From Ancylobacter rudongensis (GTDB lineage Bacteria > Pseudomonadota > Alphaproteobacteria > Rhizobiales > Xanthobacteraceae), in NCBI RefSeq assembly GCF_900100155.1, contig NZ_FMTP01000002.1, positions 434,001 through 498,000 of the forward strand: 64,000 nucleotides of DNA. Reading direction: 5' to 3'. Below, in pieces: positions 1 to 64,000 of the stretch (the stretch's first letter is position 1; every line of letters starts with the position of its first letter). The position numbers and the translations under genes were made by a program. The notes under the pieces were generated by a model. That model was given only the letters and a program-made list of their open reading frames with translations, was not told where the DNA came from and did no database searches.

Positions 1-554
1 CCGGTGTCGATCAGCGACACGCGTATCGCGGCGGCTGCCTGTTCGGCGGTCTCGACAGGCACGACGCGGCCGGGCAGATCGCCACTGGCGATCGTGCCTG
101 CGGCCACGACCGCGAGAATCCGGCTGTGACCCAACGACGGGTTGGCAGAGAGGCTGTGCAGCAGCCTCACCCGCTCGGCATCGGGCGGCGCGAGATCGAC
201 GATGATGGCGTGCGGCCGGACGGAGCCGATGGCAAACAGCGCCCGGTGGACATTGTCGAAGGCTTCCACCGTGCATTCGGGAATGCCGGCCAACAGGCGA
301 TCATAGTGGGCAAGCCGTTCGGACGAAGCGACAAGGATGACGGTGGCGGACGGGAGCGGCGCGCCGGGCGCGCCCGGCGCGGGCCGCTCGATCAGTGCCA
401 TGACGTCCGCGCGGTAGACCCGGCGGTGCCCGCCCGGTGTCTTCCACGACGGCACCGAGCCACCCTCGATCAGCAGCTGGGCGGTGCGGACCGACACGCC
501 GAGTATTCTGGCGGTCTCGGCCGTGGTCAGGATGTCCTTGTCGGTCTTTCCCAT
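1..554 (-). CDS. Excisionase-type HTH / receiver-like fusion, 3' end outside window
   Basis: This reading frame is open from an ATG at 554 to the left edge, so the C-terminus is missing. Residues about 8-55 form a MerR/excisionase-type helix-turn-helix, including TAETARILGVSVRTAQLLIE and then a wing with TPGGHRRVYRADV. After an Ala/Pro-rich linker, residues about 70-184 look like a response-regulator receiver fold: hydrophobic strand ATVILVAS, an Asp-containing strand HAIIVDLAPPD and a later VVAAG strand. A GGGGAAGG stretch upstream acts as the RBS. Known excisionase-HTH proteins of this type bind DNA through the single winged domain. Coupling to a receiver-like domain suggests a regulator rather than a phage excisionase. 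The classical acidic triad cannot be confirmed from the visible part, and a further output or sensor domain may follow beyond the edge. Confidence 0.75.
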   Translation of the reverse strand, partial: MGKTDKDILTTAETARILGVSVRTAQLLIEGGSVPSWKTPGGHRRVYRADVMALIERPAPGAPGAPLPSATVILVASSERLAHYDRLLAGIPECTVEAFDNVHRALFAIGSVRPHAIIVDLAPPDAERVRLLHSLSANPSLGHSRILAVVAAGTIASGDLPGRVVPVETAEQAAAAIRVSLIDT

Positions 555-774
555 CGCCTTCCCCACACGCGGAGATCGCGCACCACCCGGCAAAGGCACC
601 GGGAGGGCGCGGATCCCGCACTATAGGGCGCGCGGCGGCAAAATGGGAGAGTTGCTGGATTTGATTAAAACGATAGAAGGCGCAACCAGTGCGTGGCGTC
701 AAGGAAGCGGCCCCGCCTTGCCGGGCCAGCGCCCCCTGAGGGTGCCGGCCCGGCAAGGCGGCCGCATCGACCGC

Positions 775-1566
775 TCACGGCCGCTTGGAAACCGTCCGCG
801 CCGCCTTGTCGATGGTGTCGGCGACGACCTTGGGCTGGGTCATGAAGAGCGCGTGGCTGGCGGAGACCGTGGTGATGTCGGCACCGATCCGCTTGGCCAT
901 GTGCAGCAGCATCGCCTGGTCGAACGCCTTGTCCTCCGTCGCGATCACCGCCCAGCTCGGCTTGGAGCGCCAGGCCGCGTGCGTCAGCTTGGTGCCGAAC
1001 GCGGACAGGTTGATCGGCACCTGCGAGTCCCGCATGAAGGCGACGTCCTGATCGCTGACGTCATGGGCGAAGCCGGCCTTGAATTTCTCGCGGTCGACAA
1101 AGGCGAAGCCGTCCGCCGCCTTGTCGAGCACGAACTCCGTCGCCGGCGCAAAGCCTTCATATTGCTGGCCGGTCGTTTCTCCCGCGTCGGGCGACAGCGC
1201 GGAGACATAGACGAGCCCTGCCACCTTCGGAGTGTCGCCGGCCTCGGTAATGACCGTGCCGCCCCAGGAGTGCCCGACGAGAATGGCCGGGCCGCTCTGC
1301 CGTTCCAGCACGCGCGTGGTGGCCGCGACATCGTCTGCGAGCGAGGTCAGCGGGTTCTGGACGATGGTGACGCGATAACCGCGCTGGGTCAGCTCGTCAT
1401 AGACGCCGCGCCAGCCGGACCCGTCGGCGAACGCCCCGTGCACAAGCACGACGTTCTTGACCGCCTGGCTCTGCGGGATGGGGTCGGCCGCGCGCGCCGG
1501 GTCCATGCCGAGGACAGCGGCGGCGGCCGCGGTGGCGGCAAGGATGTTTCTTGTCTTGGTGTTCAT
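775..1566 (-). CDS. Secreted alpha/beta hydrolase
   Basis: A 263-residue alpha/beta-hydrolase. I start it at the ATG at 1566, because AAAGGAAAAG sits just upstream and the protein then begins with a clean signal peptide (MNTKTRN, Ala-rich core, cleavage near ARA-AD). Visible motifs are HGAF (oxyanion region, residues 43-46), nucleophile elbow GHSWGG (Ser100) and a late His at about 238 in SASHALF. This is the AB_hydrolase_6 subgroup with many uncharacterised esterase-like members. Substrate is unknown. It probably acts in the periplasm or outside the cell. An upstream in-frame ATG would put a basic 13-residue extension before the signal peptide and is less likely. It stands alone: neighbours on both sides are separated by more than 200 bp. 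Confidence 0.88.
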   Translation of the reverse strand: MNTKTRNILAATAAAAAVLGMDPARAADPIPQSQAVKNVVLVHGAFADGSGWRGVYDELTQRGYRVTIVQNPLTSLADDVAATTRVLERQSGPAILVGHSWGGTVITEAGDTPKVAGLVYVSALSPDAGETTGQQYEGFAPATEFVLDKAADGFAFVDREKFKAGFAHDVSDQDVAFMRDSQVPINLSAFGTKLTHAAWRSKPSWAVIATEDKAFDQAMLLHMAKRIGADITTVSASHALFMTQPKVVADTIDKAARTVSKRP

Positions 1567-1888
1567 GAGGCTTTTCCTTTTCTTGCCCGATACCATTATC
1601 GGCAATTTCTGCTTGATCCGCTGTTGTGACGGCCGCGCGCGGCTGCAATCGCGAAAACGACTTCCGCGGTTACGTGGCCATTACTTGGTGAGGTGGATGT
1701 CGAGGCCGGATCGGCGCTGCCGGCGGCGGTGGTCAGCCGATCAATCGCGCCGCGCGTGTTTCGCGGTGTCGCATGGCGTTGTCCTTCGGTGGCATGGTGG
1801 CGTCTGAAGGATGGACTCCGTGCCGCGCCGCTTATTCCCGTCCGGTACGGATTTTCTCCGGGCGGCCCCGGGTTTGTTCGGCCCCGGC
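1567..1888. other. Intergenic stretch, no gene seen
   Basis: About 320 bp between the start of the hydrolase and the stop of the SDR gene. It must contain the hydrolase promoter, but I see no convincing -35/-10 pair, no hairpin terminator and no coding frame with family resemblance. Confidence 0.5.
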
Positions 1889-2668
1889 CTAGGCGGTGGG
1901 AACCGTGCCGCCGTCAATGAGATATTCGGTGCCGGTGATCGCCGCCGCGCGGTCCGAGGCGAGAAAGGCGATGAGGCTGGCCACTTCGTCCGGCTTGGCC
2001 GGGCGGCCGAGCGGAATGCCGCACAGACCGTCCATGATGATCTTCCTGCCGCCCTCATAGTCCGTGCCGGCCTGCTCGGCCAAACGCTGGACGAGGCGTT
2101 CGGCGGCTTCCGTCTCGATCCAGCCCGGGGCGACGCGCACCACGCGCACGCCCTTTGGCGATACTTCCTTCGACAGGGCCTTGCTGTAGGTCGACAGCGC
2201 GGCCTTTGCGGCGGCATAGGCCGTTGTCGATTCCGGGAGCGGCAAGACGCGCTGGATCGACGAGACATGGATGACGACGCCGCTTCCGCGCTCGACCATG
2301 CTCGGAACGAGCAACCGATCCAGCCGAACGGCCGGCAACAGGTTGAGATCGAGTTCCTGCTGCCACAAGGCATCGGTGAGCGCGGCAAAGCCGCCCCCCG
2401 GTGCCGAGGACCCGCCGAGCACGTGGACGATGATGTCGACGCCGCCCAGCCGCCGGCGGGTCGCCTCGGCCACGCGCGCGCAGCCCTCCCCGGTGGTCAG
2501 GTCCGCCGCAATGAAGAGCTCCTCGGGCAACTCTTCGGGGCGCGAGCGGGCCGTCGTCAGCACTCTGGCACCGAGCGCGCGGAACAGTTCGACGGTGGCC
2601 GCACCGGCGCCCTTCGTTCCCGCGGTGATCAGGGCGCGCTTGCCGTCGAGATTGAGGAAATCGGTCAT
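1889..2668 (-). CDS. SDR family oxidoreductase
   Basis: A 259-residue short-chain dehydrogenase/reductase. The start at 2668 shares one base with the stop of the upstream NTF2-like gene (TGATG), so the pair is translationally coupled. The Rossmann glycine motif is TAGTKGAG (residues 15-22). The catalytic set is Ser136/137 in HVSSIQ and Tyr151/Lys155 in YAAAK, and the C-terminus has the usual [11 protein letters not shown]. It should use NAD(P)H on a small carbonyl or alcohol substrate in the cytoplasm, but the substrate cannot be deduced. The open frame extends upstream, but that part lies inside the neighbouring gene and is not protein-like. Confidence 0.9.
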
Positions 2669-2988
2669 CAGCCGATCTCCAGCGCGACGATCTTGCCCTG
2701 CGCGATGGTGAAGGCGAAATCGAGCGTGGCCGGGCTGTTGGGGAAATCGCCTGACACCAGCGCGCAGACGGAAACCTTGTCGCCCCCTCCGGACATCTCG
2801 ATCGGGGCGGTGACGTGGTGGGTCTTCTCCTTGGCCGCGACCCACCAGCGGCGGATGGCGGGCAGCCCCTCATGGACGGCGCCCTCATCCCGCACCACCG
2901 CTCCGGCGGCGAACGCCGCCACCAGCGCCTCGGGGTCGTTGCGACGTTCGGCGTCGAAATAGGCCTTCACACTCTCGGGCATATCCAT
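2668..2988 (-). CDS. SnoaL/NTF2-like small protein
   Basis: A 106-residue protein of the SnoaL/NTF2-like fold: N-terminal helix [25 protein letters not shown], then the [16 protein letters not shown] segment typical of the family and beta strands to the end. I place the start at the ATG at 2988 because GAGGAG lies seven bases upstream; a start seven codons earlier lacks an RBS. Proteins of this fold are small cone-shaped enzymes or ligand binders such as polyketide cyclases and isomerases. Its coupling to the SDR gene suggests that both act on the same small molecule. Activity is not predictable from sequence. Confidence 0.82.
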
Positions 2989-3050
2989 CGTGCGGCTCCT
3001 CACTGGCAATGTCTGATTGTCAGGATAGGGCTCGACGATTACTGAGATAA

Positions 3051-3755
3051 GTGGGACAAATCGGCATCAAGGGGCGGATCGCCGAGCTGAACTACTATCC
3101 GGGTGTGAAGGCGCTCGAAACCATCATCGATGTGCCCAGGGGCTGGCCGGGGCATCGGGCGGGCCAGTTCGCCTTCGCCATGTCGGATGCGTCCGAAGGC
3201 GCGCATCCCTACACCATCGCCTCCGGCTGGCACCCGGACCATCCGCGGATCGCCTTCATCACCAAGGAGCTGGGCGACCACACCGGCCGGCTGCGCGAGA
3301 AACTGCGCGCCGGCCAGGAGGTGCGGGTGGAAGGCCCCTATGGCTGCTTCACCTTCGACGACGATTGCCGCCACCAGATCTGGATCGGCGGCGGCATCGG
3401 CATCACGCCGTTCATCGCCCGGATGAAGCACATGGCCCTGCGCGGCGACGCGCCCGACGGGCCGGAAGGTCAGACGGCGGACCTGTTCCACACCACCGCG
3501 GATTTAGACGAGGTCGCACTTGCGAAGCTCGCGCACGACGCGCGGGCCGCCGATGTGCGCCTGCATGTCCTGATCAGTGCCCGCGATGGCCGACTCACCG
3601 GTGCCCGCATCCGGGAGGAAGTGCCGGACTGGCGCGAGGCGAGCATCTGGTTCTGCGGCCCCGCCGGCTTCGGGGAATCACTGCGACGGGACTTCGCCGC
3701 TCAGGGCTTTCCCGTCGAGGCGCGCTTCCATCAGGAACTGTTCGACATGCGGTGA
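3051..3755 (+). pseudogene. 5'-truncated ferric reductase-like flavoprotein (FAD/NAD half only)
   Basis: The 234-residue frame contains only the cytosolic FAD- and NAD-binding half of a ferric reductase/NADPH-oxidase-type membrane flavoprotein. It shows HPYTIAS (residues 52-58, flavin binding), GGGIGITPF (113-121, nucleotide binding) and a C-terminal FCGPAGFG with the usual Phe-Asp-Met-Arg end. Relatives carry six membrane helices with haem ligands before this part. Here an in-frame TAA stands directly before the GTG at 3051, so the whole membrane domain is gone. An IS3 remnant starts right after the stop, which points to local rearrangement. A soluble stand-alone reductase is possible, but I see no clear RBS and treat it as a remnant. 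Confidence 0.6.
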
Positions 3756-3769
3756 ATGACCGGTTCTCA

Positions 3770-4003
3770 GTGACGCGGGCGCCATCAGGTGTCGGAATCA
3801 ACGGGGTGGCGGAGATCTACCGGCGGGCGGGGATCAGCCAGGCGACCTACTTCAACTGGAAGAGGCAATATCAGAAGCTCGCGCCGCTCGAGATTAGGAG
3901 GCTGAAGCAGATCAAGGATGAGAACACGAAGCTGCGCACGCTCGTTGCCGACCTCACGCTGGACCGGGAAATTTTGCAGGCTATCGACCGCCGAAGAATC
4001 TGA
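3770..4003 (+). pseudogene. IS3-family OrfA fragment
   Basis: The frame reads VAEIYRRAGISQATYFNWK, then a leucine-zipper-like RRLKQIKDENTKLRTLVADL and LDREILQ, ending at a natural OrfA-like stop at 4003. This is the HTH and coiled-coil part of an IS3/IS407-type OrfA, which binds the IS ends. The first 30 or so residues are not recognisable; the frame runs back into the ferric-reductase remnant. Confidence 0.75.
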
Positions 4004-4014
4004 GGCTTGGGCCT

Positions 4015-4262
4015 ATCAGAAGTTTGTCATTCTCGACTTCGCCAGCCCCGGAAAGCCGACAGACAACAGCTTCATCGAATCGTTCAACGGCAAGCTCCGC
4101 GCGGGATGCCTGAACACCCGCTGGTTCATCAGCCTTGACGACGTCCGCACGAAAACGGAGGCTTGGCGTAGAGACTACAATGAGATCCGGCCACGCGGCG
4201 CCATCGGCAACGAGCCATCGATCGCGCTGATCGGTGGCTCTCAGGCACCTCCGCCCGCATGA
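4015..4262 (+). pseudogene. IS3-family OrfB C-terminal fragment
   Basis: The frame carries PGKPTDNSFIESFNGKLRAGCLN followed by WRRDYNEIRPRGAIG, the C-terminal part of an IS3 OrfB (rve) transposase including the last catalytic Glu in FIESFNG. The first two catalytic Asp residues are missing, so it is inactive. It is in a different frame from the OrfA fragment, as normal for the family, but the intervening coding sequence is deleted. Confidence 0.78.
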
Positions 4263-4393
4263 GCCCTACCCCCGGAGAATTCCAGCTCCGGCGGGCCTAG
4301 AAACGGGAAGCGATTCAGCTGTTCATGGGCACAGGCTGAAGAATGGCCGACACGGCGGGATCGCTGCCGGTTGAAGCTACCTGGAGCCGGACC

Positions 4394-5953
4394 TCACTTC
4401 CGAGCGAACGTGCCCAGTCCGTTCTCATCGAGATATTCGATGGTAACCGCACCAACACCTGTGCCTTCCTTGTGGAAGGTCGCGAGGGAGATGGAGCCGT
4501 CGGTCGCATTCTCGCTGGACGGTTCAAACGTGAAGGCGTCGCCGTCCCAATGCGCCAGCGCGTATTGCTTCGCCGCCGGACCGAGCCTTACCGCCAGCCC
4601 CTCTCCGCTCCGAACGATATCGAGGCTGCCATAATAGTCGCTTTGGTAGGTGCCGACATAATCCGAAAGTCTGGCGGCCGATGCCGGGTTGCTCGGCCGT
4701 TCCTTGCCAACGAGGCTGCCCAGCGGCCGATTCACAACCATCAGTCTGGGGCCATAAGCCGCCAGCCAGTCCCGCTCGATCTTGCCGAACTGCACCAGAT
4801 CGGTGAATTCGGCGGCCAGCGCCTCCGGCGCCCCCAGGGGCCACGCATTGGTGAGCACTATGATGCCGACGCCTGCCGACGGAAGCATCGTGAATGCCGT
4901 AGCGGCGCCACTGGAGAAGGCGCCGGAATGGGAGAGTTGGACCCGACCTGCGGGGTTAATGCTCACATTGAAGCCGTAGCCATAAAAACCGGGCCGGGCG
5001 ACGACGGCCGGCGAAGGGCTGGAGATCGTCTCGGCCAAGACCGCCGGCAGCAACGCAGTGGGGTCGATGACCGGCGTGCCGGCATAGGTGCCGCCCTGCA
5101 GTACCATGGCCATCCAGCGGGCCATGTCGTTGACCGACGAACTGACGCCGCCGGCCGGCGACTGCGCGTCGGGCTCGCGCTGATATTTGTGAACAAAGCT
5201 GCCATTCACCCGGACATGGTTCACGGCCTTGTTGGCGCGCTTGTCGAAATCGGCGAAGCGCGAACTGGTCGAGGTCATGCCCAGCGGCGTGTAGAGCACA
5301 TCTTCGGAAAGCGCCGCCCAGTCCTTGCCTGCCGCTACAGCCACCGCTTCCGCACCCGCGGTAAAGCCGAAATTGGTGTAGGCATAGGAGATTCGGAACG
5401 GGTCCAGCGGCAGAAGACGCAGGCGCTCCAGCACCGCGCGCCGGTCAAAGCCGATATCCTCGAGAATGTCGCCGCCATGGTCCGGCAGACCGGAACGATG
5501 AGACATCAGATCGGCAATGGTGACGTGCTCGCTGACCCATTGGTCCTTCAAGCGGAACCAGGGCAGATGTTTGATGACCGGGGTTTCCCAGCTCACTGTG
5601 CCGGCGCCGACCTCGTGGGCGACGACCGTGCCGGCGACCGCCTTTGACAGTGAGGCCAGCTGGAACACGGTGTCGGCGTCCACTTTGCCCGGCTCGCCCA
5701 CCTCGCGGATGCCGAAGCCCTTCGCGTAGACTGTCTTGCCGTCCCTCACCACAGCAACCGCCATGCCCGGAATTCCGGTTTTCTTCATCACGGCGTCGGC
5801 AAGACCGTCGAGTTGATTTACGGCCGCGTCGATCTGACCGTCAGGAATGGCAACGGCGGAGATGTACGGAGGCGGCGGAAGATCTTCGGCGTTTGCCGGC
5901 AAGACAGCGAACATAAGTGCCGATCCGACCGCAACTACACTACGTGTCTTCAT
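4394..5953 (-). CDS. Secreted serine hydrolase, class C beta-lactamase fold
   Basis: A 519-residue periplasmic serine hydrolase. The start at 5953 gives the signal peptide MKTRSVVAVGSALMF with cleavage near ANA-ED; the upstream extension is not protein-like. Penicillin-binding/class C beta-lactamase motifs are complete: Ser101-x-x-Lys104 (SLSK), Tyr192-x-Asn194 (YTN) and His342-Ser-Gly344. Residues 380-519 form an extra C-terminal beta domain (lipocalin-like, as in many EstB/AmpC-fold peptidases or esterases). It lies 52 bp downstream of a second hydrolase carried on an autotransporter, in the same direction, and is probably in one operon with it. The substrate could be an ester, a D-amino-acid peptide or a beta-lactam. 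Confidence 0.88.
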   Translation of the reverse strand: MKTRSVVAVGSALMFAVLPANAEDLPPPPYISAVAIPDGQIDAAVNQLDGLADAVMKKTGIPGMAVAVVRDGKTVYAKGFGIREVGEPGKVDADTVFQLASLSKAVAGTVVAHEVGAGTVSWETPVIKHLPWFRLKDQWVSEHVTIADLMSHRSGLPDHGGDILEDIGFDRRAVLERLRLLPLDPFRISYAYTNFGFTAGAEAVAVAAGKDWAALSEDVLYTPLGMTSTSSRFADFDKRANKAVNHVRVNGSFVHKYQREPDAQSPAGGVSSSVNDMARWMAMVLQGGTYAGTPVIDPTALLPAVLAETISSPSPAVVARPGFYGYGFNVSINPAGRVQLSHSGAFSSGAATAFTMLPSAGVGIIVLTNAWPLGAPEALAAEFTDLVQFGKIERDWLAAYGPRLMVVNRPLGSLVGKERPSNPASAARLSDYVGTYQSDYYGSLDIVRSGEGLAVRLGPAAKQYALAHWDGDAFTFEPSSENATDGSISLATFHKEGTGVGAVTIEYLDENGLGTFARK

Positions 5954-6005
5954 CCAGCATTCCCCTGCCGTGTCTAAACATGAACCGCCGCTAAGGCGGA
6001 CCCTC

Positions 6006-9000
6006 TCACCAGCTAACGCTAACACCGATGCGTCCTCCGATAGCGTGTCCCTGCTCGCTATCCACGCGCAGATCATAGTCCCCTGATGCGAACAGGCGCA
6101 CGGTTTCGGATATCGTCATCGAAGTGTCGAGGCCAAGCTGCACCCATGTGCCGCCAAGGCCTGAATCGAAGGAAGCCGCATTGCTACCGGAGAGATCGGC
6201 AAATGTGACCTCCGTGCCGTCGCCGAAAGCGTGCCACAGGCTGGCCCGTGCCGCGCCGGTCAGCCTCGTGCCGCTCTCCAGCATCCATGCATGGCTGATA
6301 CGGGCGCCGACGCGACCGAGAATATCGCTGGCCGCGTCGTAGTCGATCGAGCCGAAACTGTCGGTGCCACCCTCGAAGGATAGGCGCTGATAGATGAGCT
6401 GCGCCTGCGGCTCGATCGCCCAGCCGCCGCCAAGGTCGAACCGGTAGCCTGTCTCCAGCGAGGCGATCAGGCCGAAACCGTCCGTACTCAGTTTCTGCCC
6501 GAGGACTGAACTCGCATTTGCCTCGGCGAAAAAAGTGCCCTGGAGCACCGTGTCGATGTAGAGGCCGCCCTCCCGCGCATGCGTCCAGTAAGCGCCGAGC
6601 GAGTAAGCGTTCATCGACACCTTGCCGGCCGGACCGCCATAGACGGCATCGACGCTTCCGCGTGCCTCACCGGCACCGACATAGAAGCCGATGACATTCT
6701 GCACCGTTTCGCCTGGCTCCGAGACCGGAACGTCATATCCCGCCTGGAAGCCGGCAAGGTCGATGCTGTAGCTCGGGCCGTTGCTTAGGAAGCGATTGAG
6801 CTGGGTCGCGGGATTGCCGCCGCTGGAGCCTTGGCTGCCCGTCTCACCGAACAGGCGGGCCCAGCCCGAACCTGCGTGACCGTCAGGCTGGGCTGCTCGT
6901 GCGGCCGCGCGTTCGGCATAGGTACCAAGCATCGCCATGCTGTACTGCGAGGCAATCGCAGGGATGGCGGTATCGACGGCAACTTCCGGCCGCAGGTTCG
7001 GCAGCGCACCGGGCCCGGTGGCCCCCGCCTGAGTCGATCGCAGGAACCAGTCATCGGCCCCCGACGCGCCGCCGCGATAGAGGCCGAACTCGTAGGCGCC
7101 GCCAGCGACGCGACGACCAAGGGTGAAGGCGTCCGGATCGGTCTGGCCGCCATTGATCGTCTGGATCAGGCCGATGCCGTCGCCCGAGGTTGGGGCCACG
7201 GTGCCGTGCGACTGGACAATAATGCTCGTTTGACCCGTGGCCGTTCCGCCGTCGATGACGAGCCGGTCCGCAACCCCGGTGCCTGCGAAGGCGGCATTCA
7301 TGAGCAGCGTGCCGTTGACTCCCTGATAGTCTTCGACGGTGAGGCTCTGGAAGAGGGCCGGCGATGCGCCAGCCGGCGGCGCGAATGCGATTGTGCTGTT
7401 GTCGTTCGTCAGCTGGTCGACCTGAGAGTTCACGGCGTTTCCAGCGGCAGGAAGCAGCCAGGTGCTGCCGTTCTGGAGCGCGAGGCTGATGCTGGCATCG
7501 TTCGAGCGGGTCATGGCACCGATCACCTGCGCGTTCGAGGCGATGAACCGCAGGTCCGTGCCGGCCGCGACCACCGCCGTGCCGCTCACTGCGGCAAGGG
7601 AGCTGTCGCTCATGGAAAGGTAGGCGGTCCGGCTGGTCGAAGCGCCCTCGATCGATATGGCGGCAACCGCCGCTGCCGCCTCTCCAGAGGCGAGCACGCT
7701 CGTTCCACTCAGATCGACCTGCCCGCCTTCGCCGATCACGATCGCATGCGCCTCGGCGCCGTGGGTTGTCACCGCGCTCTCATTTAGCGCGACCGCCGCA
7801 CCGTCGCCCCATGCGAGAATGCCGACGCTGCCCGCCGCCTGCGTTTCGACCGTGAGGCGCGTGCCGAACAGCTGCGCCGAACCATCGCCACCAGTGACGC
7901 GCAGGCCGCTGCCGGCGCCGTTCAGACGGATGGAGCTGTCGACGAGGTCGACCGTGCCGTTCGGCTCGACCCAAACGCCGTCACCGCTGGTGAGGTTGAT
8001 GTCGACACCAACACCGCCGATAGCGGCCGGCGCCTCACCGCCCGCATGCAGGCCGGCAAGGGCGCTGCCGGTGATGTTCACACGGTTCAACACGGCGCCT
8101 GAGTTGTCGCGCGCATCAATGCCGGTGCCGCTGACCTCGTCGCCGGTCAGCACGATGTTCACGTCGGTAAGGACAAGCGAGGCGATCCCGGTCTCGGCAC
8201 GCAGGAACGCGCCGTCGCCGCCCGGCGACGCGGTGATGTCGCCGCCAAGGCCCAGCTCGACGCGTCCGCCGCTGCCGACGAAGATAGCGGGCACATAGTC
8301 CTGCATCGGCGCGAGTGCCACCCGCCCATCCGCGACCGCCGACCCGCCATTGGCAGCGTAGACGGCGGCGCGCGCACCGAAGGGTCCGCTCACCAGCCCG
8401 GTCCAGACTGTACCCGCTCCCACCACCGCGTTCGCGCCATCCGCCACCACCTGAATCTGGCCGGTCGGGGTCCAGCCGAGAATGGCCAGAAACTCCTTGA
8501 ACAGATGCGCCGGCGCATCGGGATCGTCAGGATTGCTGGAGTTGATGAGGATGGTGATCGTGCGGTCGTTTGCCCGGTCATACATGACGAGCGCCTCGAA
8601 CCCGAGGCCGTTGCCGGTATGGCCGATATAGCCGGAAATCTCGCCCGTGCCGAAGCCGTAGCTGTCATATTCGGGGCTTTGCGGATCGGTCTTGGTGGAG
8701 CCGAACGACTTCAACCGTTCGACGAAGTCACGCTTGCTCAGCAGCTCGCCGCTGCCAACCGCCTTCCCCCAGCGCTCGGCATCGGCGATGACGCCGACCA
8801 GCGCGCCCGAAGCGCCCGCACCGGTGGCGTTGAAGGCGGCGAGCGATTCCGGGCCGTTGCCGTCATCGAGGTCGATGTAGCCGACCGCGTTTGGCGTCGG
8901 CATCGAGCCGGCGCCCTGGTTGATCACCGAGCTCAGGCCAAGCGGGCCTGTCAGGCGGCGACTTACTTCGTCGGACCAGTCATTCCCGGTCGCGGCCGTG

Positions 9001-9623
9001 ATGACCTCGCCGAGTAGGATCGTGTTGCTGTTGGAATACTCGTAGGAGGCGCCGGGCGTGAACTGCAGCGGCTCGGCGAAGGCGAAGGCGAGCAGCTCGC
9101 GCGCCGTCCATGCCTTGCTCGGATCGACGCCGAACTGTTCGGCGAAGGCGGCTGAGCTTGTATAGTTGAACAGGCCGGATCGCATCTGTGCGAGCTGGCG
9201 GATCGTCATGACGTCGCCGCCGGGCACGCCGTCGACATAGTCGCCGACCGGATCATCCAGGCCAATACGCCCCTCTTCCGCCAGCTGCAGGATGACCGTG
9301 GTCACGAACGACTTGGTGATGCTGCGATAGCCGAAATAGGTGTCTGCGGTGGGTGCAACGCCGTTGGCGACATCTGCGAGGCCGGAATTGGACGTCCAGC
9401 GAATGTCGCCCTGCCGGATCGCGACCGAGGCTCCCGGGATTCGCTTTTCGATCAGGGCCTGATCGATGGCGGCCTGAAGCTGCGCCGCGGTGGTTGAATC
9501 GTCCCATGGCGCGCTGCCGACAGGGGCCTGCGCCAGCGCGATCGTGCCATGAGCGGAGAAGATCAGGAGAGCCGCAAGCCGGGAGAGGCGCCGGTTCTTC
9601 TTCACAGCCGAAATGTCGTTCAA
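6006..9623 (-). CDS. Autotransporter with a serine hydrolase (beta-lactamase-fold) passenger
   Basis: A 1205-residue type Va autotransporter. Residues 1-32 are a signal peptide with a basic N-region. Residues about 45-385 form a class C beta-lactamase/D-peptidase-fold enzyme with Ser101-x-x-Lys104 (SITK), Tyr196-Ser-Asn198 and His335-Thr-Gly337. Residues about 390-900 are a beta-rich stalk with polymorphic-toxin-like Ser/Gly/Asn repeats, and about 930-1205 form the outer-membrane barrel ending in SVSW with the terminal aromatic residue. The likely start is TTG at 9623, preceded by GGGGGCGGG; a GTG six codons later also gives a signal peptide. The enzyme should be displayed on, or shed from, the cell surface. 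All catalytic residues are intact. The gene downstream encodes a periplasmic enzyme of the same fold. Confidence 0.88.
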   Translation of the reverse strand: MNDISAVKKNRRLSRLAALLIFSAHGTIALAQAPVGSAPWDDSTTAAQLQAAIDQALIEKRIPGASVAIRQGDIRWTSNSGLADVANGVAPTADTYFGYRSITKSFVTTVILQLAEEGRIGLDDPVGDYVDGVPGGDVMTIRQLAQMRSGLFNYTSSAAFAEQFGVDPSKAWTARELLAFAFAEPLQFTPGASYEYSNSNTILLGEVITAATGNDWSDEVSRRLTGPLGLSSVINQGAGSMPTPNAVGYIDLDDGNGPESLAAFNATGAGASGALVGVIADAERWGKAVGSGELLSKRDFVERLKSFGSTKTDPQSPEYDSYGFGTGEISGYIGHTGNGLGFEALVMYDRANDRTITILINSSNPDDPDAPAHLFKEFLAILGWTPTGQIQVVADGANAVVGAGTVWTGLVSGPFGARAAVYAANGGSAVADGRVALAPMQDYVPAIFVGSGGRVELGLGGDITASPGGDGAFLRAETGIASLVLTDVNIVLTGDEVSGTGIDARDNSGAVLNRVNITGSALAGLHAGGEAPAAIGGVGVDINLTSGDGVWVEPNGTVDLVDSSIRLNGAGSGLRVTGGDGSAQLFGTRLTVETQAAGSVGILAWGDGAAVALNESAVTTHGAEAHAIVIGEGGQVDLSGTSVLASGEAAAAVAAISIEGASTSRTAYLSMSDSSLAAVSGTAVVAAGTDLRFIASNAQVIGAMTRSNDASISLALQNGSTWLLPAAGNAVNSQVDQLTNDNSTIAFAPPAGASPALFQSLTVEDYQGVNGTLLMNAAFAGTGVADRLVIDGGTATGQTSIIVQSHGTVAPTSGDGIGLIQTINGGQTDPDAFTLGRRVAGGAYEFGLYRGGASGADDWFLRSTQAGATGPGALPNLRPEVAVDTAIPAIASQYSMAMLGTYAERAAARAAQPDGHAGSGWARLFGETGSQGSSGGNPATQLNRFLSNGPSYSIDLAGFQAGYDVPVSEPGETVQNVIGFYVGAGEARGSVDAVYGGPAGKVSMNAYSLGAYWTHAREGGLYIDTVLQGTFFAEANASSVLGQKLSTDGFGLIASLETGYRFDLGGGWAIEPQAQLIYQRLSFEGGTDSFGSIDYDAASDILGRVGARISHAWMLESGTRLTGAARASLWHAFGDGTEVTFADLSGSNAASFDSGLGGTWVQLGLDTSMTISETVRLFASGDYDLRVDSEQGHAIGGRIGVSVSW

Positions 9624-10037
9624 TACCCGCCCCCGAGCGTTCGGGCACGGCAGCCCATCACAGGCGGCTCAGGGTATCGACCCACGATTGGGCGGCAATC
9701 GTCGGAGCGTCCCAAATCACGGCGCCGGGTCTCAGCGCTTGGGCAGTCAGCCCCCCCGACACGGATGCCGCGCCTCGCCGAGCCAGGGCCGCGGCCCGCC
9801 TTCTGTGAGCCAACGATCCGGCTACGCGTCTCAATATTCGTCCTGGTGTATCAGCTGGCCCGCCGAGGTAAAAATACCGTTGCGTCGCCGGCAGCGATGA
9901 TGCTTTCCAGTTGAAATGAGGATGCATCGCAGCGTGCCGTGAGCACTCTGCGTGGATCCGCGTGGAAATACATTGGCTGCCGGAATCCGCGCAGCTGAAC
10001 CCATGATCCATGCCTCGTAATGCTATGGAAGCTGCCG
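9624..10037. promoter_or_regulatory. Divergent intergenic region between two autotransporter genes
   Basis: About 410 bp separate the TTG start of the hydrolase autotransporter and the start of the large PATR autotransporter. It must hold both promoters. I see no coding frame with family resemblance, and no clear promoter hexamers or operator dyad. Base composition is GC-rich on the left and becomes more mixed toward the right-hand start. Confidence 0.45.
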
Positions 10038-13000
10038 ATGTCCCCGCTCCACAATCGCCGCCGCCCTCTGAACGCGAATGCGACGGCGCTTCTCGGCCAA
10101 ACGTTTCTATCCTGCAACTTTGGCCGCACGCTGCCCGCGCTGCTTCTGGCTCTGGGGCTGGGCGTAGTGGCGGCGCCGGCGCAGGCGGCGAATTTCAATG
10201 TCGCCAATGAGGCCCAGCTGGCCGACGCCGTCGCGAAGGCGGCCAATGGCGACACCATTACGTTTACGGCCGATATCGAGCTCAGCGCCAAGGGCAAGGC
10301 CGGCACCATCACGACCAATGTCACCATCAACGGCAATGGCCACAAGCTGCTCGGCAAGGCGGGGGCAAACGCCAACGGCCTCTATGTCCAGTCCGGCACG
10401 GTGACGATCCAGAATCTCGATCTGTCCGGCCTGACCACCAAGGGAACGAGTGGCGGAAATGGCGGCGGCGGCGGCGGCGGCGGGGCTGGGACGGGCGCCG
10501 GACTTTTTGTCGGAGCGGCAGCGAATGTGACCCTCGCCAACGTGGCCTTGCAGAATAACAGCGCCGTCGGCGGCAATGGCGGCGTTGGAGTCACGGAGTA
10601 TGGACGGACGACGGCACAGGGCGGTGGGGGCGGCGGCAGTGGCCCCAATGCAGGCAACGGACAGACATCCAGTGGCGGCGCCGTGGGGCATGGCGGCCCT
10701 ATCGGGGGCGGCGACGGCAATGGCGGGAATGGCCAGTGGGGTGCTGGCGGCGGCGGTAGTGGCAGTGTCGGAGCCGCAAAGGGCGGCAATGGCGGGTTCG
10801 GCGGCGGTGGCGGCGGCGGCCAGGACAACAATATCGGCACCGGAGGATTTCTGGGTGGAAACGGCGGCGCGGGCAGGGCTGCCGGAGGCACGAGCAGTAA
10901 CTGGTATAATGGCGGCGGCGGCGGCGGCGCCGGCATGGGCGGCGCTGTCTTCGTTCAGGATGGTGGGAAACTCTCCGTCACCGGAACGTTGACCATTATT
11001 GACAACAGCGTTGCCGGGGGAACCGGCGGCAGCAGCACAGCGGGAGCCGGAGGGAACGGCGCCGCCGCCGGTGCCGGCCTTTTCCTTGCCGGCAATGGCA
11101 CCCTTGGTCTCTCTTCCGTGGCCGGCGAGACGCAGACGATTTCCGACGCCATCACCGATCAGACCGGCGCTGGCGGCACCGGGGCGAATGCGGGCAGCTG
11201 GGGGCTGGTGAAGACCGGTGCAGGCACCCTCACCCTCACCGGCGCCAACAGCTACACCGGCGGCACGACGGTGAGCGGCGGCGTGCTGCGCGGCAATTCG
11301 ACAAGCCTGAAGGGTGGCATCGTCAACAATGCCAGCGTGGTGTTCGACCAGACTGCCGCCGGGATCTATGCCGGCAGCATGTCCGGCACCGGCGCGCTGA
11401 CCGTTACCGGGGGCAAGCTGACCCTGACCGGCGCCAACACCTATACGGGCCTCACTTCGGTGACCGGCAGCGGAACGCTCGACGTCACCGCCGCCAACAC
11501 GCTCGCGGCGGCGAGCACCGTCGCACTCGACAATGGCGCGCTGCTGATTGGCAGCGGGGTCGGCATCAGTAACGCCATCACGGTGACGAATCGCGGCGGC
11601 CTCGGCTCAAATGGCGGCATCGCGACGGTGAGCGGCGTCATCAGCGGCTCCGGGGCGCTGGACGTGAATGCCGGCACCGTTGCTTTGGCGGCCAACAACA
11701 CCTTCAGCGGCGGCCTGAACGTCACCGGCGGCGCGACGGCGCTTTTCACCGCCGATGCCAATCTCGGAGCCGCCGGCGGATCTGTCACCGTGACAGACGG
11801 CGGCATGGTCGGCGCGGCGGCGAATGCGGCGGCGAATTTCGAGACGAACCGCAACCTGACCGTCACCGGCACGGGGGGCATTTCCGGCGCGCAACACGCC
11901 GTGAATTGGAAGGGCGCCGTCGGCGGCGCCGGGACTCTCGTCGTCAGCGGTGCCAATGTCGTGGAACTCAGCGGGACCAACACCTATTCCGGCGGAACCT
12001 CGATCCAGGGTGGCGCACTGAAGGTCGATTCCGACGCACGGCTCGGCGACCTCGCGGGCACGCTGGCCTTTTCCAACAATGGCCGCCTGCTGGCATCCCA
12101 GTCCTTCACGACCGGACGTGACATCAATGTGGGAACGGGCGGAGGCGGGTTTGAGCTGGGTGCAGGGACGACCCTCGGCCTGAGCGGCACAATCACCGGC
12201 GGCGTCGTCAATCAGACGGGCCAGGGCACGCTCGTCGTCACCGGCGCGAACTCCAACGCCGGCTTCGCGAATTATGGCGGCACGCTTGAGGGCAGTTCCG
12301 CCACGCTCGGGCGGGCCATCCGGTTCGATAGCGATGTCTCCAACACCAATTCCCGCACCGTGGTCTTCGCGCAAGCCACGGACGGCACGTTCACCGGTAA
12401 TATCGGGAGCACCGGCTCCACCCCGGGTCTTGGCAATGTCGTCAAGACCGGCGCCGGCAAGCTCACCCTGATGGGCGAGAGCAACTTCAAGTCCCAGGTG
12501 GCCGGTACGGCGGAATTCCAGGTGCAGGAAGGCACCTTGCAGGGCAACAGCAAGAGCCTCGCCGGCAATATCGAGAACAATGCGGCGCTGATCTTCGATC
12601 AGTCGTTCGATGGCACCTATGCCGGCGCGATCACAGGCACCGGGTCTGTGACCGTCAGTGGCGCCGGCAAGCTCACTCTTGACGCTGCCAGCACGATTGC
12701 CGGCGCCACCTCCGTCACCGGCGGCGGCATCCTCGTCACCACGACCGCCAGCAATTTCGGCGCCTCCTCGACCCTCGGCCTCAACGGCGGCACGCTGATG
12801 CTTGGCACGGGAGCGACCGCGTTCAACAAGGCGGTCACGGTCACCGGCATTGGCGGCATCGCTGCAACGGGCGGCACCACCCCGAACAACGCCGTCGCGA
12901 CGATGAGCGGCGTCATCAGCGGCGCCGGCCAGCTGGACGTCAACAGCAACACCGTCATTCTGGCGGCGAACAACACGTTCACCGGCGGCCTGCGCGTCAT

Positions 13001-15713
13001 CGGCAGCAATGCCCAGGCGCTCTTCACCACCGACGCCAATCTCGGAGCGGCCGGTCAGGCGATCACGCTACAGAATGGCGGCGTCGTCGGAACAACGGCT
13101 GATGCCGCGCCCAATCTCACCATGACCCGCAACCTCAACATCATCGGCTCGGGGGGGCTCTCCTCCGCGCTCCATCCGCTGGTCTATGCCGGCACCATCA
13201 GCGGCAACGGCACCTTTATTAAGTCCGGCGGCGGTATCGTGAACCTCACCGGTACCAATAACGCAACGGGCGGCACGGCGGTGCGCGCCGGCACGCTGCA
13301 GGTTGCCTCCGACGATAAGCTGGGTGCGGCGGGCGCAGGGCTGGAGCTTTCCGAGAACGGGCACCTCTGGGCGACCGAGAGCTTCACCACCTCGCGGGAC
13401 ATCACCCTCGGCGGAGTCGCGGGCGGTGGCTTCCAGCTCGACAGCGGCACCACGCTCACCCTCACGGGCGCGATCAGCGGCACCACACTCAGCCTGCTGG
13501 GCACCGGCACGCTCGTACTCAACGGCACCAGCACCTATGCCGGCATCACCAACAGCGGCGGCACCATCATAGGCAACACCGACACGCTGAAGGGCGACAT
13601 TATATTCGACTACAATGCAGGCAATACCAACGCCCGCTCGATCGTCTTCCAGCAAGACGCAGTCTACAGTATATTTGCGGGCAACATCACAGGCCTCGGC
13701 ACCGAGACAGGGTACGGCACCGTTGTGAAGACCGGCGCGGGCACCCTCGTCCTGACCGGCGAGACCAAGTTCGCGGGGCTGGCCGACGGCTACGCCTTCG
13801 ATGTGCAGCAAGGTTATCTTGAGGGTTCAAGCAAGAATCTCGTCGGCAAGATCCATATCGCCGAAGGAGCGGAGCTGACCTTCAAGGAGATTGTCGACGG
13901 CACCTATGCAGGCGGTCTTGAAGGCGAAGGCCAGCTCGCCAAGAACGGCGAGGGGACGCTCATCTTCAATGGCATCAACAGCGCCCTTGGCGGGACCACG
14001 ATCAATACCGGCACCCTCGTCCTGAACGGCACCCTGAACACGGCCGGCGAAGGCACCACTGTCTGGGGCACCCTTGCCCTGAACGGCACCCTGAACAGCG
14101 CCGGCGACGGCACTAACATCGAATATGACGGCCTCCTCTCCGTGAATGGCACGCTGAACGGCGACGTGTCTGTCAACAAGGGTGGCACGCTTGAGGGAAG
14201 CAGCCGGATCAACGGCAAGGTCACCAATAAGGGTGGCAAGATCAACCCCGGCAACTCCATCGGCCACATCACGATCAACGGCGATTTCGAATTCGACGAT
14301 GGCGAGATGGTGGTGGAGGTGAATGCCGAAGGCGAGAGCGACCGCGTCATCGTCGTCGGCGCCGGCCATACGGCGACCATCACCGCCGGCACCCTCAGCG
14401 TCATAATGGAGCCCGGCGACTACACGCCCGGCACCATCTATACCATCGTCACCGCCGAGGGCGGGGGCACGGCGCATTTCGACTCCATCACCGGCGGCAC
14501 CGCTTTTCTTTCGCCCGAATTGTTTTCGGACCCGCAGAACCTCTACCTCACCCTCGATTTCGCAGCTGACGCCTTCCGGTCCGCCGGTGTCACGGCCAAC
14601 CAGCAGGCAGTCGGCAGCATCCTCGATCTGGTGAATGCCAGCGGCAGTGCTCCAGCCCTCGTCAACGCGCTCGCCAACGTGCCTGTTGGCTCCGGCGCCG
14701 CCGCGCTGCAGCAGCTCAGCGGCCAGCCCTATGCCGACTTCGCCACGGTGAACATGCGCGGCAGCCAGCTGTTCATGAACACGGTGGGCCGCCAGATGGC
14801 GAATGATCGCGGCGCGGGCCTTGGCGGCGGGCAGAGCGTCGCTCTCGATGCGCCGGGCCTCGACGGCCAGTCACGCTTCAGCGCCTGGGTCAGCGCCATC
14901 GGCACCAAGGGCAGCGTCGACGGCAATGGCAACGCCGCCGATCTCTCCTATTCGCTGGGCGGCACCGCTTTCGGCATCGGCTATCGGGTCGATCCGCGCG
15001 TCCAGATCGGCATCGCCGGCGCCTATGTCGGCGGCTCGCAGTCGGTCGACGGCTTCATGGGCGACGGCAACACGGAGGCGGGCAGCGTCGCCCTGCACGG
15101 CTCCTTCGCGGAAGGCCCGCTCTATGTCGACGGTCTGCTCGGCTATGCCTATGCCAGCAATGATCTGGAGCGCAAGATCGCGGTACCGGGCGTCTTTGGC
15201 ATCGCCAATGGCGCCTCATCCTCCAACCAGTTCCTCGGCCAGATCGAGACCGGCTACCGCTTCCCCATCGACGCCAGCTCCACCAGCACGATCACGCCGT
15301 TCGGCCGTCTGCAGGTGGTGAGCGTCAATCAGGGCGGGTTCACCGAAACCGGCTTCAGCGATTTCAATCTCACCGCGAGCGGGCAGACCCTGACCTCGGT
15401 ACGCACCACGCTGGGCGCCGATTTCAGCACCCGGCTCGACGTCGGAGGCACGGCGGTGGAACTCAGCACCCGGCTCGGCTGGGTGCACGAGTTCGGTGAC
15501 ACCACCCGCCCATTCACCGCGGCCTTCACCGCCGCGCCCTGGGCGTCGTTCACCGTGTACGGAGCGCCGGAGCCGCGCGACAGCGCCCTCATCGGTGTCG
15601 GCGCGCAGGCCCAAATCCTGGAAAATACGACGCTGTTCGCCAGCTACGACGCGGAACTGGGCGGCGGCAGCGACAACCATCAGCTCTGGGGCGGCATCCG
15701 CTTCTCGTGGTGA
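10038..15713 (+). CDS. Giant autotransporter with PATR (autotransporter-associated beta-strand) repeats
   Basis: A protein of about 1890 residues. I prefer the ATG at 10038, six codons inside the longest frame, because GGAAG lies six bases upstream. The N-terminus has a long basic leader and a signal core ending APAQA-AN. A very glycine-rich segment follows (roughly residues 140-310). Then come about a dozen PATR-type units of the pattern KTGAGTLTLTGANSYTGGTT, which build a beta helix. Residues about 1605-1890 form the beta barrel, beginning near RFSAWVSAIG and ending GIRFSW. Such proteins serve as adhesins or surface structures. No catalytic passenger domain is visible. Its gene faces the hydrolase autotransporter, and their barrels are only family-level similar. 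Confidence 0.9.
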   Translation: MSPLHNRRRPLNANATALLGQTFLSCNFGRTLPALLLALGLGVVAAPAQAANFNVANEAQLADAVAKAANGDTITFTADIELSAKGKAGTITTNVTINGNGHKLLGKAGANANGLYVQSGTVTIQNLDLSGLTTKGTSGGNGGGGGGGGAGTGAGLFVGAAANVTLANVALQNNSAVGGNGGVGVTEYGRTTAQGGGGGGSGPNAGNGQTSSGGAVGHGGPIGGGDGNGGNGQWGAGGGGSGSVGAAKGGNGGFGGGGGGGQDNNIGTGGFLGGNGGAGRAAGGTSSNWYNGGGGGGAGMGGAVFVQDGGKLSVTGTLTIIDNSVAGGTGGSSTAGAGGNGAAAGAGLFLAGNGTLGLSSVAGETQTISDAITDQTGAGGTGANAGSWGLVKTGAGTLTLTGANSYTGGTTVSGGVLRGNSTSLKGGIVNNASVVFDQTAAGIYAGSMSGTGALTVTGGKLTLTGANTYTGLTSVTGSGTLDVTAANTLAAASTVALDNGALLIGSGVGISNAITVTNRGGLGSNGGIATVSGVISGSGALDVNAGTVALAANNTFSGGLNVTGGATALFTADANLGAAGGSVTVTDGGMVGAAANAAANFETNRNLTVTGTGGISGAQHAVNWKGAVGGAGTLVVSGANVVELSGTNTYSGGTSIQGGALKVDSDARLGDLAGTLAFSNNGRLLASQSFTTGRDINVGTGGGGFELGAGTTLGLSGTITGGVVNQTGQGTLVVTGANSNAGFANYGGTLEGSSATLGRAIRFDSDVSNTNSRTVVFAQATDGTFTGNIGSTGSTPGLGNVVKTGAGKLTLMGESNFKSQVAGTAEFQVQEGTLQGNSKSLAGNIENNAALIFDQSFDGTYAGAITGTGSVTVSGAGKLTLDAASTIAGATSVTGGGILVTTTASNFGASSTLGLNGGTLMLGTGATAFNKAVTVTGIGGIAATGGTTPNNAVATMSGVISGAGQLDVNSNTVILAANNTFTGGLRVIGSNAQALFTTDANLGAAGQAITLQNGGVVGTTADAAPNLTMTRNLNIIGSGGLSSALHPLVYAGTISGNGTFIKSGGGIVNLTGTNNATGGTAVRAGTLQVASDDKLGAAGAGLELSENGHLWATESFTTSRDITLGGVAGGGFQLDSGTTLTLTGAISGTTLSLLGTGTLVLNGTSTYAGITNSGGTIIGNTDTLKGDIIFDYNAGNTNARSIVFQQDAVYSIFAGNITGLGTETGYGTVVKTGAGTLVLTGETKFAGLADGYAFDVQQGYLEGSSKNLVGKIHIAEGAELTFKEIVDGTYAGGLEGEGQLAKNGEGTLIFNGINSALGGTTINTGTLVLNGTLNTAGEGTTVWGTLALNGTLNSAGDGTNIEYDGLLSVNGTLNGDVSVNKGGTLEGSSRINGKVTNKGGKINPGNSIGHITINGDFEFDDGEMVVEVNAEGESDRVIVVGAGHTATITAGTLSVIMEPGDYTPGTIYTIVTAEGGGTAHFDSITGGTAFLSPELFSDPQNLYLTLDFAADAFRSAGVTANQQAVGSILDLVNASGSAPALVNALANVPVGSGAAALQQLSGQPYADFATVNMRGSQLFMNTVGRQMANDRGAGLGGGQSVALDAPGLDGQSRFSAWVSAIGTKGSVDGNGNAADLSYSLGGTAFGIGYRVDPRVQIGIAGAYVGGSQSVDGFMGDGNTEAGSVALHGSFAEGPLYVDGLLGYAYASNDLERKIAVPGVFGIANGASSSNQFLGQIETGYRFPIDASSTSTITPFGRLQVVSVNQGGFTETGFSDFNLTASGQTLTSVRTTLGADFSTRLDVGGTAVELSTRLGWVHEFGDTTRPFTAAFTAAPWASFTVYGAPEPRDSALIGVGAQAQILENTTLFASYDAELGGGSDNHQLWGGIRFSW
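10455..11085 (+). repeat. Low-complexity Gly-rich coding region
   Basis: Runs of GGC/GGN codons (for example eight consecutive Gly codons near 10465) encode a segment of up to half glycine, with Asn, Ala and Ser. It lies between the signal peptide and the first PATR unit of the large autotransporter. Such stretches are prone to slippage and length variation. Confidence 0.8.
11200..14230 (+). repeat. Diverged tandem PATR-repeat coding array
   Basis: Units of roughly 90-330 bp recur with the core GGCGCCAACAnCTACACCGG-like sequence and conserved KTGAGxLTLTG coding. Two long units (about 11220-12100 and 12450-13330) are similar over their whole length, including the GDL/AAN spacers, which suggests an internal duplication of about 1.2 kb followed by drift. 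A third, shorter array at 13980-14160 repeats LNGTLN-type modules three times. Confidence 0.7.
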
Positions 15714-15780
15714 GCGGGATGCGGGACTACTGTTTTGGCGGTTCCGCATATCCCGGCGTCAGCGCTGCTGCGGCGCGGGC

Positions 15781-16788
15781 TCAACTGAACTGGTCGCGCC
15801 ACTCGCTGGGCGAGACGCCGAACCGGCTACGGAACAGCCTTCCGAACGAGGACGCATCCTTGAAGCCGCAATCATAAGCAATGACCGATATGCTTCGGCC
15901 GGTGGCCGCCTCGATCAACTTGCGCGACATTGCGAGCCTTACCTCGCGAACGGTATCCATGATCGTCGCGTCGTGCTGCGTGAAGGCCCGGTAAAGGGTC
16001 GCGCGCGAGCATCCGAGCGCCCGAGCGATCGCTTCGGGGGAGAGGTCGATCATGTTGTAGTGGGATTGGATATAGCGCTTTGCCGCAAGGAAGAGTGCGT
16101 TCGCGTCGGCCACACGCGAGCCGTTCAAATCGCGCCCTATGCGCTGGAGCAGGAGCAGCGCCAGCGTGTGAAGTGCGTCGAGCGCGGTCGCCATCTCCTT
16201 TGGCTCGAGATGCTCGGCATGGCGATCGAGGCCCAGCATTTGCTCACGGACCATGACGCCAAGCGGGATCGTGTCGAGCGGCAGGAAAAGGCCAGGAATG
16301 CTACCGCCTAGAGCTTCGAGCGCCTTGGCACGCGGAAGAAGAAGATAAATCTCCCTCCCCGAACTCCAATGATAGCGCATGGGACGTGTCGCATCATAGG
16401 CGGCGAGCCGGCCATGCGGCGAGATCGACTGCGCGCCGCCGAGGCTCTCCAGCCCGAGTTCGCCTACCGGCCTCATTGAAATCACAACGGCATCGCCTGC
16501 GCCGCTGAGGCTGGCGGCCCGCGAGAATACCGTCCTGTGCTCAGATCCTTCCTGGCTGGCGAACACACCCATCTCGCCGCTGACCGATCGCTTGATGGCG
16601 AACAAGTCGGCCTCCCCGGCAGGGGGGGGCTCAAGATCGACGACACTGTAGGCCGTCTCGCGCCAGGCATCGAAGCGCTCGGATAGGTCGAAGTCCGAGG
16701 TGGATAGCCTCTTCAGGCGGTAGAGACCAGTATCGCCCTCCTGCGGGAATACCATTTTGACATGAGCCCTGCCCCTCCGCTCGCTCAT
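15781..16788 (-). CDS. AraC family transcriptional regulator
   Basis: A 335-residue AraC/XylS regulator. The N-terminal 200 residues form an AraC-binding-like ligand domain (AraC_binding_2 type). The C-terminal 100 residues carry two helix-turn-helix motifs: IARALGCSRATLYRAF and the second with ISVIAYDCGFKDASSFGRLF, ending GVSPSEWR. The start at 16788 has GGGAG about ten bases upstream; an ATG 11 codons later is possible. It sits 67 bp after the large autotransporter, convergent with it, and faces a winged-helix regulator across a 310-bp region that contains nested inverted repeats. Its target could be either neighbour. Ligand unknown. Confidence 0.9.
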   Translation of the reverse strand: MSERRGRAHVKMVFPQEGDTGLYRLKRLSTSDFDLSERFDAWRETAYSVVDLEPPPAGEADLFAIKRSVSGEMGVFASQEGSEHRTVFSRAASLSGAGDAVVISMRPVGELGLESLGGAQSISPHGRLAAYDATRPMRYHWSSGREIYLLLPRAKALEALGGSIPGLFLPLDTIPLGVMVREQMLGLDRHAEHLEPKEMATALDALHTLALLLLQRIGRDLNGSRVADANALFLAAKRYIQSHYNMIDLSPEAIARALGCSRATLYRAFTQHDATIMDTVREVRLAMSRKLIEAATGRSISVIAYDCGFKDASSFGRLFRSRFGVSPSEWRDQFS

Positions 16789-16858
16789 CGAAACAAGGCT
16801 CCCTCTTTAGCGCAAAGATGGTGGCGGGCAGCATGTCCACGCAGCCATGGATCGGCCT

Positions 16859-16896
16859 ATATCAGGCGATTGTTTGCCTGATATTTGAAAGCAAAC
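16859..16896. promoter_or_regulatory. Nested inverted repeats, candidate operator
   Basis: ATATCAGGC (16859-16867) is repeated inverted as GCCTGATAT (16876-16884) around an 8-base spacer. A second dyad overlaps it: GTTTGC (16872-16877) and GCAAAC (16891-16896). The site lies about 70 bp upstream of the AraC gene and about 210 bp upstream of the winged-helix gene, in the only AT-richer part of the divergent region. It could be an operator for either regulator. It could also be a transcript hairpin, but no T-run follows. Confidence 0.5.
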
Positions 16897-17102
16897 ATCG
16901 TTGGGTGGGCGACGCTGTTGCGCGGGATGCCGTTCTCGGCACATTTGGGCCGATCTCGCCCATCCGTTGCGCGGTCGCAGGGAAACGACAGCGCACATGC
17001 ATGCCCTAACGGCATGGGCCGAAGGTCAGGCTTGGGACATTCTGGTATCGTGTGTTTTCGGGACTGTATGCCGTGCCGACCGGCAATCGGAGGCGAGTGC
17101 GG

Positions 17103-18746
17103 ATGGAATCAAAAATGCTGCCGACGGACCGCCTTTTCTTCGGCGACATCGTACTGGATGAGACGTGCCTGTTCGCCCATCGCAACGGGGAGGAGATTCG
17201 ATTCACGCGCAGCGAGCGCGCACTCCTTCTTGTGCTGTCCCGGAATCCGCATCGCCTGATGCAGCGCAGCCAGTTGCTCGACGCGATCGCGCCAACCCAA
17301 TCCGATGCGTCCGACCGCAACGTTGACTTTCTCGTCAATCGCCTGCGCACCAAGCTCGGCGATAACGCTCGGTCGCCAAGATTCATCGCCACGCAATATG
17401 GCGAGGGCTATGTCTGGATCGCCGCGAAACTGCCGGCCGTTGCACCGAAGCACGATCCGACGCCGGTCAGCGGATTTCTGGCGATAGCGGCTGTCATTCC
17501 ACCGCATGACAAGCACCTTGCCGAACGTGCCGAGGTCATTACCGGTCAAATGCGCGACATGATAGCGGGCCGGCTCAGCACCGACGAGAGCGTGATCGTC
17601 GTGAAGCGCGACGAGGGCACGGTGATGCAGGCGATGCGCTATGTCCTGAAGGTGAGTTTCCAACACAGCGGGAATCGGTTGGATTGCACCGCCACCCTGC
17701 GCGAGGGGCCGTCACGGCGCATTATCCGGGCCTTCCGGCTCGAGTTCGGTGACGCCGACATGGCCTCGTTCGCGCCGGTGGTGGAACGCGCCTCGATCGG
17801 CATCAGCGAGGCGTTGCAGCGCAACTTGGCAGAGGCCTCGGAGGGGCTTGGCACGCCCGTTGACCAACCGCACGAAATCCGCCAGCTCAAGGCGTCAACC
17901 CTGCTGTCGGCGTCCAATCCCAAATGGCTGGAGAAGGGCCGGGAGCTGCGCGACGCGCGGACGCAGAATCCTGCAAGCGCCGACATTGCCCTGCAATGGT
18001 GCCTGCATCTTTTTGCGCGCCTTGTCCTCGCCAATCCCTTCACCGGCATAAGCCGCGACGAGCGCGACGAAATCGAGAACGAGATCGAGGCGACGGTGCT
18101 GGACTGCCTACCGCTCATCGACACCAACCCGCTGCTGGTGCTGACTGCCGCGAAGCTGCTCTATTTCGTCGACCGCGGCCATCTCGAGCTTGCCGAGGAT
18201 CTTGCGGACAGGGCCTTCGCTCATATGGGAGACTCTCCCGCCGCGCTGCCCGTGCTCGGGCAGCTGCGGCAGGCACGCGGCGACTTCGCTGCTGCGGTAG
18301 CGTTCTTCGATCGCGGCATCGCGATGGCGGACCCCGATTCCGCCTTCGAGTTGCACATGCGCGTCCTCAAATACATCGCACTGCTGGCGGCAGGCGACCG
18401 CGAGGCGCTGCACGTGCCGGCGGCGTTCTTTCACGAGAGCCCGCATTCGACGCCGGACCTCAGTGTGATGGTCACCGTTCTGATCACGCCCGCCAGCCAA
18501 GAACTGCCGAAGGCGGTCACCGACGTTCTGAAAGCGGCCGGCCACCAGGGCGCACGGAACGCGATCGAATACACCTACATGACGTCGGTGCGGCATCTGA
18601 CCTCGGTGCCGGCGCGCGCCAATATCATGCAGGGGCTCGTCAGCCATCTGACCCGGCTGCATGGCAAGGATGTAGTTACGCCGTTCGTGCGTGTGGGGGC
18701 GGGTCTACCCGTACCTTCTGATCAGGTTGTTCCGGCGAGTGCCTGA
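17103..18746 (+). CDS. OmpR-type winged-helix regulator with TPR-like C-terminal domain
   Basis: A 547-residue protein from the ATG at 17103, chosen for GGAGG nine bases upstream; a GTG 17 codons earlier also exists. Residues about 5-110 are a Trans_reg_C winged helix (RFTRSERALLLVLSRNPHR, RNVDFLVNRLRTKLGD, RFIATQYGEGYVWIA). The rest resembles the TPR-containing regulators of the CadC/HilA/adenylate-cyclase-like group, with helical pairs such as LAEDLADRAFAHMGDSPAALP. There is no receiver domain and no obvious transmembrane helix, so it is not a classical two-component or CadC protein. It faces the AraC gene. Signal and targets are unknown. Confidence 0.82.
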   Translation: MESKMLPTDRLFFGDIVLDETCLFAHRNGEEIRFTRSERALLLVLSRNPHRLMQRSQLLDAIAPTQSDASDRNVDFLVNRLRTKLGDNARSPRFIATQYGEGYVWIAAKLPAVAPKHDPTPVSGFLAIAAVIPPHDKHLAERAEVITGQMRDMIAGRLSTDESVIVVKRDEGTVMQAMRYVLKVSFQHSGNRLDCTATLREGPSRRIIRAFRLEFGDADMASFAPVVERASIGISEALQRNLAEASEGLGTPVDQPHEIRQLKASTLLSASNPKWLEKGRELRDARTQNPASADIALQWCLHLFARLVLANPFTGISRDERDEIENEIEATVLDCLPLIDTNPLLVLTAAKLLYFVDRGHLELAEDLADRAFAHMGDSPAALPVLGQLRQARGDFAAAVAFFDRGIAMADPDSAFELHMRVLKYIALLAAGDREALHVPAAFFHESPHSTPDLSVMVTVLITPASQELPKAVTDVLKAAGHQGARNAIEYTYMTSVRHLTSVPARANIMQGLVSHLTRLHGKDVVTPFVRVGAGLPVPSDQVVPASA

Positions 18747-18912
18747 TCGGGTGTCCCTCGGGCGAGGCTACCATGGGGCCTGTGGAGATTGCACCAGGCC
18801 AGCCATCGGGGCAGGTCGGCGGCGCCGCGCCGAGCGCTTCATCCAGACACTGCTGCGCGAATAGACCTACGCTATCCCGTTCACGTCTTCAGATTGGGCG
18901 CGCCGGGCGGCC

Positions 18913-20811
18913 TCACGCATCCGTGCCGAACGCCTCTTCTTCCGGCTGCCGCGACAGCGTCCAGGCGACGATCAGGCTCTGCACGGCGAATACCGTGACC
19001 CAGGCCGGACTGCCGCCGAACAGGTCGGCCGGCGTGGCACGGACGAAACGATGGGCCTGATCCGGCTGCGGAAGCAATCGCAGCCCCGCTTGAATGGCAT
19101 CCATGTCGAAAATGTCCGCCAGCCGCGGCGACGAGCTGGCGCGCAGCCTCGCCGCCAGGGCCAGAAGATCCACCCTGTGGTCCGCATAGCGCACGAAGCG
19201 GTCGTCGAACAAACCGACCTTGTGGCGCGCAAGCCGCACCCGTTCGGGCAAGATGCCCCGCATGGCGCGGCGGAAGGGTTGCCGTGCCTGCCCATCGGCG
19301 AGGAACAGGTGAACCGGCAAGGACAGCACGAAATCAACAATCCGGCGGTCCAGCAGGGGAAAGCTGGCCGCGAGCCCGTGGCGGGCCGCCAGAAGAGCGT
19401 AATAGGTGCAGCGCGAGGGAATGTGGTGGTCGGCAAAAGCCCGCACACGGTCGGCCGGCTTGTTGCTGTGGAGAACGGGCGGCATGCGCCGGCTCAATAC
19501 CTCTTGCCGGATCGACGCCGCCAGATAGCGGATCCCCCCGTGCACCGGGTCCGCTATCCCGACGTGCCGGCGCCGACGCAGGCGCAGGCCGGCCGGCAGA
19601 AGGGGATTGATCAGCCGTCCACGGATGGCGCGCGGAAGCGAAACGCCATCGCTCTTCGCGCGTGCCGCCAGTTCGCGCGCCAGGGTTGGCAGGCGTCCCG
19701 TCCGCAGGAGCGCGACGTAGAGGTTGGCGCCGTTATAGCTCGCCCCCTCGTCACCGCCCACGCCACTGAGAAGCCGGTCGGCGCCGAAGGCGGCCGCGGC
19801 AGCCATCATCTCGTCATCCGCACCGCCGATCACGCTTCCCGGCCAGTCGGCATCCTCGGCCCGCCCTGGCATCGGCAGCATGTCGTCGACCTGCCGATGG
19901 ACGATGTCGGGTTCCTGCGCAAGCACGGCGGCGATCATCGGCCGCTCGTCCTGCTCCGGAGGGCCCAGTGCCATGGGCGCGAGGCTGCTGAGGGCGAGCA
20001 CCTTGCCCGCGTGGTGGCGGGCGTGCCGTGCGGCCAGCACGGTGATGGCGGAACTGTCCAGTCCGCCGGTCAGATGGCAGGCCACCGGACCCGCCGCCGG
20101 CATGCGGGCGGCAACCGCCTCCCGCACCAGGCGTTGCAGCGTCTCCGCCGCCTGTTCAGGCGTCCCGCGCCAGCGCCCCACCCGCGCGGGGCTGGGGCGA
20201 TAGGCCCGGTGCGGACGGGGCGGCTCATCGTCCCCTAGCCGGACACACAGGCTGTGTCCGGCCTCAAGATAGGCGATCTCGGCGAAGCCCGTGGCGGGTC
20301 CCGTGAAATAGGTCTGCACAACCTTGGCCGCCACCGCGGCCTTGTCGATGGAGGCGGGAGCGAGGCCGGCGCCGTGCAGTCCCTTGGGCAGGCTTGCGAA
20401 GGCGAACCAGCGGCCCGGCTGGAACGTCCAGGCCAGCGGCCTGACGCCGATGTAATCGCGTCCCAGCCACAGCTCCTCGGCCTCGCGACGCCAGAGCGCC
20501 ACGGCGAAATCGCCATCGAGATGGTCGGGAAAATCAGCGCCGTGACGGCCAATCGCAGCCAGTAGCGCCGCCTCTTGCGTCTCGTCCGGGCGATCCAGCC
20601 GAAGGTCGGAGGCGATCACCCAGCCATCCCGTTCCACCACTCCAGCGCTGCCGCCGCCGAAATCGATAACGGCCAGCCCCAGCGATCGCTCCAGCCGGCA
20701 CGACACCGCCGGCGTCAGGCCGGGGCCGGTCATCGCGGCCGCCATCCGGTGCAGGACGGCGTCCGTCGCCGCCGCACCGTCGAGGCGAAGCATGCCGCAG
20801 ATGAGGCGCAT
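18913..20811 (-). CDS. Asparagine synthetase-like lasso peptide macrolactam synthetase
   Basis: A 632-residue AsnB-type protein. The N-terminal half is a glutaminase-like fold. Its would-be nucleophile is Cys5 (MRLICG), not Cys2, so it cannot become the N-terminal residue by Met removal; this is usual for McjC-type cyclases that do not use glutamine. The PP-loop is TGGLDSS (residues 248-254), and the synthetase part contains SGVGGDE. It should adenylate the Glu8 side chain of the precursor core and close the ring with Gly1. The start is two bases after the stop of the PqqD-like gene, so they are co-translated. It is the last gene of the leftward operon kinase-sulfotransferase-PqqD-cyclase. 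An ordinary asparagine synthetase is unlikely given the context. Confidence 0.86.
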   Translation of the reverse strand: MRLICGMLRLDGAAATDAVLHRMAAAMTGPGLTPAVSCRLERSLGLAVIDFGGGSAGVVERDGWVIASDLRLDRPDETQEAALLAAIGRHGADFPDHLDGDFAVALWRREAEELWLGRDYIGVRPLAWTFQPGRWFAFASLPKGLHGAGLAPASIDKAAVAAKVVQTYFTGPATGFAEIAYLEAGHSLCVRLGDDEPPRPHRAYRPSPARVGRWRGTPEQAAETLQRLVREAVAARMPAAGPVACHLTGGLDSSAITVLAARHARHHAGKVLALSSLAPMALGPPEQDERPMIAAVLAQEPDIVHRQVDDMLPMPGRAEDADWPGSVIGGADDEMMAAAAAFGADRLLSGVGGDEGASYNGANLYVALLRTGRLPTLARELAARAKSDGVSLPRAIRGRLINPLLPAGLRLRRRRHVGIADPVHGGIRYLAASIRQEVLSRRMPPVLHSNKPADRVRAFADHHIPSRCTYYALLAARHGLAASFPLLDRRIVDFVLSLPVHLFLADGQARQPFRRAMRGILPERVRLARHKVGLFDDRFVRYADHRVDLLALAARLRASSSPRLADIFDMDAIQAGLRLLPQPDQAHRFVRATPADLFGGSPAWVTVFAVQSLIVAWTLSRQPEEEAFGTDA

Positions 20812-20813
20812 GC

Positions 20814-21080
20814 TCAGGCGTCCATCAGCAGGCCGCGCGCGCGCAGGTTCGCCAGGAACCCGGCGACCTCACGCTGGCAGTCCTCCGCCGAGACATCGAA
20901 CTCGGCTACAAGACGGGCCACCAGCCCGGCCTCGTCAATCGGATCGGCCAGCAAGTCCCAGATATGCGCAGCCACCGGATTGAGGCCGTGGTAGCGGCCG
21001 GTCGCGACACTCAGCAGCAAGGTGGTCTCTTCCATCGGCGCCGCGAAGACATCGCCATTTCGGCGCAACAGCCGTCCCAT
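20814..21080 (-). CDS. PqqD-like RiPP recognition element (lasso B1)
   Basis: An 88-residue PqqD-family protein. It starts with the strand pattern of the RiPP recognition element (DVFAAPMEETTLLLSVATGR, YHGLNPVAAHIWDLL) and ends with helices for the leader-binding winged-helix fold (FDVSAEDCQREVAGFLANL). In lasso systems this B1 domain binds the precursor leader and delivers it to the peptidase and cyclase. Here it is a separate small gene immediately before the cyclase. The partner B2 peptidase, often fused to or next to B1, is not encoded nearby. I am confident of the fold; the role follows from context. Confidence 0.88.
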   Translation of the reverse strand: MGRLLRRNGDVFAAPMEETTLLLSVATGRYHGLNPVAAHIWDLLADPIDEAGLVARLVAEFDVSAEDCQREVAGFLANLRARGLLMDA

Positions 21081-21136
21081 GTTTTCCCCCTCTTAGTCGA
21101 TACGGTTCGGTCCGCCTTCGAGCCGTGTCACAGTGG

Positions 21137-21973
21137 TCAACCTTCCGGACGGTAGCCGAGCCGCGCCATGACCGGGGCGAAACGGTCCTCGATGGTACGA
21201 ACCTGCGAAGCCGTCAGCACGTCCCGCCATTCCCCCACCCGGCCGGAGCGGAAAAAGCGGACCTGTCCCGGAAGGCTCTCCCGGAAGCCCTTGGTGGCCT
21301 CCTGCCGCTGCAGTTCATCAAGGCTGGAATGGGCGACGGCCCGCTGGATTTCCGCTTCCGTCACCCGCCCGCCGAGGAACTCGACGATGCCCCCCAGTGT
21401 TCCCGCCGTATCCTCGCGCAAGTCCTCGTACCGCACGACTTTCGTGCGCACGAGGGTTTGGCCGGTCCATTCCAGAACGTGGCCGGCCCAGTCGCCGACG
21501 CGCGAACGAAGCTGCACTCGGCTGCTGAGGCGGAAATCGGGGTCGTTCATCGCCGCGATGGTGGCTTCCAGCGACAGGCTGGCGTGATGATGCAGCGAAA
21601 CAGCCACATCGCGCGGGTCGCGCACCATGTAGAGGGCGCCCAACGCCCGCATTCCCAGGATGGGGCGCCCGGACCGGTCCGTGAAGCGGTCATGCGTCTT
21701 GCAGAAAAACGGCACCGTCAACCGGCCGGCCACGAAGTCGCATTGCAAGGGGCGAAGCCGCTCGATGTCCTGCTCGTCCAGCAAATCGGGCTCGACCAGC
21801 AGGTCGTCGGCGAAGCGCCAGCGCCCCAACAGCGTGAACGGTTCGGCAAGATTGTTGATGTCCGCCGGCTGGGCCTTGCCCGCGGCCAGATTGGCCAGAA
21901 GCACACGCACCCAGGTGTTGCCGGATTTGGGATAGGAGGCGAGCCAGACCAGCCCTGGGGGAAAGAACGCCAT
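21137..21973 (-). CDS. PAPS-dependent sulfotransferase in the lasso locus
   Basis: A 278-residue sulfotransferase. The 5'-phosphosulfate loop is YPKSGNTW (residues 14-21), the 3'-phosphate motif is MVRDPRDVAVS (116-126), and the C-terminal RSGRVGEWRD matches the PAPS-binding GxxGxW region. It lies three bases downstream of the kinase-like gene and 56 bp before the PqqD-like gene, all co-directional. It probably transfers a sulfo group from PAPS to the RiPP product, perhaps on Ser or Thr, since the core has no Tyr. A role on another small molecule is possible. Confidence 0.85.
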   Translation of the reverse strand: MAFFPPGLVWLASYPKSGNTWVRVLLANLAAGKAQPADINNLAEPFTLLGRWRFADDLLVEPDLLDEQDIERLRPLQCDFVAGRLTVPFFCKTHDRFTDRSGRPILGMRALGALYMVRDPRDVAVSLHHHASLSLEATIAAMNDPDFRLSSRVQLRSRVGDWAGHVLEWTGQTLVRTKVVRYEDLREDTAGTLGGIVEFLGGRVTEAEIQRAVAHSSLDELQRQEATKGFRESLPGQVRFFRSGRVGEWRDVLTASQVRTIEDRFAPVMARLGYRPEG

Positions 21974-21976
21974 CGT

Positions 21977-22924
21977 CTATCCCGAGCCCAGCCGGTCCCA
22001 GTGGCTGCGAAGCTGGGTCACGGTCTCCTGAAGGCGGGCAAGTTCGCGCGGCCGACGCAGAGAGAAGACCGGGATGCGGGAAAGGAGGGCCGCCGTCCGC
22101 AGCGCAAGCATGCCGTGCCCGCAATAAGCCTGTGCGAGTTGCCGACGATAGGTGTGATGAAGCAGAGACTGGGCCGCTTCAAGGGTTGGCAGGCGGTCGA
22201 TGCCGGGCGGAAAAGCCGTGTCAGCATCCGCCAGCATGTAGACGGCCGCCAGCGGCACGGATTCCGGCGCGTTGTCGGGCATCGGTGGAGCGACATGGAA
22301 CTTCTCCAGCCGCCGCCGCACCCGCGCGCCGACCGCGTCGGAGAGCCCGACCTGGTCGATACTGTCGGCATAGAGGCGCAGCGCCCGGCCATCCGAATGG
22401 ATCATCGGAGGCCGGTCGCCGTTCTCTTCCACTGCGCAGACATCGTCCGCCAGGATGTCGCAGCCCGACCGCATCAGGGCCGCGGCAAGCGTCGACTTCC
22501 CGGCCCCGCTCTGTCCGCAGAAAAGGAAGGCACGCCCGTCGCGGACCACTGCCGATGCATGCAGCAGCAAACCTTTGCGCTGGTATAAAATTGCGCCGAG
22601 AGCCGTGCCGGTAACGAAGACGAGAATGTCGTCCAGGGAGGTGACCGGGGCCGGGCAAACGGTAATGCGCTGCCCGTCTTCACACAGGAAACGACCGATA
22701 TCCGGCAGATCCAGCAGGAAAGCCTGGTCATTTGCCATCCAGGTGGCCCCCCGGTGGGTGGGGTGATCCAGGCAAGACGGCACATGGCCGACATCAATCA
22801 CCACATCGACCGGCCCTTCCCCTGCCGGATCGACCTCCATCCTCGCGGGCAGGGCGATCTCGGAAGACACGCGCAGTCCCGATAAGCGGTAGTGGTAACG
22901 AGGCGCCGACGAACTCGCAGTCAT
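21977..22924 (-). CDS. HPr kinase-like peptide kinase in the lasso locus
   Basis: A protein of 315 residues with the C-terminal fold of HPr kinase/phosphorylase. The Walker A loop GQSGAGKS lies at 137-144, preceded by LLLHASAVV at about 120, and followed by ILADDVCAV with the acidic metal ligands. The N-terminal 100 residues start with YRLSGLRVSS, the usual beginning of these peptide-kinase relatives, so I place the start at the ATG at 22924 rather than 39 codons upstream. There is no PTS neighbour. In paeninodin-type lasso clusters a homologue phosphorylates the C-terminal Ser of the precursor. The core here also ends in Ser, which fits that role. Confidence 0.85.
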   Translation of the reverse strand: MTASSSAPRYHYRLSGLRVSSEIALPARMEVDPAGEGPVDVVIDVGHVPSCLDHPTHRGATWMANDQAFLLDLPDIGRFLCEDGQRITVCPAPVTSLDDILVFVTGTALGAILYQRKGLLLHASAVVRDGRAFLFCGQSGAGKSTLAAALMRSGCDILADDVCAVEENGDRPPMIHSDGRALRLYADSIDQVGLSDAVGARVRRRLEKFHVAPPMPDNAPESVPLAAVYMLADADTAFPPGIDRLPTLEAAQSLLHHTYRRQLAQAYCGHGMLALRTAALLSRIPVFSLRRPRELARLQETVTQLRSHWDRLGSG

Positions 22925-23236
22925 CCGGCCTGATTGCCTGCATCGTAAGATATTGGCAAGAGATTCCACCCAATCTCGCCAGTCATATTTATTATCTTTC
23001 GTAGGGAAAGGTACTATATTATCCCCTTCGGCGAAATCCAAAAGGCCGTGTCAGGGCCAGTCGAAGCGGGACCATTTCTAACATTAATTACAATATATTA
23101 CGGGCATTCAACGAGTCGGACGGAAGATAACATTTAATCGGTGGCTGTATCCCCGCACCGCGCCCATCTCGTTTGATGATGTGGCGTTTCACTGCTATCG
23201 TCGGCATGTAAAATGCTATGAAGTGAAGGTCATCCG
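22925..23236. promoter_or_regulatory. AT-rich divergent promoter region of the lasso locus
   Basis: About 310 bp lie between the kinase start and the precursor start. The central 150 bp are clearly richer in A+T than the rest of the window, with tracts such as CATATTTATTATC and AATTACAATATATT. It must drive the modification operon leftward and the precursor rightward. I see no large dyad. Confidence 0.6.
23187..23214 (+). promoter_or_regulatory. Candidate sigma-70 promoter of the precursor gene
   Basis: TTTCAC (23187-23192) and TAAAAT (23209-23214) are separated by 16 bp. The -10 hexamer ends 22 bp before the ATG at 23237, which is preceded by GAAGTGAAGG as RBS. The pair fits a housekeeping promoter reasonably well, but the leader would be very short. 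Confidence 0.4.
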
Positions 23237-23404
23237 ATGGAAATCGATATCGCTACGGCTCAGGCACACGCGACAGCCAAAGAAGCCACCGGGCGCCGGG
23301 CATGGCACCCGCCGGTGATCGAGGATGCGGACATCAGTGCGCTGACCAACGGAGGCGGCACATCCGGCGTGGAAGGCACTAGCTTTCTGAAGCCGGGATC
23401 CTGA
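23237..23404 (+). CDS. Lasso peptide precursor (leader 38 aa, predicted core 17 aa)
   Basis: A 55-residue peptide with RBS GAAGTGAAGG about seven bases before the ATG. The leader contains W23-H-P-P26-V-I28, which matches the aromatic-x-x-Pro-x-Leu/Ile leader motif read by B1 proteins. Thr37 is at the -2 position before the predicted cut after Asn38, as in almost all lasso leaders. The predicted core is GGGTSGVEGTSFLKPGS: Gly1 and Glu8 give the eight-residue ring of the type in microcin J25. The tail has one bulky residue, Phe at core position 12, as a possible plug, and ends in Ser, the residue that HPr-kinase-like enzymes modify in related clusters. The core has two Thr and several Ser residues as sulfation candidates. 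The gene diverges from the operon encoding kinase, sulfotransferase, PqqD-like protein and cyclase. Confidence 0.83.
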   Translation: MEIDIATAQAHATAKEATGRRAWHPPVIEDADISALTNGGGTSGVEGTSFLKPGS

Positions 23405-23714
23405 AGCCATCGGCGCCGCCGGGAGCGTTCGACTTCCGGGCGCCTCTCGGCCGCCGCCTCTGTCGACTCTGAACCGATATTGGCACGGCCTGCCCTGGAC
23501 CGGGCGGGGCTGGACGTCCGGCAACGACCCGGTTTTAGCCGATCTGCGGCAGTGGGCCGCTGAGGGTTGGCTCCAGTCGCGATCACCCCTCCTGCGCCCC
23601 GGCCTCCGACTGGCCGACCGCCTGATCTGGCCGCTCGCGGCTTTCGCCCGCAGCCGTGCCTTTGCCCGCACTTTCGAGGGCGGTGCGTCGCCGTCGGTTT
23701 TTCACGACAGCCTC
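23391..23714 (+). other. Coding-like open frame upstream of the ATP-grasp ATG, without a normal start
   Basis: In the frame of the ATP-grasp gene, sequence is open from 23391 (after a TGA at 23388-23390) to the ATG at 23715. From about 23460 it reads like protein (NRYWHGLPWTGRGW, then ADLRQWAAEGWLQ). No ATG, GTG or TTG occurs in this frame there. Possible explanations are a CTG or ATC start, a sequencing or real frameshift near 23470, or translation starting at 23715 with this part lost. Confidence 0.5.
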
Positions 23715-24653
23715 ATGACGGGGGCCGATCCCCTGGAGGCGTGGGCCTGGCGGGCTTTGTACGGAACGCGCCATCCTCTTCCGGCGCGTGCCTCCGCCCT
23801 GTTGATGGCTCGTCTGGGTGAGAGCGCCGCGCACCGCTTGCTGGCCGACAAGCTCGCCACGGCGGCGGTTCTCGGCCCGGTCGGCATCCCCTTTCCCGCG
23901 CTGCGCGGACTCTGCCGCAAGGGCGAGGTGCTGCGCCCTCTCGCCGAGATCGATGAGGGCGGGGACCTGTTCGTCAAGCCTCGCCACGGACGCGGCGGGG
24001 GAGGCACCTTCTCGCTGACACGTACCGGCGGCACCTGGCAGATGAATGGCCGCTCGGTGACCGCCTCCGCCCTGCTTGACCGCCTCAGCCGCGCAGCGGA
24101 GCAGGACGATCTGCTGGTGCAGGAGCGGCTGGTCGCTGCGCCGGATCTGGCGGATCTTGTGGTCCATGGCCGCCCCCCCGTGCTGCGGGTGGTTACGGCT
24201 CGCTATCCCGGTGCGGCGCCATTCCTGCACTCCGCTCTGCTTTCAATGGGCGTTCCAAGTTCTCACCCCGCCCACTTCCTGCGCGGGGCCGTTTACGCTG
24301 CTGTCGATCCAGCCACCGGCCAGCTCGCGGACGGGCTTTCGCTCGGCGAACCCGGGGAACGCATGACGACGTTGCCTTGGAACGGCGCCCCCCTGACCGG
24401 CCGCCCGCTGGTCGCCTTGGATGGCGCCGTGTCGATCGCCCTGCGCGCCATGGCCGCGCTGCCTCCGCTGCCGGTTGTGCACTGGGATTTCATCCCAGCC
24501 GTCTCCGGCCCGGTTCTTCTGGAGGGCAATACGAGCGGAAACTGGATCCTCGCCTGCTTGCCCGGCCTATTCGGCCTTGAGGCCTGCCCGCTCACACCCA
24601 TGCTGGCGTCCTGGCGCGCAGCTCCGCCCACGGGACACCCGCGGAGTGCGTGA
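23715..24653 (+). CDS. ATP-grasp protein (sugar-transfer associated type), start uncertain
   Basis: At least 312 residues of an ATP-grasp fold. LADKLATAAVLGPVGIPFP is the typical entry segment of the sugar-transfer-associated ATP-grasp family; GDLFVKPRHGRGGGG is the nucleotide-binding lysine/glycine loop; DLLVQERL follows; and HWDFIPAV... then LLEGNTSGNW carry the metal-binding acidic/Asn pair. Protein-like sequence continues upstream without a normal start codon. It is co-directional with the lasso precursor, 310 bp after it, and probably shares its transcript. ATP-grasp enzymes join acids to amines or activate carboxylates; a role in modifying the peptide or in making a donor for it is an inference. 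Confidence 0.75.
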   Translation: MTGADPLEAWAWRALYGTRHPLPARASALLMARLGESAAHRLLADKLATAAVLGPVGIPFPALRGLCRKGEVLRPLAEIDEGGDLFVKPRHGRGGGGTFSLTRTGGTWQMNGRSVTASALLDRLSRAAEQDDLLVQERLVAAPDLADLVVHGRPPVLRVVTARYPGAAPFLHSALLSMGVPSSHPAHFLRGAVYAAVDPATGQLADGLSLGEPGERMTTLPWNGAPLTGRPLVALDGAVSIALRAMAALPPLPVVHWDFIPAVSGPVLLEGNTSGNWILACLPGLFGLEACPLTPMLASWRAAPPTGHPRSA

Positions 24654-24807
24654 CTGGAGCGAAGAGAAACCTGCGCAAATCTTGCGTGTTTGAGTGATCT
24701 GGGCTTTGTCGTTAGCGAAGTAGCCTTCCCAACAGGCGTTGAAAGTCAGTTGATCAGCCGCAGCTCGATGTTGGCTCCTGGGGCATCGCGGTGGATCGCA
24801 AATAGCT

Positions 24808-25686
24808 CTATTGGGCCAGGATACTCTCCACATAATCGGCAAACGCGCGCGCCTTGGCGCTGGCGAGGCGCCCGGTGGGGAACACGGCCCACAGGTCGAC
24901 GGGCGGCAGCTCCCAGTCCTCCAGCACGCGCCGCACCGCGCCGCTTTCGAGTTCCGGTGCGAACATCCAGTCGGAATTGACGGTCAGCCCGATGTCAGCG
25001 AGCACGGCGGCGCGAATGCCTTCCGCCGCGCTCAGGCGCACGCGCCCCTTCACGGCAACGGAGGCCAGCGTGCCGTTCCGGCGGAAAGTCCAGCTGTCGC
25101 CGAGCTGGCTGTAGACAATGGCCTCGTGGGTCGCGAGATCGGCGGGGGCCTGCGGCGTGCCGGCGCGGGAGAGATAGCCCGGGGTCGCGATCACCGAGCG
25201 CCGGCCACGGGCGATCCGCCGGGCAATGGCGGTGGAATCGGCCAGTTCCCCCATCCGAAGCGCGAGATCGACACCCTCTGACACCAGATCGATGACGCGG
25301 TCATCGAGCAGCACGTCGATTTCGATGGCGGGATGGCGGGCCAGAAATTCCGGCAGGCGCGGAACGATGAGCAGGCGCGCGAAGGTCGTCGCCGCCGAGA
25401 CGCGCAGGCGTCCCGACAGGCCCGCGCCGGCACCCCGCGCTTCGAGCTCGGCTTCATCAGCCTCGCGGATGGCCGATCGCGCCCGTTCATAGAAGCGCAC
25501 GCCCGCATCGGTCGGTGCGAGGCTGTGCGTCGAGCGCACGAGCAGGCGCACCTGAAGGCGATCCTCAAGCTGGGCGATCGTCTTGGAGATGGCCGGCTGG
25601 CCAACGCCGATCCGACGTGCCGCAGCGGAGAACGATCCCGCCTCCACCACGGTCACGAACACCTGCATGGCCTGAAGTCGATCCAT
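24808..25686 (-). CDS. LysR family transcriptional regulator
   Basis: A 292-residue LysR regulator. I start it at the ATG at 25686 since GAGGA lies six bases before it; the ATG six bases earlier is too close to that RBS. The N-terminal HTH reads FVTVVEAGSFSAAARRIGVGQPAISKTIAQLE. The effector domain follows (RLRVSAATTFARLLIVPRLPEFL), with the usual C-terminal strand and helix. It is divergent from the GST-crotonase-peroxiredoxin-SDR operon, with about 110 bp between starts, and is its likely activator. It resembles the CrgA/DmlR-type subgroup that often controls neighbouring oxidoreductases. Confidence 0.92.
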   Translation of the reverse strand: MDRLQAMQVFVTVVEAGSFSAAARRIGVGQPAISKTIAQLEDRLQVRLLVRSTHSLAPTDAGVRFYERARSAIREADEAELEARGAGAGLSGRLRVSAATTFARLLIVPRLPEFLARHPAIEIDVLLDDRVIDLVSEGVDLALRMGELADSTAIARRIARGRRSVIATPGYLSRAGTPQAPADLATHEAIVYSQLGDSWTFRRNGTLASVAVKGRVRLSAAEGIRAAVLADIGLTVNSDWMFAPELESGAVRRVLEDWELPPVDLWAVFPTGRLASAKARAFADYVESILAQ

Positions 25687-25795
25687 GTTCATTCCTCTTG
25701 AGAATGAGCATTATCGCCAAGAGCGGGCTGCCGCAACATTCCAGGAATGACGATAACAGCTTCACGACACGCCGATACGGGTTCGGGAGCTGAAC

Positions 25796-26428
25796 ATGAT
25801 CGAAGTCTACGCCTTCGCCACGCCCAACAGCGTCAAGGTCCCGATCGCGCTGGAGGAAATGGGTCTCGCCTATGAGATGAGGCCGGTAAACGTCCGCGCC
25901 GGCGAGCAGAAGGCCGCCGCCTTCCTTGTCCTGAACCCCAACGGCAAGGTTCCAGTGTTGGTCGAGCGCGACGGCAACACCGCGTTCGTGCTGACCGAGA
26001 GCGCGGCGATCCTGGTTCATCTCGCGGAGACGACCGGCCGGCTGCTGCCGACGCAAGGTGCGGGACGTGCCCGCGTCTTCGAACAGCTGTTTTTCCACGC
26101 CTCGGCGCTGAGCCCAGCCTTCGGCAATACCGGCTTCTTCAAGCGATCGGCACCCGAGCCTCAGCCCATCGCCGAAGCCCGTTTCTCCGCCGAGGCGGAA
26201 CGCATCCTCGATCTTCTTGAGGAAAAGCTGACCACCCAGCGTTTCACCGCCGGTGACGATTTCACCATCGCCGACATCGCCCATTTCGGCTGGCTGTGGC
26301 GGCGTGCCTTTCCCGGGGTGACGCTGGACGCCCGCCCCAACCTCTCCCGCTGGTACGAGGCGATCGCCGCGCGGCCAGCCGTGCAACGCGCCATCGCCCG
26401 CGTCGAGGCCCTCGTCCCGACGGCCTGA
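25796..26428 (+). CDS. Glutathione S-transferase family protein
   Basis: A 210-residue GST of the Yfcg/Ure2-like group. The thioredoxin-like domain (VYAFATPNSVKVPIALEEMGL, LNPNGKVPVL with the cis-Pro, TESAAILVHL with the glutathione-binding Glu-Ser) is followed by an all-helical domain with DFTIADIAHFGW. RBS GGGAG precedes the ATG at 25796. It is the first gene of a rightward operon and likely conjugates or reduces an electrophilic substrate with glutathione in the cytoplasm. The peroxiredoxin-like gene downstream supports a detoxification role. Confidence 0.9.
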   Translation: MIEVYAFATPNSVKVPIALEEMGLAYEMRPVNVRAGEQKAAAFLVLNPNGKVPVLVERDGNTAFVLTESAAILVHLAETTGRLLPTQGAGRARVFEQLFFHASALSPAFGNTGFFKRSAPEPQPIAEARFSAEAERILDLLEEKLTTQRFTAGDDFTIADIAHFGWLWRRAFPGVTLDARPNLSRWYEAIAARPAVQRAIARVEALVPTA

Positions 26429-26475
26429 ACTTTCCCCATCCCCTCAACCGTGCGCACGCACGAAGGAGCCATCCC

Positions 26476-27246
26476 ATGTCCCGCTTCGACACCTACAAGA
26501 CCGCCTTCGCCAACGCCCACCTCACCCGCTCCGACAGCGGCGTGCTTGAGGTCCGCCTCCACACCGATGGTCAGAAGCTGGTCTTCAACGGCCATGCCCA
26601 TGAGCAGTTCGTCGAGCTGTTCCACCAGATCGGCGCGGATCCGGACAACCGGGTCGTCATCCTCACCGGATCGGGCGACGCTTTCATGGATGCGATCAGC
26701 CCCGAGGGCTTCGATTTCTTCTCGCCGCGCGGCTACGACAAGATCTATCGCGAGGGCAAAAAGGTACTCATGAACATCCTCGATATCGAGGTGCCGATGA
26801 TCACCGCCCTGAATGGTCCCGTGCTGCTGCACAGCGAATATGCCCTGCTGACTGACATCATCCTCGCCACGCCGGAAACCGTGTTGCAGGACAAACCGCA
26901 TTTCGACTTCGGCATCGTTCCGGGCGACGGCGTCAACCTGCTCTGGCCGGAAGTGATCGGCAGCGTGCGCGGCCGCTACTTCATCCTCACCCGGCAGGTG
27001 CTCGACGCCGCGACGGCGAAGGAGTGGGGCGTGGTCAATGAGATCGTCCCCGCCGACCGGCTGCTCGCCCGCGCCCATGAGATTGCCGAGGGGATCGCCA
27101 CCCTGCCCCCGCTCACCAGCCGCTACACCCGCATCGCCCTTACGCAGAAGCTGCGCCGGATCATCGACGAGGGCGCCGGTTATGGCCTGGCGCTCGAGGG
27201 CATCAGCGCCGCCGAGGTTGCCCGCTCGATGGCGGCAGCCGGCTGA
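26476..27246 (+). CDS. Enoyl-CoA hydratase/isomerase (crotonase) family protein
   Basis: A 256-residue crotonase-fold protein. The start at 26476 has AAGGAG seven bases upstream; upstream in-frame sequence overlaps the GST gene. Crotonase landmarks are VVILTGSGDAFMDAI (first oxyanion-hole region), VPMITALNGPVLLHSEYALLTDIILATPETV (second region) and FDFGIVPGDGVNLLWPEVIG. The residues equivalent to the two catalytic Glu of true hydratases are not obvious, so it may be an isomerase, hydrolase or decarboxylase within the superfamily. It lies 47 bp after the GST gene in the same operon. Confidence 0.88.
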   Translation: MSRFDTYKTAFANAHLTRSDSGVLEVRLHTDGQKLVFNGHAHEQFVELFHQIGADPDNRVVILTGSGDAFMDAISPEGFDFFSPRGYDKIYREGKKVLMNILDIEVPMITALNGPVLLHSEYALLTDIILATPETVLQDKPHFDFGIVPGDGVNLLWPEVIGSVRGRYFILTRQVLDAATAKEWGVVNEIVPADRLLARAHEIAEGIATLPPLTSRYTRIALTQKLRRIIDEGAGYGLALEGISAAEVARSMAAAG

Positions 27247-27293
27247 CTGCCCCCCCTGGCTACCCCACATCAAACTCCATCAGGGATAATCCC

Positions 27294-27971
27294 ATGTCTC
27301 TCCAGGCAAAGCTCGACGCCTTCAAGGCCGATTTCCAGGCCGGCAGGCCGCCGTACAACGTGCCTCGTTCAGTCATCGAGACGATGCACCGCGCCACCGC
27401 TGAACTCATCGCTTCCGGTGCGGCGCAACGGGCGCTCAAGGCCGGCGACAGGATCCCGGCCTTCGCTCTCGCTGATCCCGACGGGAAGCCGGTCGCCTCG
27501 GCCGATCTTCTCGCCAGAGGGCCGCTCGTTATCAGCTTCTATCGCGGCGTCTGGTGCCCTTATTGCAATATGGAGTTGCAGGCGCTGCAGGAGAATCTGC
27601 CGCAATTCCAGGCGCTGGGAGCGAGCCTTATCGCGATCTCGCCCCAAAACCCGGTCAACAGCCGCAAGTCGGTGCGCCAGAACACACTGTCCTTCCCGAT
27701 CCTGTCGGACCCGGGCAACGAGGTCGCCGCCGCCTTCGGCCTGCGGTTCCCGCTGCCGGATTATTTGGTCGATCTCTACAAATCGCTGAAGAACGACCTG
27801 CCGGCGTTCAACGGAGACGCGAGCTGGACCCTGCCGATGCCGGCCCGTTTCGTGGTCGGCGAGGACGGCACGATCCTCTATGCCGAGGTCAATCCCGACT
27901 ACACGCGCCGGCCCGAGGCGGAAGACATGCTGCCCGCGCTTCGCCGCGCCCGCAGCGCGACGCCCGCCTGA
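27294..27971 (+). CDS. Peroxiredoxin-like (AhpC/TSA) family protein
   Basis: A 225-residue thioredoxin-fold protein of the peroxiredoxin-like group. The active site is GVWCPYCNMELQAL, with a Cys-x-x-Cys in place of the single peroxidatic Cys of typical 2-Cys enzymes. It is followed by LIAISPQNPVNSRKS and FPILSDPGNEVAAAFGLRF. A long N-terminal helical part (residues 1-45) precedes the fold. It probably reduces peroxides or disulfides in the cytoplasm. RBS AGGGA precedes the ATG. It is the third gene of the operon, 47 bp after the crotonase gene. Confidence 0.9.
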   Translation: MSLQAKLDAFKADFQAGRPPYNVPRSVIETMHRATAELIASGAAQRALKAGDRIPAFALADPDGKPVASADLLARGPLVISFYRGVWCPYCNMELQALQENLPQFQALGASLIAISPQNPVNSRKSVRQNTLSFPILSDPGNEVAAAFGLRFPLPDYLVDLYKSLKNDLPAFNGDASWTLPMPARFVVGEDGTILYAEVNPDYTRRPEAEDMLPALRRARSATPA

Positions 27972-28017
27972 CCCATCAGGATATGCCTCGTCCGATGCGG
28001 CGGGGCGGAGAACGCAC

Positions 28018-28731
28018 ATGCAACGGACCTTCCTCATCACCGGCGCCACCAAGGGCATCGGCCTCGCTCTCTCGCAGCGCCTCGCGGCACAAGGGCATCG
28101 GGTCATCGGCATCGCCCGCAACCAAGCCGACGACTTCCCCGGAGAGCTTCACACGCTCGATCTCGGCGCCACCGAGGCGAGCCGGCGACTGGCGCAGATC
28201 GTCGACACCCATCCGGTCGACGGCGTCGTCAACAATGTCGGGCTGGTGCGCGCCGCGCCGCTCGGGGCGATCGAGGCCGCGACGCTCGACGAGGTGCTGC
28301 GGACCAATCTCCACCCCGCTCTCGCCGCCGTTCAGGCCGCCTTGCCGACCATGAAGGCGCGCGGCTGGGGCCGCGTCGTCAATGTCTCCAGCCTCACCAT
28401 CCTCGGCGCTCTGGAGCGCACATCCTACGCCGCAGCCAAGGCGGCGCTGGTAAGCTTCACCCGCAGCTGGGCTCTAGAGCTTGCAACCACCGGCATCACC
28501 GTCAATGCGGTTGCGCCCGGACCGACCGAAACCGAGCTGTTCCGCGCCAATAACGCGCCGGGCAGCATAGGCGAGGCGCGCTACCTGTCCGGCGTGCCGA
28601 TGGGGCGGTTCGGAACACCGCAGGAGATCGCCGCCGCCATCGGCTTCCTGTTATCTGACGATGCGGCCTTCATCACCGGACAGACGCTGCATGTCGATGG
28701 CGGCGCTTCGATCGGCAAGGCGTCGCTCTGA
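28018..28731 (+). CDS. SDR family oxidoreductase (FabG-like)
   Basis: A 237-residue SDR. The start at 28018 has a GGAG about eight bases upstream, and the upstream in-frame part overlaps the previous gene. The cofactor motif is TGATKGIG (residues 8-15), followed by NNVG; the active site has Ser in NVSSLTIL and Tyr-x-x-x-Lys in YAAAKAAL; the end is ITGQTLHVDGGASIG. It is the last gene of the LysR-linked operon, 46 bp after the peroxiredoxin gene. The substrate is likely a 3-keto or hydroxy compound but cannot be named. Confidence 0.91.
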   Translation: MQRTFLITGATKGIGLALSQRLAAQGHRVIGIARNQADDFPGELHTLDLGATEASRRLAQIVDTHPVDGVVNNVGLVRAAPLGAIEAATLDEVLRTNLHPALAAVQAALPTMKARGWGRVVNVSSLTILGALERTSYAAAKAALVSFTRSWALELATTGITVNAVAPGPTETELFRANNAPGSIGEARYLSGVPMGRFGTPQEIAAAIGFLLSDDAAFITGQTLHVDGGASIGKASL

Positions 28732-28740
28732 CCTTCGACC

Positions 28741-29064
28741 AATGTCCGCTCTGCGCGGATATCGTGGAAAAAGTGGCCCTGAAGCGCGATGCCAGTGCTC
28801 ACGCGTCGATCGACGAGCGTCCTTCCCCGCGCCATGTCGCGGGCGCCCTCATGGATCGAACGGAGGACATTGCGCGCCGGCCATTGCGCCGCCGGGTCAG
28901 ACATTGAGACAATCCCGGCTTCACCTCGCTGGCCGCACCCCAGGCCGCCTCGTCGCGTGTGTCGAGATTCTACCGAACCGAACGGCGGCTTGTTGGCATC
29001 CGCCTTGATCAGGCTGGCATCGACGGTGATGCTCTCGCCCCCTATTGACCCATTCACGCCGTCA
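28741..29064 (-). pseudogene. IS1182-type transposase remnant
   Basis: On the minus strand, pieces of an IS1182-like transposase appear in two frames: ITVDASLIKADANKPPFG, then DTRDEAAWGAASEVKPG, then IVSMSDPAAQWPARN and RSIHEGARDMARGR. The order is that of the family (DDE first Asp region, central region, C-terminal helix), but the frame changes at least twice and the ends are missing. It fills the space between the SDR operon and the MmgE/PrpD gene. It is inactive. Confidence 0.65.
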
Positions 29065-29065
29065 G

Positions 29066-30451
29066 CTAGATGCTCGCAGCTGTGGCCCACAGTGCGGCGA
29101 GATCCCGCTCCTGGTCGATGGCGCGCAGGCGGCCCAGCATGGCGTCGGCCGCTGCCGGCGCCATGGCGCGCGTCGCGCATGAGCGGAATTTGGCGGCATG
29201 ATCCTCCGGGCTCATCGGCCGCTCCGGATTGCCGATGGCGAGGTCGTGCGCGCCATGGATCACCCGGCCGTCGCGCAGGTGAAACGTCATCCGGACCGGC
29301 GCCGTGCCGATGAAGCCAAGCGCCGCAAGCTCGGGGGACAACTCAATCCGAACGACGCCCATGAGCTGCTGCACCATCGGGTCGGCGAGCGTCTGCTGAG
29401 CGAAAAGGTCCCATGTCAGCGGGCCGTGTACCAGCGTTGCGGCCAGTGCGAACTCCATCGAGAAGCGGGCTTCCTGCGGCGTTTTTGGCGCGTGGACCAC
29501 CAGCTCCCGTTCGGCGAGCAGGCTGACGCCCACATGGATGTCCGTCACGTCGCCGGCGCCAAAGCCGTGCTCGGCCATCAGGTCGAGCGTGAGGTCACAG
29601 GCCGGATGCGAACCGCTGCAGCAGGGGAAGCGCTTGAACGCCAGCCCGCGTGCAGCGAGATCGAACGGTGCCCCGAAGGTCAGCTCTCGGCCGGCGAAGC
29701 GCGCGCGGGCCGCGACGCCGGCAAGGCATGCGATGTAGCCGTCCTGGCCCTCGATCGCGGTGCGCGAGGCGGTGACACCGGCGCGCGCGAGCGAGACCGC
29801 TTCGAGCCCGTTGCGCGCCGCCATGCCGGCATGCCACGGCTTCGCCTGCGTCCCGAAGTTGGAACGGACGCCCCCGGAGCGCGAGGCCGCAAGGCCAAGC
29901 GCATGCACGCATGCGGTCCGGTCGATGTTCAGCAGCACGGCGGCCGCGGCGGCGGCGCCCAGGACATAGAGCGCACCCGTCGTATGCCAGCCAGCCTCCG
30001 ACGCCTCCGGCATGCAGAGTTCCGCGATCCGGTGCGCGACCTCGACGCCCGCGACATAGGCCCGGAGCGCGTCCGCGCCGGAAGCGCCGACCTGTTCGGC
30101 GACGGCGAGCGCGGCGGGCGCGACCACGCTTGTCGGATGGCCGATCGTCACCCAGCTGGTATCGTCGAAGTCCAGCGCGTGGCCGGCAACCGCGTTGCAC
30201 AACGCGGCATTTTCCGGGTCGAGCCGCAGCCCGGCCGTGCCGATGACGGTTGCGCCCGCGCCCGAGGCCCGTTCACAAGCCCACGCCCGCACATTGCGGG
30301 CGACCGGCTCGGCCGCGCCCGCGAGCGCGACGCCCACATAGTCGGTGAGCGCGGTTCGCGCAATCGAGGCGACATCGGGCGGCAGCGGGCTGTTGCGACA
30401 CGCGATCAGGAAGTCCGCCGCCTGCTCGGCGACGCTACGCGCGGCGGCCAT
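29066..30451 (-). CDS. MmgE/PrpD family protein
   Basis: A 461-residue MmgE/PrpD protein (2-methylcitrate dehydratase/cis-aconitate decarboxylase fold). Landmarks are FDDTSWVTIGHPTSVVAPAA with the conserved His, LYVLGAAAAAAVLLNIDR, a GMAARNG segment and the C-terminal lid domain. The ATG at 30451 shares one base with the ABC ATPase stop (TGATG), with a GTG one codon before. It is the last gene of an amino-acid ABC transporter operon, which is unusual for PrpD. It probably dehydrates or isomerises a carboxylic acid derived from the imported substrate. There are no prpB/prpC neighbours, so a methylcitrate-cycle role is unlikely. Confidence 0.88.
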   Translation of the reverse strand: MAAARSVAEQAADFLIACRNSPLPPDVASIARTALTDYVGVALAGAAEPVARNVRAWACERASGAGATVIGTAGLRLDPENAALCNAVAGHALDFDDTSWVTIGHPTSVVAPAALAVAEQVGASGADALRAYVAGVEVAHRIAELCMPEASEAGWHTTGALYVLGAAAAAAVLLNIDRTACVHALGLAASRSGGVRSNFGTQAKPWHAGMAARNGLEAVSLARAGVTASRTAIEGQDGYIACLAGVAARARFAGRELTFGAPFDLAARGLAFKRFPCCSGSHPACDLTLDLMAEHGFGAGDVTDIHVGVSLLAERELVVHAPKTPQEARFSMEFALAATLVHGPLTWDLFAQQTLADPMVQQLMGVVRIELSPELAALGFIGTAPVRMTFHLRDGRVIHGAHDLAIGNPERPMSPEDHAAKFRSCATRAMAPAAADAMLGRLRAIDQERDLAALWATAASI

Positions 30452-31218
30452 CACAGCACCTGGGACAGGAATTCCTGTGTGCGCGGATCACGCGGCGCGC
30501 TGAAGATGGTGTCGGGCGGCCCGTGCTCGACGATGACGCCGCGATCGGTGAAATAGACATGATCGGCGATGTCGCGCGCGAAGTTCATCTCGTGAGTCAC
30601 GAGCATGCAGGTCATGCCTTCCTCGGCGAGTTCGCGGATGGTGAACAGCACTTCCTTGACCGTCTCCGGATCGAGCGCGGCGGTGACCTCGTCGAACAGC
30701 ATCACGTCGGGCCGCATGGCGAGCGAGCGGGCAATGGCGACGCGCTGCTGCTGGCCGCCGGAGAGTTCGCCGGGATAGGTGTGCTCCTTTCCGGTAAGCC
30801 GGACCTTCTTCATCAGGGCGCGAGCGCGCTCCTCGACCTCGCCCCTGTCCTGATGGAGCACGTGCATCGGAGCCATCATCACGTTCTGCAGGGCGGTCTT
30901 GTGGGGGAACAGGTTGTACTGCTGGAACACCATGCCGACCTTGCGGCGCAGCGCCAGCTTGTCGAGCTTCGGATCGGCCACCTCGATGTTCTCGACCAGA
31001 ATGGTGCCTGAAGTAACCGGGACCAGAGCGTTGATGCACCGGATCAATGTCGACTTGCCGGAGCCCGACGGGCCGATGATGCAGACCACCTCGCCCTTCT
31101 TCACGCTGAAACTGACGCCTTTCAGCACTTCGAGCGCGCCGAACGATTTATGAACGTCGATCAGCTGGATGATGGGCTGGTCGGGTGTCCAGGGGCGGGG
31201 TTCGGTCGCAACGGCCAT
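30451..31218 (-). CDS. Amino-acid ABC transporter ATP-binding protein
   Basis: A 255-residue GlnQ/HisP-type ATPase. Walker A GPSGSGKST, signature [16 protein letters not shown], Walker B VMLFDEVTAALDPE and the switch His in VTHEMNFARDIADHV are all intact. I start it at the ATG at 31218; the longer upstream frame overlaps the permease gene and is not protein-like. It energises the two permeases encoded upstream, from the cytoplasmic side of the inner membrane. Confidence 0.93.
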   Translation of the reverse strand: MAVATEPRPWTPDQPIIQLIDVHKSFGALEVLKGVSFSVKKGEVVCIIGPSGSGKSTLIRCINALVPVTSGTILVENIEVADPKLDKLALRRKVGMVFQQYNLFPHKTALQNVMMAPMHVLHQDRGEVEERARALMKKVRLTGKEHTYPGELSGGQQQRVAIARSLAMRPDVMLFDEVTAALDPETVKEVLFTIRELAEEGMTCMLVTHEMNFARDIADHVYFTDRGVIVEHGPPDTIFSAPRDPRTQEFLSQVL

Positions 31219-31232
31219 GCGCAAAAGGTCTC

Positions 31233-32090
31233 TCAGCGGATGTGGAACCGACGCTCGAGCCGGGCAGTGAACCGGTCGATCGGGTAGCAATAAAGGAAGA
31301 AGCAGAACATGGCGAAGCCATAAAGCGGCGCGAACAGCTCCGGGCGTCCGCCCTCGGCGGTATGAACCTGCGCGGTAAGCGTCAGCATCTCGGAAACGCC
31401 GACGATCGACGCCTGGACCGTCGCCATGGTGACCAGCGAATAGAGGTTCATCCACGGCGGCAGCATGCGCTTGACGCATTGGGGAAGAATGATCCGCCAC
31501 ATCGTCTGCCGCGGAGTGAAGGCGAGCGATTCCGCCGCTTCCCATTGCGTCGACGGCACGGAACGCACCGCGCCACGGACGATCTCGGCCACGTTCGCCA
31601 TCACTGGCAGCGAGAAGCCCACCGTCGCCTTCACCCAGTCCGGCAAGGGGATCCGGACGCCGAACACCGTGATCTGGAACGGCACCAGGAACATCACGAA
31701 GAACAGCAACACCAGCCAGGGCGCGTTGCGGAAGAACTGCGTGAGCGCCCAGCAGACACGGGCCAGCACGGGGTTATGGGAAAGCATGCCCAGCCCGACA
31801 CCGAGGCCGGCGCCGGTGCCGATCGCCATCGCGATCATGGAGATCAGGATGTTGAACGCGAAGCCGGACAGCAGCAACGGCGCCCATTTGATGATGACGT
31901 CGAGCGGCGACAGCCGGGTGTCGACGGCCTGCGCCCAGGCGGTCCCCGCCAGCAGCGCGAGGCCGGCACCAAACAGCAGGGCGTGCACGGGCGCGAGGCG
32001 AGGCGTTCCCAGTCGGGTCGGCTCGATGCGGAACGGCAGGAGGACAGGAAGCGGCGCGTCTGCCCTGGCCGGCGTGTTCTTCGGGCTCAT
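31233..32090 (-). CDS. Amino-acid ABC transporter permease (HisM/GlnP type)
   Basis: A 285-residue permease. A cytosolic N-terminus with Pro-rich tail leads into about five membrane helices (HALLFGAGLALLAGTAWA, LLLSGFAFNILISMIAMAI and later ones). The EAA-like loop WEAAESLAFTPRQTMWRIILP contacts the ATPase. Its ATG overlaps the stop of the upstream permease by four bases. Together they form the heterodimeric membrane channel of the polar amino-acid (PAAT) family. Confidence 0.9.
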   Translation of the reverse strand: MSPKNTPARADAPLPVLLPFRIEPTRLGTPRLAPVHALLFGAGLALLAGTAWAQAVDTRLSPLDVIIKWAPLLLSGFAFNILISMIAMAIGTGAGLGVGLGMLSHNPVLARVCWALTQFFRNAPWLVLLFFVMFLVPFQITVFGVRIPLPDWVKATVGFSLPVMANVAEIVRGAVRSVPSTQWEAAESLAFTPRQTMWRIILPQCVKRMLPPWMNLYSLVTMATVQASIVGVSEMLTLTAQVHTAEGGRPELFAPLYGFAMFCFFLYCYPIDRFTARLERRFHIR

Positions 32091-32833
32091 CGGCCATACC
32101 CCGGAATGCGCAGCGACTTCTCCCAGCGGTGCATGATCCAGACCAGGATGCCGACCAGGAGGCCGTAGGTCACGAACAGCACCAGCATCATCTCAAACAC
32201 GTTCTGCGATTCCGACCAGATCTGCTTTACCGCGTAGAGCGTCTCCGGCACGGCGATCGCATAGGCAAGCGTCGTGGTCTTGAGCAGGTTGACCAAATTG
32301 TTGTTCAGGGCCGGCAGGCACACTCGCAGGGCGAGCGGCAATATCACGTAGATATAGGCCTTTAGCCTCGTATAGCCGAGCGCCTCGGCCGCCTCCACCG
32401 TGGTCTTCGGCACGGCTTCGACGCCGGAGCGGAAGATTTCGACATTGAAGGCGCCGGCGAACAGCGACAGCGCGATGATCGCCCATTCCACATTGTCGAT
32501 GAAGGGCTGGCGCAGGCCAAATTGGTCCTGCCCGGCGGGCAGTATCGCGCCGATGCCGAAATAGAAGAAGAAAATCTGCACCAGCGGCGGCGTATTGCGG
32601 AACAGGACCACGAAGCCGTTGACCGCGCCCCGCACGATGCGCGAGGGAGCGCTTTGCAGCAGGGCGCCCACCACGCCGATCAGAAGGCTCGCCATAATGG
32701 TGGAGACCGTCAGCAGCACGGTCATCCTCACCCCGTGGATGTAACGGTTCCAGTCATAGGGGTCGTAGAAGACCGTGAAATTGAGACCAGTCGTCTCGTA
32801 GAGCTCTTTGAACCAGGTGGCTATGACGTCCAT
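32087..32833 (-). CDS. Amino-acid ABC transporter permease
   Basis: A 248-residue permease of the HisM type. I use the ATG at 32833; the extra 21 codons upstream are not typical. It has N-terminal MDVIATWFKELYETTGLNF, then about five to six membrane helices (MTVLLTVSTIMASLLIG, AIIALSLFAGAFNVEI) and EAAEALGYTRLKAYIYVILP as the ATPase-contacting loop. It overlaps the next permease by four bases and lies about 90 bp after the substrate-binding protein gene. Confidence 0.9.
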   Translation of the reverse strand: MDVIATWFKELYETTGLNFTVFYDPYDWNRYIHGVRMTVLLTVSTIMASLLIGVVGALLQSAPSRIVRGAVNGFVVLFRNTPPLVQIFFFYFGIGAILPAGQDQFGLRQPFIDNVEWAIIALSLFAGAFNVEIFRSGVEAVPKTTVEAAEALGYTRLKAYIYVILPLALRVCLPALNNNLVNLLKTTTLAYAIAVPETLYAVKQIWSESQNVFEMMLVLFVTYGLLVGILVWIMHRWEKSLRIPGYGR

Positions 32834-32924
32834 CGCGCTATCCGGTTGGCGATCCGTGAAAGGCGCGCCGTCTCCTAACGTCGAAAACGCGGCCAACCCG
32901 GCAAGGGTCGGCCGCGCCAGGCGA

Positions 32925-33737
32925 TCAGTTGGTCGAATTCTTCATCTTCTCGTACATGGCCTTCGAGTAATCGGTCGGCTCGATGCCGTACTTCTTCTCC
33001 TCGGCGACGATGAAGCCGGTCTTCATCCAATCCTTGGTCGCGTCCTCAAGGAACTTCATGAGGCTTTCATTGCCGGTCGCGACCGCCATGATCCACGGCG
33101 CGTCCAGGACGCCCTTCAGCGGCATCTCGTAGGCACCGCTCCAGTCGGCGTCGAGCAGCTTGCCCTGGATGAAGGTCTGGTCATAGACGTAACCCACGCA
33201 GTTGCCCTGCTTGAGCGCGAACAGCGGCTTCTCGGAGCCGTCGAAGGCGACGATCTCGACGCCGTATTTCTGGGCGATCTCCTTATTGTACCAGGCGCCC
33301 GAGGTGGCGCAGAGCGGCTTGCCCTTCAGCTCGGACCAGTCCTTCACGCCGGCCTTCTTCGGCAGCAGCACGTTGACGAAGTCGGAGTAGTAGGGCGGGT
33401 CGATCGCCTGCACGACCTTCCGGCGCTCCGGCTTGTCCGACATGGTCGCGATCAGCATGTCGACCTTGCCCTGCTGGAGAAATTCGATCCGGTTCGATGA
33501 AACCACCGGCACCAGTTCAAGCTTCACGCCGAGACGCTTGGCGACGTCGGCCGCGAGGTCCGGCTCGATCCCGACCACGGCACCCGACGGGTCCCGGAAG
33601 CCGAAAGGCTTGTAGTCGGCTTTGACACCGACAACGAGCGTGCCGCGCTGCTTGATGGCGTCGACACCGTCCGCCGCGTGGGCGGCGAAGGGCGCGAGCG
33701 CGCCAGCGAGGAGGAGAGCGATCATTGATTTGCGCAT
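32925..33737 (-). CDS. Amino-acid ABC transporter substrate-binding protein
   Basis: A 270-residue periplasmic SBP_bac_3 protein. The signal peptide is MRKSMIALLLAGALAPFAAHA. The mature protein shows GTLVVGVKADYKPFGF, VGIEPDLAADVAKRLG, VDMLIATMSDKPERRK and DPPYYSDF, the usual ligand-binding landmarks of cluster-3 (polar amino acid) binding proteins. It is first in the transporter part of the operon, downstream of the sarcosine-oxidase-like gene. The substrate could be an N-methylated amino acid, given that neighbour. Confidence 0.92.
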   Translation of the reverse strand: MRKSMIALLLAGALAPFAAHAADGVDAIKQRGTLVVGVKADYKPFGFRDPSGAVVGIEPDLAADVAKRLGVKLELVPVVSSNRIEFLQQGKVDMLIATMSDKPERRKVVQAIDPPYYSDFVNVLLPKKAGVKDWSELKGKPLCATSGAWYNKEIAQKYGVEIVAFDGSEKPLFALKQGNCVGYVYDQTFIQGKLLDADWSGAYEMPLKGVLDAPWIMAVATGNESLMKFLEDATKDWMKTGFIVAEEKKYGIEPTDYSKAMYEKMKNSTN

Positions 33738-33830
33738 GCGGAGAAACCTTTCATCAATGTCGGGACGACGGAATTCGTCTTTCGTTATTCACAGCCAGCA
33801 CGAACGCGTCGCCGGAGAGCACATAGAACG

Positions 33831-35039
33831 TCATACGGACGCCCGCTGGAAGCGTCTTAGCGAAAAGGGGGCCAGATCGAAGGCGCTGGGGGCGCCCGTG
33901 ACCGCCTCCGCCACGGCCTGACCGATGCCCGCCGAGTGCTTGAAGCCGTGGCCCGAACAGGCGGAGACCACCATCACGCGGTCCAGTTCCGGGTGGCGGT
34001 CGATGACGAAGCCGCTGTCGGGCGTGACCGTATAGAGGCACGCCGCCGCCTGTACGGCCTCGGGGGTCACGCCAGCGATACGCCCGGCGACATGCGCCCG
34101 CCACATCGCCTCGGATTCTGCGGCGGACACCTGGCGCTCAAGGGTCTCGGCCGTCGTCGTCGCCACATATTGCTCGGTTGCCACCTTGAGCCGGTCGTCG
34201 CCGGCCAGCGGGGGAAAGCCGTAGAAATAGTCCTCGTCGCCCGAACCATGCATCCAGATGAACACCGGCGCGCCGGCATGCGCGGTGACATCCGCCAGCC
34301 TGAACCAGTGCAGCACCTGCCGCCGCACGGTCAGCACCCGGTCGAACGGCGCGCCGAGCAGCGGCGCCGTCCAGGCGCCGGCCGCGACCACGACCTGGTC
34401 GGCGACGATCTCCTCCCCGCCGACAGCGATGCGGACCCCGTCGCCCTCTTGCCGGATCGAGGTGACCTGGGCGCCGAGCCGGACGCGCGCGCCGAGCGCG
34501 CGGGCCTGGTCGCGCTGAACCGCGATGCAGCGTTCCGGCCGCACATAGCCGCCGCCGGGTTCGAAGTAGACCTTGTCGCCGTCGGAAATCCCCGTGAGCT
34601 GGGGAAACCGCTGGCGCGCCGTGCCGCCGTCGAGAACCTCGTGCGGAATGCCGAATTCCCGCGCCGTCTCGATCGAACGCGCCACGAAATCCCGCTTGCC
34701 GTGATGGGACGACATGCCCGAGCCGGGAGCCAGCACGAGAACACCGCAGGCCTCCAGCAGCGTCTCGCCAGAGAGCGCCTCAAGCTCGCGCCAGATCACA
34801 TGCGAGGCGAGCACGAACGGCACGTAGTCGCGACCTTCGCCAACGGCCTGACGGGTGATCCGCGTCTCGCCATGGCTCGAACCGAGATCATGCGGCGGCT
34901 CGAAGCGATCGATCCCGATCACGTCGACGCCCCGTCGCGCGAGCTGGTACAGGGTGGCCATACCCATAGCGCCGAGACCGATGACGGCGACCTGCGTACG
35001 TTCCACGGCTCCATGACCCCCGTCTGCACAAAATGACAT
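33831..35039 (-). CDS. Sarcosine/N-methyl amino acid oxidase-like flavoenzyme
   Basis: About 402 residues of a monomeric sarcosine oxidase/N-methyltryptophan oxidase-type FAD enzyme. The dinucleotide motif VAVIGLGAMGMATL follows the N-terminus. GSSHGETRITRQAVGEGRDY is the family hallmark. The segment CLYTVTPDSGFVIDRHPEL contains the Cys that carries covalent FAD in MSOX, and CSGHGFK follows. The start is uncertain: tandem ATGs at 35042/35039 lack a strong RBS, while a GTG at 35006 is closer to the FAD motif. It should oxidise N-methyl amino acids to the amino acid, formaldehyde and H2O2. It is divergent from a LysR gene and upstream of the ABC transporter genes. Confidence 0.88.
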   Translation of the reverse strand: MSFCADGGHGAVERTQVAVIGLGAMGMATLYQLARRGVDVIGIDRFEPPHDLGSSHGETRITRQAVGEGRDYVPFVLASHVIWRELEALSGETLLEACGVLVLAPGSGMSSHHGKRDFVARSIETAREFGIPHEVLDGGTARQRFPQLTGISDGDKVYFEPGGGYVRPERCIAVQRDQARALGARVRLGAQVTSIRQEGDGVRIAVGGEEIVADQVVVAAGAWTAPLLGAPFDRVLTVRRQVLHWFRLADVTAHAGAPVFIWMHGSGDEDYFYGFPPLAGDDRLKVATEQYVATTTAETLERQVSAAESEAMWRAHVAGRIAGVTPEAVQAAACLYTVTPDSGFVIDRHPELDRVMVVSACSGHGFKHSAGIGQAVAEAVTGAPSAFDLAPFSLRRFQRASV

Positions 35040-35093
35040 CATGTCGCAAAAACGACCACGCCGCCGTGTCGGGGTCAAACGAAATGCGGCATA

Positions 35094-35110
35094 TTAAGTA
35101 GATTTACTAA
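35094..35110. promoter_or_regulatory. Candidate LysR-type binding site
   Basis: TTAAGTAGATTTACTAA is an imperfect dyad in an otherwise GC-rich region, about 27 bp before the LysR start at 35137 and about 55 bp from the start of the divergent flavoenzyme gene. It has the T-N11-A form of LysR boxes. A second short dyad, GACATCATGTC (35035-35045), overlaps the flavoenzyme start. Assignment is by position and symmetry only. Confidence 0.35.
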
Positions 35111-35136
35111 CAACCATTCGTCAGACTGATAATGCC

Positions 35137-36102
35137 ATGAACGATCTCGACCTGCATTCCCTTCGCCTGGTCGCCGCCGTCGCGGAGACGGGCAGCGTGA
35201 CGGCGGCGGCGGAGCGCGCCGGGGTCACCCAATCGGCGGTCTCGCAGGCGCTGCGGCGCGTGGAGGCGCTGATCGGCGCGCCCCTGTTCGACCGCCGCCG
35301 CAGGCCGCTCACGCCGACCCATGTCGGGCGAATGGTCGCCGGTCGCGCCGATGAGCTCGCGCACGAAGCCGAGCGGCTGCTGGCCGATGCCCGGGCCGCC
35401 GCCGAGCTGCCCGGACGCATCGATCTGCGTATCGGCCTCGTCGATTCGCTGGCAGGCACTATCGGCGCGCGCATCGTGAGGGAGCTCGCCGACGGCGCGC
35501 TGGCCTTGACCGTGACGGCGTGGTCGGGCCTCGCCTTCTCCCACACCCGCGCGCTGATGCGCCACGAGATCGACGCCGCCCTCACCTGCGACCCGATGGA
35601 GGGGCTCGACGAGGTCGAGCGGATCGTGGTGTTCCGCGAGCCTTATGTCCTGATCGCCCCGCACGACGAGATCGAAGCGGTGCGCGGCAAGGACCTACGG
35701 GCCGTTTTCGAGCGCTATCGACTGGTGCGCCACAGCGCCCGTTCCTACGCCGGCCAGCACATTGAGCGCCATCTCGGCCGGCTGGGGCTTCGTCCGCCGC
35801 GCGCCTTCGAGTTCGACACCTCGGACGCTCTTGTCGCCATGGTCGCGACCGGCATGGGCGTGGCCATCACCACGCCGCTCTGCCTGTTGCAGGGGACGGC
35901 GCATGTCGCAGGCGTCGTGGCCCTGCCACTGCCAGGCGCCGCCTTCTCGCGCGAGCTGCTGCTGGCCACGCGGCGCGGCGACGTCGGCGATCTGGCGCCG
36001 CGCATCGCGGAAGTGGCGCGAAGCGTGGCGCGCTCCCATGCCCTCCCCCCCATGCTCGCCCTCGCCCCTTGGCTGACGCCCGAAGCCCTCGCATTCGGCT
36101 GA
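35137..36102 (+). CDS. LysR family transcriptional regulator
   Basis: A 321-residue LysR regulator. The HTH (LRLVAAVAETGSVTAAAERAGVTQSAVSQALRRVE) is typical, followed by the effector domain beginning IDLRIGLVDSLAGTIGARIV. It is divergent from the flavoenzyme-transporter operon and is probably its regulator, responding to the imported amine. The stop at 36102 is followed by a single base before the frame of a recombinase remnant, so the gene's 3' side marks an island-type junction. Confidence 0.92.
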   Translation: MNDLDLHSLRLVAAVAETGSVTAAAERAGVTQSAVSQALRRVEALIGAPLFDRRRRPLTPTHVGRMVAGRADELAHEAERLLADARAAAELPGRIDLRIGLVDSLAGTIGARIVRELADGALALTVTAWSGLAFSHTRALMRHEIDAALTCDPMEGLDEVERIVVFREPYVLIAPHDEIEAVRGKDLRAVFERYRLVRHSARSYAGQHIERHLGRLGLRPPRAFEFDTSDALVAMVATGMGVAITTPLCLLQGTAHVAGVVALPLPGAAFSRELLLATRRGDVGDLAPRIAEVARSVARSHALPPMLALAPWLTPEALAFG

Positions 36103-36103
36103 G

Positions 36104-36836
36104 GTGACCGAGGCCAAGCACAAGCGCTGGTTCGCGAACAGTTTCATGACCGCCCTGTCTCTGCTCTTTGCCTGCGGCAAGGAACGCGGCCACATGAAGG
36201 ACGAACCGGCGGGGGGGCATCCGCAGCATTCGCCGCCCCAAGGGCCTGCCGAAGCAGAATCGCCGCTGGACCGACGAGGAGCGCCACGCGGTGCTCGATG
36301 CCGCCCCGGCGCATATGCTGCCGGCGCTGGCCCTGATGATGTTTACCGGGCTGGGGCCAAAGGATGCGCTCACCCTGCCCCGCACGGCCTATGCCGGCGG
36401 CCGGATCAACACCAGCCGGTCCAAGACCGAGGAAGGCGTCATCTGGCCCGTCATCGACCCGCTGCGCGAGATTCTGGCGGCGGCACCGGCGCATTCGGCC
36501 ATCACCCTGTGCGCCAACTCGCGCGGCCGGCCGTGGACGGTCTCCGGCTTCAACTCGTCATGGATGAAGCTGCAGCACACGCTGGAGAAGGCCGGCGCCA
36601 TCGGCGAGGGCCTGACGCTCTACGGCCTGCGTCACACAGTGGCGGCGATCCTGCGCGAGAGCGGCGCCGACCTGCGCACCATCGCCGACGCACTCGGCCA
36701 GAAGACCGAGGCCATGGCGCAAATGTACGCGCAGGGCTCCGACCTGTCGAAAAAGATGGATGAGGTGGCCGGCCGCTTCGGCCACGAAGTGAACAGCCGC
36801 AGAACAAAGGCTGTCAAACCGGGTCAGAAAATATGA
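36104..36836 (+). pseudogene. Decayed tyrosine recombinase (integrase)
   Basis: The C-terminal two thirds of a tyrosine recombinase. Frame one (36104 to about 36215) reads FANSFMTALSLLFACGKERG, which looks like the last helix of the core-binding domain. A run of seven G at about 36211-36217 shifts the frame; the second frame continues RRPKGLPKQNRRWTDEER and the catalytic domain TGLGPKDALTL, with the boxes GLRHT and the Tyr in MAQMYAQGSDL. The first 100 or so residues are absent because the LysR gene ends one base before. It lies 60 bp from the 3' end of tRNA-Phe, the usual position of a tRNA-targeting integrase. The frameshift could also be a sequencing error, but the missing N-terminus is not. 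Confidence 0.7.
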
Positions 36837-36915
36837 CAAACTGGCTGAAAATCACCGCCCCTTGCGCTGAAAAGTCTAGCGATATCAAGGGGGTAGATGG
36901 TGCCCAGGGACGGAG
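36837..36915. other. Probable attachment-site side of tRNA-Phe
   Basis: The 60 bp between the recombinase remnant and tRNA-Phe, plus the tRNA 3' end, are where a tRNA-targeting integrase would leave attR/attL. I found no second copy of the tRNA 3' sequence in the window, so the opposite end is either outside or lost. Confidence 0.4.
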
Positions 36916-36973
36916 TCGAACCGCCGACACTGCGATTTTCAGTCGCATGCTCTACCAACTGAGCTACCTGGGC
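36898..36973 (-). tRNA. tRNA-Phe (GAA)
   Basis: Reading the minus strand, a complete 76-nt cloverleaf is visible: acceptor GCCCAGG paired with CCTGGGC, D-arm GCTCAGTTGGTAGAGC, anticodon loop CTGAAAA with anticodon GAA, T-arm containing GTTCGACTC, and an encoded CCA. The 3' end faces the recombinase remnant. It is therefore the likely attachment site of the accessory block on the left. Confidence 0.95.
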
Positions 36974-37387
36974 GTAGCCGGCAAGGCTTCAAGCCCTGCG
37001 GAGCGGGCGGGTTATAGAGTCTTGGCCGCCCCCTGTCCATATCCACGCCAAGGGAAATTCCGGCTTTCCCCAGCCCTGCGTTCCGCAGGGCCGGCGCGTG
37101 GCGTCGGGCGGCAGCTTCGGGAGCGCAGAGCGAGCCGCGCCGAGGCGGCCGTCACGTCGCGCCTAGCCGCAGGCAACGCTCGCCTGGCTGCAACATTCCT
37201 GCGCGCGGCAGCGGCCGGTTTGCGGCAGGCCACCATCTGTGCGGCTGCAGGACAGCCGGCGCGGCGATCGCAAATCGCGCATCGCCCTGCCACACGGCGG
37301 CTTCAAGGTAAGGCAGGCCGCTCACCTTGCCTGCCCTCGCCGATCAGCCGAGCGCCGGGGCAGGAGGTCCCGCCCGCAGCCCGCGGC
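36974..37387. other. Intergenic region, nothing clear
   Basis: About 410 bp between tRNA-Phe and yacG. It must include the tRNA promoter just right of 36973. It is very GC-rich with scattered short dyads. One frame on the minus strand (37012-37293) is Ala/Arg-rich without family resemblance and is probably not a gene. Confidence 0.5.
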
Positions 37388-37603
37388 TCAGTCCTCGCGC
37401 GGCGGCTTCGGGGCGAGCGAGGGTTCCTCGCCGTCCTCGTCGTCATTCTCCGTCACCGGAATCGCATAGGCGCCGGTGAGCCAGCGGTGCAGGTCGAGGT
37501 CGGCGCAGCGGGCCGAGCAGAACGGCCTGTATTTCTCCACCATCGGCTTGCCGCAGATCGGGCAGGGCTTGCCGCCAGCGGCGGGAGGGGCGGCCGCGCT
37601 CAT
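37388..37603 (-). CDS. yacG: DNA gyrase inhibitor YacG (zinc-binding)
   Basis: A 71-residue YacG protein with CPICG (Cys14, Cys17) and [15 protein letters not shown] (Cys29, Cys33), which form the zinc site, followed by the acidic tail EDGEE and a basic end. YacG binds the GyrB subunit and inhibits gyrase in E. coli. The ATG at 37603 overlaps the maf stop by four bases (ATGA), so it is translationally coupled to maf; the longer upstream frame lies within maf in another frame. Confidence 0.93.
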
Positions 37604-38223
37604 TCCGGGTGGCCCCAGCGCTGATAGACCGGGAAGCGCTCGCCCCCCAGCAGCGCCACCGTCTCGGCGAGCGGCAGGCCGACGACATTGGTGTAGGATC
37701 CGACCAACTTGACCACGAACACGCCGGCCAGGCCCTGAATGGCGTAGCCGCCGGCCTTGCCTTCCCATTCGCGGGCGGCGAGATAGGCGTCCATCTCCTC
37801 GCGCGAGAGGCGCTTGAAGCGCACGCGGGTCTCGACCAGGCGGGTGCGGATGCCGCCCTTCGGCGTCATCAGGGCAATGCCGGTATAGACGCGGTGGGCG
37901 CGGCCCGAGAGCAGGCGCAGGCACTCGGCTGCCTCTTCCGCGACGTCGGGCTTGGGCAGGATGCGCCGGCCCACAGCCACCACCGTATCGGCGGCAAGCA
38001 GGAAGGCGCCTTCATGCTCGCCCACCGTCCGGCGGCGGGCATCGGCGGCGTCGAGCTTCTCGCGCGCCAGGCGCAGCGCCAGCCGGCGGGGCAGTTCGCC
38101 GCGCTCGGGGGTCTCGTCAATATCGGCCGGCAGCAGGGCATCGGGTTCGATTCCGGCCTGGGCGAGCAGCGCCAGGCGGCGCGGCGAGCCCGAGGCCAGC
38201 ACCAGTTTCGGGCGGGCGCTCAC
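37600..38223 (-). CDS. maf: Maf-like nucleotide pyrophosphatase
   Basis: A 207-residue Maf protein. It starts at GTG 38223, for which AAGGAG lies seven bases upstream; ATG alternatives further upstream lack support. Visible motifs are [16 protein letters not shown] at the N-terminus, [51 protein letters not shown]. The family hydrolyses non-canonical nucleoside triphosphates and affects septum formation. It is upstream of yacG in the conserved block. Confidence 0.93.
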
Positions 38224-38274
38224 GCAGTCACTCCTTTTCCGCCGGCGGGCCCGGCGGTCCAATTCGCCGGCACG

Positions 38275-38313
38275 CTAGAGCATGTCGCGGCAAAGTTGAA
38301 CGCTTTTCGCGAA
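38275..38313. repeat. Partial intergenic repeat (TAGAGCA type)
   Basis: CTAGAGCATGTCGCGGCAAA and the following AGTTGAACGCTTTTCGC resemble one arm of the dispersed elements with TAGAGCA ends and a Phe-rich/Lys-rich-looking core that are common in this group; the copy at 57801-57905 has the same ends. It lies in the 100-bp gap between maf and the phosphatase gene. Confidence 0.45.
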
Positions 38314-38326
38314 CGTCCCACCCCGC

Positions 38327-38818
38327 TCATCGCGGCCGGAAGCGGGTGCGGATGCGCCGCTCAAGCTCGTCGCGCACGTCGCGATAGGCATCGAGCCGCT
38401 GCTCGCGATTGCCGGTGGCCAGCGTCGGGTCGGGGGTCGGCCAATATTCCACATCGATGGCGTTGGTGCGGGTGAGTTCCAGCGCCCGGTGATGGGCGTC
38501 GGGCGAGAGCGTGATGACGAGATCGAAGCCGAGGCCCTCATTCTCCTCCAGCTCCTCCAGCGTCTGCGGCCGGTGGCGGGACAGGTCCAGCCCCACCTCG
38601 TCGATGGCGGCGATCACGAAGGGGTCGGCCTCGCCCTTGAGCACGCCGGCCGAGCCGACATAGAGCGAGCGGCCGAACAGATGCCGCGCCAGCACCGCCG
38701 CCATCGGCGAGCGCACGCTGTTCTGCCCGCACATGAACAGCACCGATTGCGGCCGCTCCCGTCGCGGCGCTGGGCCCGGGCCGGCCGCTGCACCCTCCAG
38801 GGGGCCGGGCGCGGCCAC
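38327..38818 (-). CDS. Low-molecular-weight protein-tyrosine phosphatase family protein
   Basis: A 163-residue LMW-PTP-fold protein. I place the start at GTG 38818, two bases after the UPF0262 stop, with AAAGG upstream; the longer frame to 39142 overlaps UPF0262. The P-loop is C30GQNSVRS37 (Cys-x5-Arg-Ser), followed by MAAVLARHLF and later TLSPDAHHRALEL and WPTPDPT with the general-acid Asp. It acts on phosphotyrosine or arsenate-type substrates in the cytoplasm. It is part of the conserved hisD-maf block. Confidence 0.88.
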   Translation of the reverse strand: MAAPGPLEGAAAGPGPAPRRERPQSVLFMCGQNSVRSPMAAVLARHLFGRSLYVGSAGVLKGEADPFVIAAIDEVGLDLSRHRPQTLEELEENEGLGFDLVITLSPDAHHRALELTRTNAIDVEYWPTPDPTLATGNREQRLDAYRDVRDELERRIRTRFRPR

Positions 38819-38820
38819 GC

Positions 38821-39315
38821 TCAGCCTTTCCAGTGCAGGGCGCAGACCAGCGTGAACAGGCGCCGGGCCGTGCCGAAATCGAGGGCGATCTTTTCCTTCA
38901 GCCGCTCGCGCAGCAATTCGGATGCCTCGTTGTGCAGGCCGCGCCGGCCCATGTCGATGGCCTCGATCTGCGACGGGCTGGCGGTGCGGATGGCGGAGTA
39001 ATAGCTCTCGCAGACCATGAAGTAATCGCGCACCACCCGCCGCAGCGGGCTGAGCGAGAGCTGGTGCTGCACGACAGGCGCGCCGTCCTCGCGGGTGACA
39101 TCCAGCACCAGGCGGCCCTCGCTCAGCGAGATGGCGAGGCAATAGGGGCCGGGCGCGGTGTCGCCCAGCGGGGCGAAACTGTTCTCCGCCAGCAGATCAT
39201 AGATGGCGACGGCGCGCTCATGCTCGACATCGACATTGGAACGGCCGATGGAGGCGCCGTCCAGTGTCACCGCGGCCAGGCGGCGAGTCTCGGCATAGGG
39301 ATCCTCCCCGGCCAT
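38821..39315 (-). CDS. UPF0262 family protein
   Basis: A 164-residue UPF0262 protein, recognised by [42 protein letters not shown], and [18 protein letters not shown] with [13 protein letters not shown]. Start at ATG 39315; the upstream frame lies in hisD territory. No function is known. Together with hisD on one side and the LMW phosphatase on the other it gives the standard alphaproteobacterial order. Confidence 0.9.
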
Positions 39316-39325
39316 CGCGCGGCCG

Positions 39326-40618
39326 TCAGAGGTTGAGCCGGATCGCGACGGAGCGGGCATGGGCGCTGAGCCCCTCCGCCTCGCCGAGCGCGATCGCCGC
39401 CGGGCCGAGCGCGCGAAGCTGCTCCGGCCCGCATTTGAGGATCGAGGTGCGCTTCATGAAGTCGAGCACGCCGAGACCCGAGGAAAAGCGCGCCGAGCGC
39501 GCGGTCGGCAGCACATGGTTGGAGCCGCCGACATAATCGCCGATCGCCTCCGGCGTGTGGGCGCCGAGGAAGATGGCGCCGGCATGATGGATGGCGTCGG
39601 CCAGCGCATCGGCATCCGCCGCCATGATCTCCAGATGCTCCGGGGCGAGGCGGTTCGCCAGCGCCGGCGCCTCAGTGAGGCTGCCGAGCAGGATCACCGC
39701 GCCGAACTCGGCCCAGCTCTTCGCCGCAATGTCGCGGCGCGGCAGGGTGGCAAGCTGGCGCTCGAGGGCGGCGATCACCGCCTCGGCCAGCGCGGCATCG
39801 TCGGTCATCAGGATCGACTGGGCGGCGGTGTCGTGCTCAGCCTGGGCGAGAAGATCGGCGGCGATCCAGTCCGGGTTCTGCTCGCCATCGGCGATGACCA
39901 GAACCTCGGAGGGGCCCGCCACCATGTCGATGCCCACAGTGCCGAAGACATGGCGCTTGGCGGCCGCCACATAGGCATTGCCGGGGCCGACGATCTTGGC
40001 GACGGGGGCGATGGTCTCAGTCCCATAGGCCAGCGCGGCGATGGCCTGCGCCCCACCGACCCGGTACACCTCGTCGACGCCGGCGAGATCGGCGGCGGCC
40101 AGCACCAGCGGGTTCAGCACGCCATCGGGCGCCGGCACCACCATGGCCAGGCGCTTCACCCCCGCCACCTTGGCCGGCACCGCGTTCATCAGCACGGAAG
40201 AGGGGTAGGCCGCCGTGCCGCCGGGCACATAGAGCCCCACCGCGTCCACCGCCGTCCAGCGATGGCCGAGCTCGACGCCGGCGGCATCGACATAGCGCCC
40301 GCTCGTGGGCAGCTGGCGCTGGTGATGCGAGCGGATGCGGTCATGGGCGAAGGCCAGCGCCTCGCGCGTCGCCGGATCGGACGCGGCGACCGCCGCCGCG
40401 ATTTCCTCGCCGGTCACGCGGATGCCGATGGCGCCGAGATCGACGCGGTCGAAGGTCTTGGAGAGGGCGATCAGCGCCGCGTCGCCGTGCTGGCGCACCT
40501 CCTCGACGATCTGCGCCACCGCCTGCGCGACATCCGCCGACACTTCGCGCTTGGTGCCGAGGAAGGCGCGGAAGCGCTCAGCAAAATCGGGGGAGCGTGA
40601 GTCGAGGCGAAGCGGCAT
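39326..40618 (-). CDS. hisD: Histidinol dehydrogenase
   Basis: A 430-residue HisD, full length for the family. It catalyses the last two steps of histidine synthesis, oxidising L-histidinol to L-histidine with two NAD+. Visible motifs include [79 protein letters not shown] and the conserved LAPEHLEIM with zinc/catalytic His. The stop is ten bases before the UPF0262 start. Cytoplasmic. Confidence 0.96.
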
Positions 40619-40836
40619 GTCGGGGTCCTGCGGGTCGGCGGTCCTGCGCGTCGGGAGCCGGCGCCCAGCGTCCTGCGGGCCGGGCCGCCGCGCATGCGCG
40701 GCAGGCGCCAGGCCGCGCGGGGGCGGGCACCGCGTTCGCCTTGTCCTATCGCAACGGCGCTCGCCGAAGACAAGCGCATTCCGACACAGCCCTCACCGCC
40801 TCAGGCGAGACGGGCGCCCGATCACGGGTACCGCGC

Positions 40837-41319
40837 TCACTCCACCTCGTGGCAGGGCGTTCCCTTGGCATCCCAGGCCGGCCCGAGATCCTCCAGCCCC
40901 GCTTCCAGGCATTCGACGTCGAGCTGCACCTCGCCCCCGCCGGAAAACAGGAAGGTCACGGTGCCGGAAGGCGCCTCGATCTCCTCGAAGGTCAGCGCCA
41001 GCAGGTTGAGGACACCCTGCTTCTTCGTGAGGTCGAGCCCGCGCACCCGGGCGCCCAGCACCCGCTCGAAACGCAGACCAGCGCGGCGCCGCACGCAGGG
41101 TCCGACCGCGGCTGCGGCCGCGCCGAGCGGCGCGTCGATATCGGCCATCGCCTCGGCCTGGATGGCCTTCTCCCAGTCGAAGCGGTTGGCGAGCAGCACG
41201 AACCGCTTCTCCTTCGGCAGGAAGGTCATGTCGCCGAGCGCGACCACCGCGTCCTGCAGATGCACCGAGAGAACCGCGAGATCCTCGCTGTCGAGCGCAA
41301 TCAGCTTCAACCCGGCCAT
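40837..41319 (-). CDS. DUF2948 family protein
   Basis: A 160-residue DUF2948 protein. Typical features are LKLIALDSEDLAVLSVHLQDAV at the N-terminus, LANRFDWEKA, and VTFLFSGGGEVQLDVECLEAGLEDLG. Function is unknown; it is nearly always found between murA and hisD in Hyphomicrobiales. It lies 218 bp upstream of hisD and about 100 bp after murA. Confidence 0.92.
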   Translation of the reverse strand: MAGLKLIALDSEDLAVLSVHLQDAVVALGDMTFLPKEKRFVLLANRFDWEKAIQAEAMADIDAPLGAAAAAVGPCVRRRAGLRFERVLGARVRGLDLTKKQGVLNLLALTFEEIEAPSGTVTFLFSGGGEVQLDVECLEAGLEDLGPAWDAKGTPCHEVE

Positions 41320-41415
41320 GTCTTGTCTCCGCCTGCCTACCTGCCGCCCAGATGGCGCCGCGAGGCCGCGTCGGCAAGGGGCCTGAAAGCGGACTCGTAA
41401 GACTGCTTAGCCCGC

Positions 41416-42705
41416 TCAGCCCGCCAGACGCTCGATCTCGGCACCGCAGGCGGAGAGCTTCTCCTCCAGCCGCTCGAAGCCGCGATCGAGATGGTAGACA
41501 CGGTGGATCATGCTCTCGCCTTCGGCGGCGAGCGCGGCGATGACCAGCGACACCGAGGCGCGCAGGTCGGTGGCCATCACAGGGGCACCCTTCAGCCGCT
41601 CCACGCCTTCAATGGTGGCGGTCTCGCCGTCGAGATGGATGCGCGCGCCGAGGCGGGCCAGCTCCTGCACATGCATGAACCGGTTCTCGAAAATGGTCTC
41701 GGTGATGCGCGAGGTGCCGGCCGCCCGGGTGGTGAGCGCCATGAGCTGCGCCTGCAGATCGGTCGGAAAGCCCGGGAAAGGCGCGGTCGTCACCGTCACC
41801 GGGGAAATGCCGGCGCCATTGCGCTTGACCCGCAGCCCCTCATTGGAGACCGAAACCTCGGCACCCGCCTCGCGCAGCGTGTCGAGCGCCGATTCGAGCA
41901 GGTCCGCCCGCGCGCCGGAGAGCAGCACGTCGCCGCCGGTCATCGCCACCGCCATCGCATAGGTGCCGGTCTCGATCCGGTCCGGCAGCACGCTGTGGCG
42001 GGCGCCCTTGAGGCGGGGCACGCCGACGACGCGAATGGTGGATGTGCCCTGGCCCTCGATCCGCCCGCCCATGGCGTTGATGCAATCGGCGACATCGACG
42101 ATCTCCGGCTCCCGCGCGGCGTTCTCGATGATCGTCTCGCCATCGGCGAGGCTGGCGGCCATGAGCGCGGTATGGGTGGCGCCGACCGAGACCTTGGGGA
42201 ACACGATCCGCGCGCCCTTCAGCCCCTTCGGCGCCCGGGCGATCACATAGCCCGCATCGATTTCGATCTCGGCGCCGAGCGCGCGCAGCGCGTCGAGGTG
42301 GAAATCCACCGGCCGCGTGCCGATGGCGCAGCCGCCCGGCAGCGACACCTTGGCCTCGCCCATGCGGGCGAGCAGCGGCGCGATGACCCAGAAGCTCGCC
42401 CGCATTTTTGAGACCAGCTCATAGGGCGCCGTGGTGTCGACGATGACCCGCGCGTCGATTTCCAGCGTCTGGCCGGCATAGGCATCGTCGCCGCGCCTTT
42501 TGCCGTTCACCGTGATGTCGATGCCGTGATTGCCGAGAATGCGCTGCAGCTGCGACACGTCGGCGAGGCGCGGCACATTCTCCAGCACCAGCTTCTCGTC
42601 GGTCAGCAGGCCGGCGATCATCAGCGGCAGGGCGGCGTTCTTGGCGCCGGAAATCGGGATCGTCCCGTTGAGCGGGTTGCCGCCGACGACGCGGATGCGG
42701 TCCAT
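41416..42705 (-). CDS. murA: UDP-N-acetylglucosamine 1-carboxyvinyltransferase
   Basis: A 429-residue MurA. It transfers enolpyruvate from PEP to UDP-GlcNAc, the first committed step of peptidoglycan synthesis. [20 protein letters not shown] opens the protein; catalytic Cys126 lies in [15 protein letters not shown], the residue targeted by fosfomycin; NKR-type and [11 protein letters not shown] segments follow. The ATG at 42705 fits the family; 30 codons upstream are not protein-like. No Cys-to-Asp change, so fosfomycin sensitivity of the enzyme is expected. Confidence 0.96.
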
Positions 42706-42882
42706 GAAGCTCGATACTCCTTCAGCGCGCGACAGAGGGCGCGACCTGTCCGTGCCCGGAACGGTGTCGCGTCCGGCGCCTGTCGGCAGCGGCATGTCTG
42801 GACGATGGGGCCGATTCGTGGCGGCCCACCGTCATTCCCGTCCATCTCTACCGCGTGGCGCGGCCTGCGACAACGCGTGCGC

Positions 42883-43095
42883 TCAACCCTCGCCGTCCGG
42901 CCGGGATGGAGCCTCGGGCGAAGGCGTACCGCCACCTGCCGGTTCCGGCGCGGTGCGCGCGGACTCGTGTACCGCCGCTTGCGCCGCCTCGGGCGGATCC
43001 TTCCGGCCGCGCGCCTGCTGCTTGCGCCGGGCGAGATTGGCGCGCAGCGCCGCCGCCAGCCGTTCCGCGCGCGCCGCTTCCTCCTGGCCGCTCAT
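42883..43095 (-). CDS. Small hypothetical protein upstream of murA
   Basis: A 70-residue peptide from the ATG at 43095, with RAERLAAALRANLARRKQQA as a positively charged helix and a Pro/Ala/Glu-rich tail. Small proteins of this type, with AERLAAALRANLxRRK, are common upstream of murA in related genomes. No function is known. The longer frame to 43308 is not protein-like in its first 70 codons. Confidence 0.65.
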   Translation of the reverse strand: MSGQEEAARAERLAAALRANLARRKQQARGRKDPPEAAQAAVHESARTAPEPAGGGTPSPEAPSRPDGEG

Positions 43096-43404
43096 CCCGC
43101 CTTCTCCCCCATGGTCCGGGCACGAGCGGACCCCCGCCCCTCGCCCGCCGGCCGCCCGCTGCGGCCCGTCGTCTTGCCAAGCCTTACCGTGTTGCCAAGC
43201 CTTACCGTGCCGCCTTTCCCCGCGAAAGGGGCGCAAAGGGCCTCGAAGAGTGGCCGGAAGAGCCGCGCCCGCGCGCTCCGGCGCCACCACTTTGCACAGG
43301 GCATGCACAGGCAGCGGGGGAATTGCACGGCGGGCGCTTGCGCCGGCCGGCGCGCTGTGGCAAACGTCCCCGCGCCTTGGTGGCCCGCGCCGCCATCAGC
43401 CGGC
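43096..43404. other. Intergenic region with an 18-bp tandem duplication
   Basis: About 310 bp between the small gene and tRNA-Thr. It contains two head-to-tail copies of TTGCCAAGCCTTACCGTG and probably the tRNA promoter at its right end. No convincing coding frame is seen. Confidence 0.5.
43174..43209. repeat. Two tandem copies of an 18-bp unit
   Basis: TTGCCAAGCCTTACCGTG occurs at 43174-43191 and again, identical, at 43192-43209. It is a recent local duplication in noncoding DNA. Confidence 0.9.
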
Positions 43405-43479
<75 letters not shown>

Positions 43480-43882
43480 TTTTTCCCAAGAAAAATCAGC
43501 ACTTAAGCGCGAAGCTTGTCCCACACCCGACGGATGGGAAGACAGGCCCTGTCGGCCATGCGGGACGGGGTGAAGGCGCGGCTTCGTTCTGCGGCCGTTC
43601 TGCTGCGGAAGAGGGCGAAACGGTGGGCACCCGTTCCTCGAATCCGCCTCGCTCTGCCGGCACTAGGCCTCAAGGCGACCGCCGGCGAGCGGCGCACCTT
43701 TTATCTATAATCACTCTAATTCATTGATGTTGCGTCGTATTTTCGATCGTATAAGTCTATCGGGGCTTCCTTTCTGCGACCCCGCCTCGCGCCGGCGATG
43801 AACGGCGCGAGGCGTTTCCCGGTGACAGCCTTGGCCCCGAGCGCGACCAAACCTTGCACACTGCCGGTCTCTGCCGTCGCCC
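43480..43882. other. Intergenic region before the FecI-type sigma gene
   Basis: About 400 bp. The first 200 bp are GC-rich without a plausible gene; the stretch 43700-43760 is AT-rich (for example TTTATCTATAATCACTC) and could hold the promoter for the sigma-factor gene. No hairpin terminator for the tRNA is obvious beyond a T-run at 43480-43484. Confidence 0.5.
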
Positions 43883-43900
43883 GTGCCGGCGGGGACGCCT

Positions 43901-44413
43901 GTGAGTAGCGCGCTCAATATCTGGCTGGGCGATCTCTACCGCCGGCATCATCGCGATCTCGTGCGCTTTGCCGCCCGGCTGGTGGGGGACCGCGACGGCG
44001 GCGAGGAGGTGGTGCAGAACGCCTATCTCCGGCTCGCCGGCCGCCCCGCCCAGGCGGTGGCGATCGAGCACCCCAAGACCTATGCCTTCGCCGCGACCCG
44101 CACCGCTGCCATCGACTTCACCGCCCGGCGCCACGCCGAATGGCTCCACCGGGTCGATATCGAGGAAATCGACGCGCTCGCCGCCAGTGGCGATGCCGAC
44201 GGCGCCCTGCATCACCGGCGGCGCATCGTACGCCTCGCCGTGCTGCTCAATGAACTGCCCTCGGCCTGCCAGACGGCCTTCGTGATGAACAAGCTGGAAG
44301 GTCGTGGCCATCGCGAGATCGCGGCCCATCTCGGCGTTTCCGTCAGCATGGTGGAGAAGCACATCCTGCGCGCGCTCATGCACTGCCGCGACCTGATGCG
44401 CGACGACGACTGA
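43901..44413 (+). CDS. FecI-like ECF RNA polymerase sigma factor
   Basis: About 170 residues of an ECF sigma factor. Region 2 is LYRRHHRDLVRFAARLVGDRD and GGEEVVQNAYLRL; region 4 is LPSACQTAFVMNKLEGRGHR with HLGVSVSMVEKHILRALMHC. I prefer the GTG at 43901, with GGGGA seven bases before it; a GTG six codons earlier is possible. It is followed by a FecR-type anti-sigma gene and a TonB-dependent receptor with a signalling domain, which is the FecIRA arrangement. It should direct transcription of the receptor when the ligand is bound outside. Confidence 0.9.
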   Translation: MSSALNIWLGDLYRRHHRDLVRFAARLVGDRDGGEEVVQNAYLRLAGRPAQAVAIEHPKTYAFAATRTAAIDFTARRHAEWLHRVDIEEIDALAASGDADGALHHRRRIVRLAVLLNELPSACQTAFVMNKLEGRGHREIAAHLGVSVSMVEKHILRALMHCRDLMRDDD

Positions 44414-44492
44414 GGGCACCATTGAGGATTTCGCGCGCGACGGCCGTCTATAAGGATGAGCCCCTCCCTCGTTCCGGTGCGAGAAGCCCCGC

Positions 44493-45464
44493 GTGACGCC
44501 GCCGATCCATCGCCCCGCCCATCCGCCCCGCGCTCTCTCCGACGAGGCGCTGGCCTTCATCGTGCGGCTGAACTCCGGCGAGGCGCAGCCCGCCACCCTT
44601 GCCGCCTTCACCGCCTGGCGGCGGCTCAGCCCCGACCATGAGGCCGCCGCGCGCGAGGCCGAGCAGCTCTGGGGCGATGCCTCGGAACTGCACCAGGATT
44701 CGCGCAGCGGCCTCATCCGTCCCGGCGCGGGTCGGCACTCCGGCCTCTCGCGACGCGCCCTGCTGGGGGGCGCCGCCGGCCTCGGCATCGCCGGCACGGG
44801 CGGCGCCTGGCTGGCGGGCAGGCTGGGACCGCGCGCGGATTTCGCCACCGGCACGGGCGAGGTGCGGACGGTGACGCTGACTGACCACTCGCGGGTGACG
44901 CTCAACGCCCGCAGCGCCATTGCCCTCGACCTCACCGCCGCGCATCGGCATGTGCGCCTTCTCGAAGGGCAGGCCTTCTTCCAGGTGGCGGCCGACCCCG
45001 CGCGTGCCTTCGAGGTGACGGCGGGAACCGCCCGGCTGCGTGCCCTCGGCACCGCCTTCGATGTCGACGCCAATCGCGGCGACGGCTCGCTGGCGGTAAG
45101 CGTGATCGAGCATGCGGTGCGGGTCACGGGGGCGAGCGAACTGACGCTGCAGGCGGGCGAGCGGGTCCGGATCGGCCCGGATGGCCGCCTCGGCCCGGTG
45201 ACGCTGCAGCCGGCGGACGTCACCCTCGCCTGGCGCTCGGGCCTTTATATCGCCGAGGACCGCCCGCTCGCCGACATCATCGCCGCGCTGCGGCCCTACC
45301 ATGCCGGGTGGATCGTCACCCGCGGCGAGGGGATCGACGCGCTGCGGGTCAATGCGGTGCTCGATCTGCGAACCCCCGAGGCCTCGCTCGCCGCCCTTGC
45401 CCAGGGCCTGCCGATCCGGGTGATCGCGCTCTCGCCCTTCCTCACCATCGTCGCGGCGGGGTGA
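44493..45464 (+). CDS. FecR-type anti-sigma/signal transducer
   Basis: A 323-residue FecR protein starting at GTG. Residues 1-60 are a DUF4880 (FecR N-terminal) region (ALSDEALAFIVRLNSGEAQPA, FTAWRRLSPDHEAA). One membrane segment lies at about 85-110 (RALLGGAAGLGIAGTGGAWLAG). The periplasmic FecR domain follows (VRTVTLTDHSRVTLNARSAI, RHVRLLEGQAFFQV), ending in a DUF4974-like part. It transmits the receptor signal across the inner membrane to the sigma factor. It lies 79 bp after the sigma gene. Confidence 0.9.
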   Translation: MTPPIHRPAHPPRALSDEALAFIVRLNSGEAQPATLAAFTAWRRLSPDHEAAAREAEQLWGDASELHQDSRSGLIRPGAGRHSGLSRRALLGGAAGLGIAGTGGAWLAGRLGPRADFATGTGEVRTVTLTDHSRVTLNARSAIALDLTAAHRHVRLLEGQAFFQVAADPARAFEVTAGTARLRALGTAFDVDANRGDGSLAVSVIEHAVRVTGASELTLQAGERVRIGPDGRLGPVTLQPADVTLAWRSGLYIAEDRPLADIIAALRPYHAGWIVTRGEGIDALRVNAVLDLRTPEASLAALAQGLPIRVIALSPFLTIVAAG

Positions 45465-45581
45465 GCGCAAATTTTTCCGGCAGGACGCTGAGGATTTCCA
45501 CGCCGCTTCCCGTCTTAGCCAGCGAGGGACCGGACGACCCGGCAGGGCGCGCCCCTCCTCACGCGAGCGGAGACAGGACGG

Positions 45582-48500
45582 ATGGCGGGCTTCAAGGGGC
45601 GGACGGGAATTCTGCGGGCATGGCTGGTGGCGACAACCATGCTGGTGCCGGCCCAGCTTGCGACCGCGCAGGCGCAGCAGCCGAGCGCGGCGCGGAACAG
45701 TTTCGATATTCCGGCCCAGCCGCTCGGGGCGGCGCTGACCGCCTTCGCCCGCCAGACCGGCATCAAATTCGCCTATCCGGCCGCGCTCACCGCCGGACGA
45801 ACGTCCCCGGCCCTGCGCGGCAGTTTCCTGCCCGAGGAGGCGCTGGCCCGGCTGCTGGGCGGCAGCGGGCTGACCTATGCCTTCACCAGCCCGACCCGCG
45901 TGACCATTTCGGCGCCGGCGCCCGGTGGCATGGAGGCGGCAGCCGACGGCGCGATCGAGCTCGGCACGATCGACGTCACCGGCACCGGCACGCCCGCCGA
46001 CCGGCCCTTCGAGACGGCGGGCTCCACCAACTACATCTCCTCCGAGGAAATCGAGCGCTTCCCGCCGCAGACCGCCGGCGCGCTGTTCCAGGGCACACCC
46101 GGCGTCATTTCCGGCGGCGGCAATAATGGCGCCTCGATCGACCCGAATATTCGCGGCCTGCAGGGCCAGAACCGCGTCGCCACCACGATCGACGGCTCGC
46201 AGCAATCGACCTCCTCCTATCGCGGCTATGCCGGCGTCGACAGCCGCACCTATGTCGACCCCGACCTGATCTCCGGCATCACCATCACCAAGGGGCCGGA
46301 CGGCGCGGTGGCCGGCGCCATCGGCGGCACCATCGCCATGGAGACGCTGAACGTCGACGACATTCTCAAGGCCGGCGAGCGCTGGGGCGTGCGGGTGCGC
46401 GGCGGCATCAGCACCAATTCCGTCTCTCCGGTGATCGGCGAGGAGGCGGCGGTGTTCGGCGGCGGTGACGGCGCGGCCATCACCAATGGCAGCTTCGCCC
46501 TCGCGGTGCGCGAGGACAATGTGGACGTGATCGGCGCCTTTGTGCGGCGCCAGACCGGCAACTACTTTGCCGGCACCGAAGGCTCGCTGACCACGACGAA
46601 CTATCTTGGCGAGGACGTGCCGCTGTCGAATTACGGCCATGGCCAGCTGGTCTACAACACCTCCGAGGACGTGACCTCGGCGCTGCTGAAGGCGACCTTC
46701 CGCCCGACCGACGAGCAGGAACTGCAGATCGGCTATCTCTATTACGGCAACGAATTCGGCGAGATTTCGCCCTCGGCGATCAATGCCGGCACCAATGTGA
46801 CCTTCCAGATCCCGCTCAGCTCGGTGACGATCAACCAGGTCACGGCGCGCTACCACTATGATTCCGCCGACAACGACCTCATCGACTTCAAGGCCAATGC
46901 CTATCTCTCCAACACCGACGAGAGCAACGTCTTCGCGGTTCTGGGCACGACGCCGGAGCTTCAGCAGCAATCGGAGAATGTCGGGTTCAGCGCCAGCAAC
47001 ACTTCGCACTTCACGGTGAGGGACACCCCGCTCGACCTCACCTTCGGCGGTTCGTTTTCCTATGAGGATGCCGAGCCGGTCTCGGTCGACGCCTGGGCCG
47101 ATACGACATGGTGGGCGATTCCGGCCGATGGCAACCGCACGATCGGCGCGCTGTTCGCGCGGGTGAACTGGGAGCCGACCTCCTGGCTCGCCCTGGCGGC
47201 GGGGATCGAGTACCTCACCTATGAGACCAATTTCAACGGCACGACCTATTACGCGACCGATGAGCCCTTCGCCGGCTATTCCGGCGACGGGTTCAGCCCG
47301 AGCGCCAGCATCACCGTGACGCCGCTTGAGGGCTGGCAGATCTATGGCCAGTACCAGAGCGGCCTTCGCCCGCCCAGCGTGCGCGAGACCAGCCAGACCC
47401 GCGCCGACCAGGTTTTCACCAGCGATCTCGACGCGGAACAGGCCAGCAACTGGGAAGTGGGCACCAATCTCCTGCGCGACAACCTGTTCATGGAGGGCGA
47501 CAAGGCGCGGCTGAAGCTCGCCTATTTCGACAACACGACGAATAATTATATCGGCCGCACCTATAATGGCGCATTGAGTCTGTTCAATTACGACTATGTG
47601 CGTTTCAAAGGCTTCGAAATCTCCGGCCGCTATGATGCCGGGCCGATCTTTACCGAATTCGGGTTCAACTATTACACCGACTACGAAGCCTGCCTCGATG
47701 ACGGCACCTGCCTCAACTACACGCTGCCCGCGGACTATTTGACCAACCAGGTGCCGCCGCAGTTCACCGCCTCCTTCACCGCCGGCGCGCGGCTGTTCGA
47801 CGACCGCGTGACCATCGGTGGCCGCGTCACCTATATGGGCGAGCGCCTTGCCCCGGTGGTCGATGACGGTTCCTATTTCGTCACCACCAAGCTGTGGGAG
47901 CCCTACACCACGGTCGATGCCTTCGTGCAGTGGAAGATGAACGAGAATCTCACCCTCGACATCAGCGCGCTGAACATTCTCGACGCCTATTATGTCGATG
48001 CGCTCAATAACACCGACATGCCCGCCCCCGGCCGGACCATCACCGCGACGCTGACCGGGCGCTTTGGCAGCGGCGAGCCGCTCGCCCCCCTGCCGCTCGG
48101 CCTGCGGCTGAATGAAGAGGCGTGGACCGGCCTCTATGCCGGCGCCTCCTTCGGCTACGGCTTCGCCTCCATCGACGGCACCACGACGCTGGCGGACGGC
48201 ACCGCCAACGCCATTGCATCGACGGAATCGGCCGATGAATCGCTCGACGGCATGATCGGCGGCGGGCAGATCGGCTATAATTACCAGTTCGGCAACGGCA
48301 TCGTGCTCGGCGTCGAGGCGGATTTCAGCTGGCTCAGCCAGAAGGCCACGCATGAAGCGCTCGCCACCGAGGCGCAGATCCTCATCGACAAAGAGATGTG
48401 GCAGGCCAAGACCGATTACGCCCTCGAATGGCTCACCACCATCCGCGCCAAGGCTGGTTATGCCGTAAATGACCGGCTGTTCGTCTACGGCACCGGCGGC

Positions 48501-48929
48501 GTCGCCTTCCTGCGCGAGAGCGAGCAGCGCTCGCAATACATCGCCACCACGTCAGGGGCGAGCGTACCGAACGGCCACACCACGACGCTCTTCTTCACCG
48601 AGGCAGCCGGCGCGACCCGCACCGGCTTCGCCGTGGGCGGCGGCGCCGAATACGCGCTCTCCGACCGCTGGTCGCTGAAGATGGACTACCTCTTCACCGG
48701 CTTCGGGTCCGAGAGCTTCGTCTTCCCCAATGCCCGGGCCGGCGTCGGCAAATCCTACACCGTGACGACACGCTGCACCCGCAACAACTCCACGCCCCCC
48801 TGCCCCGGCGGCAGCTTCGTCGTCATCACCCAGAACTTCACCGGCAGTTCGGAGACGGTGAACGGCCGTGCGGCCTCCAATGATGCCGAGTTGCAGATGC
48901 TGAAGATCGGCCTCAATTACCGCTTCTGA
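45582..48929 (+). CDS. TonB-dependent receptor with STN domain, fused to an Omp25/31-like barrel
   Basis: A 1115-residue outer-membrane protein. Residues 1-30 are a signal peptide. An STN signalling domain lies at 35-105 (FDIPAQPLGAALTAFARQTG). The plug follows at about 130-290, with NIRGLQGQNRVATTIDGSQQ. A TonB-receptor barrel runs to about residue 828, where ITATLTGRF would be a normal end. After a linker, residues about 846-1115 form a complete small porin-like barrel: WTGLYAGASFGYGF, GGGQIGYNYQFGNGIVLGVE, RLFVYGTGGVAF, FAVGGGAEYALSDRWSLKMD, LKIGLNYRF. Such fusions are rare. With the FecI/FecR genes upstream, it should sense and import an iron chelate, haem or another bulky ligand. Confidence 0.88.
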   Translation: MAGFKGRTGILRAWLVATTMLVPAQLATAQAQQPSAARNSFDIPAQPLGAALTAFARQTGIKFAYPAALTAGRTSPALRGSFLPEEALARLLGGSGLTYAFTSPTRVTISAPAPGGMEAAADGAIELGTIDVTGTGTPADRPFETAGSTNYISSEEIERFPPQTAGALFQGTPGVISGGGNNGASIDPNIRGLQGQNRVATTIDGSQQSTSSYRGYAGVDSRTYVDPDLISGITITKGPDGAVAGAIGGTIAMETLNVDDILKAGERWGVRVRGGISTNSVSPVIGEEAAVFGGGDGAAITNGSFALAVREDNVDVIGAFVRRQTGNYFAGTEGSLTTTNYLGEDVPLSNYGHGQLVYNTSEDVTSALLKATFRPTDEQELQIGYLYYGNEFGEISPSAINAGTNVTFQIPLSSVTINQVTARYHYDSADNDLIDFKANAYLSNTDESNVFAVLGTTPELQQQSENVGFSASNTSHFTVRDTPLDLTFGGSFSYEDAEPVSVDAWADTTWWAIPADGNRTIGALFARVNWEPTSWLALAAGIEYLTYETNFNGTTYYATDEPFAGYSGDGFSPSASITVTPLEGWQIYGQYQSGLRPPSVRETSQTRADQVFTSDLDAEQASNWEVGTNLLRDNLFMEGDKARLKLAYFDNTTNNYIGRTYNGALSLFNYDYVRFKGFEISGRYDAGPIFTEFGFNYYTDYEACLDDGTCLNYTLPADYLTNQVPPQFTASFTAGARLFDDRVTIGGRVTYMGERLAPVVDDGSYFVTTKLWEPYTTVDAFVQWKMNENLTLDISALNILDAYYVDALNNTDMPAPGRTITATLTGRFGSGEPLAPLPLGLRLNEEAWTGLYAGASFGYGFASIDGTTTLADGTANAIASTESADESLDGMIGGGQIGYNYQFGNGIVLGVEADFSWLSQKATHEALATEAQILIDKEMWQAKTDYALEWLTTIRAKAGYAVNDRLFVYGTGGVAFLRESEQRSQYIATTSGASVPNGHTTTLFFTEAAGATRTGFAVGGGAEYALSDRWSLKMDYLFTGFGSESFVFPNARAGVGKSYTVTTRCTRNNSTPPCPGGSFVVITQNFTGSSETVNGRAASNDAELQMLKIGLNYRF

Positions 48930-49048
48930 CGCCCGGCGCCGGCCTTCGCGCTCCCCACAGGAGACGCGAAGGGCGGCGCGCGGCGGGGAGAGGAACATGC
49001 GCGCCACGTGAGGCGTTGCGCCCGAGGTATCTCAACGGGAGCGCGCGC

Positions 49049-50716
49049 GTGATCACCGACCTCTGGTACAAGAACGCCATCGTCTACTGCCTCTCCGTCG
49101 AAGGCTTCATGGATTCGAACGGCGATGGCGTCGGCGACTTCCGCGGCCTGATGCGGCGGCTGGATTACCTGCACGGGCTCGGCGTCACCGCCATCTGGCT
49201 GATGCCGTTCCAGGCCTCCCCCGGCAAGGATGACGGCTATGACGTCTCCGATTATTACGGCGTCGATCCGCGCTACGGCACGCTGGGCGATTTCGTCGAA
49301 TTCACCCACGCCGCCCGCCAGCGCGGCATGCGGGTGCTGATCGACCTCGTGGTGAACCACACCTCAAACCAGCACCCCTGGTTCAAATCCGCCCGCTCCG
49401 ACCCGGAGTCTCCCTACCGGGACTGGTATGTCTGGTCGAAGACCAAGCCGAAGAACGCCAATGAGGGCATGGTGTTTCCCGGCGTGCAGGAAACCACCTG
49501 GACCTATGACAAGGCGGCTAAGGAATATTATTTCCACCGCTTCTACGATTTCCAGCCCGACCTCAACACCGCCAACCCCGACGTGCAGGCGGAGATCCTG
49601 CGCATCATGGGGTTCTGGCTGGAACTCGGCGTCTCCGGCTTCCGCATGGACGCCGTGCCCTTCGTGATCGCGGAGAAGGGAGCCGATATCGACGGCAAGC
49701 CGATCGAGCATTTCAACATGCTGCGCACCTTCCGCGAATTCCTGCAGTGGCGGCGGGGCGACGCCATCATCCTGGCAGAGGCGAACATCCTGCCCGAGGA
49801 CGACAAGAAGTACTTCGGCGCAGACGGCGACCGCATGCACATGATGTTCAATTTCCAGGTCAACCAGTCGCTGTTCTACGCCCTGGCCAGCGCCGACATG
49901 AAGCCGCTGGTCAAGGCGCTGAACGCGACAAGGCCGGACTATGCCACCGCCCAATGGGGCCTGTTCCTGCGAAATCACGACGAGCTCGACCTTGGCCGGC
50001 TGACGCCGGCGCAGCGCGAGGAGGTGTTCGAGGCCTTCGGGCCGGACAAGTCGATGCAGCTCTATGATCGCGGCATCCGCCGCCGGCTCGCCCCCATGCT
50101 GAAGGGCGATCGCCGCATGATGGAGCTGGCCTACAGCCTCATGCTGTCGCTGCCCGGCACGCCGGTGCTGCGCTATGGCGACGAGATCGGCATGGGCGAC
50201 GATCTCGGCCTGCCCGAGCGCACCTGCGCCCGCACGCCCATGCAGTGGTCGAACGAGCCGCAGGGCGGCTTCAGCGCGGCCGAGAAGACCTATCTGCCTG
50301 TCATTTCCGAAGGCGCCTATGCCTATAGCGAAGTAAACGTCGCCGACCAGCGCCGCGATCCGCAATCCTTCCTCAACTGGATGGAGCGGATGATCCGCAC
50401 CCGGCAGGAAACGCAGGAAATCGGCTGGGGCGCGTTCGAGATCGTCGATGTCGGCCACGACGCGGTGCTGTGCCTGCGCTACGAATGGCGCAACAACGTC
50501 GCGGTATTCCTGCACAATTTCCACCCCGAGGGGTTGAGCGTCCGCTTCAAGCTCACACCGCCGGAAGGCGAGCCGAACCGGTTGGTCAACCTGCTGTCGG
50601 ACAGTCACAGCGAGGCCGACGACAAGGGCCGGCATGCGATCACGCTCGAACCCTATGGCTATCGCTGGTTCCGCATGGGCGGGCTCGACTATGCCTTCCG
50701 CCGCACGGAGCTTTAA
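49049..50716 (+). CDS. GH13 alpha-amylase family protein, trehalose synthase-like
   Basis: A 555-residue GH13 protein. I start it at GTG 49049, with GGGAG seven bases upstream. The (beta/alpha)8 motifs are IDLVVNHTS (region I), GFRMDAVPF with nucleophile Asp (region II), ILAEAN with the general acid (region III) and LRNHDELD with the third Asp (region IV). The overall pattern, starting DLWYKNAIVYCLSVEGFMD, is that of maltose alpha-D-glucosyltransferases (trehalose synthase) without the maltokinase domain. It may interconvert maltose and trehalose or hydrolyse an alpha-glucoside. The second GH13 gene is convergent with it. Confidence 0.88.
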   Translation: MITDLWYKNAIVYCLSVEGFMDSNGDGVGDFRGLMRRLDYLHGLGVTAIWLMPFQASPGKDDGYDVSDYYGVDPRYGTLGDFVEFTHAARQRGMRVLIDLVVNHTSNQHPWFKSARSDPESPYRDWYVWSKTKPKNANEGMVFPGVQETTWTYDKAAKEYYFHRFYDFQPDLNTANPDVQAEILRIMGFWLELGVSGFRMDAVPFVIAEKGADIDGKPIEHFNMLRTFREFLQWRRGDAIILAEANILPEDDKKYFGADGDRMHMMFNFQVNQSLFYALASADMKPLVKALNATRPDYATAQWGLFLRNHDELDLGRLTPAQREEVFEAFGPDKSMQLYDRGIRRRLAPMLKGDRRMMELAYSLMLSLPGTPVLRYGDEIGMGDDLGLPERTCARTPMQWSNEPQGGFSAAEKTYLPVISEGAYAYSEVNVADQRRDPQSFLNWMERMIRTRQETQEIGWGAFEIVDVGHDAVLCLRYEWRNNVAVFLHNFHPEGLSVRFKLTPPEGEPNRLVNLLSDSHSEADDKGRHAITLEPYGYRWFRMGGLDYAFRRTEL

Positions 50717-50768
50717 CGCCCGCCGGACAGCCGGCGGCGCCGGCTGTCCGCAAACGTCCCTCTCTCTG

Positions 50769-52367
50769 CTAGGCAGTGGCGTCGAGCGCGACGATGACCC
50801 CTTCATAAGGCCGCAGGGAGAGGTGGCCTTCCACCCTTTCCTCGCGGTCGCGCTCGGTGGAGGCCAGCACCCGCCCATGGGTGTCGGGCGGCAGCGGAAT
50901 GTCGTCCTGCACGGTGCCCGCGAGATTGAGCGCGACCAGCACGCATTCCTCCGCGCTCTCGCGCAGGAAGACCAGCACATCGCCCAGCGCGGTGATCTTG
51001 CGATAAGTGCCGGCGTGCAGCACCGGATGGGGGCGCCGCAGGGCGATGAGCTCCCGGTAGAGCCCGAGCAGCGAGGCGGGCTGTTCCAGCTGGACGGCAA
51101 CATTGCGCGTCGTGAAGTCCGCCGCCAGCGGCAACCAGGGTCGGCCATTGGTGAAGCCGGCATAAGGCGAGGCGTCCCACTGCATCGGCGTCCGCTCGGG
51201 ATCGCGGCCGAGGCCGAGGCCCGGCTCGTTCTTCTCCCAGGGGTCCTGCGCGTCCTCGGTGGCGATCGGCACGTTCTCCATGCCGATCTCATCGCCGTAA
51301 TACATGGTCGGGGTGCCGCGCAGGGTGAGCAGCAGCATGGCCGCCACCCGGGCGCGGCGGGCACCGATGCGCGAGGCGATGCGCGGCTGGTCGTGATTGC
51401 CCAGCACCCAGTTCGGCCAGCCTCCTTCCGGCACCGCCCCGTCATATTCGGCGATCAGCGCGGCGAGATGCGGCGCGTTCCAGCTGGCGTGGATGAGCTG
51501 GAAGTTGAACGGCAGATGGGCCCCTTCGAGGTTCTCGCCGTAATAGGCGACCAGCCGGTCGATCGGCAGGTAGATCTCGCCGATCAGCACCCGGTCGTCA
51601 TATTCGTCGATGACGCCGCGCAGTTCGGCGATGATCGCATGCACGTCCGGCTGATCGGTCGAGCGGCTCTGGATGAAGCGACGAATGTCGGGATCGCCGG
51701 GCTCGTATTCCGGGTTGGGCGGATTATCGCGGAAATCGGCGTCCTTCATCAGGTGCCAGATCACATCGACCCGGAAGCCATCGACCCCGCGCGCCATCCA
51801 GAAGCGCAGCACGTCGTGCATCGCCGCCCGCACGGCCGGGTTGCGCCAGTTGAGGTCCGGCTGCTGGGTGAGGAAGGCGTGGTAGTAATACTGGCCGCTG
51901 GCGGGATCGAGCGTCCAGGCCGGCCCGCCGAAATTGCTCATCCAGTTGTTCGGCGGCCCGCCATCGGCTGCGGGATCCCGCCAGATGTACCAGTCACGTC
52001 TGGGGTTTTCGCGCGAGGCCCGGCTCTCGAGGAACCAGGGATGCTGGTCGGACGTGTGGTTCGGCACGAAGTCGAGGACGATCTTCAGGCGGCGGGCGTG
52101 TGCGGCCTCGATCAGGCGATCAAAGGCGTCGAGATCGCCGAACATGGGGTCGATGCCGCAATAATCGGCGACGTCATAGCCGAAATCGGCCATGGGCGAG
52201 GGGAAGATCGGCGAGATCCAGACCGCGTCGATGCCGAGTTCGACGAGATAGTCGAGGCGGGCGCGGATGCCGTCGAGATCGCCGATTCCATCGTCATTGG
52301 TGTCCTGAAACGAGCGGGGATAGACCTGATAGAAAATCCCGCGCTGCCACCACTGTGCCTGCGCCAT
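50769..52367 (-). CDS. GH13 alpha-glucosidase family protein
   Basis: A 532-residue GH13 enzyme beginning WWQRGIFYQVYPRSFQDTND, the oligo-1,6-glucosidase/alpha-glucosidase signature. Catalytic motifs are LDFVPNHTSDQHPW, GFRVDVIWH (nucleophile Asp), RVLIGEIYLP (acid/base Glu) and GNHDQPRI (third Asp). It probably hydrolyses alpha-glucosides from the non-reducing end in the cytoplasm. It follows the LLM oxidoreductase gene by 21 bp on the same strand, so the two are likely co-transcribed; the trehalose-synthase-like gene converges on it. Confidence 0.92.
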   Translation of the reverse strand: MAQAQWWQRGIFYQVYPRSFQDTNDDGIGDLDGIRARLDYLVELGIDAVWISPIFPSPMADFGYDVADYCGIDPMFGDLDAFDRLIEAAHARRLKIVLDFVPNHTSDQHPWFLESRASRENPRRDWYIWRDPAADGGPPNNWMSNFGGPAWTLDPASGQYYYHAFLTQQPDLNWRNPAVRAAMHDVLRFWMARGVDGFRVDVIWHLMKDADFRDNPPNPEYEPGDPDIRRFIQSRSTDQPDVHAIIAELRGVIDEYDDRVLIGEIYLPIDRLVAYYGENLEGAHLPFNFQLIHASWNAPHLAALIAEYDGAVPEGGWPNWVLGNHDQPRIASRIGARRARVAAMLLLTLRGTPTMYYGDEIGMENVPIATEDAQDPWEKNEPGLGLGRDPERTPMQWDASPYAGFTNGRPWLPLAADFTTRNVAVQLEQPASLLGLYRELIALRRPHPVLHAGTYRKITALGDVLVFLRESAEECVLVALNLAGTVQDDIPLPPDTHGRVLASTERDREERVEGHLSLRPYEGVIVALDATA

Positions 52368-52388
52368 CCGCGCCTCCTGAGGGTTTGG

Positions 52389-53384
52389 TCAGGCCCCGCC
52401 CCGAAGCTGGGGAAGCACGAGGGCACCGAACGTTTCGATGAACGTCCGCTGGTTTAGCCCGACATTGTGAAGGTAGATGTCGCGGAAGCCGAGTTCGGCA
52501 AACTCGCTCAGCTGGGCGGCGTGCCAGTCGGCATCGTCGGAGATCAGGATGCTCTCGTCGAGGTCCTCCGGCCGCACCAGCCGCGTGGCGGCGTCGAACT
52601 GCTCGGGCAGCTTCAGCTCCGCCGCGACGGAAGAAGACAGCGTGTTGAATCGCCACTGATCATGCGCGCTGGCGCGGGCCACTTCCAGAGTGTCGGCATA
52701 GGAGAGATGAACCTGCAGGGACAACGGCTTGCCCTCGCCGCCGCCCTCGCGGAAGGCCTCAATGATCGCCCGCAGCCGGTCCAGCGGCTGGTTGATGGTG
52801 ACAAGCCCATCCGCCCATGCCCCCGCCCGGCGCGCGGTCTCGGGCGTCAGTGCCGCGGCGATGAAGAGCGGGGGCACGTTCGGCCGCGTATAGAGCCGCG
52901 CTTCCTCGACATCGATCAGCCCGCCGCGCCGGCTCACCGTCTCGCCCGCGAACAGGGCGCGCATGATATCCACCGCCTCTCCCAGCCGCGCATCGCGCTC
53001 GGCTTTGGCCGGCCAGCGCTCGCCGGTCACGCGCTCGTTCAGCGCCTCGCCGGAACCCAGCGCCATCCAGAACCGCTCGGGGAACATTTCCGCCAGCGTC
53101 GCCGCTGCCTGGGTGGTGATAACGGGGTGGTAGCGCCGGCCGATCGGGGTGGTGACGACGCCGAAGGGCAGCGTGGTCGTCGCCAGCGCGGCGCCGAGCC
53201 AGCTCCAGGCGAAGCCGGAATGAGGCTGACGCGCGCTCCACGGGGCAAAATGGTCCGAGCACATGGCCGCGTCGAAGCCCGCCTGTTCCGCCGCCTGCAC
53301 GCCGCCGAGCAATTCGCTAGGCGCGAACTGCTCGTGTGAGGCGTGGTAGCCGATGCGGAGGCGGTCGGCTGGCTCGGCGCGCAT
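52389..53384 (-). CDS. LLM class flavin-dependent oxidoreductase (TIGR03885-like)
   Basis: A 331-residue luciferase-like flavin/F420 monooxygenase-fold protein. The start at ATG 53384 removes an atypical upstream extension. Landmarks are IGYHASHEQFAPSELL, GFDAAMCSDHFAPWSARQ, GVVTTPIGRRYHPVI, GSGEALNERVTGERWP and TRPNVPPLFIAAALTPETARR. It belongs to the non-F420 LLM subfamily often found beside GH13/trehalose genes, where its role is unknown. It precedes the alpha-glucosidase gene. Confidence 0.85.
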   Translation of the reverse strand: MRAEPADRLRIGYHASHEQFAPSELLGGVQAAEQAGFDAAMCSDHFAPWSARQPHSGFAWSWLGAALATTTLPFGVVTTPIGRRYHPVITTQAAATLAEMFPERFWMALGSGEALNERVTGERWPAKAERDARLGEAVDIMRALFAGETVSRRGGLIDVEEARLYTRPNVPPLFIAAALTPETARRAGAWADGLVTINQPLDRLRAIIEAFREGGGEGKPLSLQVHLSYADTLEVARASAHDQWRFNTLSSSVAAELKLPEQFDAATRLVRPEDLDESILISDDADWHAAQLSEFAELGFRDIYLHNVGLNQRTFIETFGALVLPQLRGGA

Positions 53385-53643
53385 GCGTGATGATCCGGTG
53401 AAGCTGGAGGGGCGGGCGGGCTCGCCCCGCACGGGGGGCGGGAGGAGAACGCCCCACACGGCCAAGTGTTTCAAAGCCAAGTGCTTCATCGCGCTTCATC
53501 GCTTCATCGTGCTTCGTCGCCAGCCTTACGCCCGCCGGGGCGATACGGACCCGCCCAAACTTCGCCATCCACGCAGCTGCGCGGAACGTCTATGGTGGCT
53601 ACCGAGAAGCAGAAGAATATTCATCCAGGGAAGGAAGCCCCAC

Positions 53644-53865
53644 ATGCGCGCAATCATCATGGGACTGTCGATGTTCGTGGCCCTCGCGGCCGGCAACGCC
53701 GCGCAGGCACAGCAGAACGACCTCGCCAAATACTGCAAGGCGGACGTGGCGCGGCTGTGCCCCAACGTGCCCCCGGGTGGCGGCAAGATCATCCAGTGCC
53801 TCAAGGCGCACAGCAAGGAGATGTCGGTCGGCTGCGCCCAGGCGCTGCAGAAGATGAAGGGCTGA
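53644..53865 (+). CDS. Small secreted cysteine-rich repeat protein
   Basis: A 73-residue protein with a signal peptide (MRAIIMGLSMFVALAAG, cleavage near AQA-QQ). The mature part has YCKADVARLCPNVPPGGG and IIQCLKAHSKEMSVGC, four Cys in the C-x7-C...C-x11-C pattern of the Cys-rich GLG1-type repeat proteins, well represented in Rhizobiales. Disulfide-stabilised periplasmic protein of unknown role. RBS AAGGAAG precedes the ATG; it lies about 100 bp before the osmoprotectant operon. Confidence 0.82.
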   Translation: MRAIIMGLSMFVALAAGNAAQAQQNDLAKYCKADVARLCPNVPPGGGKIIQCLKAHSKEMSVGCAQALQKMKG

Positions 53866-53963
53866 CGCCTTTTCATCTTGCCCGCGGTGCAGATGGTGGA
53901 ACAATCGCGCCCGTGCCGGCTTTTGTCGGCAGCATCTCGACACCATCAACACCGGGGGACACC

Positions 53964-54887
53964 ATGGTCGCATCCATCAACCGGCGCCGCCTGCTCGGTT
54001 CCATCGCCGCCGCCGCCCTTGTGCCGGCCGCGCTGGCCCATGCCGCCGCCCCCGTGGTCGTCAGCTCCAAGATCGACACCGAGGGCGCGGTGCTGGGCAA
54101 CATCGTCGCACTGGTGCTGGAACATGCCGGCATCCCGGTGACGCGGCGTCTGCAGCTCGGCCCCACCAAGATCGTGCGCACCGCGCTTCTGGCGGGGGAG
54201 ATCGACCTCTATCCCGAATATACCGGCAATGCCGGCTTCTTCTTCGCCATGGCGGACGATCCGGTTTGGAAGAATGCCGGCGCTGCGTATGAGAAGGCCC
54301 GCGATCTCGACGCCGCCAACGGCCTTGTCTGGCTGGCGCCGGCGCCGGCCGACAACACCTGGGGCATCGCCGTGCGCGGCGATGTGGCGTCGGCCGAGAA
54401 GCTGGCGACGCTGGAGGATTTCGCCCGCTGGACGAAGGCTGGCGACGTGAAGCTCGCGGCCTCGGCCGAGTTCGTGGAAAGCGCGGCGGCGCTGCCGGCC
54501 TTCCAGAGCGCCTATGGCTTCACGCTCTCCGGCGGGCAGCTGCTGGTGCTGTCGGGCGGCGACACCGCCGCCACCATCAAGGCGGCAGCGGAGGGCACGT
54601 CCGGGGTCAATGCCGCCATGGTCTATGGCACCGACGGCGCCATCGCCGCGCTCAACCTCAAGGTGATGGCGGACACCAAGCAGGTGCAGCCGGTCTACCA
54701 GCCGGCGCCGGTGATCCGCAAAGCGGTGCTGGACGCCTATCCGCAGATTGCCGCCCTGCTCGCGCCGGCCTTTGCCGGCCTCACCTTGCCGGTGCTGCAG
54801 CAGCTGAACGCGCAGGTCCAGCTTGAGGGGCTCGATGCCCGCTCCGTCGCCGAAGCCTATCTGAAGGCGCAGGGGCTGCTCGGGTGA
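53964..54887 (+). CDS. yehZ: Osmoprotectant ABC transporter substrate-binding protein (YehZ/OsmF type)
   Basis: A 307-residue periplasmic binding protein of the OpuAC/OsmF family, from the ATG at 53964 with GGGGGA upstream. A Tat-like signal (NRRRLLGSIAAAALVPAALAHA) precedes VVVSSKIDTEGAVLGNIVALVL, ELYPEYTGN-type segment IDLYPEYTGNAGFFF, and LSGGDTAATIKAAAEGTSG. Family members bind glycine betaine or choline weakly. First of four genes overlapping by four bases each, in the order binding protein, permease, ATPase, permease (YehZYXW). Confidence 0.9.
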   Translation: MVASINRRRLLGSIAAAALVPAALAHAAAPVVVSSKIDTEGAVLGNIVALVLEHAGIPVTRRLQLGPTKIVRTALLAGEIDLYPEYTGNAGFFFAMADDPVWKNAGAAYEKARDLDAANGLVWLAPAPADNTWGIAVRGDVASAEKLATLEDFARWTKAGDVKLAASAEFVESAAALPAFQSAYGFTLSGGQLLVLSGGDTAATIKAAAEGTSGVNAAMVYGTDGAIAALNLKVMADTKQVQPVYQPAPVIRKAVLDAYPQIAALLAPAFAGLTLPVLQQLNAQVQLEGLDARSVAEAYLKAQGLLG

Positions 54888-56086
54888 GGCTCCCGGCCGG
54901 GCGCGAACCGGCGCCCACTCTGCGCACCGGCGCGGGCCTCGATATCCTGCCCCTGCTCATCTCAGCCTTCGCCCTTGCGGCCCTGCTGCTTGGCGGCTTT
55001 GTCGTGGTGGCGCCCAACCGCCTGCTGTCGGGCACTCCCCTCAGCCTGTGGCACGCGGCGGGGCCCGGTGGGGCCGCGACAATGCTGGCGATCCTGGGAG
55101 CGATCGCGCTGCTCGCGGTGTGCCCCGCCTTTCGCTTCCAGCGCGTCCTGATCGGCCTGGCCGCCGGCGCCCTGATGGTGCTGGCGCTGGCGCTGGCGGG
55201 GATGGCGGCGAGCGAACAGGCGGCCGCCGCCGGCCGGCTGACGCGGGTGTCGCTGGGTGCCGGATTCTGGACGCTCTTTCTGGCCGGCCTGCTCCTGCTG
55301 GCCGATTGCGCCGAGCGGGAACCCCGCCGGGCCGGCAAGGCGCTGCCGCTTCTCGCCACGCTGATCGGGCTCGCCGCGCTCCTCACCAGCGGCCGCCTGG
55401 CGCAATTGTCGCTGGCGCGTGAATATGCGGTGCGCCAGCAGGCCTATTGGGACGAACTGGTGCGCCATCTCGAACTGACCGGCGCCGGCCTCGCCTTGGC
55501 CCTCGTCGCCGGCGGGGCGATCGGGCTAATGGCCTATCGCCGACCGCGGCGCGCGGGGCCGGTCTTCGCCGTGCTCAACATCGTGCAGACCATCCCCTCC
55601 CTGGCGCTGTTCGCGCTCCTCATCGGTCCGATCACCCTCCTCACCGGCCTGCTTCCCGGCCTCCGGCAACTCGGCATTTCCGGCATCGGGCCGACCCCCG
55701 CGATCCTGGCGCTGGGTCTCTACGGCCTGCTGCCGGTGGCGCGCGGCGTGCATGCCGGCCTCTCCGCCGTGCCAAACACGGTGGTTGAGGCGGCTCTCGG
55801 CATGGGGATGACGCGGCGGCAGATTGTCCATAACACGCTGATTCCTCTCGCCTTGCCGACCCTGCTGCAGACGCTGCGGCTGACCCTGGTGCAGCTTATC
55901 GGCCTCGCCGTTCTCGCGGCGCTGATCGGTGCCGGGGGCCTCGGCGCCTTCATCTTCCAGGGGCTGGGACAGACGGCGGCCGACCTCGTTCTGCTCGGCG
56001 CGCTCTCGGCCATCGCGCTGGCCCTGCTGGCCGATACCGCCTTGCGCGGGCTCACTCTTTTCCTCGTTCGGAGGCCGGCCCAGTGA
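54884..56086 (+). CDS. yehY: Osmoprotectant ABC transporter permease (YehY type)
   Basis: A 400-residue permease. Unlike the shorter partner it has an N-terminal extension of about five extra membrane helices (LLISAFALAALLLGGFVVV, LAILGAIALLAVCPAF and others) before the ABC permease core, as YehY does. The core has GLMAYRRPRRAGPVFAVLNIVQTIPSLALFALL and the ATPase-contacting loop VVEAALGMGMTRRQIVHNTLIPLALP. The GTG/ATG start overlaps the previous stop by four bases. Confidence 0.9.
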   Translation: MRLPAGREPAPTLRTGAGLDILPLLISAFALAALLLGGFVVVAPNRLLSGTPLSLWHAAGPGGAATMLAILGAIALLAVCPAFRFQRVLIGLAAGALMVLALALAGMAASEQAAAAGRLTRVSLGAGFWTLFLAGLLLLADCAEREPRRAGKALPLLATLIGLAALLTSGRLAQLSLAREYAVRQQAYWDELVRHLELTGAGLALALVAGGAIGLMAYRRPRRAGPVFAVLNIVQTIPSLALFALLIGPITLLTGLLPGLRQLGISGIGPTPAILALGLYGLLPVARGVHAGLSAVPNTVVEAALGMGMTRRQIVHNTLIPLALPTLLQTLRLTLVQLIGLAVLAALIGAGGLGAFIFQGLGQTAADLVLLGALSAIALALLADTALRGLTLFLVRRPAQ

Positions 56087-57015
56087 TCCGTTTCGAGGGG
56101 GTATGCAAGAGCTTCGGCGGTGCGAGGGCCGTCGACGAGGTGACGCTCGACGTGGCGCGGGGAAGCCTCTGCGCGCTGGTCGGCACCTCCGGCTCCGGCA
56201 AGTCCACTTTGCTGCGTCTGGCCAATCGCTTGCTGGAGGCCGATGAGGGCAGCATCCGGTTCGATGGGGCCGATGTGACCGGCATCCCCCCGGTCGAGCT
56301 GCGCCGGCGCATGGGCTATGTCATCCAGTCGGTCGGGCTATTCCCGCACTGGACGGTGGAGCGCAACATCGCCACCGTGCCGCGCCTGCTCGGCTGGCCG
56401 TCGGCACGGATCGAGCAGCGGGTGGCCGAGCTGCTGGACCTTGTCGGCCTGACGCCCGGCCTGCATGCGCGGCGCTACCCGGACGAGCTGTCCGGCGGCC
56501 AGCAGCAGCGCGTCGGCGTGGCGCGGGCGCTGGCGGGCGAACCGGAACTGCTGCTGATGGACGAGCCGTTCGGCGCGGTCGACCCGCCGACGCGGCGCGG
56601 GCTGCAGGACAGCCTGATGGCCATTCAGAAGCGCACCGGCACCACCATTCTGCTTGTCACCCATGACGTGGAGGAGGCGATCCGCCTCGGCGGCACGCTT
56701 GCCGTGCTCGACCAGGGACGGCTGCTGCAGACCGGCACCCCGGCGCAGGTGCTGACGCAGCCGGCGAATGACGCGGTGGCGCGATTCTTCGGCGGGCCGC
56801 TGCTGGGGCTCAACCGGCTCAAGGCGCTGCGGGTCGGCGACCGGGCGCAGGCCGGCGCGCCCTCCCCGGGCGAGGGCGTGCCGATCGACAGCGAGGCCAC
56901 GCTGGAGGCGGCGCTGGCGCGCATGGTGGCGGAGGGCTGTTCGCGGCTGCCGGTGCGCCGCCTCGCCGATGGCTCGCGCGGTGTTCTGGACCTTGCCGAT
57001 CTGGTCCGGCCGTGA
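56083..57015 (+). CDS. yehX: Osmoprotectant ABC transporter ATP-binding protein (YehX type)
   Basis: A 310-residue OpuCA/YehX ATPase. Walker A GTSGSGKST, signature [16 protein letters not shown], Walker B LLLMDEPFGAVDP, switch His in LLVTHDVEEAIRLGG. The C-terminal 70 residues form a single CBS-like or regulatory segment (GVPIDSEATLEAALARMVAEG) rather than the two CBS domains of OpuA. It overlaps both neighbours by four bases and powers the two permeases. Confidence 0.93.
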   Translation: MIRFEGVCKSFGGARAVDEVTLDVARGSLCALVGTSGSGKSTLLRLANRLLEADEGSIRFDGADVTGIPPVELRRRMGYVIQSVGLFPHWTVERNIATVPRLLGWPSARIEQRVAELLDLVGLTPGLHARRYPDELSGGQQQRVGVARALAGEPELLLMDEPFGAVDPPTRRGLQDSLMAIQKRTGTTILLVTHDVEEAIRLGGTLAVLDQGRLLQTGTPAQVLTQPANDAVARFFGGPLLGLNRLKALRVGDRAQAGAPSPGEGVPIDSEATLEAALARMVAEGCSRLPVRRLADGSRGVLDLADLVRP

Positions 57016-57785
57016 GGAGGGCCGCAGCGAGGCGTGCGGCGGGGCTTGCGGCGGGGCGTCTTGCCCGCCGGCCGGTGGTCTGGGTCGGCGCGGTGTTTCT
57101 CGGGCTGACCTTCGGCATGGGCACGCTGGCGCCCTATCTCGGCTTTCTGTTTCCCGCGGGCACGCGCCTTGTCTATACGCGGGCCAGCTTTCCAGAGCTG
57201 GTCGCGTCGCACGCGCTGCTGACCGGAGCGGCGAGCCTCATCGCCATCGCGATCGGCCTCGCCGCCGCGCTGTTCGCCACCCGTCCGACCGGCCGCCCCT
57301 ATGCGGCGACGCTCGACCGGCTCGGCGCGCTCGCCCAGACCTTTCCTCCGGTCGCCGTTCTCGCCCTCGCCGTGCCGAGCCTCGGCTATGGCGCCCTGCC
57401 GACCGCCTTCGCGCTGGTGCTCTACGGCGTGCTGCCGGTGCTGGGCGCCGGCATGGCCGGGCTGAGCAGCGTGCCGGCCGCCGTGCTGGAGGCTGCGGAT
57501 GGCACCGGCTTTTCCCCCGCCGGCCGGCTATGGCGGATCGAATTGCCGCTGGCGGCGCCGATCCTCCTCGCCGGCATCCGCACCTCGGTAACGATCGGCA
57601 TCGGCACGGCGACCATCGGCTCGACGGTCGGGGCGCTGACACTGGGCTCACCGATCATCGACGGCCTGTCGGGCGACAACCCGGCCTTCGTGCTGCAGGG
57701 CACGGTGCTGGTGGCGCTGTTCGCCGTCACTGTCGACCTTGCCATCGGCGAGGCCCAGCGCGCGCTGCCGCAGCGCGCGCGGTGA
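57012..57785 (+). CDS. yehW: Osmoprotectant ABC transporter permease (YehW type)
   Basis: A 257-residue permease with about six membrane helices (VVWVGAVFLGLTFGMGTLAP, LLTGAASLIAIAIGLAAALFA, VLALAVPSLGYGALPTAFALVLYG) and the loop VLEAADGTGFSPAGRLWRIELPLAAPI. It forms a heterodimer with the long permease. It is last in the operon; a dispersed repeat begins 15 bp after its stop and could act as a terminator-like element. Confidence 0.9.
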   Translation: MRRAAARRAAGLAAGRLARRPVVWVGAVFLGLTFGMGTLAPYLGFLFPAGTRLVYTRASFPELVASHALLTGAASLIAIAIGLAAALFATRPTGRPYAATLDRLGALAQTFPPVAVLALAVPSLGYGALPTAFALVLYGVLPVLGAGMAGLSSVPAAVLEAADGTGFSPAGRLWRIELPLAAPILLAGIRTSVTIGIGTATIGSTVGALTLGSPIIDGLSGDNPAFVLQGTVLVALFAVTVDLAIGEAQRALPQRAR

Positions 57786-57800
57786 GCCGCGCGGCGGGCC

Positions 57801-57905
57801 TAGAGCACGTCCGGTGAAAACTGGTTCACCTGATGTGCTCAAGGTTTTTGCTTTTACGCATTTTCTTCACGCGAACCGGAACCCACTTCGCTCGAAAATG
57901 CTCTA
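57801..57905. repeat. Dispersed intergenic repeat with TAGAGCA inverted ends
   Basis: A 105-bp element begins TAGAGCACGTCCGGTGAAAA and ends GCTCGAAAATGCTCTA; the ends TAGAGCA and TGCTCTA are inverted. Internally it holds GTGAAAACTGGTTCACCTGA, where GTGAA/TTCAC form a hairpin, and CTTTTACGCATTTTCTTCAC. It is of the kind that occurs in many copies in Rhizobiales genomes. A partial relative is at 38275-38313. Its last three bases supply the stop codon of the next gene. Confidence 0.75.
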
Positions 57906-58190
57906 GTTGCCGTGGCCGGAGCGCTCCTGGCAGCGATAGCCGGCGAGGCACTGGCTCTGGTCCTGCGAGGGAATCCAGCTCGGCGCGCCCCCGTCCGAGG
58001 CCATGCACAGGCTGGGATTGGAGACGACGCGGCTGAGTTCGCCGCCGCCGGTGTCGAAAACCACCTGGCCGCGCTCCTGCACCAGCGCCGCCACCGCCGC
58101 GCAGCTCATGGAGGTGGAACGCGGGGTTTCCTGGGCCGAGGCCGGGACGGCGGCAAGGATGAGCGCGGCAGACAGGAAGAGGACGCTTCG
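57903..58190 (-). CDS. Small secreted protein, stop codon inside a repeat
   Basis: A 95-residue protein from the ATG at 58190, with signal peptide [20 protein letters not shown]. The mature part has [33 protein letters not shown] and [13 protein letters not shown]: four Cys likely paired in two disulfides. This resembles short periplasmic proteins of Rhizobiales without assigned function. The TAG stop lies on the edge of the 57801-57905 repeat, so the original C-terminus may have been replaced. The ATG sixteen codons downstream of the longest frame gives the clean signal peptide. Confidence 0.75.
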
Positions 58191-58394
58191 CATAGGGGGC
58201 TCCCGAAAGCTTTCGTCGCACCCGGGCGGGTTCGACATCCGGCCCGTTCGGCGGGCCGTTGCGGCATCCTAGCAAATCCCCGGCACGGCGACAGGCAAAG
58301 CGGCGTGAACCGGCCCGCCACGCAATCCTGGAGCAAGCTCGCGGGTCTATCGAACGACACCCGCCGCACGAGGATGGCGGACGGAGCCTGTCTG

Positions 58395-59870
58395 ATGCAC
58401 CTTCTGTCGCGCAATCACGCCCAACTCACCCTGAACGCGCTTGATCGCTCCCTCGCAGTGATCGAGTTCACGCCGGACGGCCAGGTTGTTACCGCAAACG
58501 CCAATTTTCTCGGCCTGATGGGCTATGAACTGGCCGACATTGTGGGCCAGCCCCACGCGGTGTTCGTGACGGCAGAGGAGCGCGCCAGCGACGCCTATCG
58601 CAGCTTCTGGCAGGAACTGCGCGCGGGCTCGTTCAAATCGGCCGAGTTCCAGCGCGTCGCCAAGGATGGCCGGGCCGTTTTCCTCCAGGCGACCTACAAC
58701 CCGATCATGGTCGGCGGCAAGGTCATCAAGGTCGTCAAAGTCGCCGCCGATGTGACCAAGCAGAAGACTCAGCAGGCGGAATGCGAGGGCATTATCCGCG
58801 CCGCCAGCACCACGCAGGCGATCATCCAGTTCACGCCGGACGGCCATGTGCTGGAGGCGAACCAGAACTTCCTTGATGCGATGGGCTACACGCTCGATGA
58901 GATCCGGGGCCGGCACCATTCGCTCTTCGTGCCCGCGCAGGAGCGGGAGACGCCGGCCTATCGCGCCTTCTGGGCTGAGCTAGGGCGTGGCACGTTCCAG
59001 ACCGGCGAGTTCCGCCGCATCGCCAAGAACGGGCAGGACGTCTGGATCCAGGGTTCCTACAACCCCGTCTTCGACGCGGCCGGCCAGCTGACCAAGGTGG
59101 TGAAGTTCGCCGTCGACACCACGGCGCAGGTGAATCAGCGCCGGCGGCGGGAGGCGACGCAGAGCTCGATCAGCGCCGATATCGAGCGCATCGCGCAGGA
59201 AATCACCGATACCAGCCACCAGGCGGCGACCGCGTCGGCGGCCACCGACCAGACCTCCGCCGGCATCAACGCCGTCGCCTCCGGCGCGGAGGAACTCTCC
59301 GCCTCGGTGGCCGAGATCAGCCGCCAGCTGGGCCTTGCGCTGGGCATTTCCCGCGACGCCGTGGCCGAGAGCGAGCGCACGAACGAGGTCGTCTCCGCCC
59401 TCGCCGAGGCGGCGCAGCGGATCGGCCAGGTGATCGACCTGATCAAGCAGATCGCCTCGCAGACCAATCTCCTGGCGCTGAACGCCACCATCGAGGCGGC
59501 GCGGGCGGGCGAGGCCGGGCGCGGCTTCTCGGTCGTGGCGACCGAGGTGAAGAGCCTGGCCGGCCAGACGGCGCACGCCACCGACGAGATCGCCACCCAG
59601 ATTGCCGCGGTGCAGGAGCGCACGCAGGAGGCGGTGGCCGCCCTCGCCACCATCGGCAGCCGGATCCGCGACATCAACGAGATCTCGACCGGCATCGCCA
59701 CCGCCGTCGACGAGCAGTCGTCGGTGGCGAAGGACATGTCGCACAGCATGCAGGACGCCGCGCACGGCGTCGCCTCCATCACCCGCAGCATGGCGGCCAT
59801 CGCCGCCTCGACGCGCCATGTGGAACACGCGACGCAGGAACTGCGCACCGTCTCGCGCGAGATCGCCTGA
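58395..59870 (+). CDS. Soluble methyl-accepting chemotaxis protein with two PAS domains
   Basis: A 491-residue chemoreceptor. I use the ATG at 58395 because GGAG lies eight bases before it; an ATG seven codons earlier lacks spacing. PAS1 covers about 15-130 ([22 protein letters not shown]) and PAS2 about 135-250 ([23 protein letters not shown]), the two clearly related by duplication. The signalling domain follows, with the conserved tip [20 protein letters not shown]. There is no transmembrane helix, so it senses inside the cell. The PAS pair lacks an obvious haem-binding His and may bind FAD or another ligand, as in Aer-type receptors. Confidence 0.9.
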
Positions 59871-59905
59871 GGCGCCGCCTCACCGCCAGAGTCGGGCGCA
59901 GCGCC

Positions 59906-60736
59906 TTACCCCGCGAGGCGCCGCGCCCGGCGCTTGCGCAGCACGGCAATGGTCGCCAGCGCGATGAGGATGACCGCCATGGAGAACAGCGTCGTCACCG
60001 TGCCCAGCGCATAAAGCACCGGGGTCGTGACATTGGTGGTCATGCCGTAGATTTCCAGCGGCAGCGTGTTGAAGCTGCCCGAGGTCATCAGCGTGCGGGC
60101 GAATTCGTCATAGGACAGGGTGAAGCCGAACAGGCCGACGCCGATGAGGCTCGGCAGGATGATCGGCAGCACCACATGGGCGAAGGTCTGCCACGGGCTG
60201 GCGCCAAGGTCGCGCGCGGCCTCCTCATAGGCCGGGTTGAAGCGGTTGAACACCGCGAACATGATGAGCAGGCCGAAGGGCAGCGTCCAGGTGAGATGCG
60301 CGCCGAAGCCGGAGGAGTACCAGGCCGGCTCCAGCCCGAACACGTTGAAGGCGAGCCCGATGCCGAGCGAGATCAGGATCGAGGGCACGATCAGGCTGGC
60401 AATGGTGAGATAGAACAGCGGCCCGCTGCCGAAAAAGCGCCGGCGGAAGGCCAGCCCCGCCAGCAGCGAGACCACCACCGTCGTCAGCATGGTCATCAGG
60501 CCGAGAAGGAGCGAGCGCGAGAAGGCGCCGCCGAAATCGCCCACCGCCTGCTGCTCGAACAGCAGATTCTCGAACCAGCGCAGCGATACCCCGTTCATCG
60601 GGAAGGTGAGCCCGCCATTCGGCCCCTGGAACGACAGGATGAAGATGGTGGAGAGCGGGCCGTACAGGAACAGTACGAACAGGATGAAGAAGGCGGTGAG
60701 CACGTAGAAGCCGGGGCCGCGCTTGTCCGAGTTCAT
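59906..60736 (-). CDS. Polyamine-type ABC transporter permease (PotC-like)
   Basis: A 276-residue permease with six membrane helices, starting YVLTAFFILFVLFLYGPLST. The loop YEEAARDLGASPWQTFAHVVLP contacts the ATPase. The C-terminus ends in a basic KRRARRL tail. It lies about 160 bp after the other permease gene of the same system. Together with the binding protein and ATPase upstream it forms a PotABCD-like importer. The minus-strand order is ATPase, binding protein, PotB-like, PotC-like. Confidence 0.9.
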   Translation of the reverse strand: MNSDKRGPGFYVLTAFFILFVLFLYGPLSTIFILSFQGPNGGLTFPMNGVSLRWFENLLFEQQAVGDFGGAFSRSLLLGLMTMLTTVVVSLLAGLAFRRRFFGSGPLFYLTIASLIVPSILISLGIGLAFNVFGLEPAWYSSGFGAHLTWTLPFGLLIMFAVFNRFNPAYEEAARDLGASPWQTFAHVVLPIILPSLIGVGLFGFTLSYDEFARTLMTSGSFNTLPLEIYGMTTNVTTPVLYALGTVTTLFSMAVILIALATIAVLRKRRARRLAG

Positions 60737-60754
60737 CGGCTGGTCCTCCCCCTG

Positions 60755-60895
60755 AACCTGCGTGCTTCGAGGCGTGCTGTCGCTCGCGCCGCAGCGTGAC
60801 GGGCCGTTGCCCCCGCCGGCTCAACGTCATGCTGAGGTGCCCGGGCATGGCCCGCGCCGCGAAGGATGTGGGTCGCGCACGCCCTTCCCACCCGC
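60755..60895. other. Intergenic region between the two permease genes
   Basis: A 160-bp gap inside the transporter operon. It contains GTCATGCTGAGGTGCCCGGG and GCGAAGGATGTG, which look like fragments of common alphaproteobacterial dispersed repeats. No gene. Confidence 0.4.
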
Positions 60896-60898
60896 ATC

Positions 60899-61750
60899 TC
60901 ACAGCTCCTTGCGGATGTTGACGATGCGCAGGATGGCGGCGACCAGCAGCAGCACCAGCACCAGGAGGATCACCGCATTCGCCGCCGCCGCCGGGTATTG
61001 CAGCAGCGCGATCTGGTTCGCCATCATCAGCCCGACCGAGGCCGACTGCCCGCCGGACATGAATCGCACGGTGATGAAGTCGCCCATCACCAGCGTCACC
61101 ACGAAAATCGAGCCGATGGCGATGCCGGGCTTGGCGAGGGGCAAGATGACATTGGTAAGGATCTGGAAGGCATTGGCGCCCGCGTCGCGCGCCGCCTCGA
61201 TCAGCGCCCGGTCGATCCGCATCAAGGTGTTGAAGATCGGCGTCACCATGAACAGCGTGTAGAGATGCACCATGGCCAGCACGACGGCGAAATCCGAAAA
61301 CAGCAGGAATTCCAGCGGCTGGTCGATCAGGCCCATCGTCATCAGGCTCTGGTTCAACAGCCCGTTGCGCCCCAGGAACGGTATCCACGAGATCATGCGG
61401 ATGATGTTCGAGGTCAGGAACGGGATGGTGCAGACCAGGAACAGCACCATCTGCATGGTGGCCGAGCGGATGTGGAAGGCGAGGTAGTACGCCACCCAGA
61501 AGCCGACCAGCAGCGTCACCGCCCAGACGATGACGGTGTATTTCAGCGTGTTGAGATAGGTGCGCCAGGTCACCGGCGAGGTGATCGTCTCCTCGTAATT
61601 GGTGAAGACGAAATCCGGGAAGATCTGGATCGAGTCATAGTCCCAGAAGCTCACCATCACGATGGTGGCGATCGGCAGCACGAGAAACGCCGCCAGGATC
61701 AGCGTGAGCGGCGCCGCCTGCAGATAGGGTGCGATCCGGTACAGGGTCAT
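60899..61750 (-). CDS. Polyamine-type ABC transporter permease (PotB-like)
   Basis: A 283-residue permease beginning IAPYLQAAPLTLILAAFLVLP, with six membrane helices and the EAA loop IEAARDAGANAFQILTNVILP. It pairs with the PotC-like permease. The gene follows the binding protein gene after about 100 bp that contain a REP-like hairpin. Confidence 0.9.
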   Translation of the reverse strand: MTLYRIAPYLQAAPLTLILAAFLVLPIATIVMVSFWDYDSIQIFPDFVFTNYEETITSPVTWRTYLNTLKYTVIVWAVTLLVGFWVAYYLAFHIRSATMQMVLFLVCTIPFLTSNIIRMISWIPFLGRNGLLNQSLMTMGLIDQPLEFLLFSDFAVVLAMVHLYTLFMVTPIFNTLMRIDRALIEAARDAGANAFQILTNVILPLAKPGIAIGSIFVVTLVMGDFITVRFMSGGQSASVGLMMANQIALLQYPAAAANAVILLVLVLLLVAAILRIVNIRKEL

Positions 61751-61786
61751 CAGCGGCTTCCGGTGAGCGAACGTCCGGGACGAAAG

Positions 61787-61821
61787 CCCTCTCCCCGTCG
61801 GGGAGAGGGTTGGGTGAGGGG
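61787..61821. repeat. REP-like hairpin element
   Basis: CCCTCTCCCC (61787-61796) pairs with GGGGAGAGGG (61800-61809) over a three-base loop, followed by TTGGGTGAGGGG. This short element is widespread in intergenic DNA of Gram-negative genomes. It lies between the PotB-like gene and the binding protein gene and may stabilise or attenuate the transcript. Confidence 0.75.
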
Positions 61822-61850
61822 AGCTTGCGGCGGCCCCTCGCGGCCGCGCC

Positions 61851-63203
61851 TTACGCGGCGATGAACTCGTTCCAGCGGCGGACCATGTAGCGGTCCTCGT
61901 CCATGACCGAGTTCCAGCAGGCTACCGCGCCCATGCGCTGCTCGAACGAGCCGCCATCGCGCACCGCGCCGGCGGTGTACATCACCTTGCCCTCGGGCGA
62001 GAGAATGTCGGTCTTGGCCGGCTGGCCGAGCATCCAGAACGCCCATTCGTCCGGCGTCATGTTCTTCTCGGCGGTGGAGAGCACGGCGGAATAATAGCCC
62101 TGCCGGTTGAGATAGGCGCCGACCCAGCCGGAGAGATACCAGTTGATGTATTCATAGGCCGCGTCGAGCTGCGCGCCCTTGAGGTGCTTGGCGATGCCGA
62201 GGCCGCCGCCCCAGGCGCGGTAGCCCTCTTCCAGCGGCTGGTAGACGCAGGGAATGCCCTTGGAGCGCACCGCCGCCACCGCCGGCGACCACATCGACTG
62301 GATCACCACCTCGCCCGAGGCCATGAGGTTCACGCTCTCGTCGAAGGTCTTCCAGAAGGCGCGGAACTGGCCGGCCTGCTTGGTCTTGATGAGGAAATCG
62401 ATGGTGATATCGATCTCCGCCTTGGTCATGTTGCCCTTGTCGGCATATTTCACGATGCCGGCGCTCTCGCAGATCATCGCCGCGTCCATGATGCCGATGG
62501 ACGGGATGTTGAGGATCGAGGTCTTGCCCTTGAAGGCGGGGTCGAGAATGTCCTTCCAGTTCTTGATCGGCCGGCCGACAAGATCGGGGCGGATGCCCAG
62601 CGTGTCGGCGTTGTAGATGGTCGGGATCAGCGTCATCCACTGGGTCGGCGCGGGGGCGAACTTCTTGGAATCCGGGCCCTCGACGAAGCTGACCGTGTTC
62701 GGCGCCGTGCCCTGCGCGATCTGCGATTGCGGGGTCAGCTTGCCGGTGGTGAAGATCGGCACGATCTGGTCGTAATACTTGATCTTGGCCACATCCATCG
62801 GCTGCAGCGTGCCGGCGGCGAACACCTTCTTGCAGATCCAGTATTCGATGTCGGCGATGTCGAAGGAATTGGCCTGCGTCACCACGCGCTGCGACACCGC
62901 GTCGGAATCCAGCGCCGTCATCTGCAGGGTGATGCCGAGGTCCGCCTTGCACTTCTCGGCGATGGCGTTGAGGTTCGAGACGCCGGTGCCGAACTGGCGC
63001 AGCGTGATCGGGTTCTGCGCCCACACGGTGGGAAAGCCGGTGACGGCCTGCCCGCCGACGGCAAGGCCGCCCAGCGCCGCCGCTCCCTTCAACAGGCCGC
63101 GGCGGCTGACGCCCGCCCCGGCTGGCGCCGTCTTGCCGGCCGTGCCTGCCGCGCCGGACTTGGCGGACTTGGCGCCGGTGCGATCCGTGGTCTTCTGGCT
63201 CAT
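61851..63203 (-). CDS. Polyamine-type ABC transporter substrate-binding protein
   Basis: A 450-residue periplasmic binding protein, start at ATG 63203 in preference to the ATG nine codons earlier. A twin-arginine signal follows a 30-residue Lys/Ala/Gly-rich N-region: SRRGLLKGAAALGGLAVGG, cleavage near AQN. The mature part resembles PotD/SBP_bac_8 proteins: NLNAIAEKCKADLGITLQ, SFDIADIEYWICKKVF, IYNADTLGIRPDLVG, DILDPAFKGKTSILNIP and a C-terminal AYEYINWYLSGW. It exports folded via Tat, unusual but common in this family of Rhizobiales. The ligand could be a polyamine or similar amine. Confidence 0.9.
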   Translation of the reverse strand: MSQKTTDRTGAKSAKSGAAGTAGKTAPAGAGVSRRGLLKGAAALGGLAVGGQAVTGFPTVWAQNPITLRQFGTGVSNLNAIAEKCKADLGITLQMTALDSDAVSQRVVTQANSFDIADIEYWICKKVFAAGTLQPMDVAKIKYYDQIVPIFTTGKLTPQSQIAQGTAPNTVSFVEGPDSKKFAPAPTQWMTLIPTIYNADTLGIRPDLVGRPIKNWKDILDPAFKGKTSILNIPSIGIMDAAMICESAGIVKYADKGNMTKAEIDITIDFLIKTKQAGQFRAFWKTFDESVNLMASGEVVIQSMWSPAVAAVRSKGIPCVYQPLEEGYRAWGGGLGIAKHLKGAQLDAAYEYINWYLSGWVGAYLNRQGYYSAVLSTAEKNMTPDEWAFWMLGQPAKTDILSPEGKVMYTAGAVRDGGSFEQRMGAVACWNSVMDEDRYMVRRWNEFIAA

Positions 63204-63251
63204 GAACTGTCTCCCGAGCGTTATCGGCATTGGCGTGAAGCGGTTGAGGAT

Positions 63252-64000
63252 TCAGGCGGCAGGCGAGGCTTTGAGGATGTGGACGTCCTGCGGCGTCCAG
63301 GCGAGCGGCACGGCGTCGCCGACGCTGAGCGGCGCGGCGAAGAAGGCCGTCTCCGGCACCTGCACGGCGAATTCCGCCACGCCGGGCGCGGCGAGCGCCA
63401 CCTGCACCTTCTGGCCGTGATATTCGATGTTCTGCACGAGGCCGGTGAGGCCGCACCCAAGCATCGCCCCGGCGCCGAGCGTCACCCGATCGGTGCGCAC
63501 GGCGATCTCCACCGGCGCCCCCGGCTCCAGCCCCGGCGCGGCCGGCGCGCGGAAGGAGGCCCCACCCGGCACCTCGAACGTCACCTCGTCGCCGCCAATG
63601 GCGGTGACGCGCCCGGCGATCACATTATGGTCGCCCATGAAGCGGGCGACGAAGGCGGTGGCGGGGCGATTGAACACTTCGCGCGGCGTGCCCGCCTGCT
63701 CGATCCGCCCGCCATTCATCACCACCACCAGGTCGGAAAGCGCCATCGCCTCCTCCTGGCTGTGGGTGACGTGGATGAAGGAGATGCCGAGCTGAAGCTG
63801 CAATTTCTTCAGCTCCTGCCGCACCTTGATCTTGAGGAAGGGGTCGAGGGCGGAAAGCGGCTCGTCCAGCAGCAGCACCTGCGGATCGGTGATCAGCGCC
63901 CGCGCCAGCGCCACGCGCTGCTGCTGGCCACCGGAAAGCTGGGCGGGGCGGCGCTCGGCCAGATGGTCCATCTGCACCAGCTTGAGCATCTCCATGGCTT
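63252..64000 (-). CDS. Polyamine-type ABC transporter ATP-binding protein, 5' end outside window
   Basis: The C-terminal 249 residues of a PotA-like ATPase; the frame runs on past the right edge, so Walker A is outside. Visible are [16 protein letters not shown], Walker [15 protein letters not shown] and the switch His in [15 protein letters not shown]. The C-terminal TOBE-type domain is present ([34 protein letters not shown]). The internal ATG near 63995 is not the real start. It lies upstream of the binding protein gene. Confidence 0.92.

Follow-up and report, generated by a model that had tools for sequence, protein, structure and literature searches.

A lasso-type biosynthetic locus with genes for an HprK-like kinase, a PF14397 ATP-grasp protein and a PAPS-type sulfotransferase is one of a conserved, scattered family in bacteria

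The window, as we call the whole 64-kb stretch of DNA analysed here, contains genes for a 55-residue precursor, a lasso-type cyclase, a PqqD-type B1 protein, an HprK-like kinase, a PAPS-type sulfotransferase and a PF14397 ATP-grasp protein. Four of these genes lie on the reverse strand: that of the macrolactam cyclase (C protein, asparagine-synthetase-like; 18913..20811; PF00733, 3.1e-29), that of the leader-binding B1 protein (PqqD/RRE; 20814..21080; PF05402, 1.5e-18), that of the sulfotransferase (21137..21973; PF00685, 4.9e-27) and that of the kinase (21977..22924, with a longer open form from TTG 23041), assigned from its H..GQSGAGKS..DD motif and weak profile matches. On the forward strand, the precursor gene (23237..23404, stop codon included) was recognised because 10 other loci have a homologue beside these genes; it carries the leader motif WHPPVI (W-16 to I-11) at 23303..23320 and the core GGGTSGVEGTSFLKPGS at 23351..23401, and is followed by the ATP-grasp gene (23460..24653, counted from the first of two possible CTG starts; PF14397, 5.9e-25). 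All reading frames of the cluster are open, and an ORF check of the window found every ORF named in the preliminary description at its given position. No ABC transporter was seen beside the cluster. The right side of the cluster adjoins a block common to two congeners, both of which have no match on the lasso side.

The kinase-sulfotransferase-B1-cyclase set was found in 11 further loci, and 10 of these also contain a precursor gene; the exception, L032, lacks it because its contig ends, and this locus is labelled as of the ATP-grasp type in the kinase tree though no ATP-grasp protein was found in its MAG. The 12 kinases from the window and these loci form one clade (support 100/99), and relatives of the cyclase at 53-81% identity occur in seven loci. 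The cluster is a member of a conserved but scattered bacterial family. Together with the ORF positions and the profile matches, these loci confirmed the earlier proposal of a genuine lasso-type biosynthetic locus that also encodes a kinase, a sulfotransferase and an ATP-grasp protein and has related precursors in homologous clusters. The same description had counted two tailoring enzymes beside the expected cyclase and B1 protein; the latter two stand, the accessory enzymes are three, and the missing B2 leader peptidase had gone unnoticed. It had called phosphorylation together with sulfation in one short lasso an unusual combination; a kinase gene next to a sulfotransferase gene is common in the host family, being seen in 22 of the 30 kinase loci, the window's included.

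A search with Pfam and NCBIfam profiles assigned no family to the precursor. Thr-2, Gly1, Gly3-Thr4-Ser5-Gly6, Glu8 and the final Lys-x-Gly-Ser are invariant in the 12 precursors available from 11 loci; all 12, with the leader motif and a terminal Ser, fit the lasso pattern of Thr-2, a small residue 1 and Asp or Glu at 7-9, and Glu8 is the sole acidic residue in every core. The conservation of Gly1, Glu8 and Thr-2 among relatives, on which the preliminary description had staked its reading beforehand, was therefore seen throughout. L036 was excluded from the column and codon counts, its core being two residues longer; its precursor retains T-2, G1, G3-T-S-G6, E8 and KPGS, but positions -7 and 9 are occupied by Val and Thr, respectively. 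Trp-16 and Pro-13 are invariant in the 11 gap-free precursors, and L036 has both, so that WHPPVI is likely the B1-binding site. When every gap-free precursor was paired with every other across the 17 codons of the core, the codon differences summed to 393 synonymous versus 198 non-synonymous, from which it follows that the core is under purifying selection.

For both the cyclase and the B1 protein the closest NCBIfam models were the lasso ones, although neither protein reached the cut-off: the cyclase matched NF033535 at 1.3e-49 and 169 bits (cut-off 525) and the B1 protein NF033536 at 60 bits (cut-off 80). The low cyclase score, and the fact that threading is unreadable from sequence, would suit a product that is an unthreaded Gly1-Glu8 macrolactam or some other RiPP. 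We consider this very unlikely in view of the closest models, of the solved relatives of the B1 protein, which are the lasso B1 proteins 9x90, TbiB1 and TfuB1, and of T-2, G1 and E8, which match lasso precursors. The HPr-related "HprK_rel_A/PqqD" system, to which the kinase and B1 protein gave weak matches (TIGR04352, 43 bits against a cut-off of 200; TIGR04353, 28 against 35), was set aside because the cyclase, the precursor and the B1 relatives of solved structure indicate a lasso.

The kinase also matched Hpr_kinase_C below the cut-off (1.2e-4), and its comparison with PDB sequences returned weak P-loop matches only (best 0.052); however, the HprK-like His, the P-loop GKS and the Asp-Asp pair are all present, and the same motif, H..G.SGAGKS..DD, occurs in characterised lasso kinases (PMC10368454). 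In five of seven kinase homologues the alignment does not begin until residue 33-49 of the long form, and in the other two it begins at residues 7 and 11; hence the start may be ATG 22924 and not TTG 23041. In L078 and L079 the His is replaced by Gln, so the kinase may be inactive in some members of the family.

PadeK, ThcoK and SyanK target a C-terminal Ser (PMC8498205, PMC10368454), and phosphorylation of the terminal Ser of the window's core would fit these characterised lasso kinases (PMC8498205). The hydroxyls at core positions 10-11 vary, L035b having PA there and L078 IP, so that T4, S5 and S17 remain as candidates for modification. Thr4 or Ser5, the sole other invariant hydroxyls besides Ser17, would most likely be the site of sulfation. 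The reverse assignment, with the kinase acting on ring Thr4/Ser5 and the sulfotransferase on Ser17, draws on the equal invariance of the three residues and on BsfK, a lasso kinase that phosphorylates a ring residue of its core, Ser3, and not a terminal Ser (PMC10368454). The precursor of that kinase, BsfA, ends in Asp (PMC10368454), whereas the three kinases named above act on a C-terminal Ser, and precursor candidates of other kinase clusters, part of which were pre-filtered for a Ser end, also end in Ser; we therefore regard exchanged sites as unlikely, if worth keeping in mind, and retain Ser17 as the predicted target of the kinase. The nearest solved relatives of the sulfotransferase are Teg12 and Teg14. 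Its motifs are intact in the window, comprising YPKSGNTW and FFRxGxxxxWR, which we take to be the PAPS-binding stretches. No sulfated lasso was found in the open-licence literature searched, an absence that is weak evidence.

The ATP-grasp protein is the least usual of the three accessory enzymes. Its PF14397 (ATPgrasp_ST) match reaches 88.5 bits against a curated cut-off of 31.4, and its motifs are intact. The listed ORF ends correctly at 24653 but starts at ATG 23715; the frame is open from 23391 and is conserved in homologues from about 23470, some 80 codons before that ATG, which is the first canonical start, since no in-frame ATG, GTG or TTG precedes it. CTG 23460 or 23469 is a possible start. 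Against PDB sequences the best match, at 0.014, was to a designed protein. The predicted structure (mean pLDDT 70) gave Z scores of 11.7-13.8 over 199-246 aligned residues, with rmsd 3.0-5.3 Å and at most 21% identity, among the 50 matches listed; the fold resembles that of D-Ala-D-Ala ligase, RimK, LysX and DcsG. As the top match was pyruvate carboxylase, the likeness is to the ATP-grasp superfamily, and the predicted fold says little about the substrate. The open-licence literature yielded no paper on the function of PF14397 and no instance of an ATP-grasp enzyme modifying a lasso, both absences being weak evidence.

Graspetide ligases are ATP-grasp enzymes (PMC12291112), and their clusters, like that of the window, are RiPP clusters that include an ATP-grasp ligase. 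This likeness, the predicted ligase-type fold and the fusion of the protein to B2 in relatives could indicate a lasso/graspetide hybrid, in which the ATP-grasp enzyme would close a second ring by joining a carboxylate to Lys14 or to a hydroxyl. We give this little credence: Glu8, the only acidic residue, is needed for the lasso ring, so that only the C-terminal carboxylate is left for a second one, and the family is PF14397, with no graspetide-ligase model among the profile matches listed. A graspetide proper was rejected, as beyond Glu8 the core offers no acidic residue that could serve as a free acceptor.

No B2 leader peptidase is encoded in the 64-kb window. The host genome has a sole PF13471 gene, an orphan on another contig (G000:C9:83664-84161), and among 30 genomes of the genus it is present in nine, precisely those that contain a related kinase (Fisher 7e-8, kinship ignored), which suggests that it may act in trans; the leader-cutting enzyme is thus probably encoded elsewhere in the genome. 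The other eight B2-bearing genomes lack the window's ATP-grasp protein, so what the nine-of-nine co-occurrence strictly links to B2 is a different kinase cluster of the genus, and two of the nine matches (G234 and G219) run across a stop codon. Elsewhere in the family, two Novosphingobium genomes (loci L037 and L038) encode B2 and the ATP-grasp protein as a single fusion, and in L076 B2 lies directly downstream of the ATP-grasp protein. The missing B2, the lack of a canonical ATP-grasp start and the right border at the block shared with congeners might together reflect a partial or decaying cluster that yields no mature lasso in the host. Such decay appears rather improbable to us, given the open frames, the intact kinase, sulfotransferase and ATP-grasp motifs, the conserved ATP-grasp frame of L035, which likewise has no canonical start ahead of it, and the five other loci that have no B2 in the flanks examined and one elsewhere.

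The clusters of paeninodin (PadeK), ThcoK and SyanK (Sphingobium yanoikuyae) resemble that of the window in a B1 protein separate from B2, a cyclase, an HprK-like kinase, a precursor ending in Ser and an aromatic-xx-Pro leader (PMC8498205, PMC9266682, PMC5067487). In contrast, the window has another gene order, an extra sulfotransferase and ATP-grasp protein, no B2 in the locus and no adjoining ABC transporter seen. Firmicutes lasso clusters with a sulfotransferase or nucleotidyltransferase, including that of pseudomycoidin, likewise combine a kinase with a further tailoring enzyme, and in some of them the nucleotidyltransferase forms a fusion with B2, a parallel to the ATP-grasp fusion of L037 and L038; they belong to another phylum, their core is unrelated as far as seen, and the available portions of their description mention no ATP-grasp protein (PMC8498205). 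The Bradymonas system (BsfA, BsfK, B1 and B2), whose precursor BsfA is phosphorylated, shares the kinase motif and a W/Y-xx-P leader motif, but has Ile at -2, Asp8 and a phosphorylated ring Ser3 (PMC10368454) where the window has Thr-2, Glu8 and a terminal Ser.

Gene content, conservation, synteny and motifs, all established directly, led us to propose a distinct lasso subfamily with a predicted Ser17 kinase, sulfation of Thr4/Ser5, a B2 in trans, a Gly1-Glu8 ring and an amide or ester made by the ATP-grasp enzyme, a reading that we hold to be probable. From characterised relatives we infer that the B1 protein would bind the leader through W(-16)xxPxI, that the kinase would phosphorylate the hydroxyl of the C-terminal Ser17 on the linear precursor and that the cyclase would join Gly1 to Glu8 around the tail. 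For the other steps we only infer that the sulfotransferase would modify Thr4 or Ser5 on the linear precursor, that the orphan B2 would cut after Thr(-2)-Asn(-1), and that the ATP-grasp protein, in view of its fusions, probably acts at the B2 stage and would target the C-terminal carboxylate or Lys14, where it would form an amide or ester. More tentatively, and with rather more doubt than belief, we can envisage one product bearing the phosphate on Ser17, the sulfate on Thr4/Ser5 and an amide made by the ATP-grasp enzyme at Lys14 or the C-terminus, with the ligase fused to B2 in some hosts and a single chromosomal B2 serving several lasso clusters in trans in others. The nearly invariant core and its enzyme set represent a test bed for a sulfotransferase and a PF14397 ATP-grasp enzyme on a lasso precursor, and the locus offers a clean test of one leader peptidase serving several clusters in trans.

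A plasmid search gave one match to the cyclase (36%) and no ATP-grasp protein, and no small-subunit rRNA was found in the host's own genome. No precursor emerged when the short loci L003-L011, L013, L026, L057 and L058 were scanned, and in a small-ORF conservation test around L055 the signal was swamped by overlapping frames. Longer flanks, from which only Ser-ending ORFs were kept, gave precursor candidates for L106-L108, and for L109 one that is doubtful.

Re-reading of the window bore out the reading frames, strands and precursor placement of the preliminary description, and Pfam and NCBIfam agreed with its enzyme identities: a lasso-type cyclase (18913-20811), a PqqD-type leader-binding protein (B1, 20814-21080), a sulfotransferase (21137-21973) and an HprK-like kinase (21977-22924, or from 23041) on the minus strand, and on the plus strand the precursor (23237-23404) and a PF14397 ATP-grasp protein ending at 24653. 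Scores of the window proteins fell below cut-off for the lasso-specific models of NCBIfam and for the kinase model of Pfam. B1 has its solved relatives among lasso B1 proteins (9x90, 5.8e-11; TbiB1, 8.7e-7; TfuB1, 5.7e-5), and the solved proteins nearest to the sulfotransferase are Teg12 and Teg14.

A cyclase scan of genome contigs recovered seven loci at 53-81% identity, from MAGs of Sphingomonas sp. 32-66-10 (L032) and Ferrovibrio (L033), Falsiroseomonas algicola (L034), Sphingomonas Root720 (L035), Azospirillum griseum (L036), Novosphingobium hassiacum (L037) and N. subterraneum (L038). The ATP-grasp protein, found within the host family only in the own genome (1 of 292) and at class level in five of 385 genomes, own included, gave four more (L076-L079). 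With the window these form a comparison set of 12 loci, the named members of which are Azospirillaceae, Rhodospirillaceae, Roseomonadaceae and Sphingomonadaceae. All 12 encode a kinase, a sulfotransferase, a B1 protein and a cyclase, and the ATP-grasp gene lies inside the cluster in ten; it was not found in the L032 genome, and in that of L036 the match is on a different contig and interrupted by one stop. Eleven loci carry a precursor gene, two of them in L035 (12 precursors in total), and L032 has none on its 4.5-kb contig.

The related precursors of these homologous clusters keep Gly1, Glu8 and Thr-2, the residues on which the lasso proposal had been staked. All 11 gap-free precursors have W-16, P-13, D-9, A-8, D-7 and T-2 in the leader and G1, G3, T4, S5, G6, E8, G9, F12, L13, K14, G16 and S17 in the core (starting at 23351 in the 55-residue window precursor), leaving 2, 7, 10, 11 and 15 variable. 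The L036 core is two residues longer and its precursor lacks D-7 and G9, retaining W-16, P-13, T-2, G1, G3-T-S-G6, E8 and the final KPGS. Glu8 is the sole acidic core residue, and among the hydroxyls only T4, S5 and S17 are invariant; a hydroxyl at 10-11 is not conserved, since these positions read PA in the second L035 precursor and IP in L078. Core codon differences over all precursor pairs were 393 synonymous versus 198 non-synonymous.

A tree of 33 kinases placed all 12 of the window type, L032 being assigned to it by assumption, on one side of a single branch (support 100/99; 200/200 bootstrap trees). The kinase matched in 32 of 296 host-family genomes, and the pairing of kinase and sulfotransferase genes is common: a sulfotransferase lies in the fetched DNA of 22 of the 30 kinase loci from L002 to L031, counting that of the window. 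Precursor candidates of the other kinase clusters have the aromatic-xx-Pro motif and a terminal Ser with different cores, in a scan partly filtered on that Ser. A sulfotransferase beside lasso genes is not new in itself, as excerpts of PMC8498205 mention a putative one in some Firmicutes clusters. Neither a sulfated nor an ATP-grasp-modified lasso appeared in the open-licence PMC literature searched; the lasso literature drawn on comprised excerpts of PMC8498205, PMC10368454, PMC11006600, PMC9266682, PMC13352647 and PMC5067487.

Several further loci were observed. A second B1-kinase-sulfotransferase operon of the own genome, with divergent cyclase (L055:9118-13347; G000:C7, about 955,600-959,850), has a precursor candidate with terminal Ser and without the TSG/FLK core (L055:13189-13347, minus strand). 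A third lasso-type locus of that genome (L056:5803-11266; G000:C2, a 12.1-kb contig) comprises kinase, B1 and cyclase with three precursor-like frames ending in Ser and no adjoining PF13471 gene. Host-family loci L106-L108 are kinase-sulfotransferase-B1-B2 clusters, B2 being the PF13471 leader peptidase, whose candidate precursors, filtered on terminal Ser, have a W-xx-P leader and unrelated cores. Within 16 kb, genome G620 (L076:1-16054) holds three cyclase frames, of which one is truncated at the edge of the locus, together with two B2 genes and two sets of kinase, sulfotransferase and B1. In L078:10485-11480 and L079:10540-11538, both of one genus, a conserved kinase His is Gln, and the precursors still end in Ser.

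No B2 is encoded within the 64-kb window. The own genome has a single PF13471 gene (G000:C9:83664-84161), with no lasso genes in the surrounding 19.5 kb. Orthologues occur in nine of 30 genus genomes, exactly the nine with a kinase match (Fisher 7e-8, ignoring kinship); the match in G234 adjoins the kinase operon and, like that in G219, crosses a stop codon. Strictly, this co-occurrence ties B2 to the other, L055-type kinase cluster of the genus, because the other eight genomes lack the window's ATP-grasp protein. Flanks could be assessed at 11 loci: B2 is fused to ATP-grasp in two (L037, L038), directly downstream of it in one (L076), adjoins the cyclase in two (L034; L036, convergent) and is missing from the fetched flanks in six (window, L033, L035, L077, L078, L079). 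Three of these six genomes (own, G335, G464) have one PF13471 gene each, without lasso neighbours in the fetched DNA; the remaining three have two or three, some within other lasso-type clusters. We favour a single B2 working in trans. The ATP-grasp-B2 fusion resembles the nucleotidyltransferase-B2 fusions of Firmicutes in the excerpted PMC8498205.

The ATP-grasp frame of the window is conserved from near 23470, ahead of the ATG at 23715, and lacks a canonical start there, as does that of L035; L033, L034 and L038 have ATG and L037 GTG. Its invariant stretches include KPR, VLR, HWD and LEGN. Foldseek matched its AlphaFold model (mean pLDDT 70) to ATP-grasp ligases, among them Ddl, RimK, LysX and DcsG, and a second structure comparison gave Z 11.7-13.8 in the best 50 rows, with pyruvate carboxylase on top. 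ATP-grasp ligases couple carboxylates to amines or similar groups. The core has its C-terminus as the remaining free carboxylate and Lys14 as its invariant amine; our guess is that the enzyme might act on the core through one of these.

To the right of the cluster, about 24.8-28.7 kb (LysR, GST, enoyl-CoA hydratase and AhpC/TSA genes) is matched in two congeners, and nothing in the 19 kb of DNA obtained from either of them matched the lasso side, a pattern that fits an acquired locus. A match of 90% identity over 5.7 kb to an Ancylobacter polymorphus plasmid gives a hint, no more, that the host may stand close to Ancylobacter. To the left of the cluster lie a 1897-residue autotransporter with PF03797 and PATR repeats (10020-15713, plus strand) and a 1205-residue frame (6006-9623, minus strand) that, by eye, may combine a serine-hydrolase/beta-lactamase-like N-terminus, a passenger and a barrel-like C-terminus.
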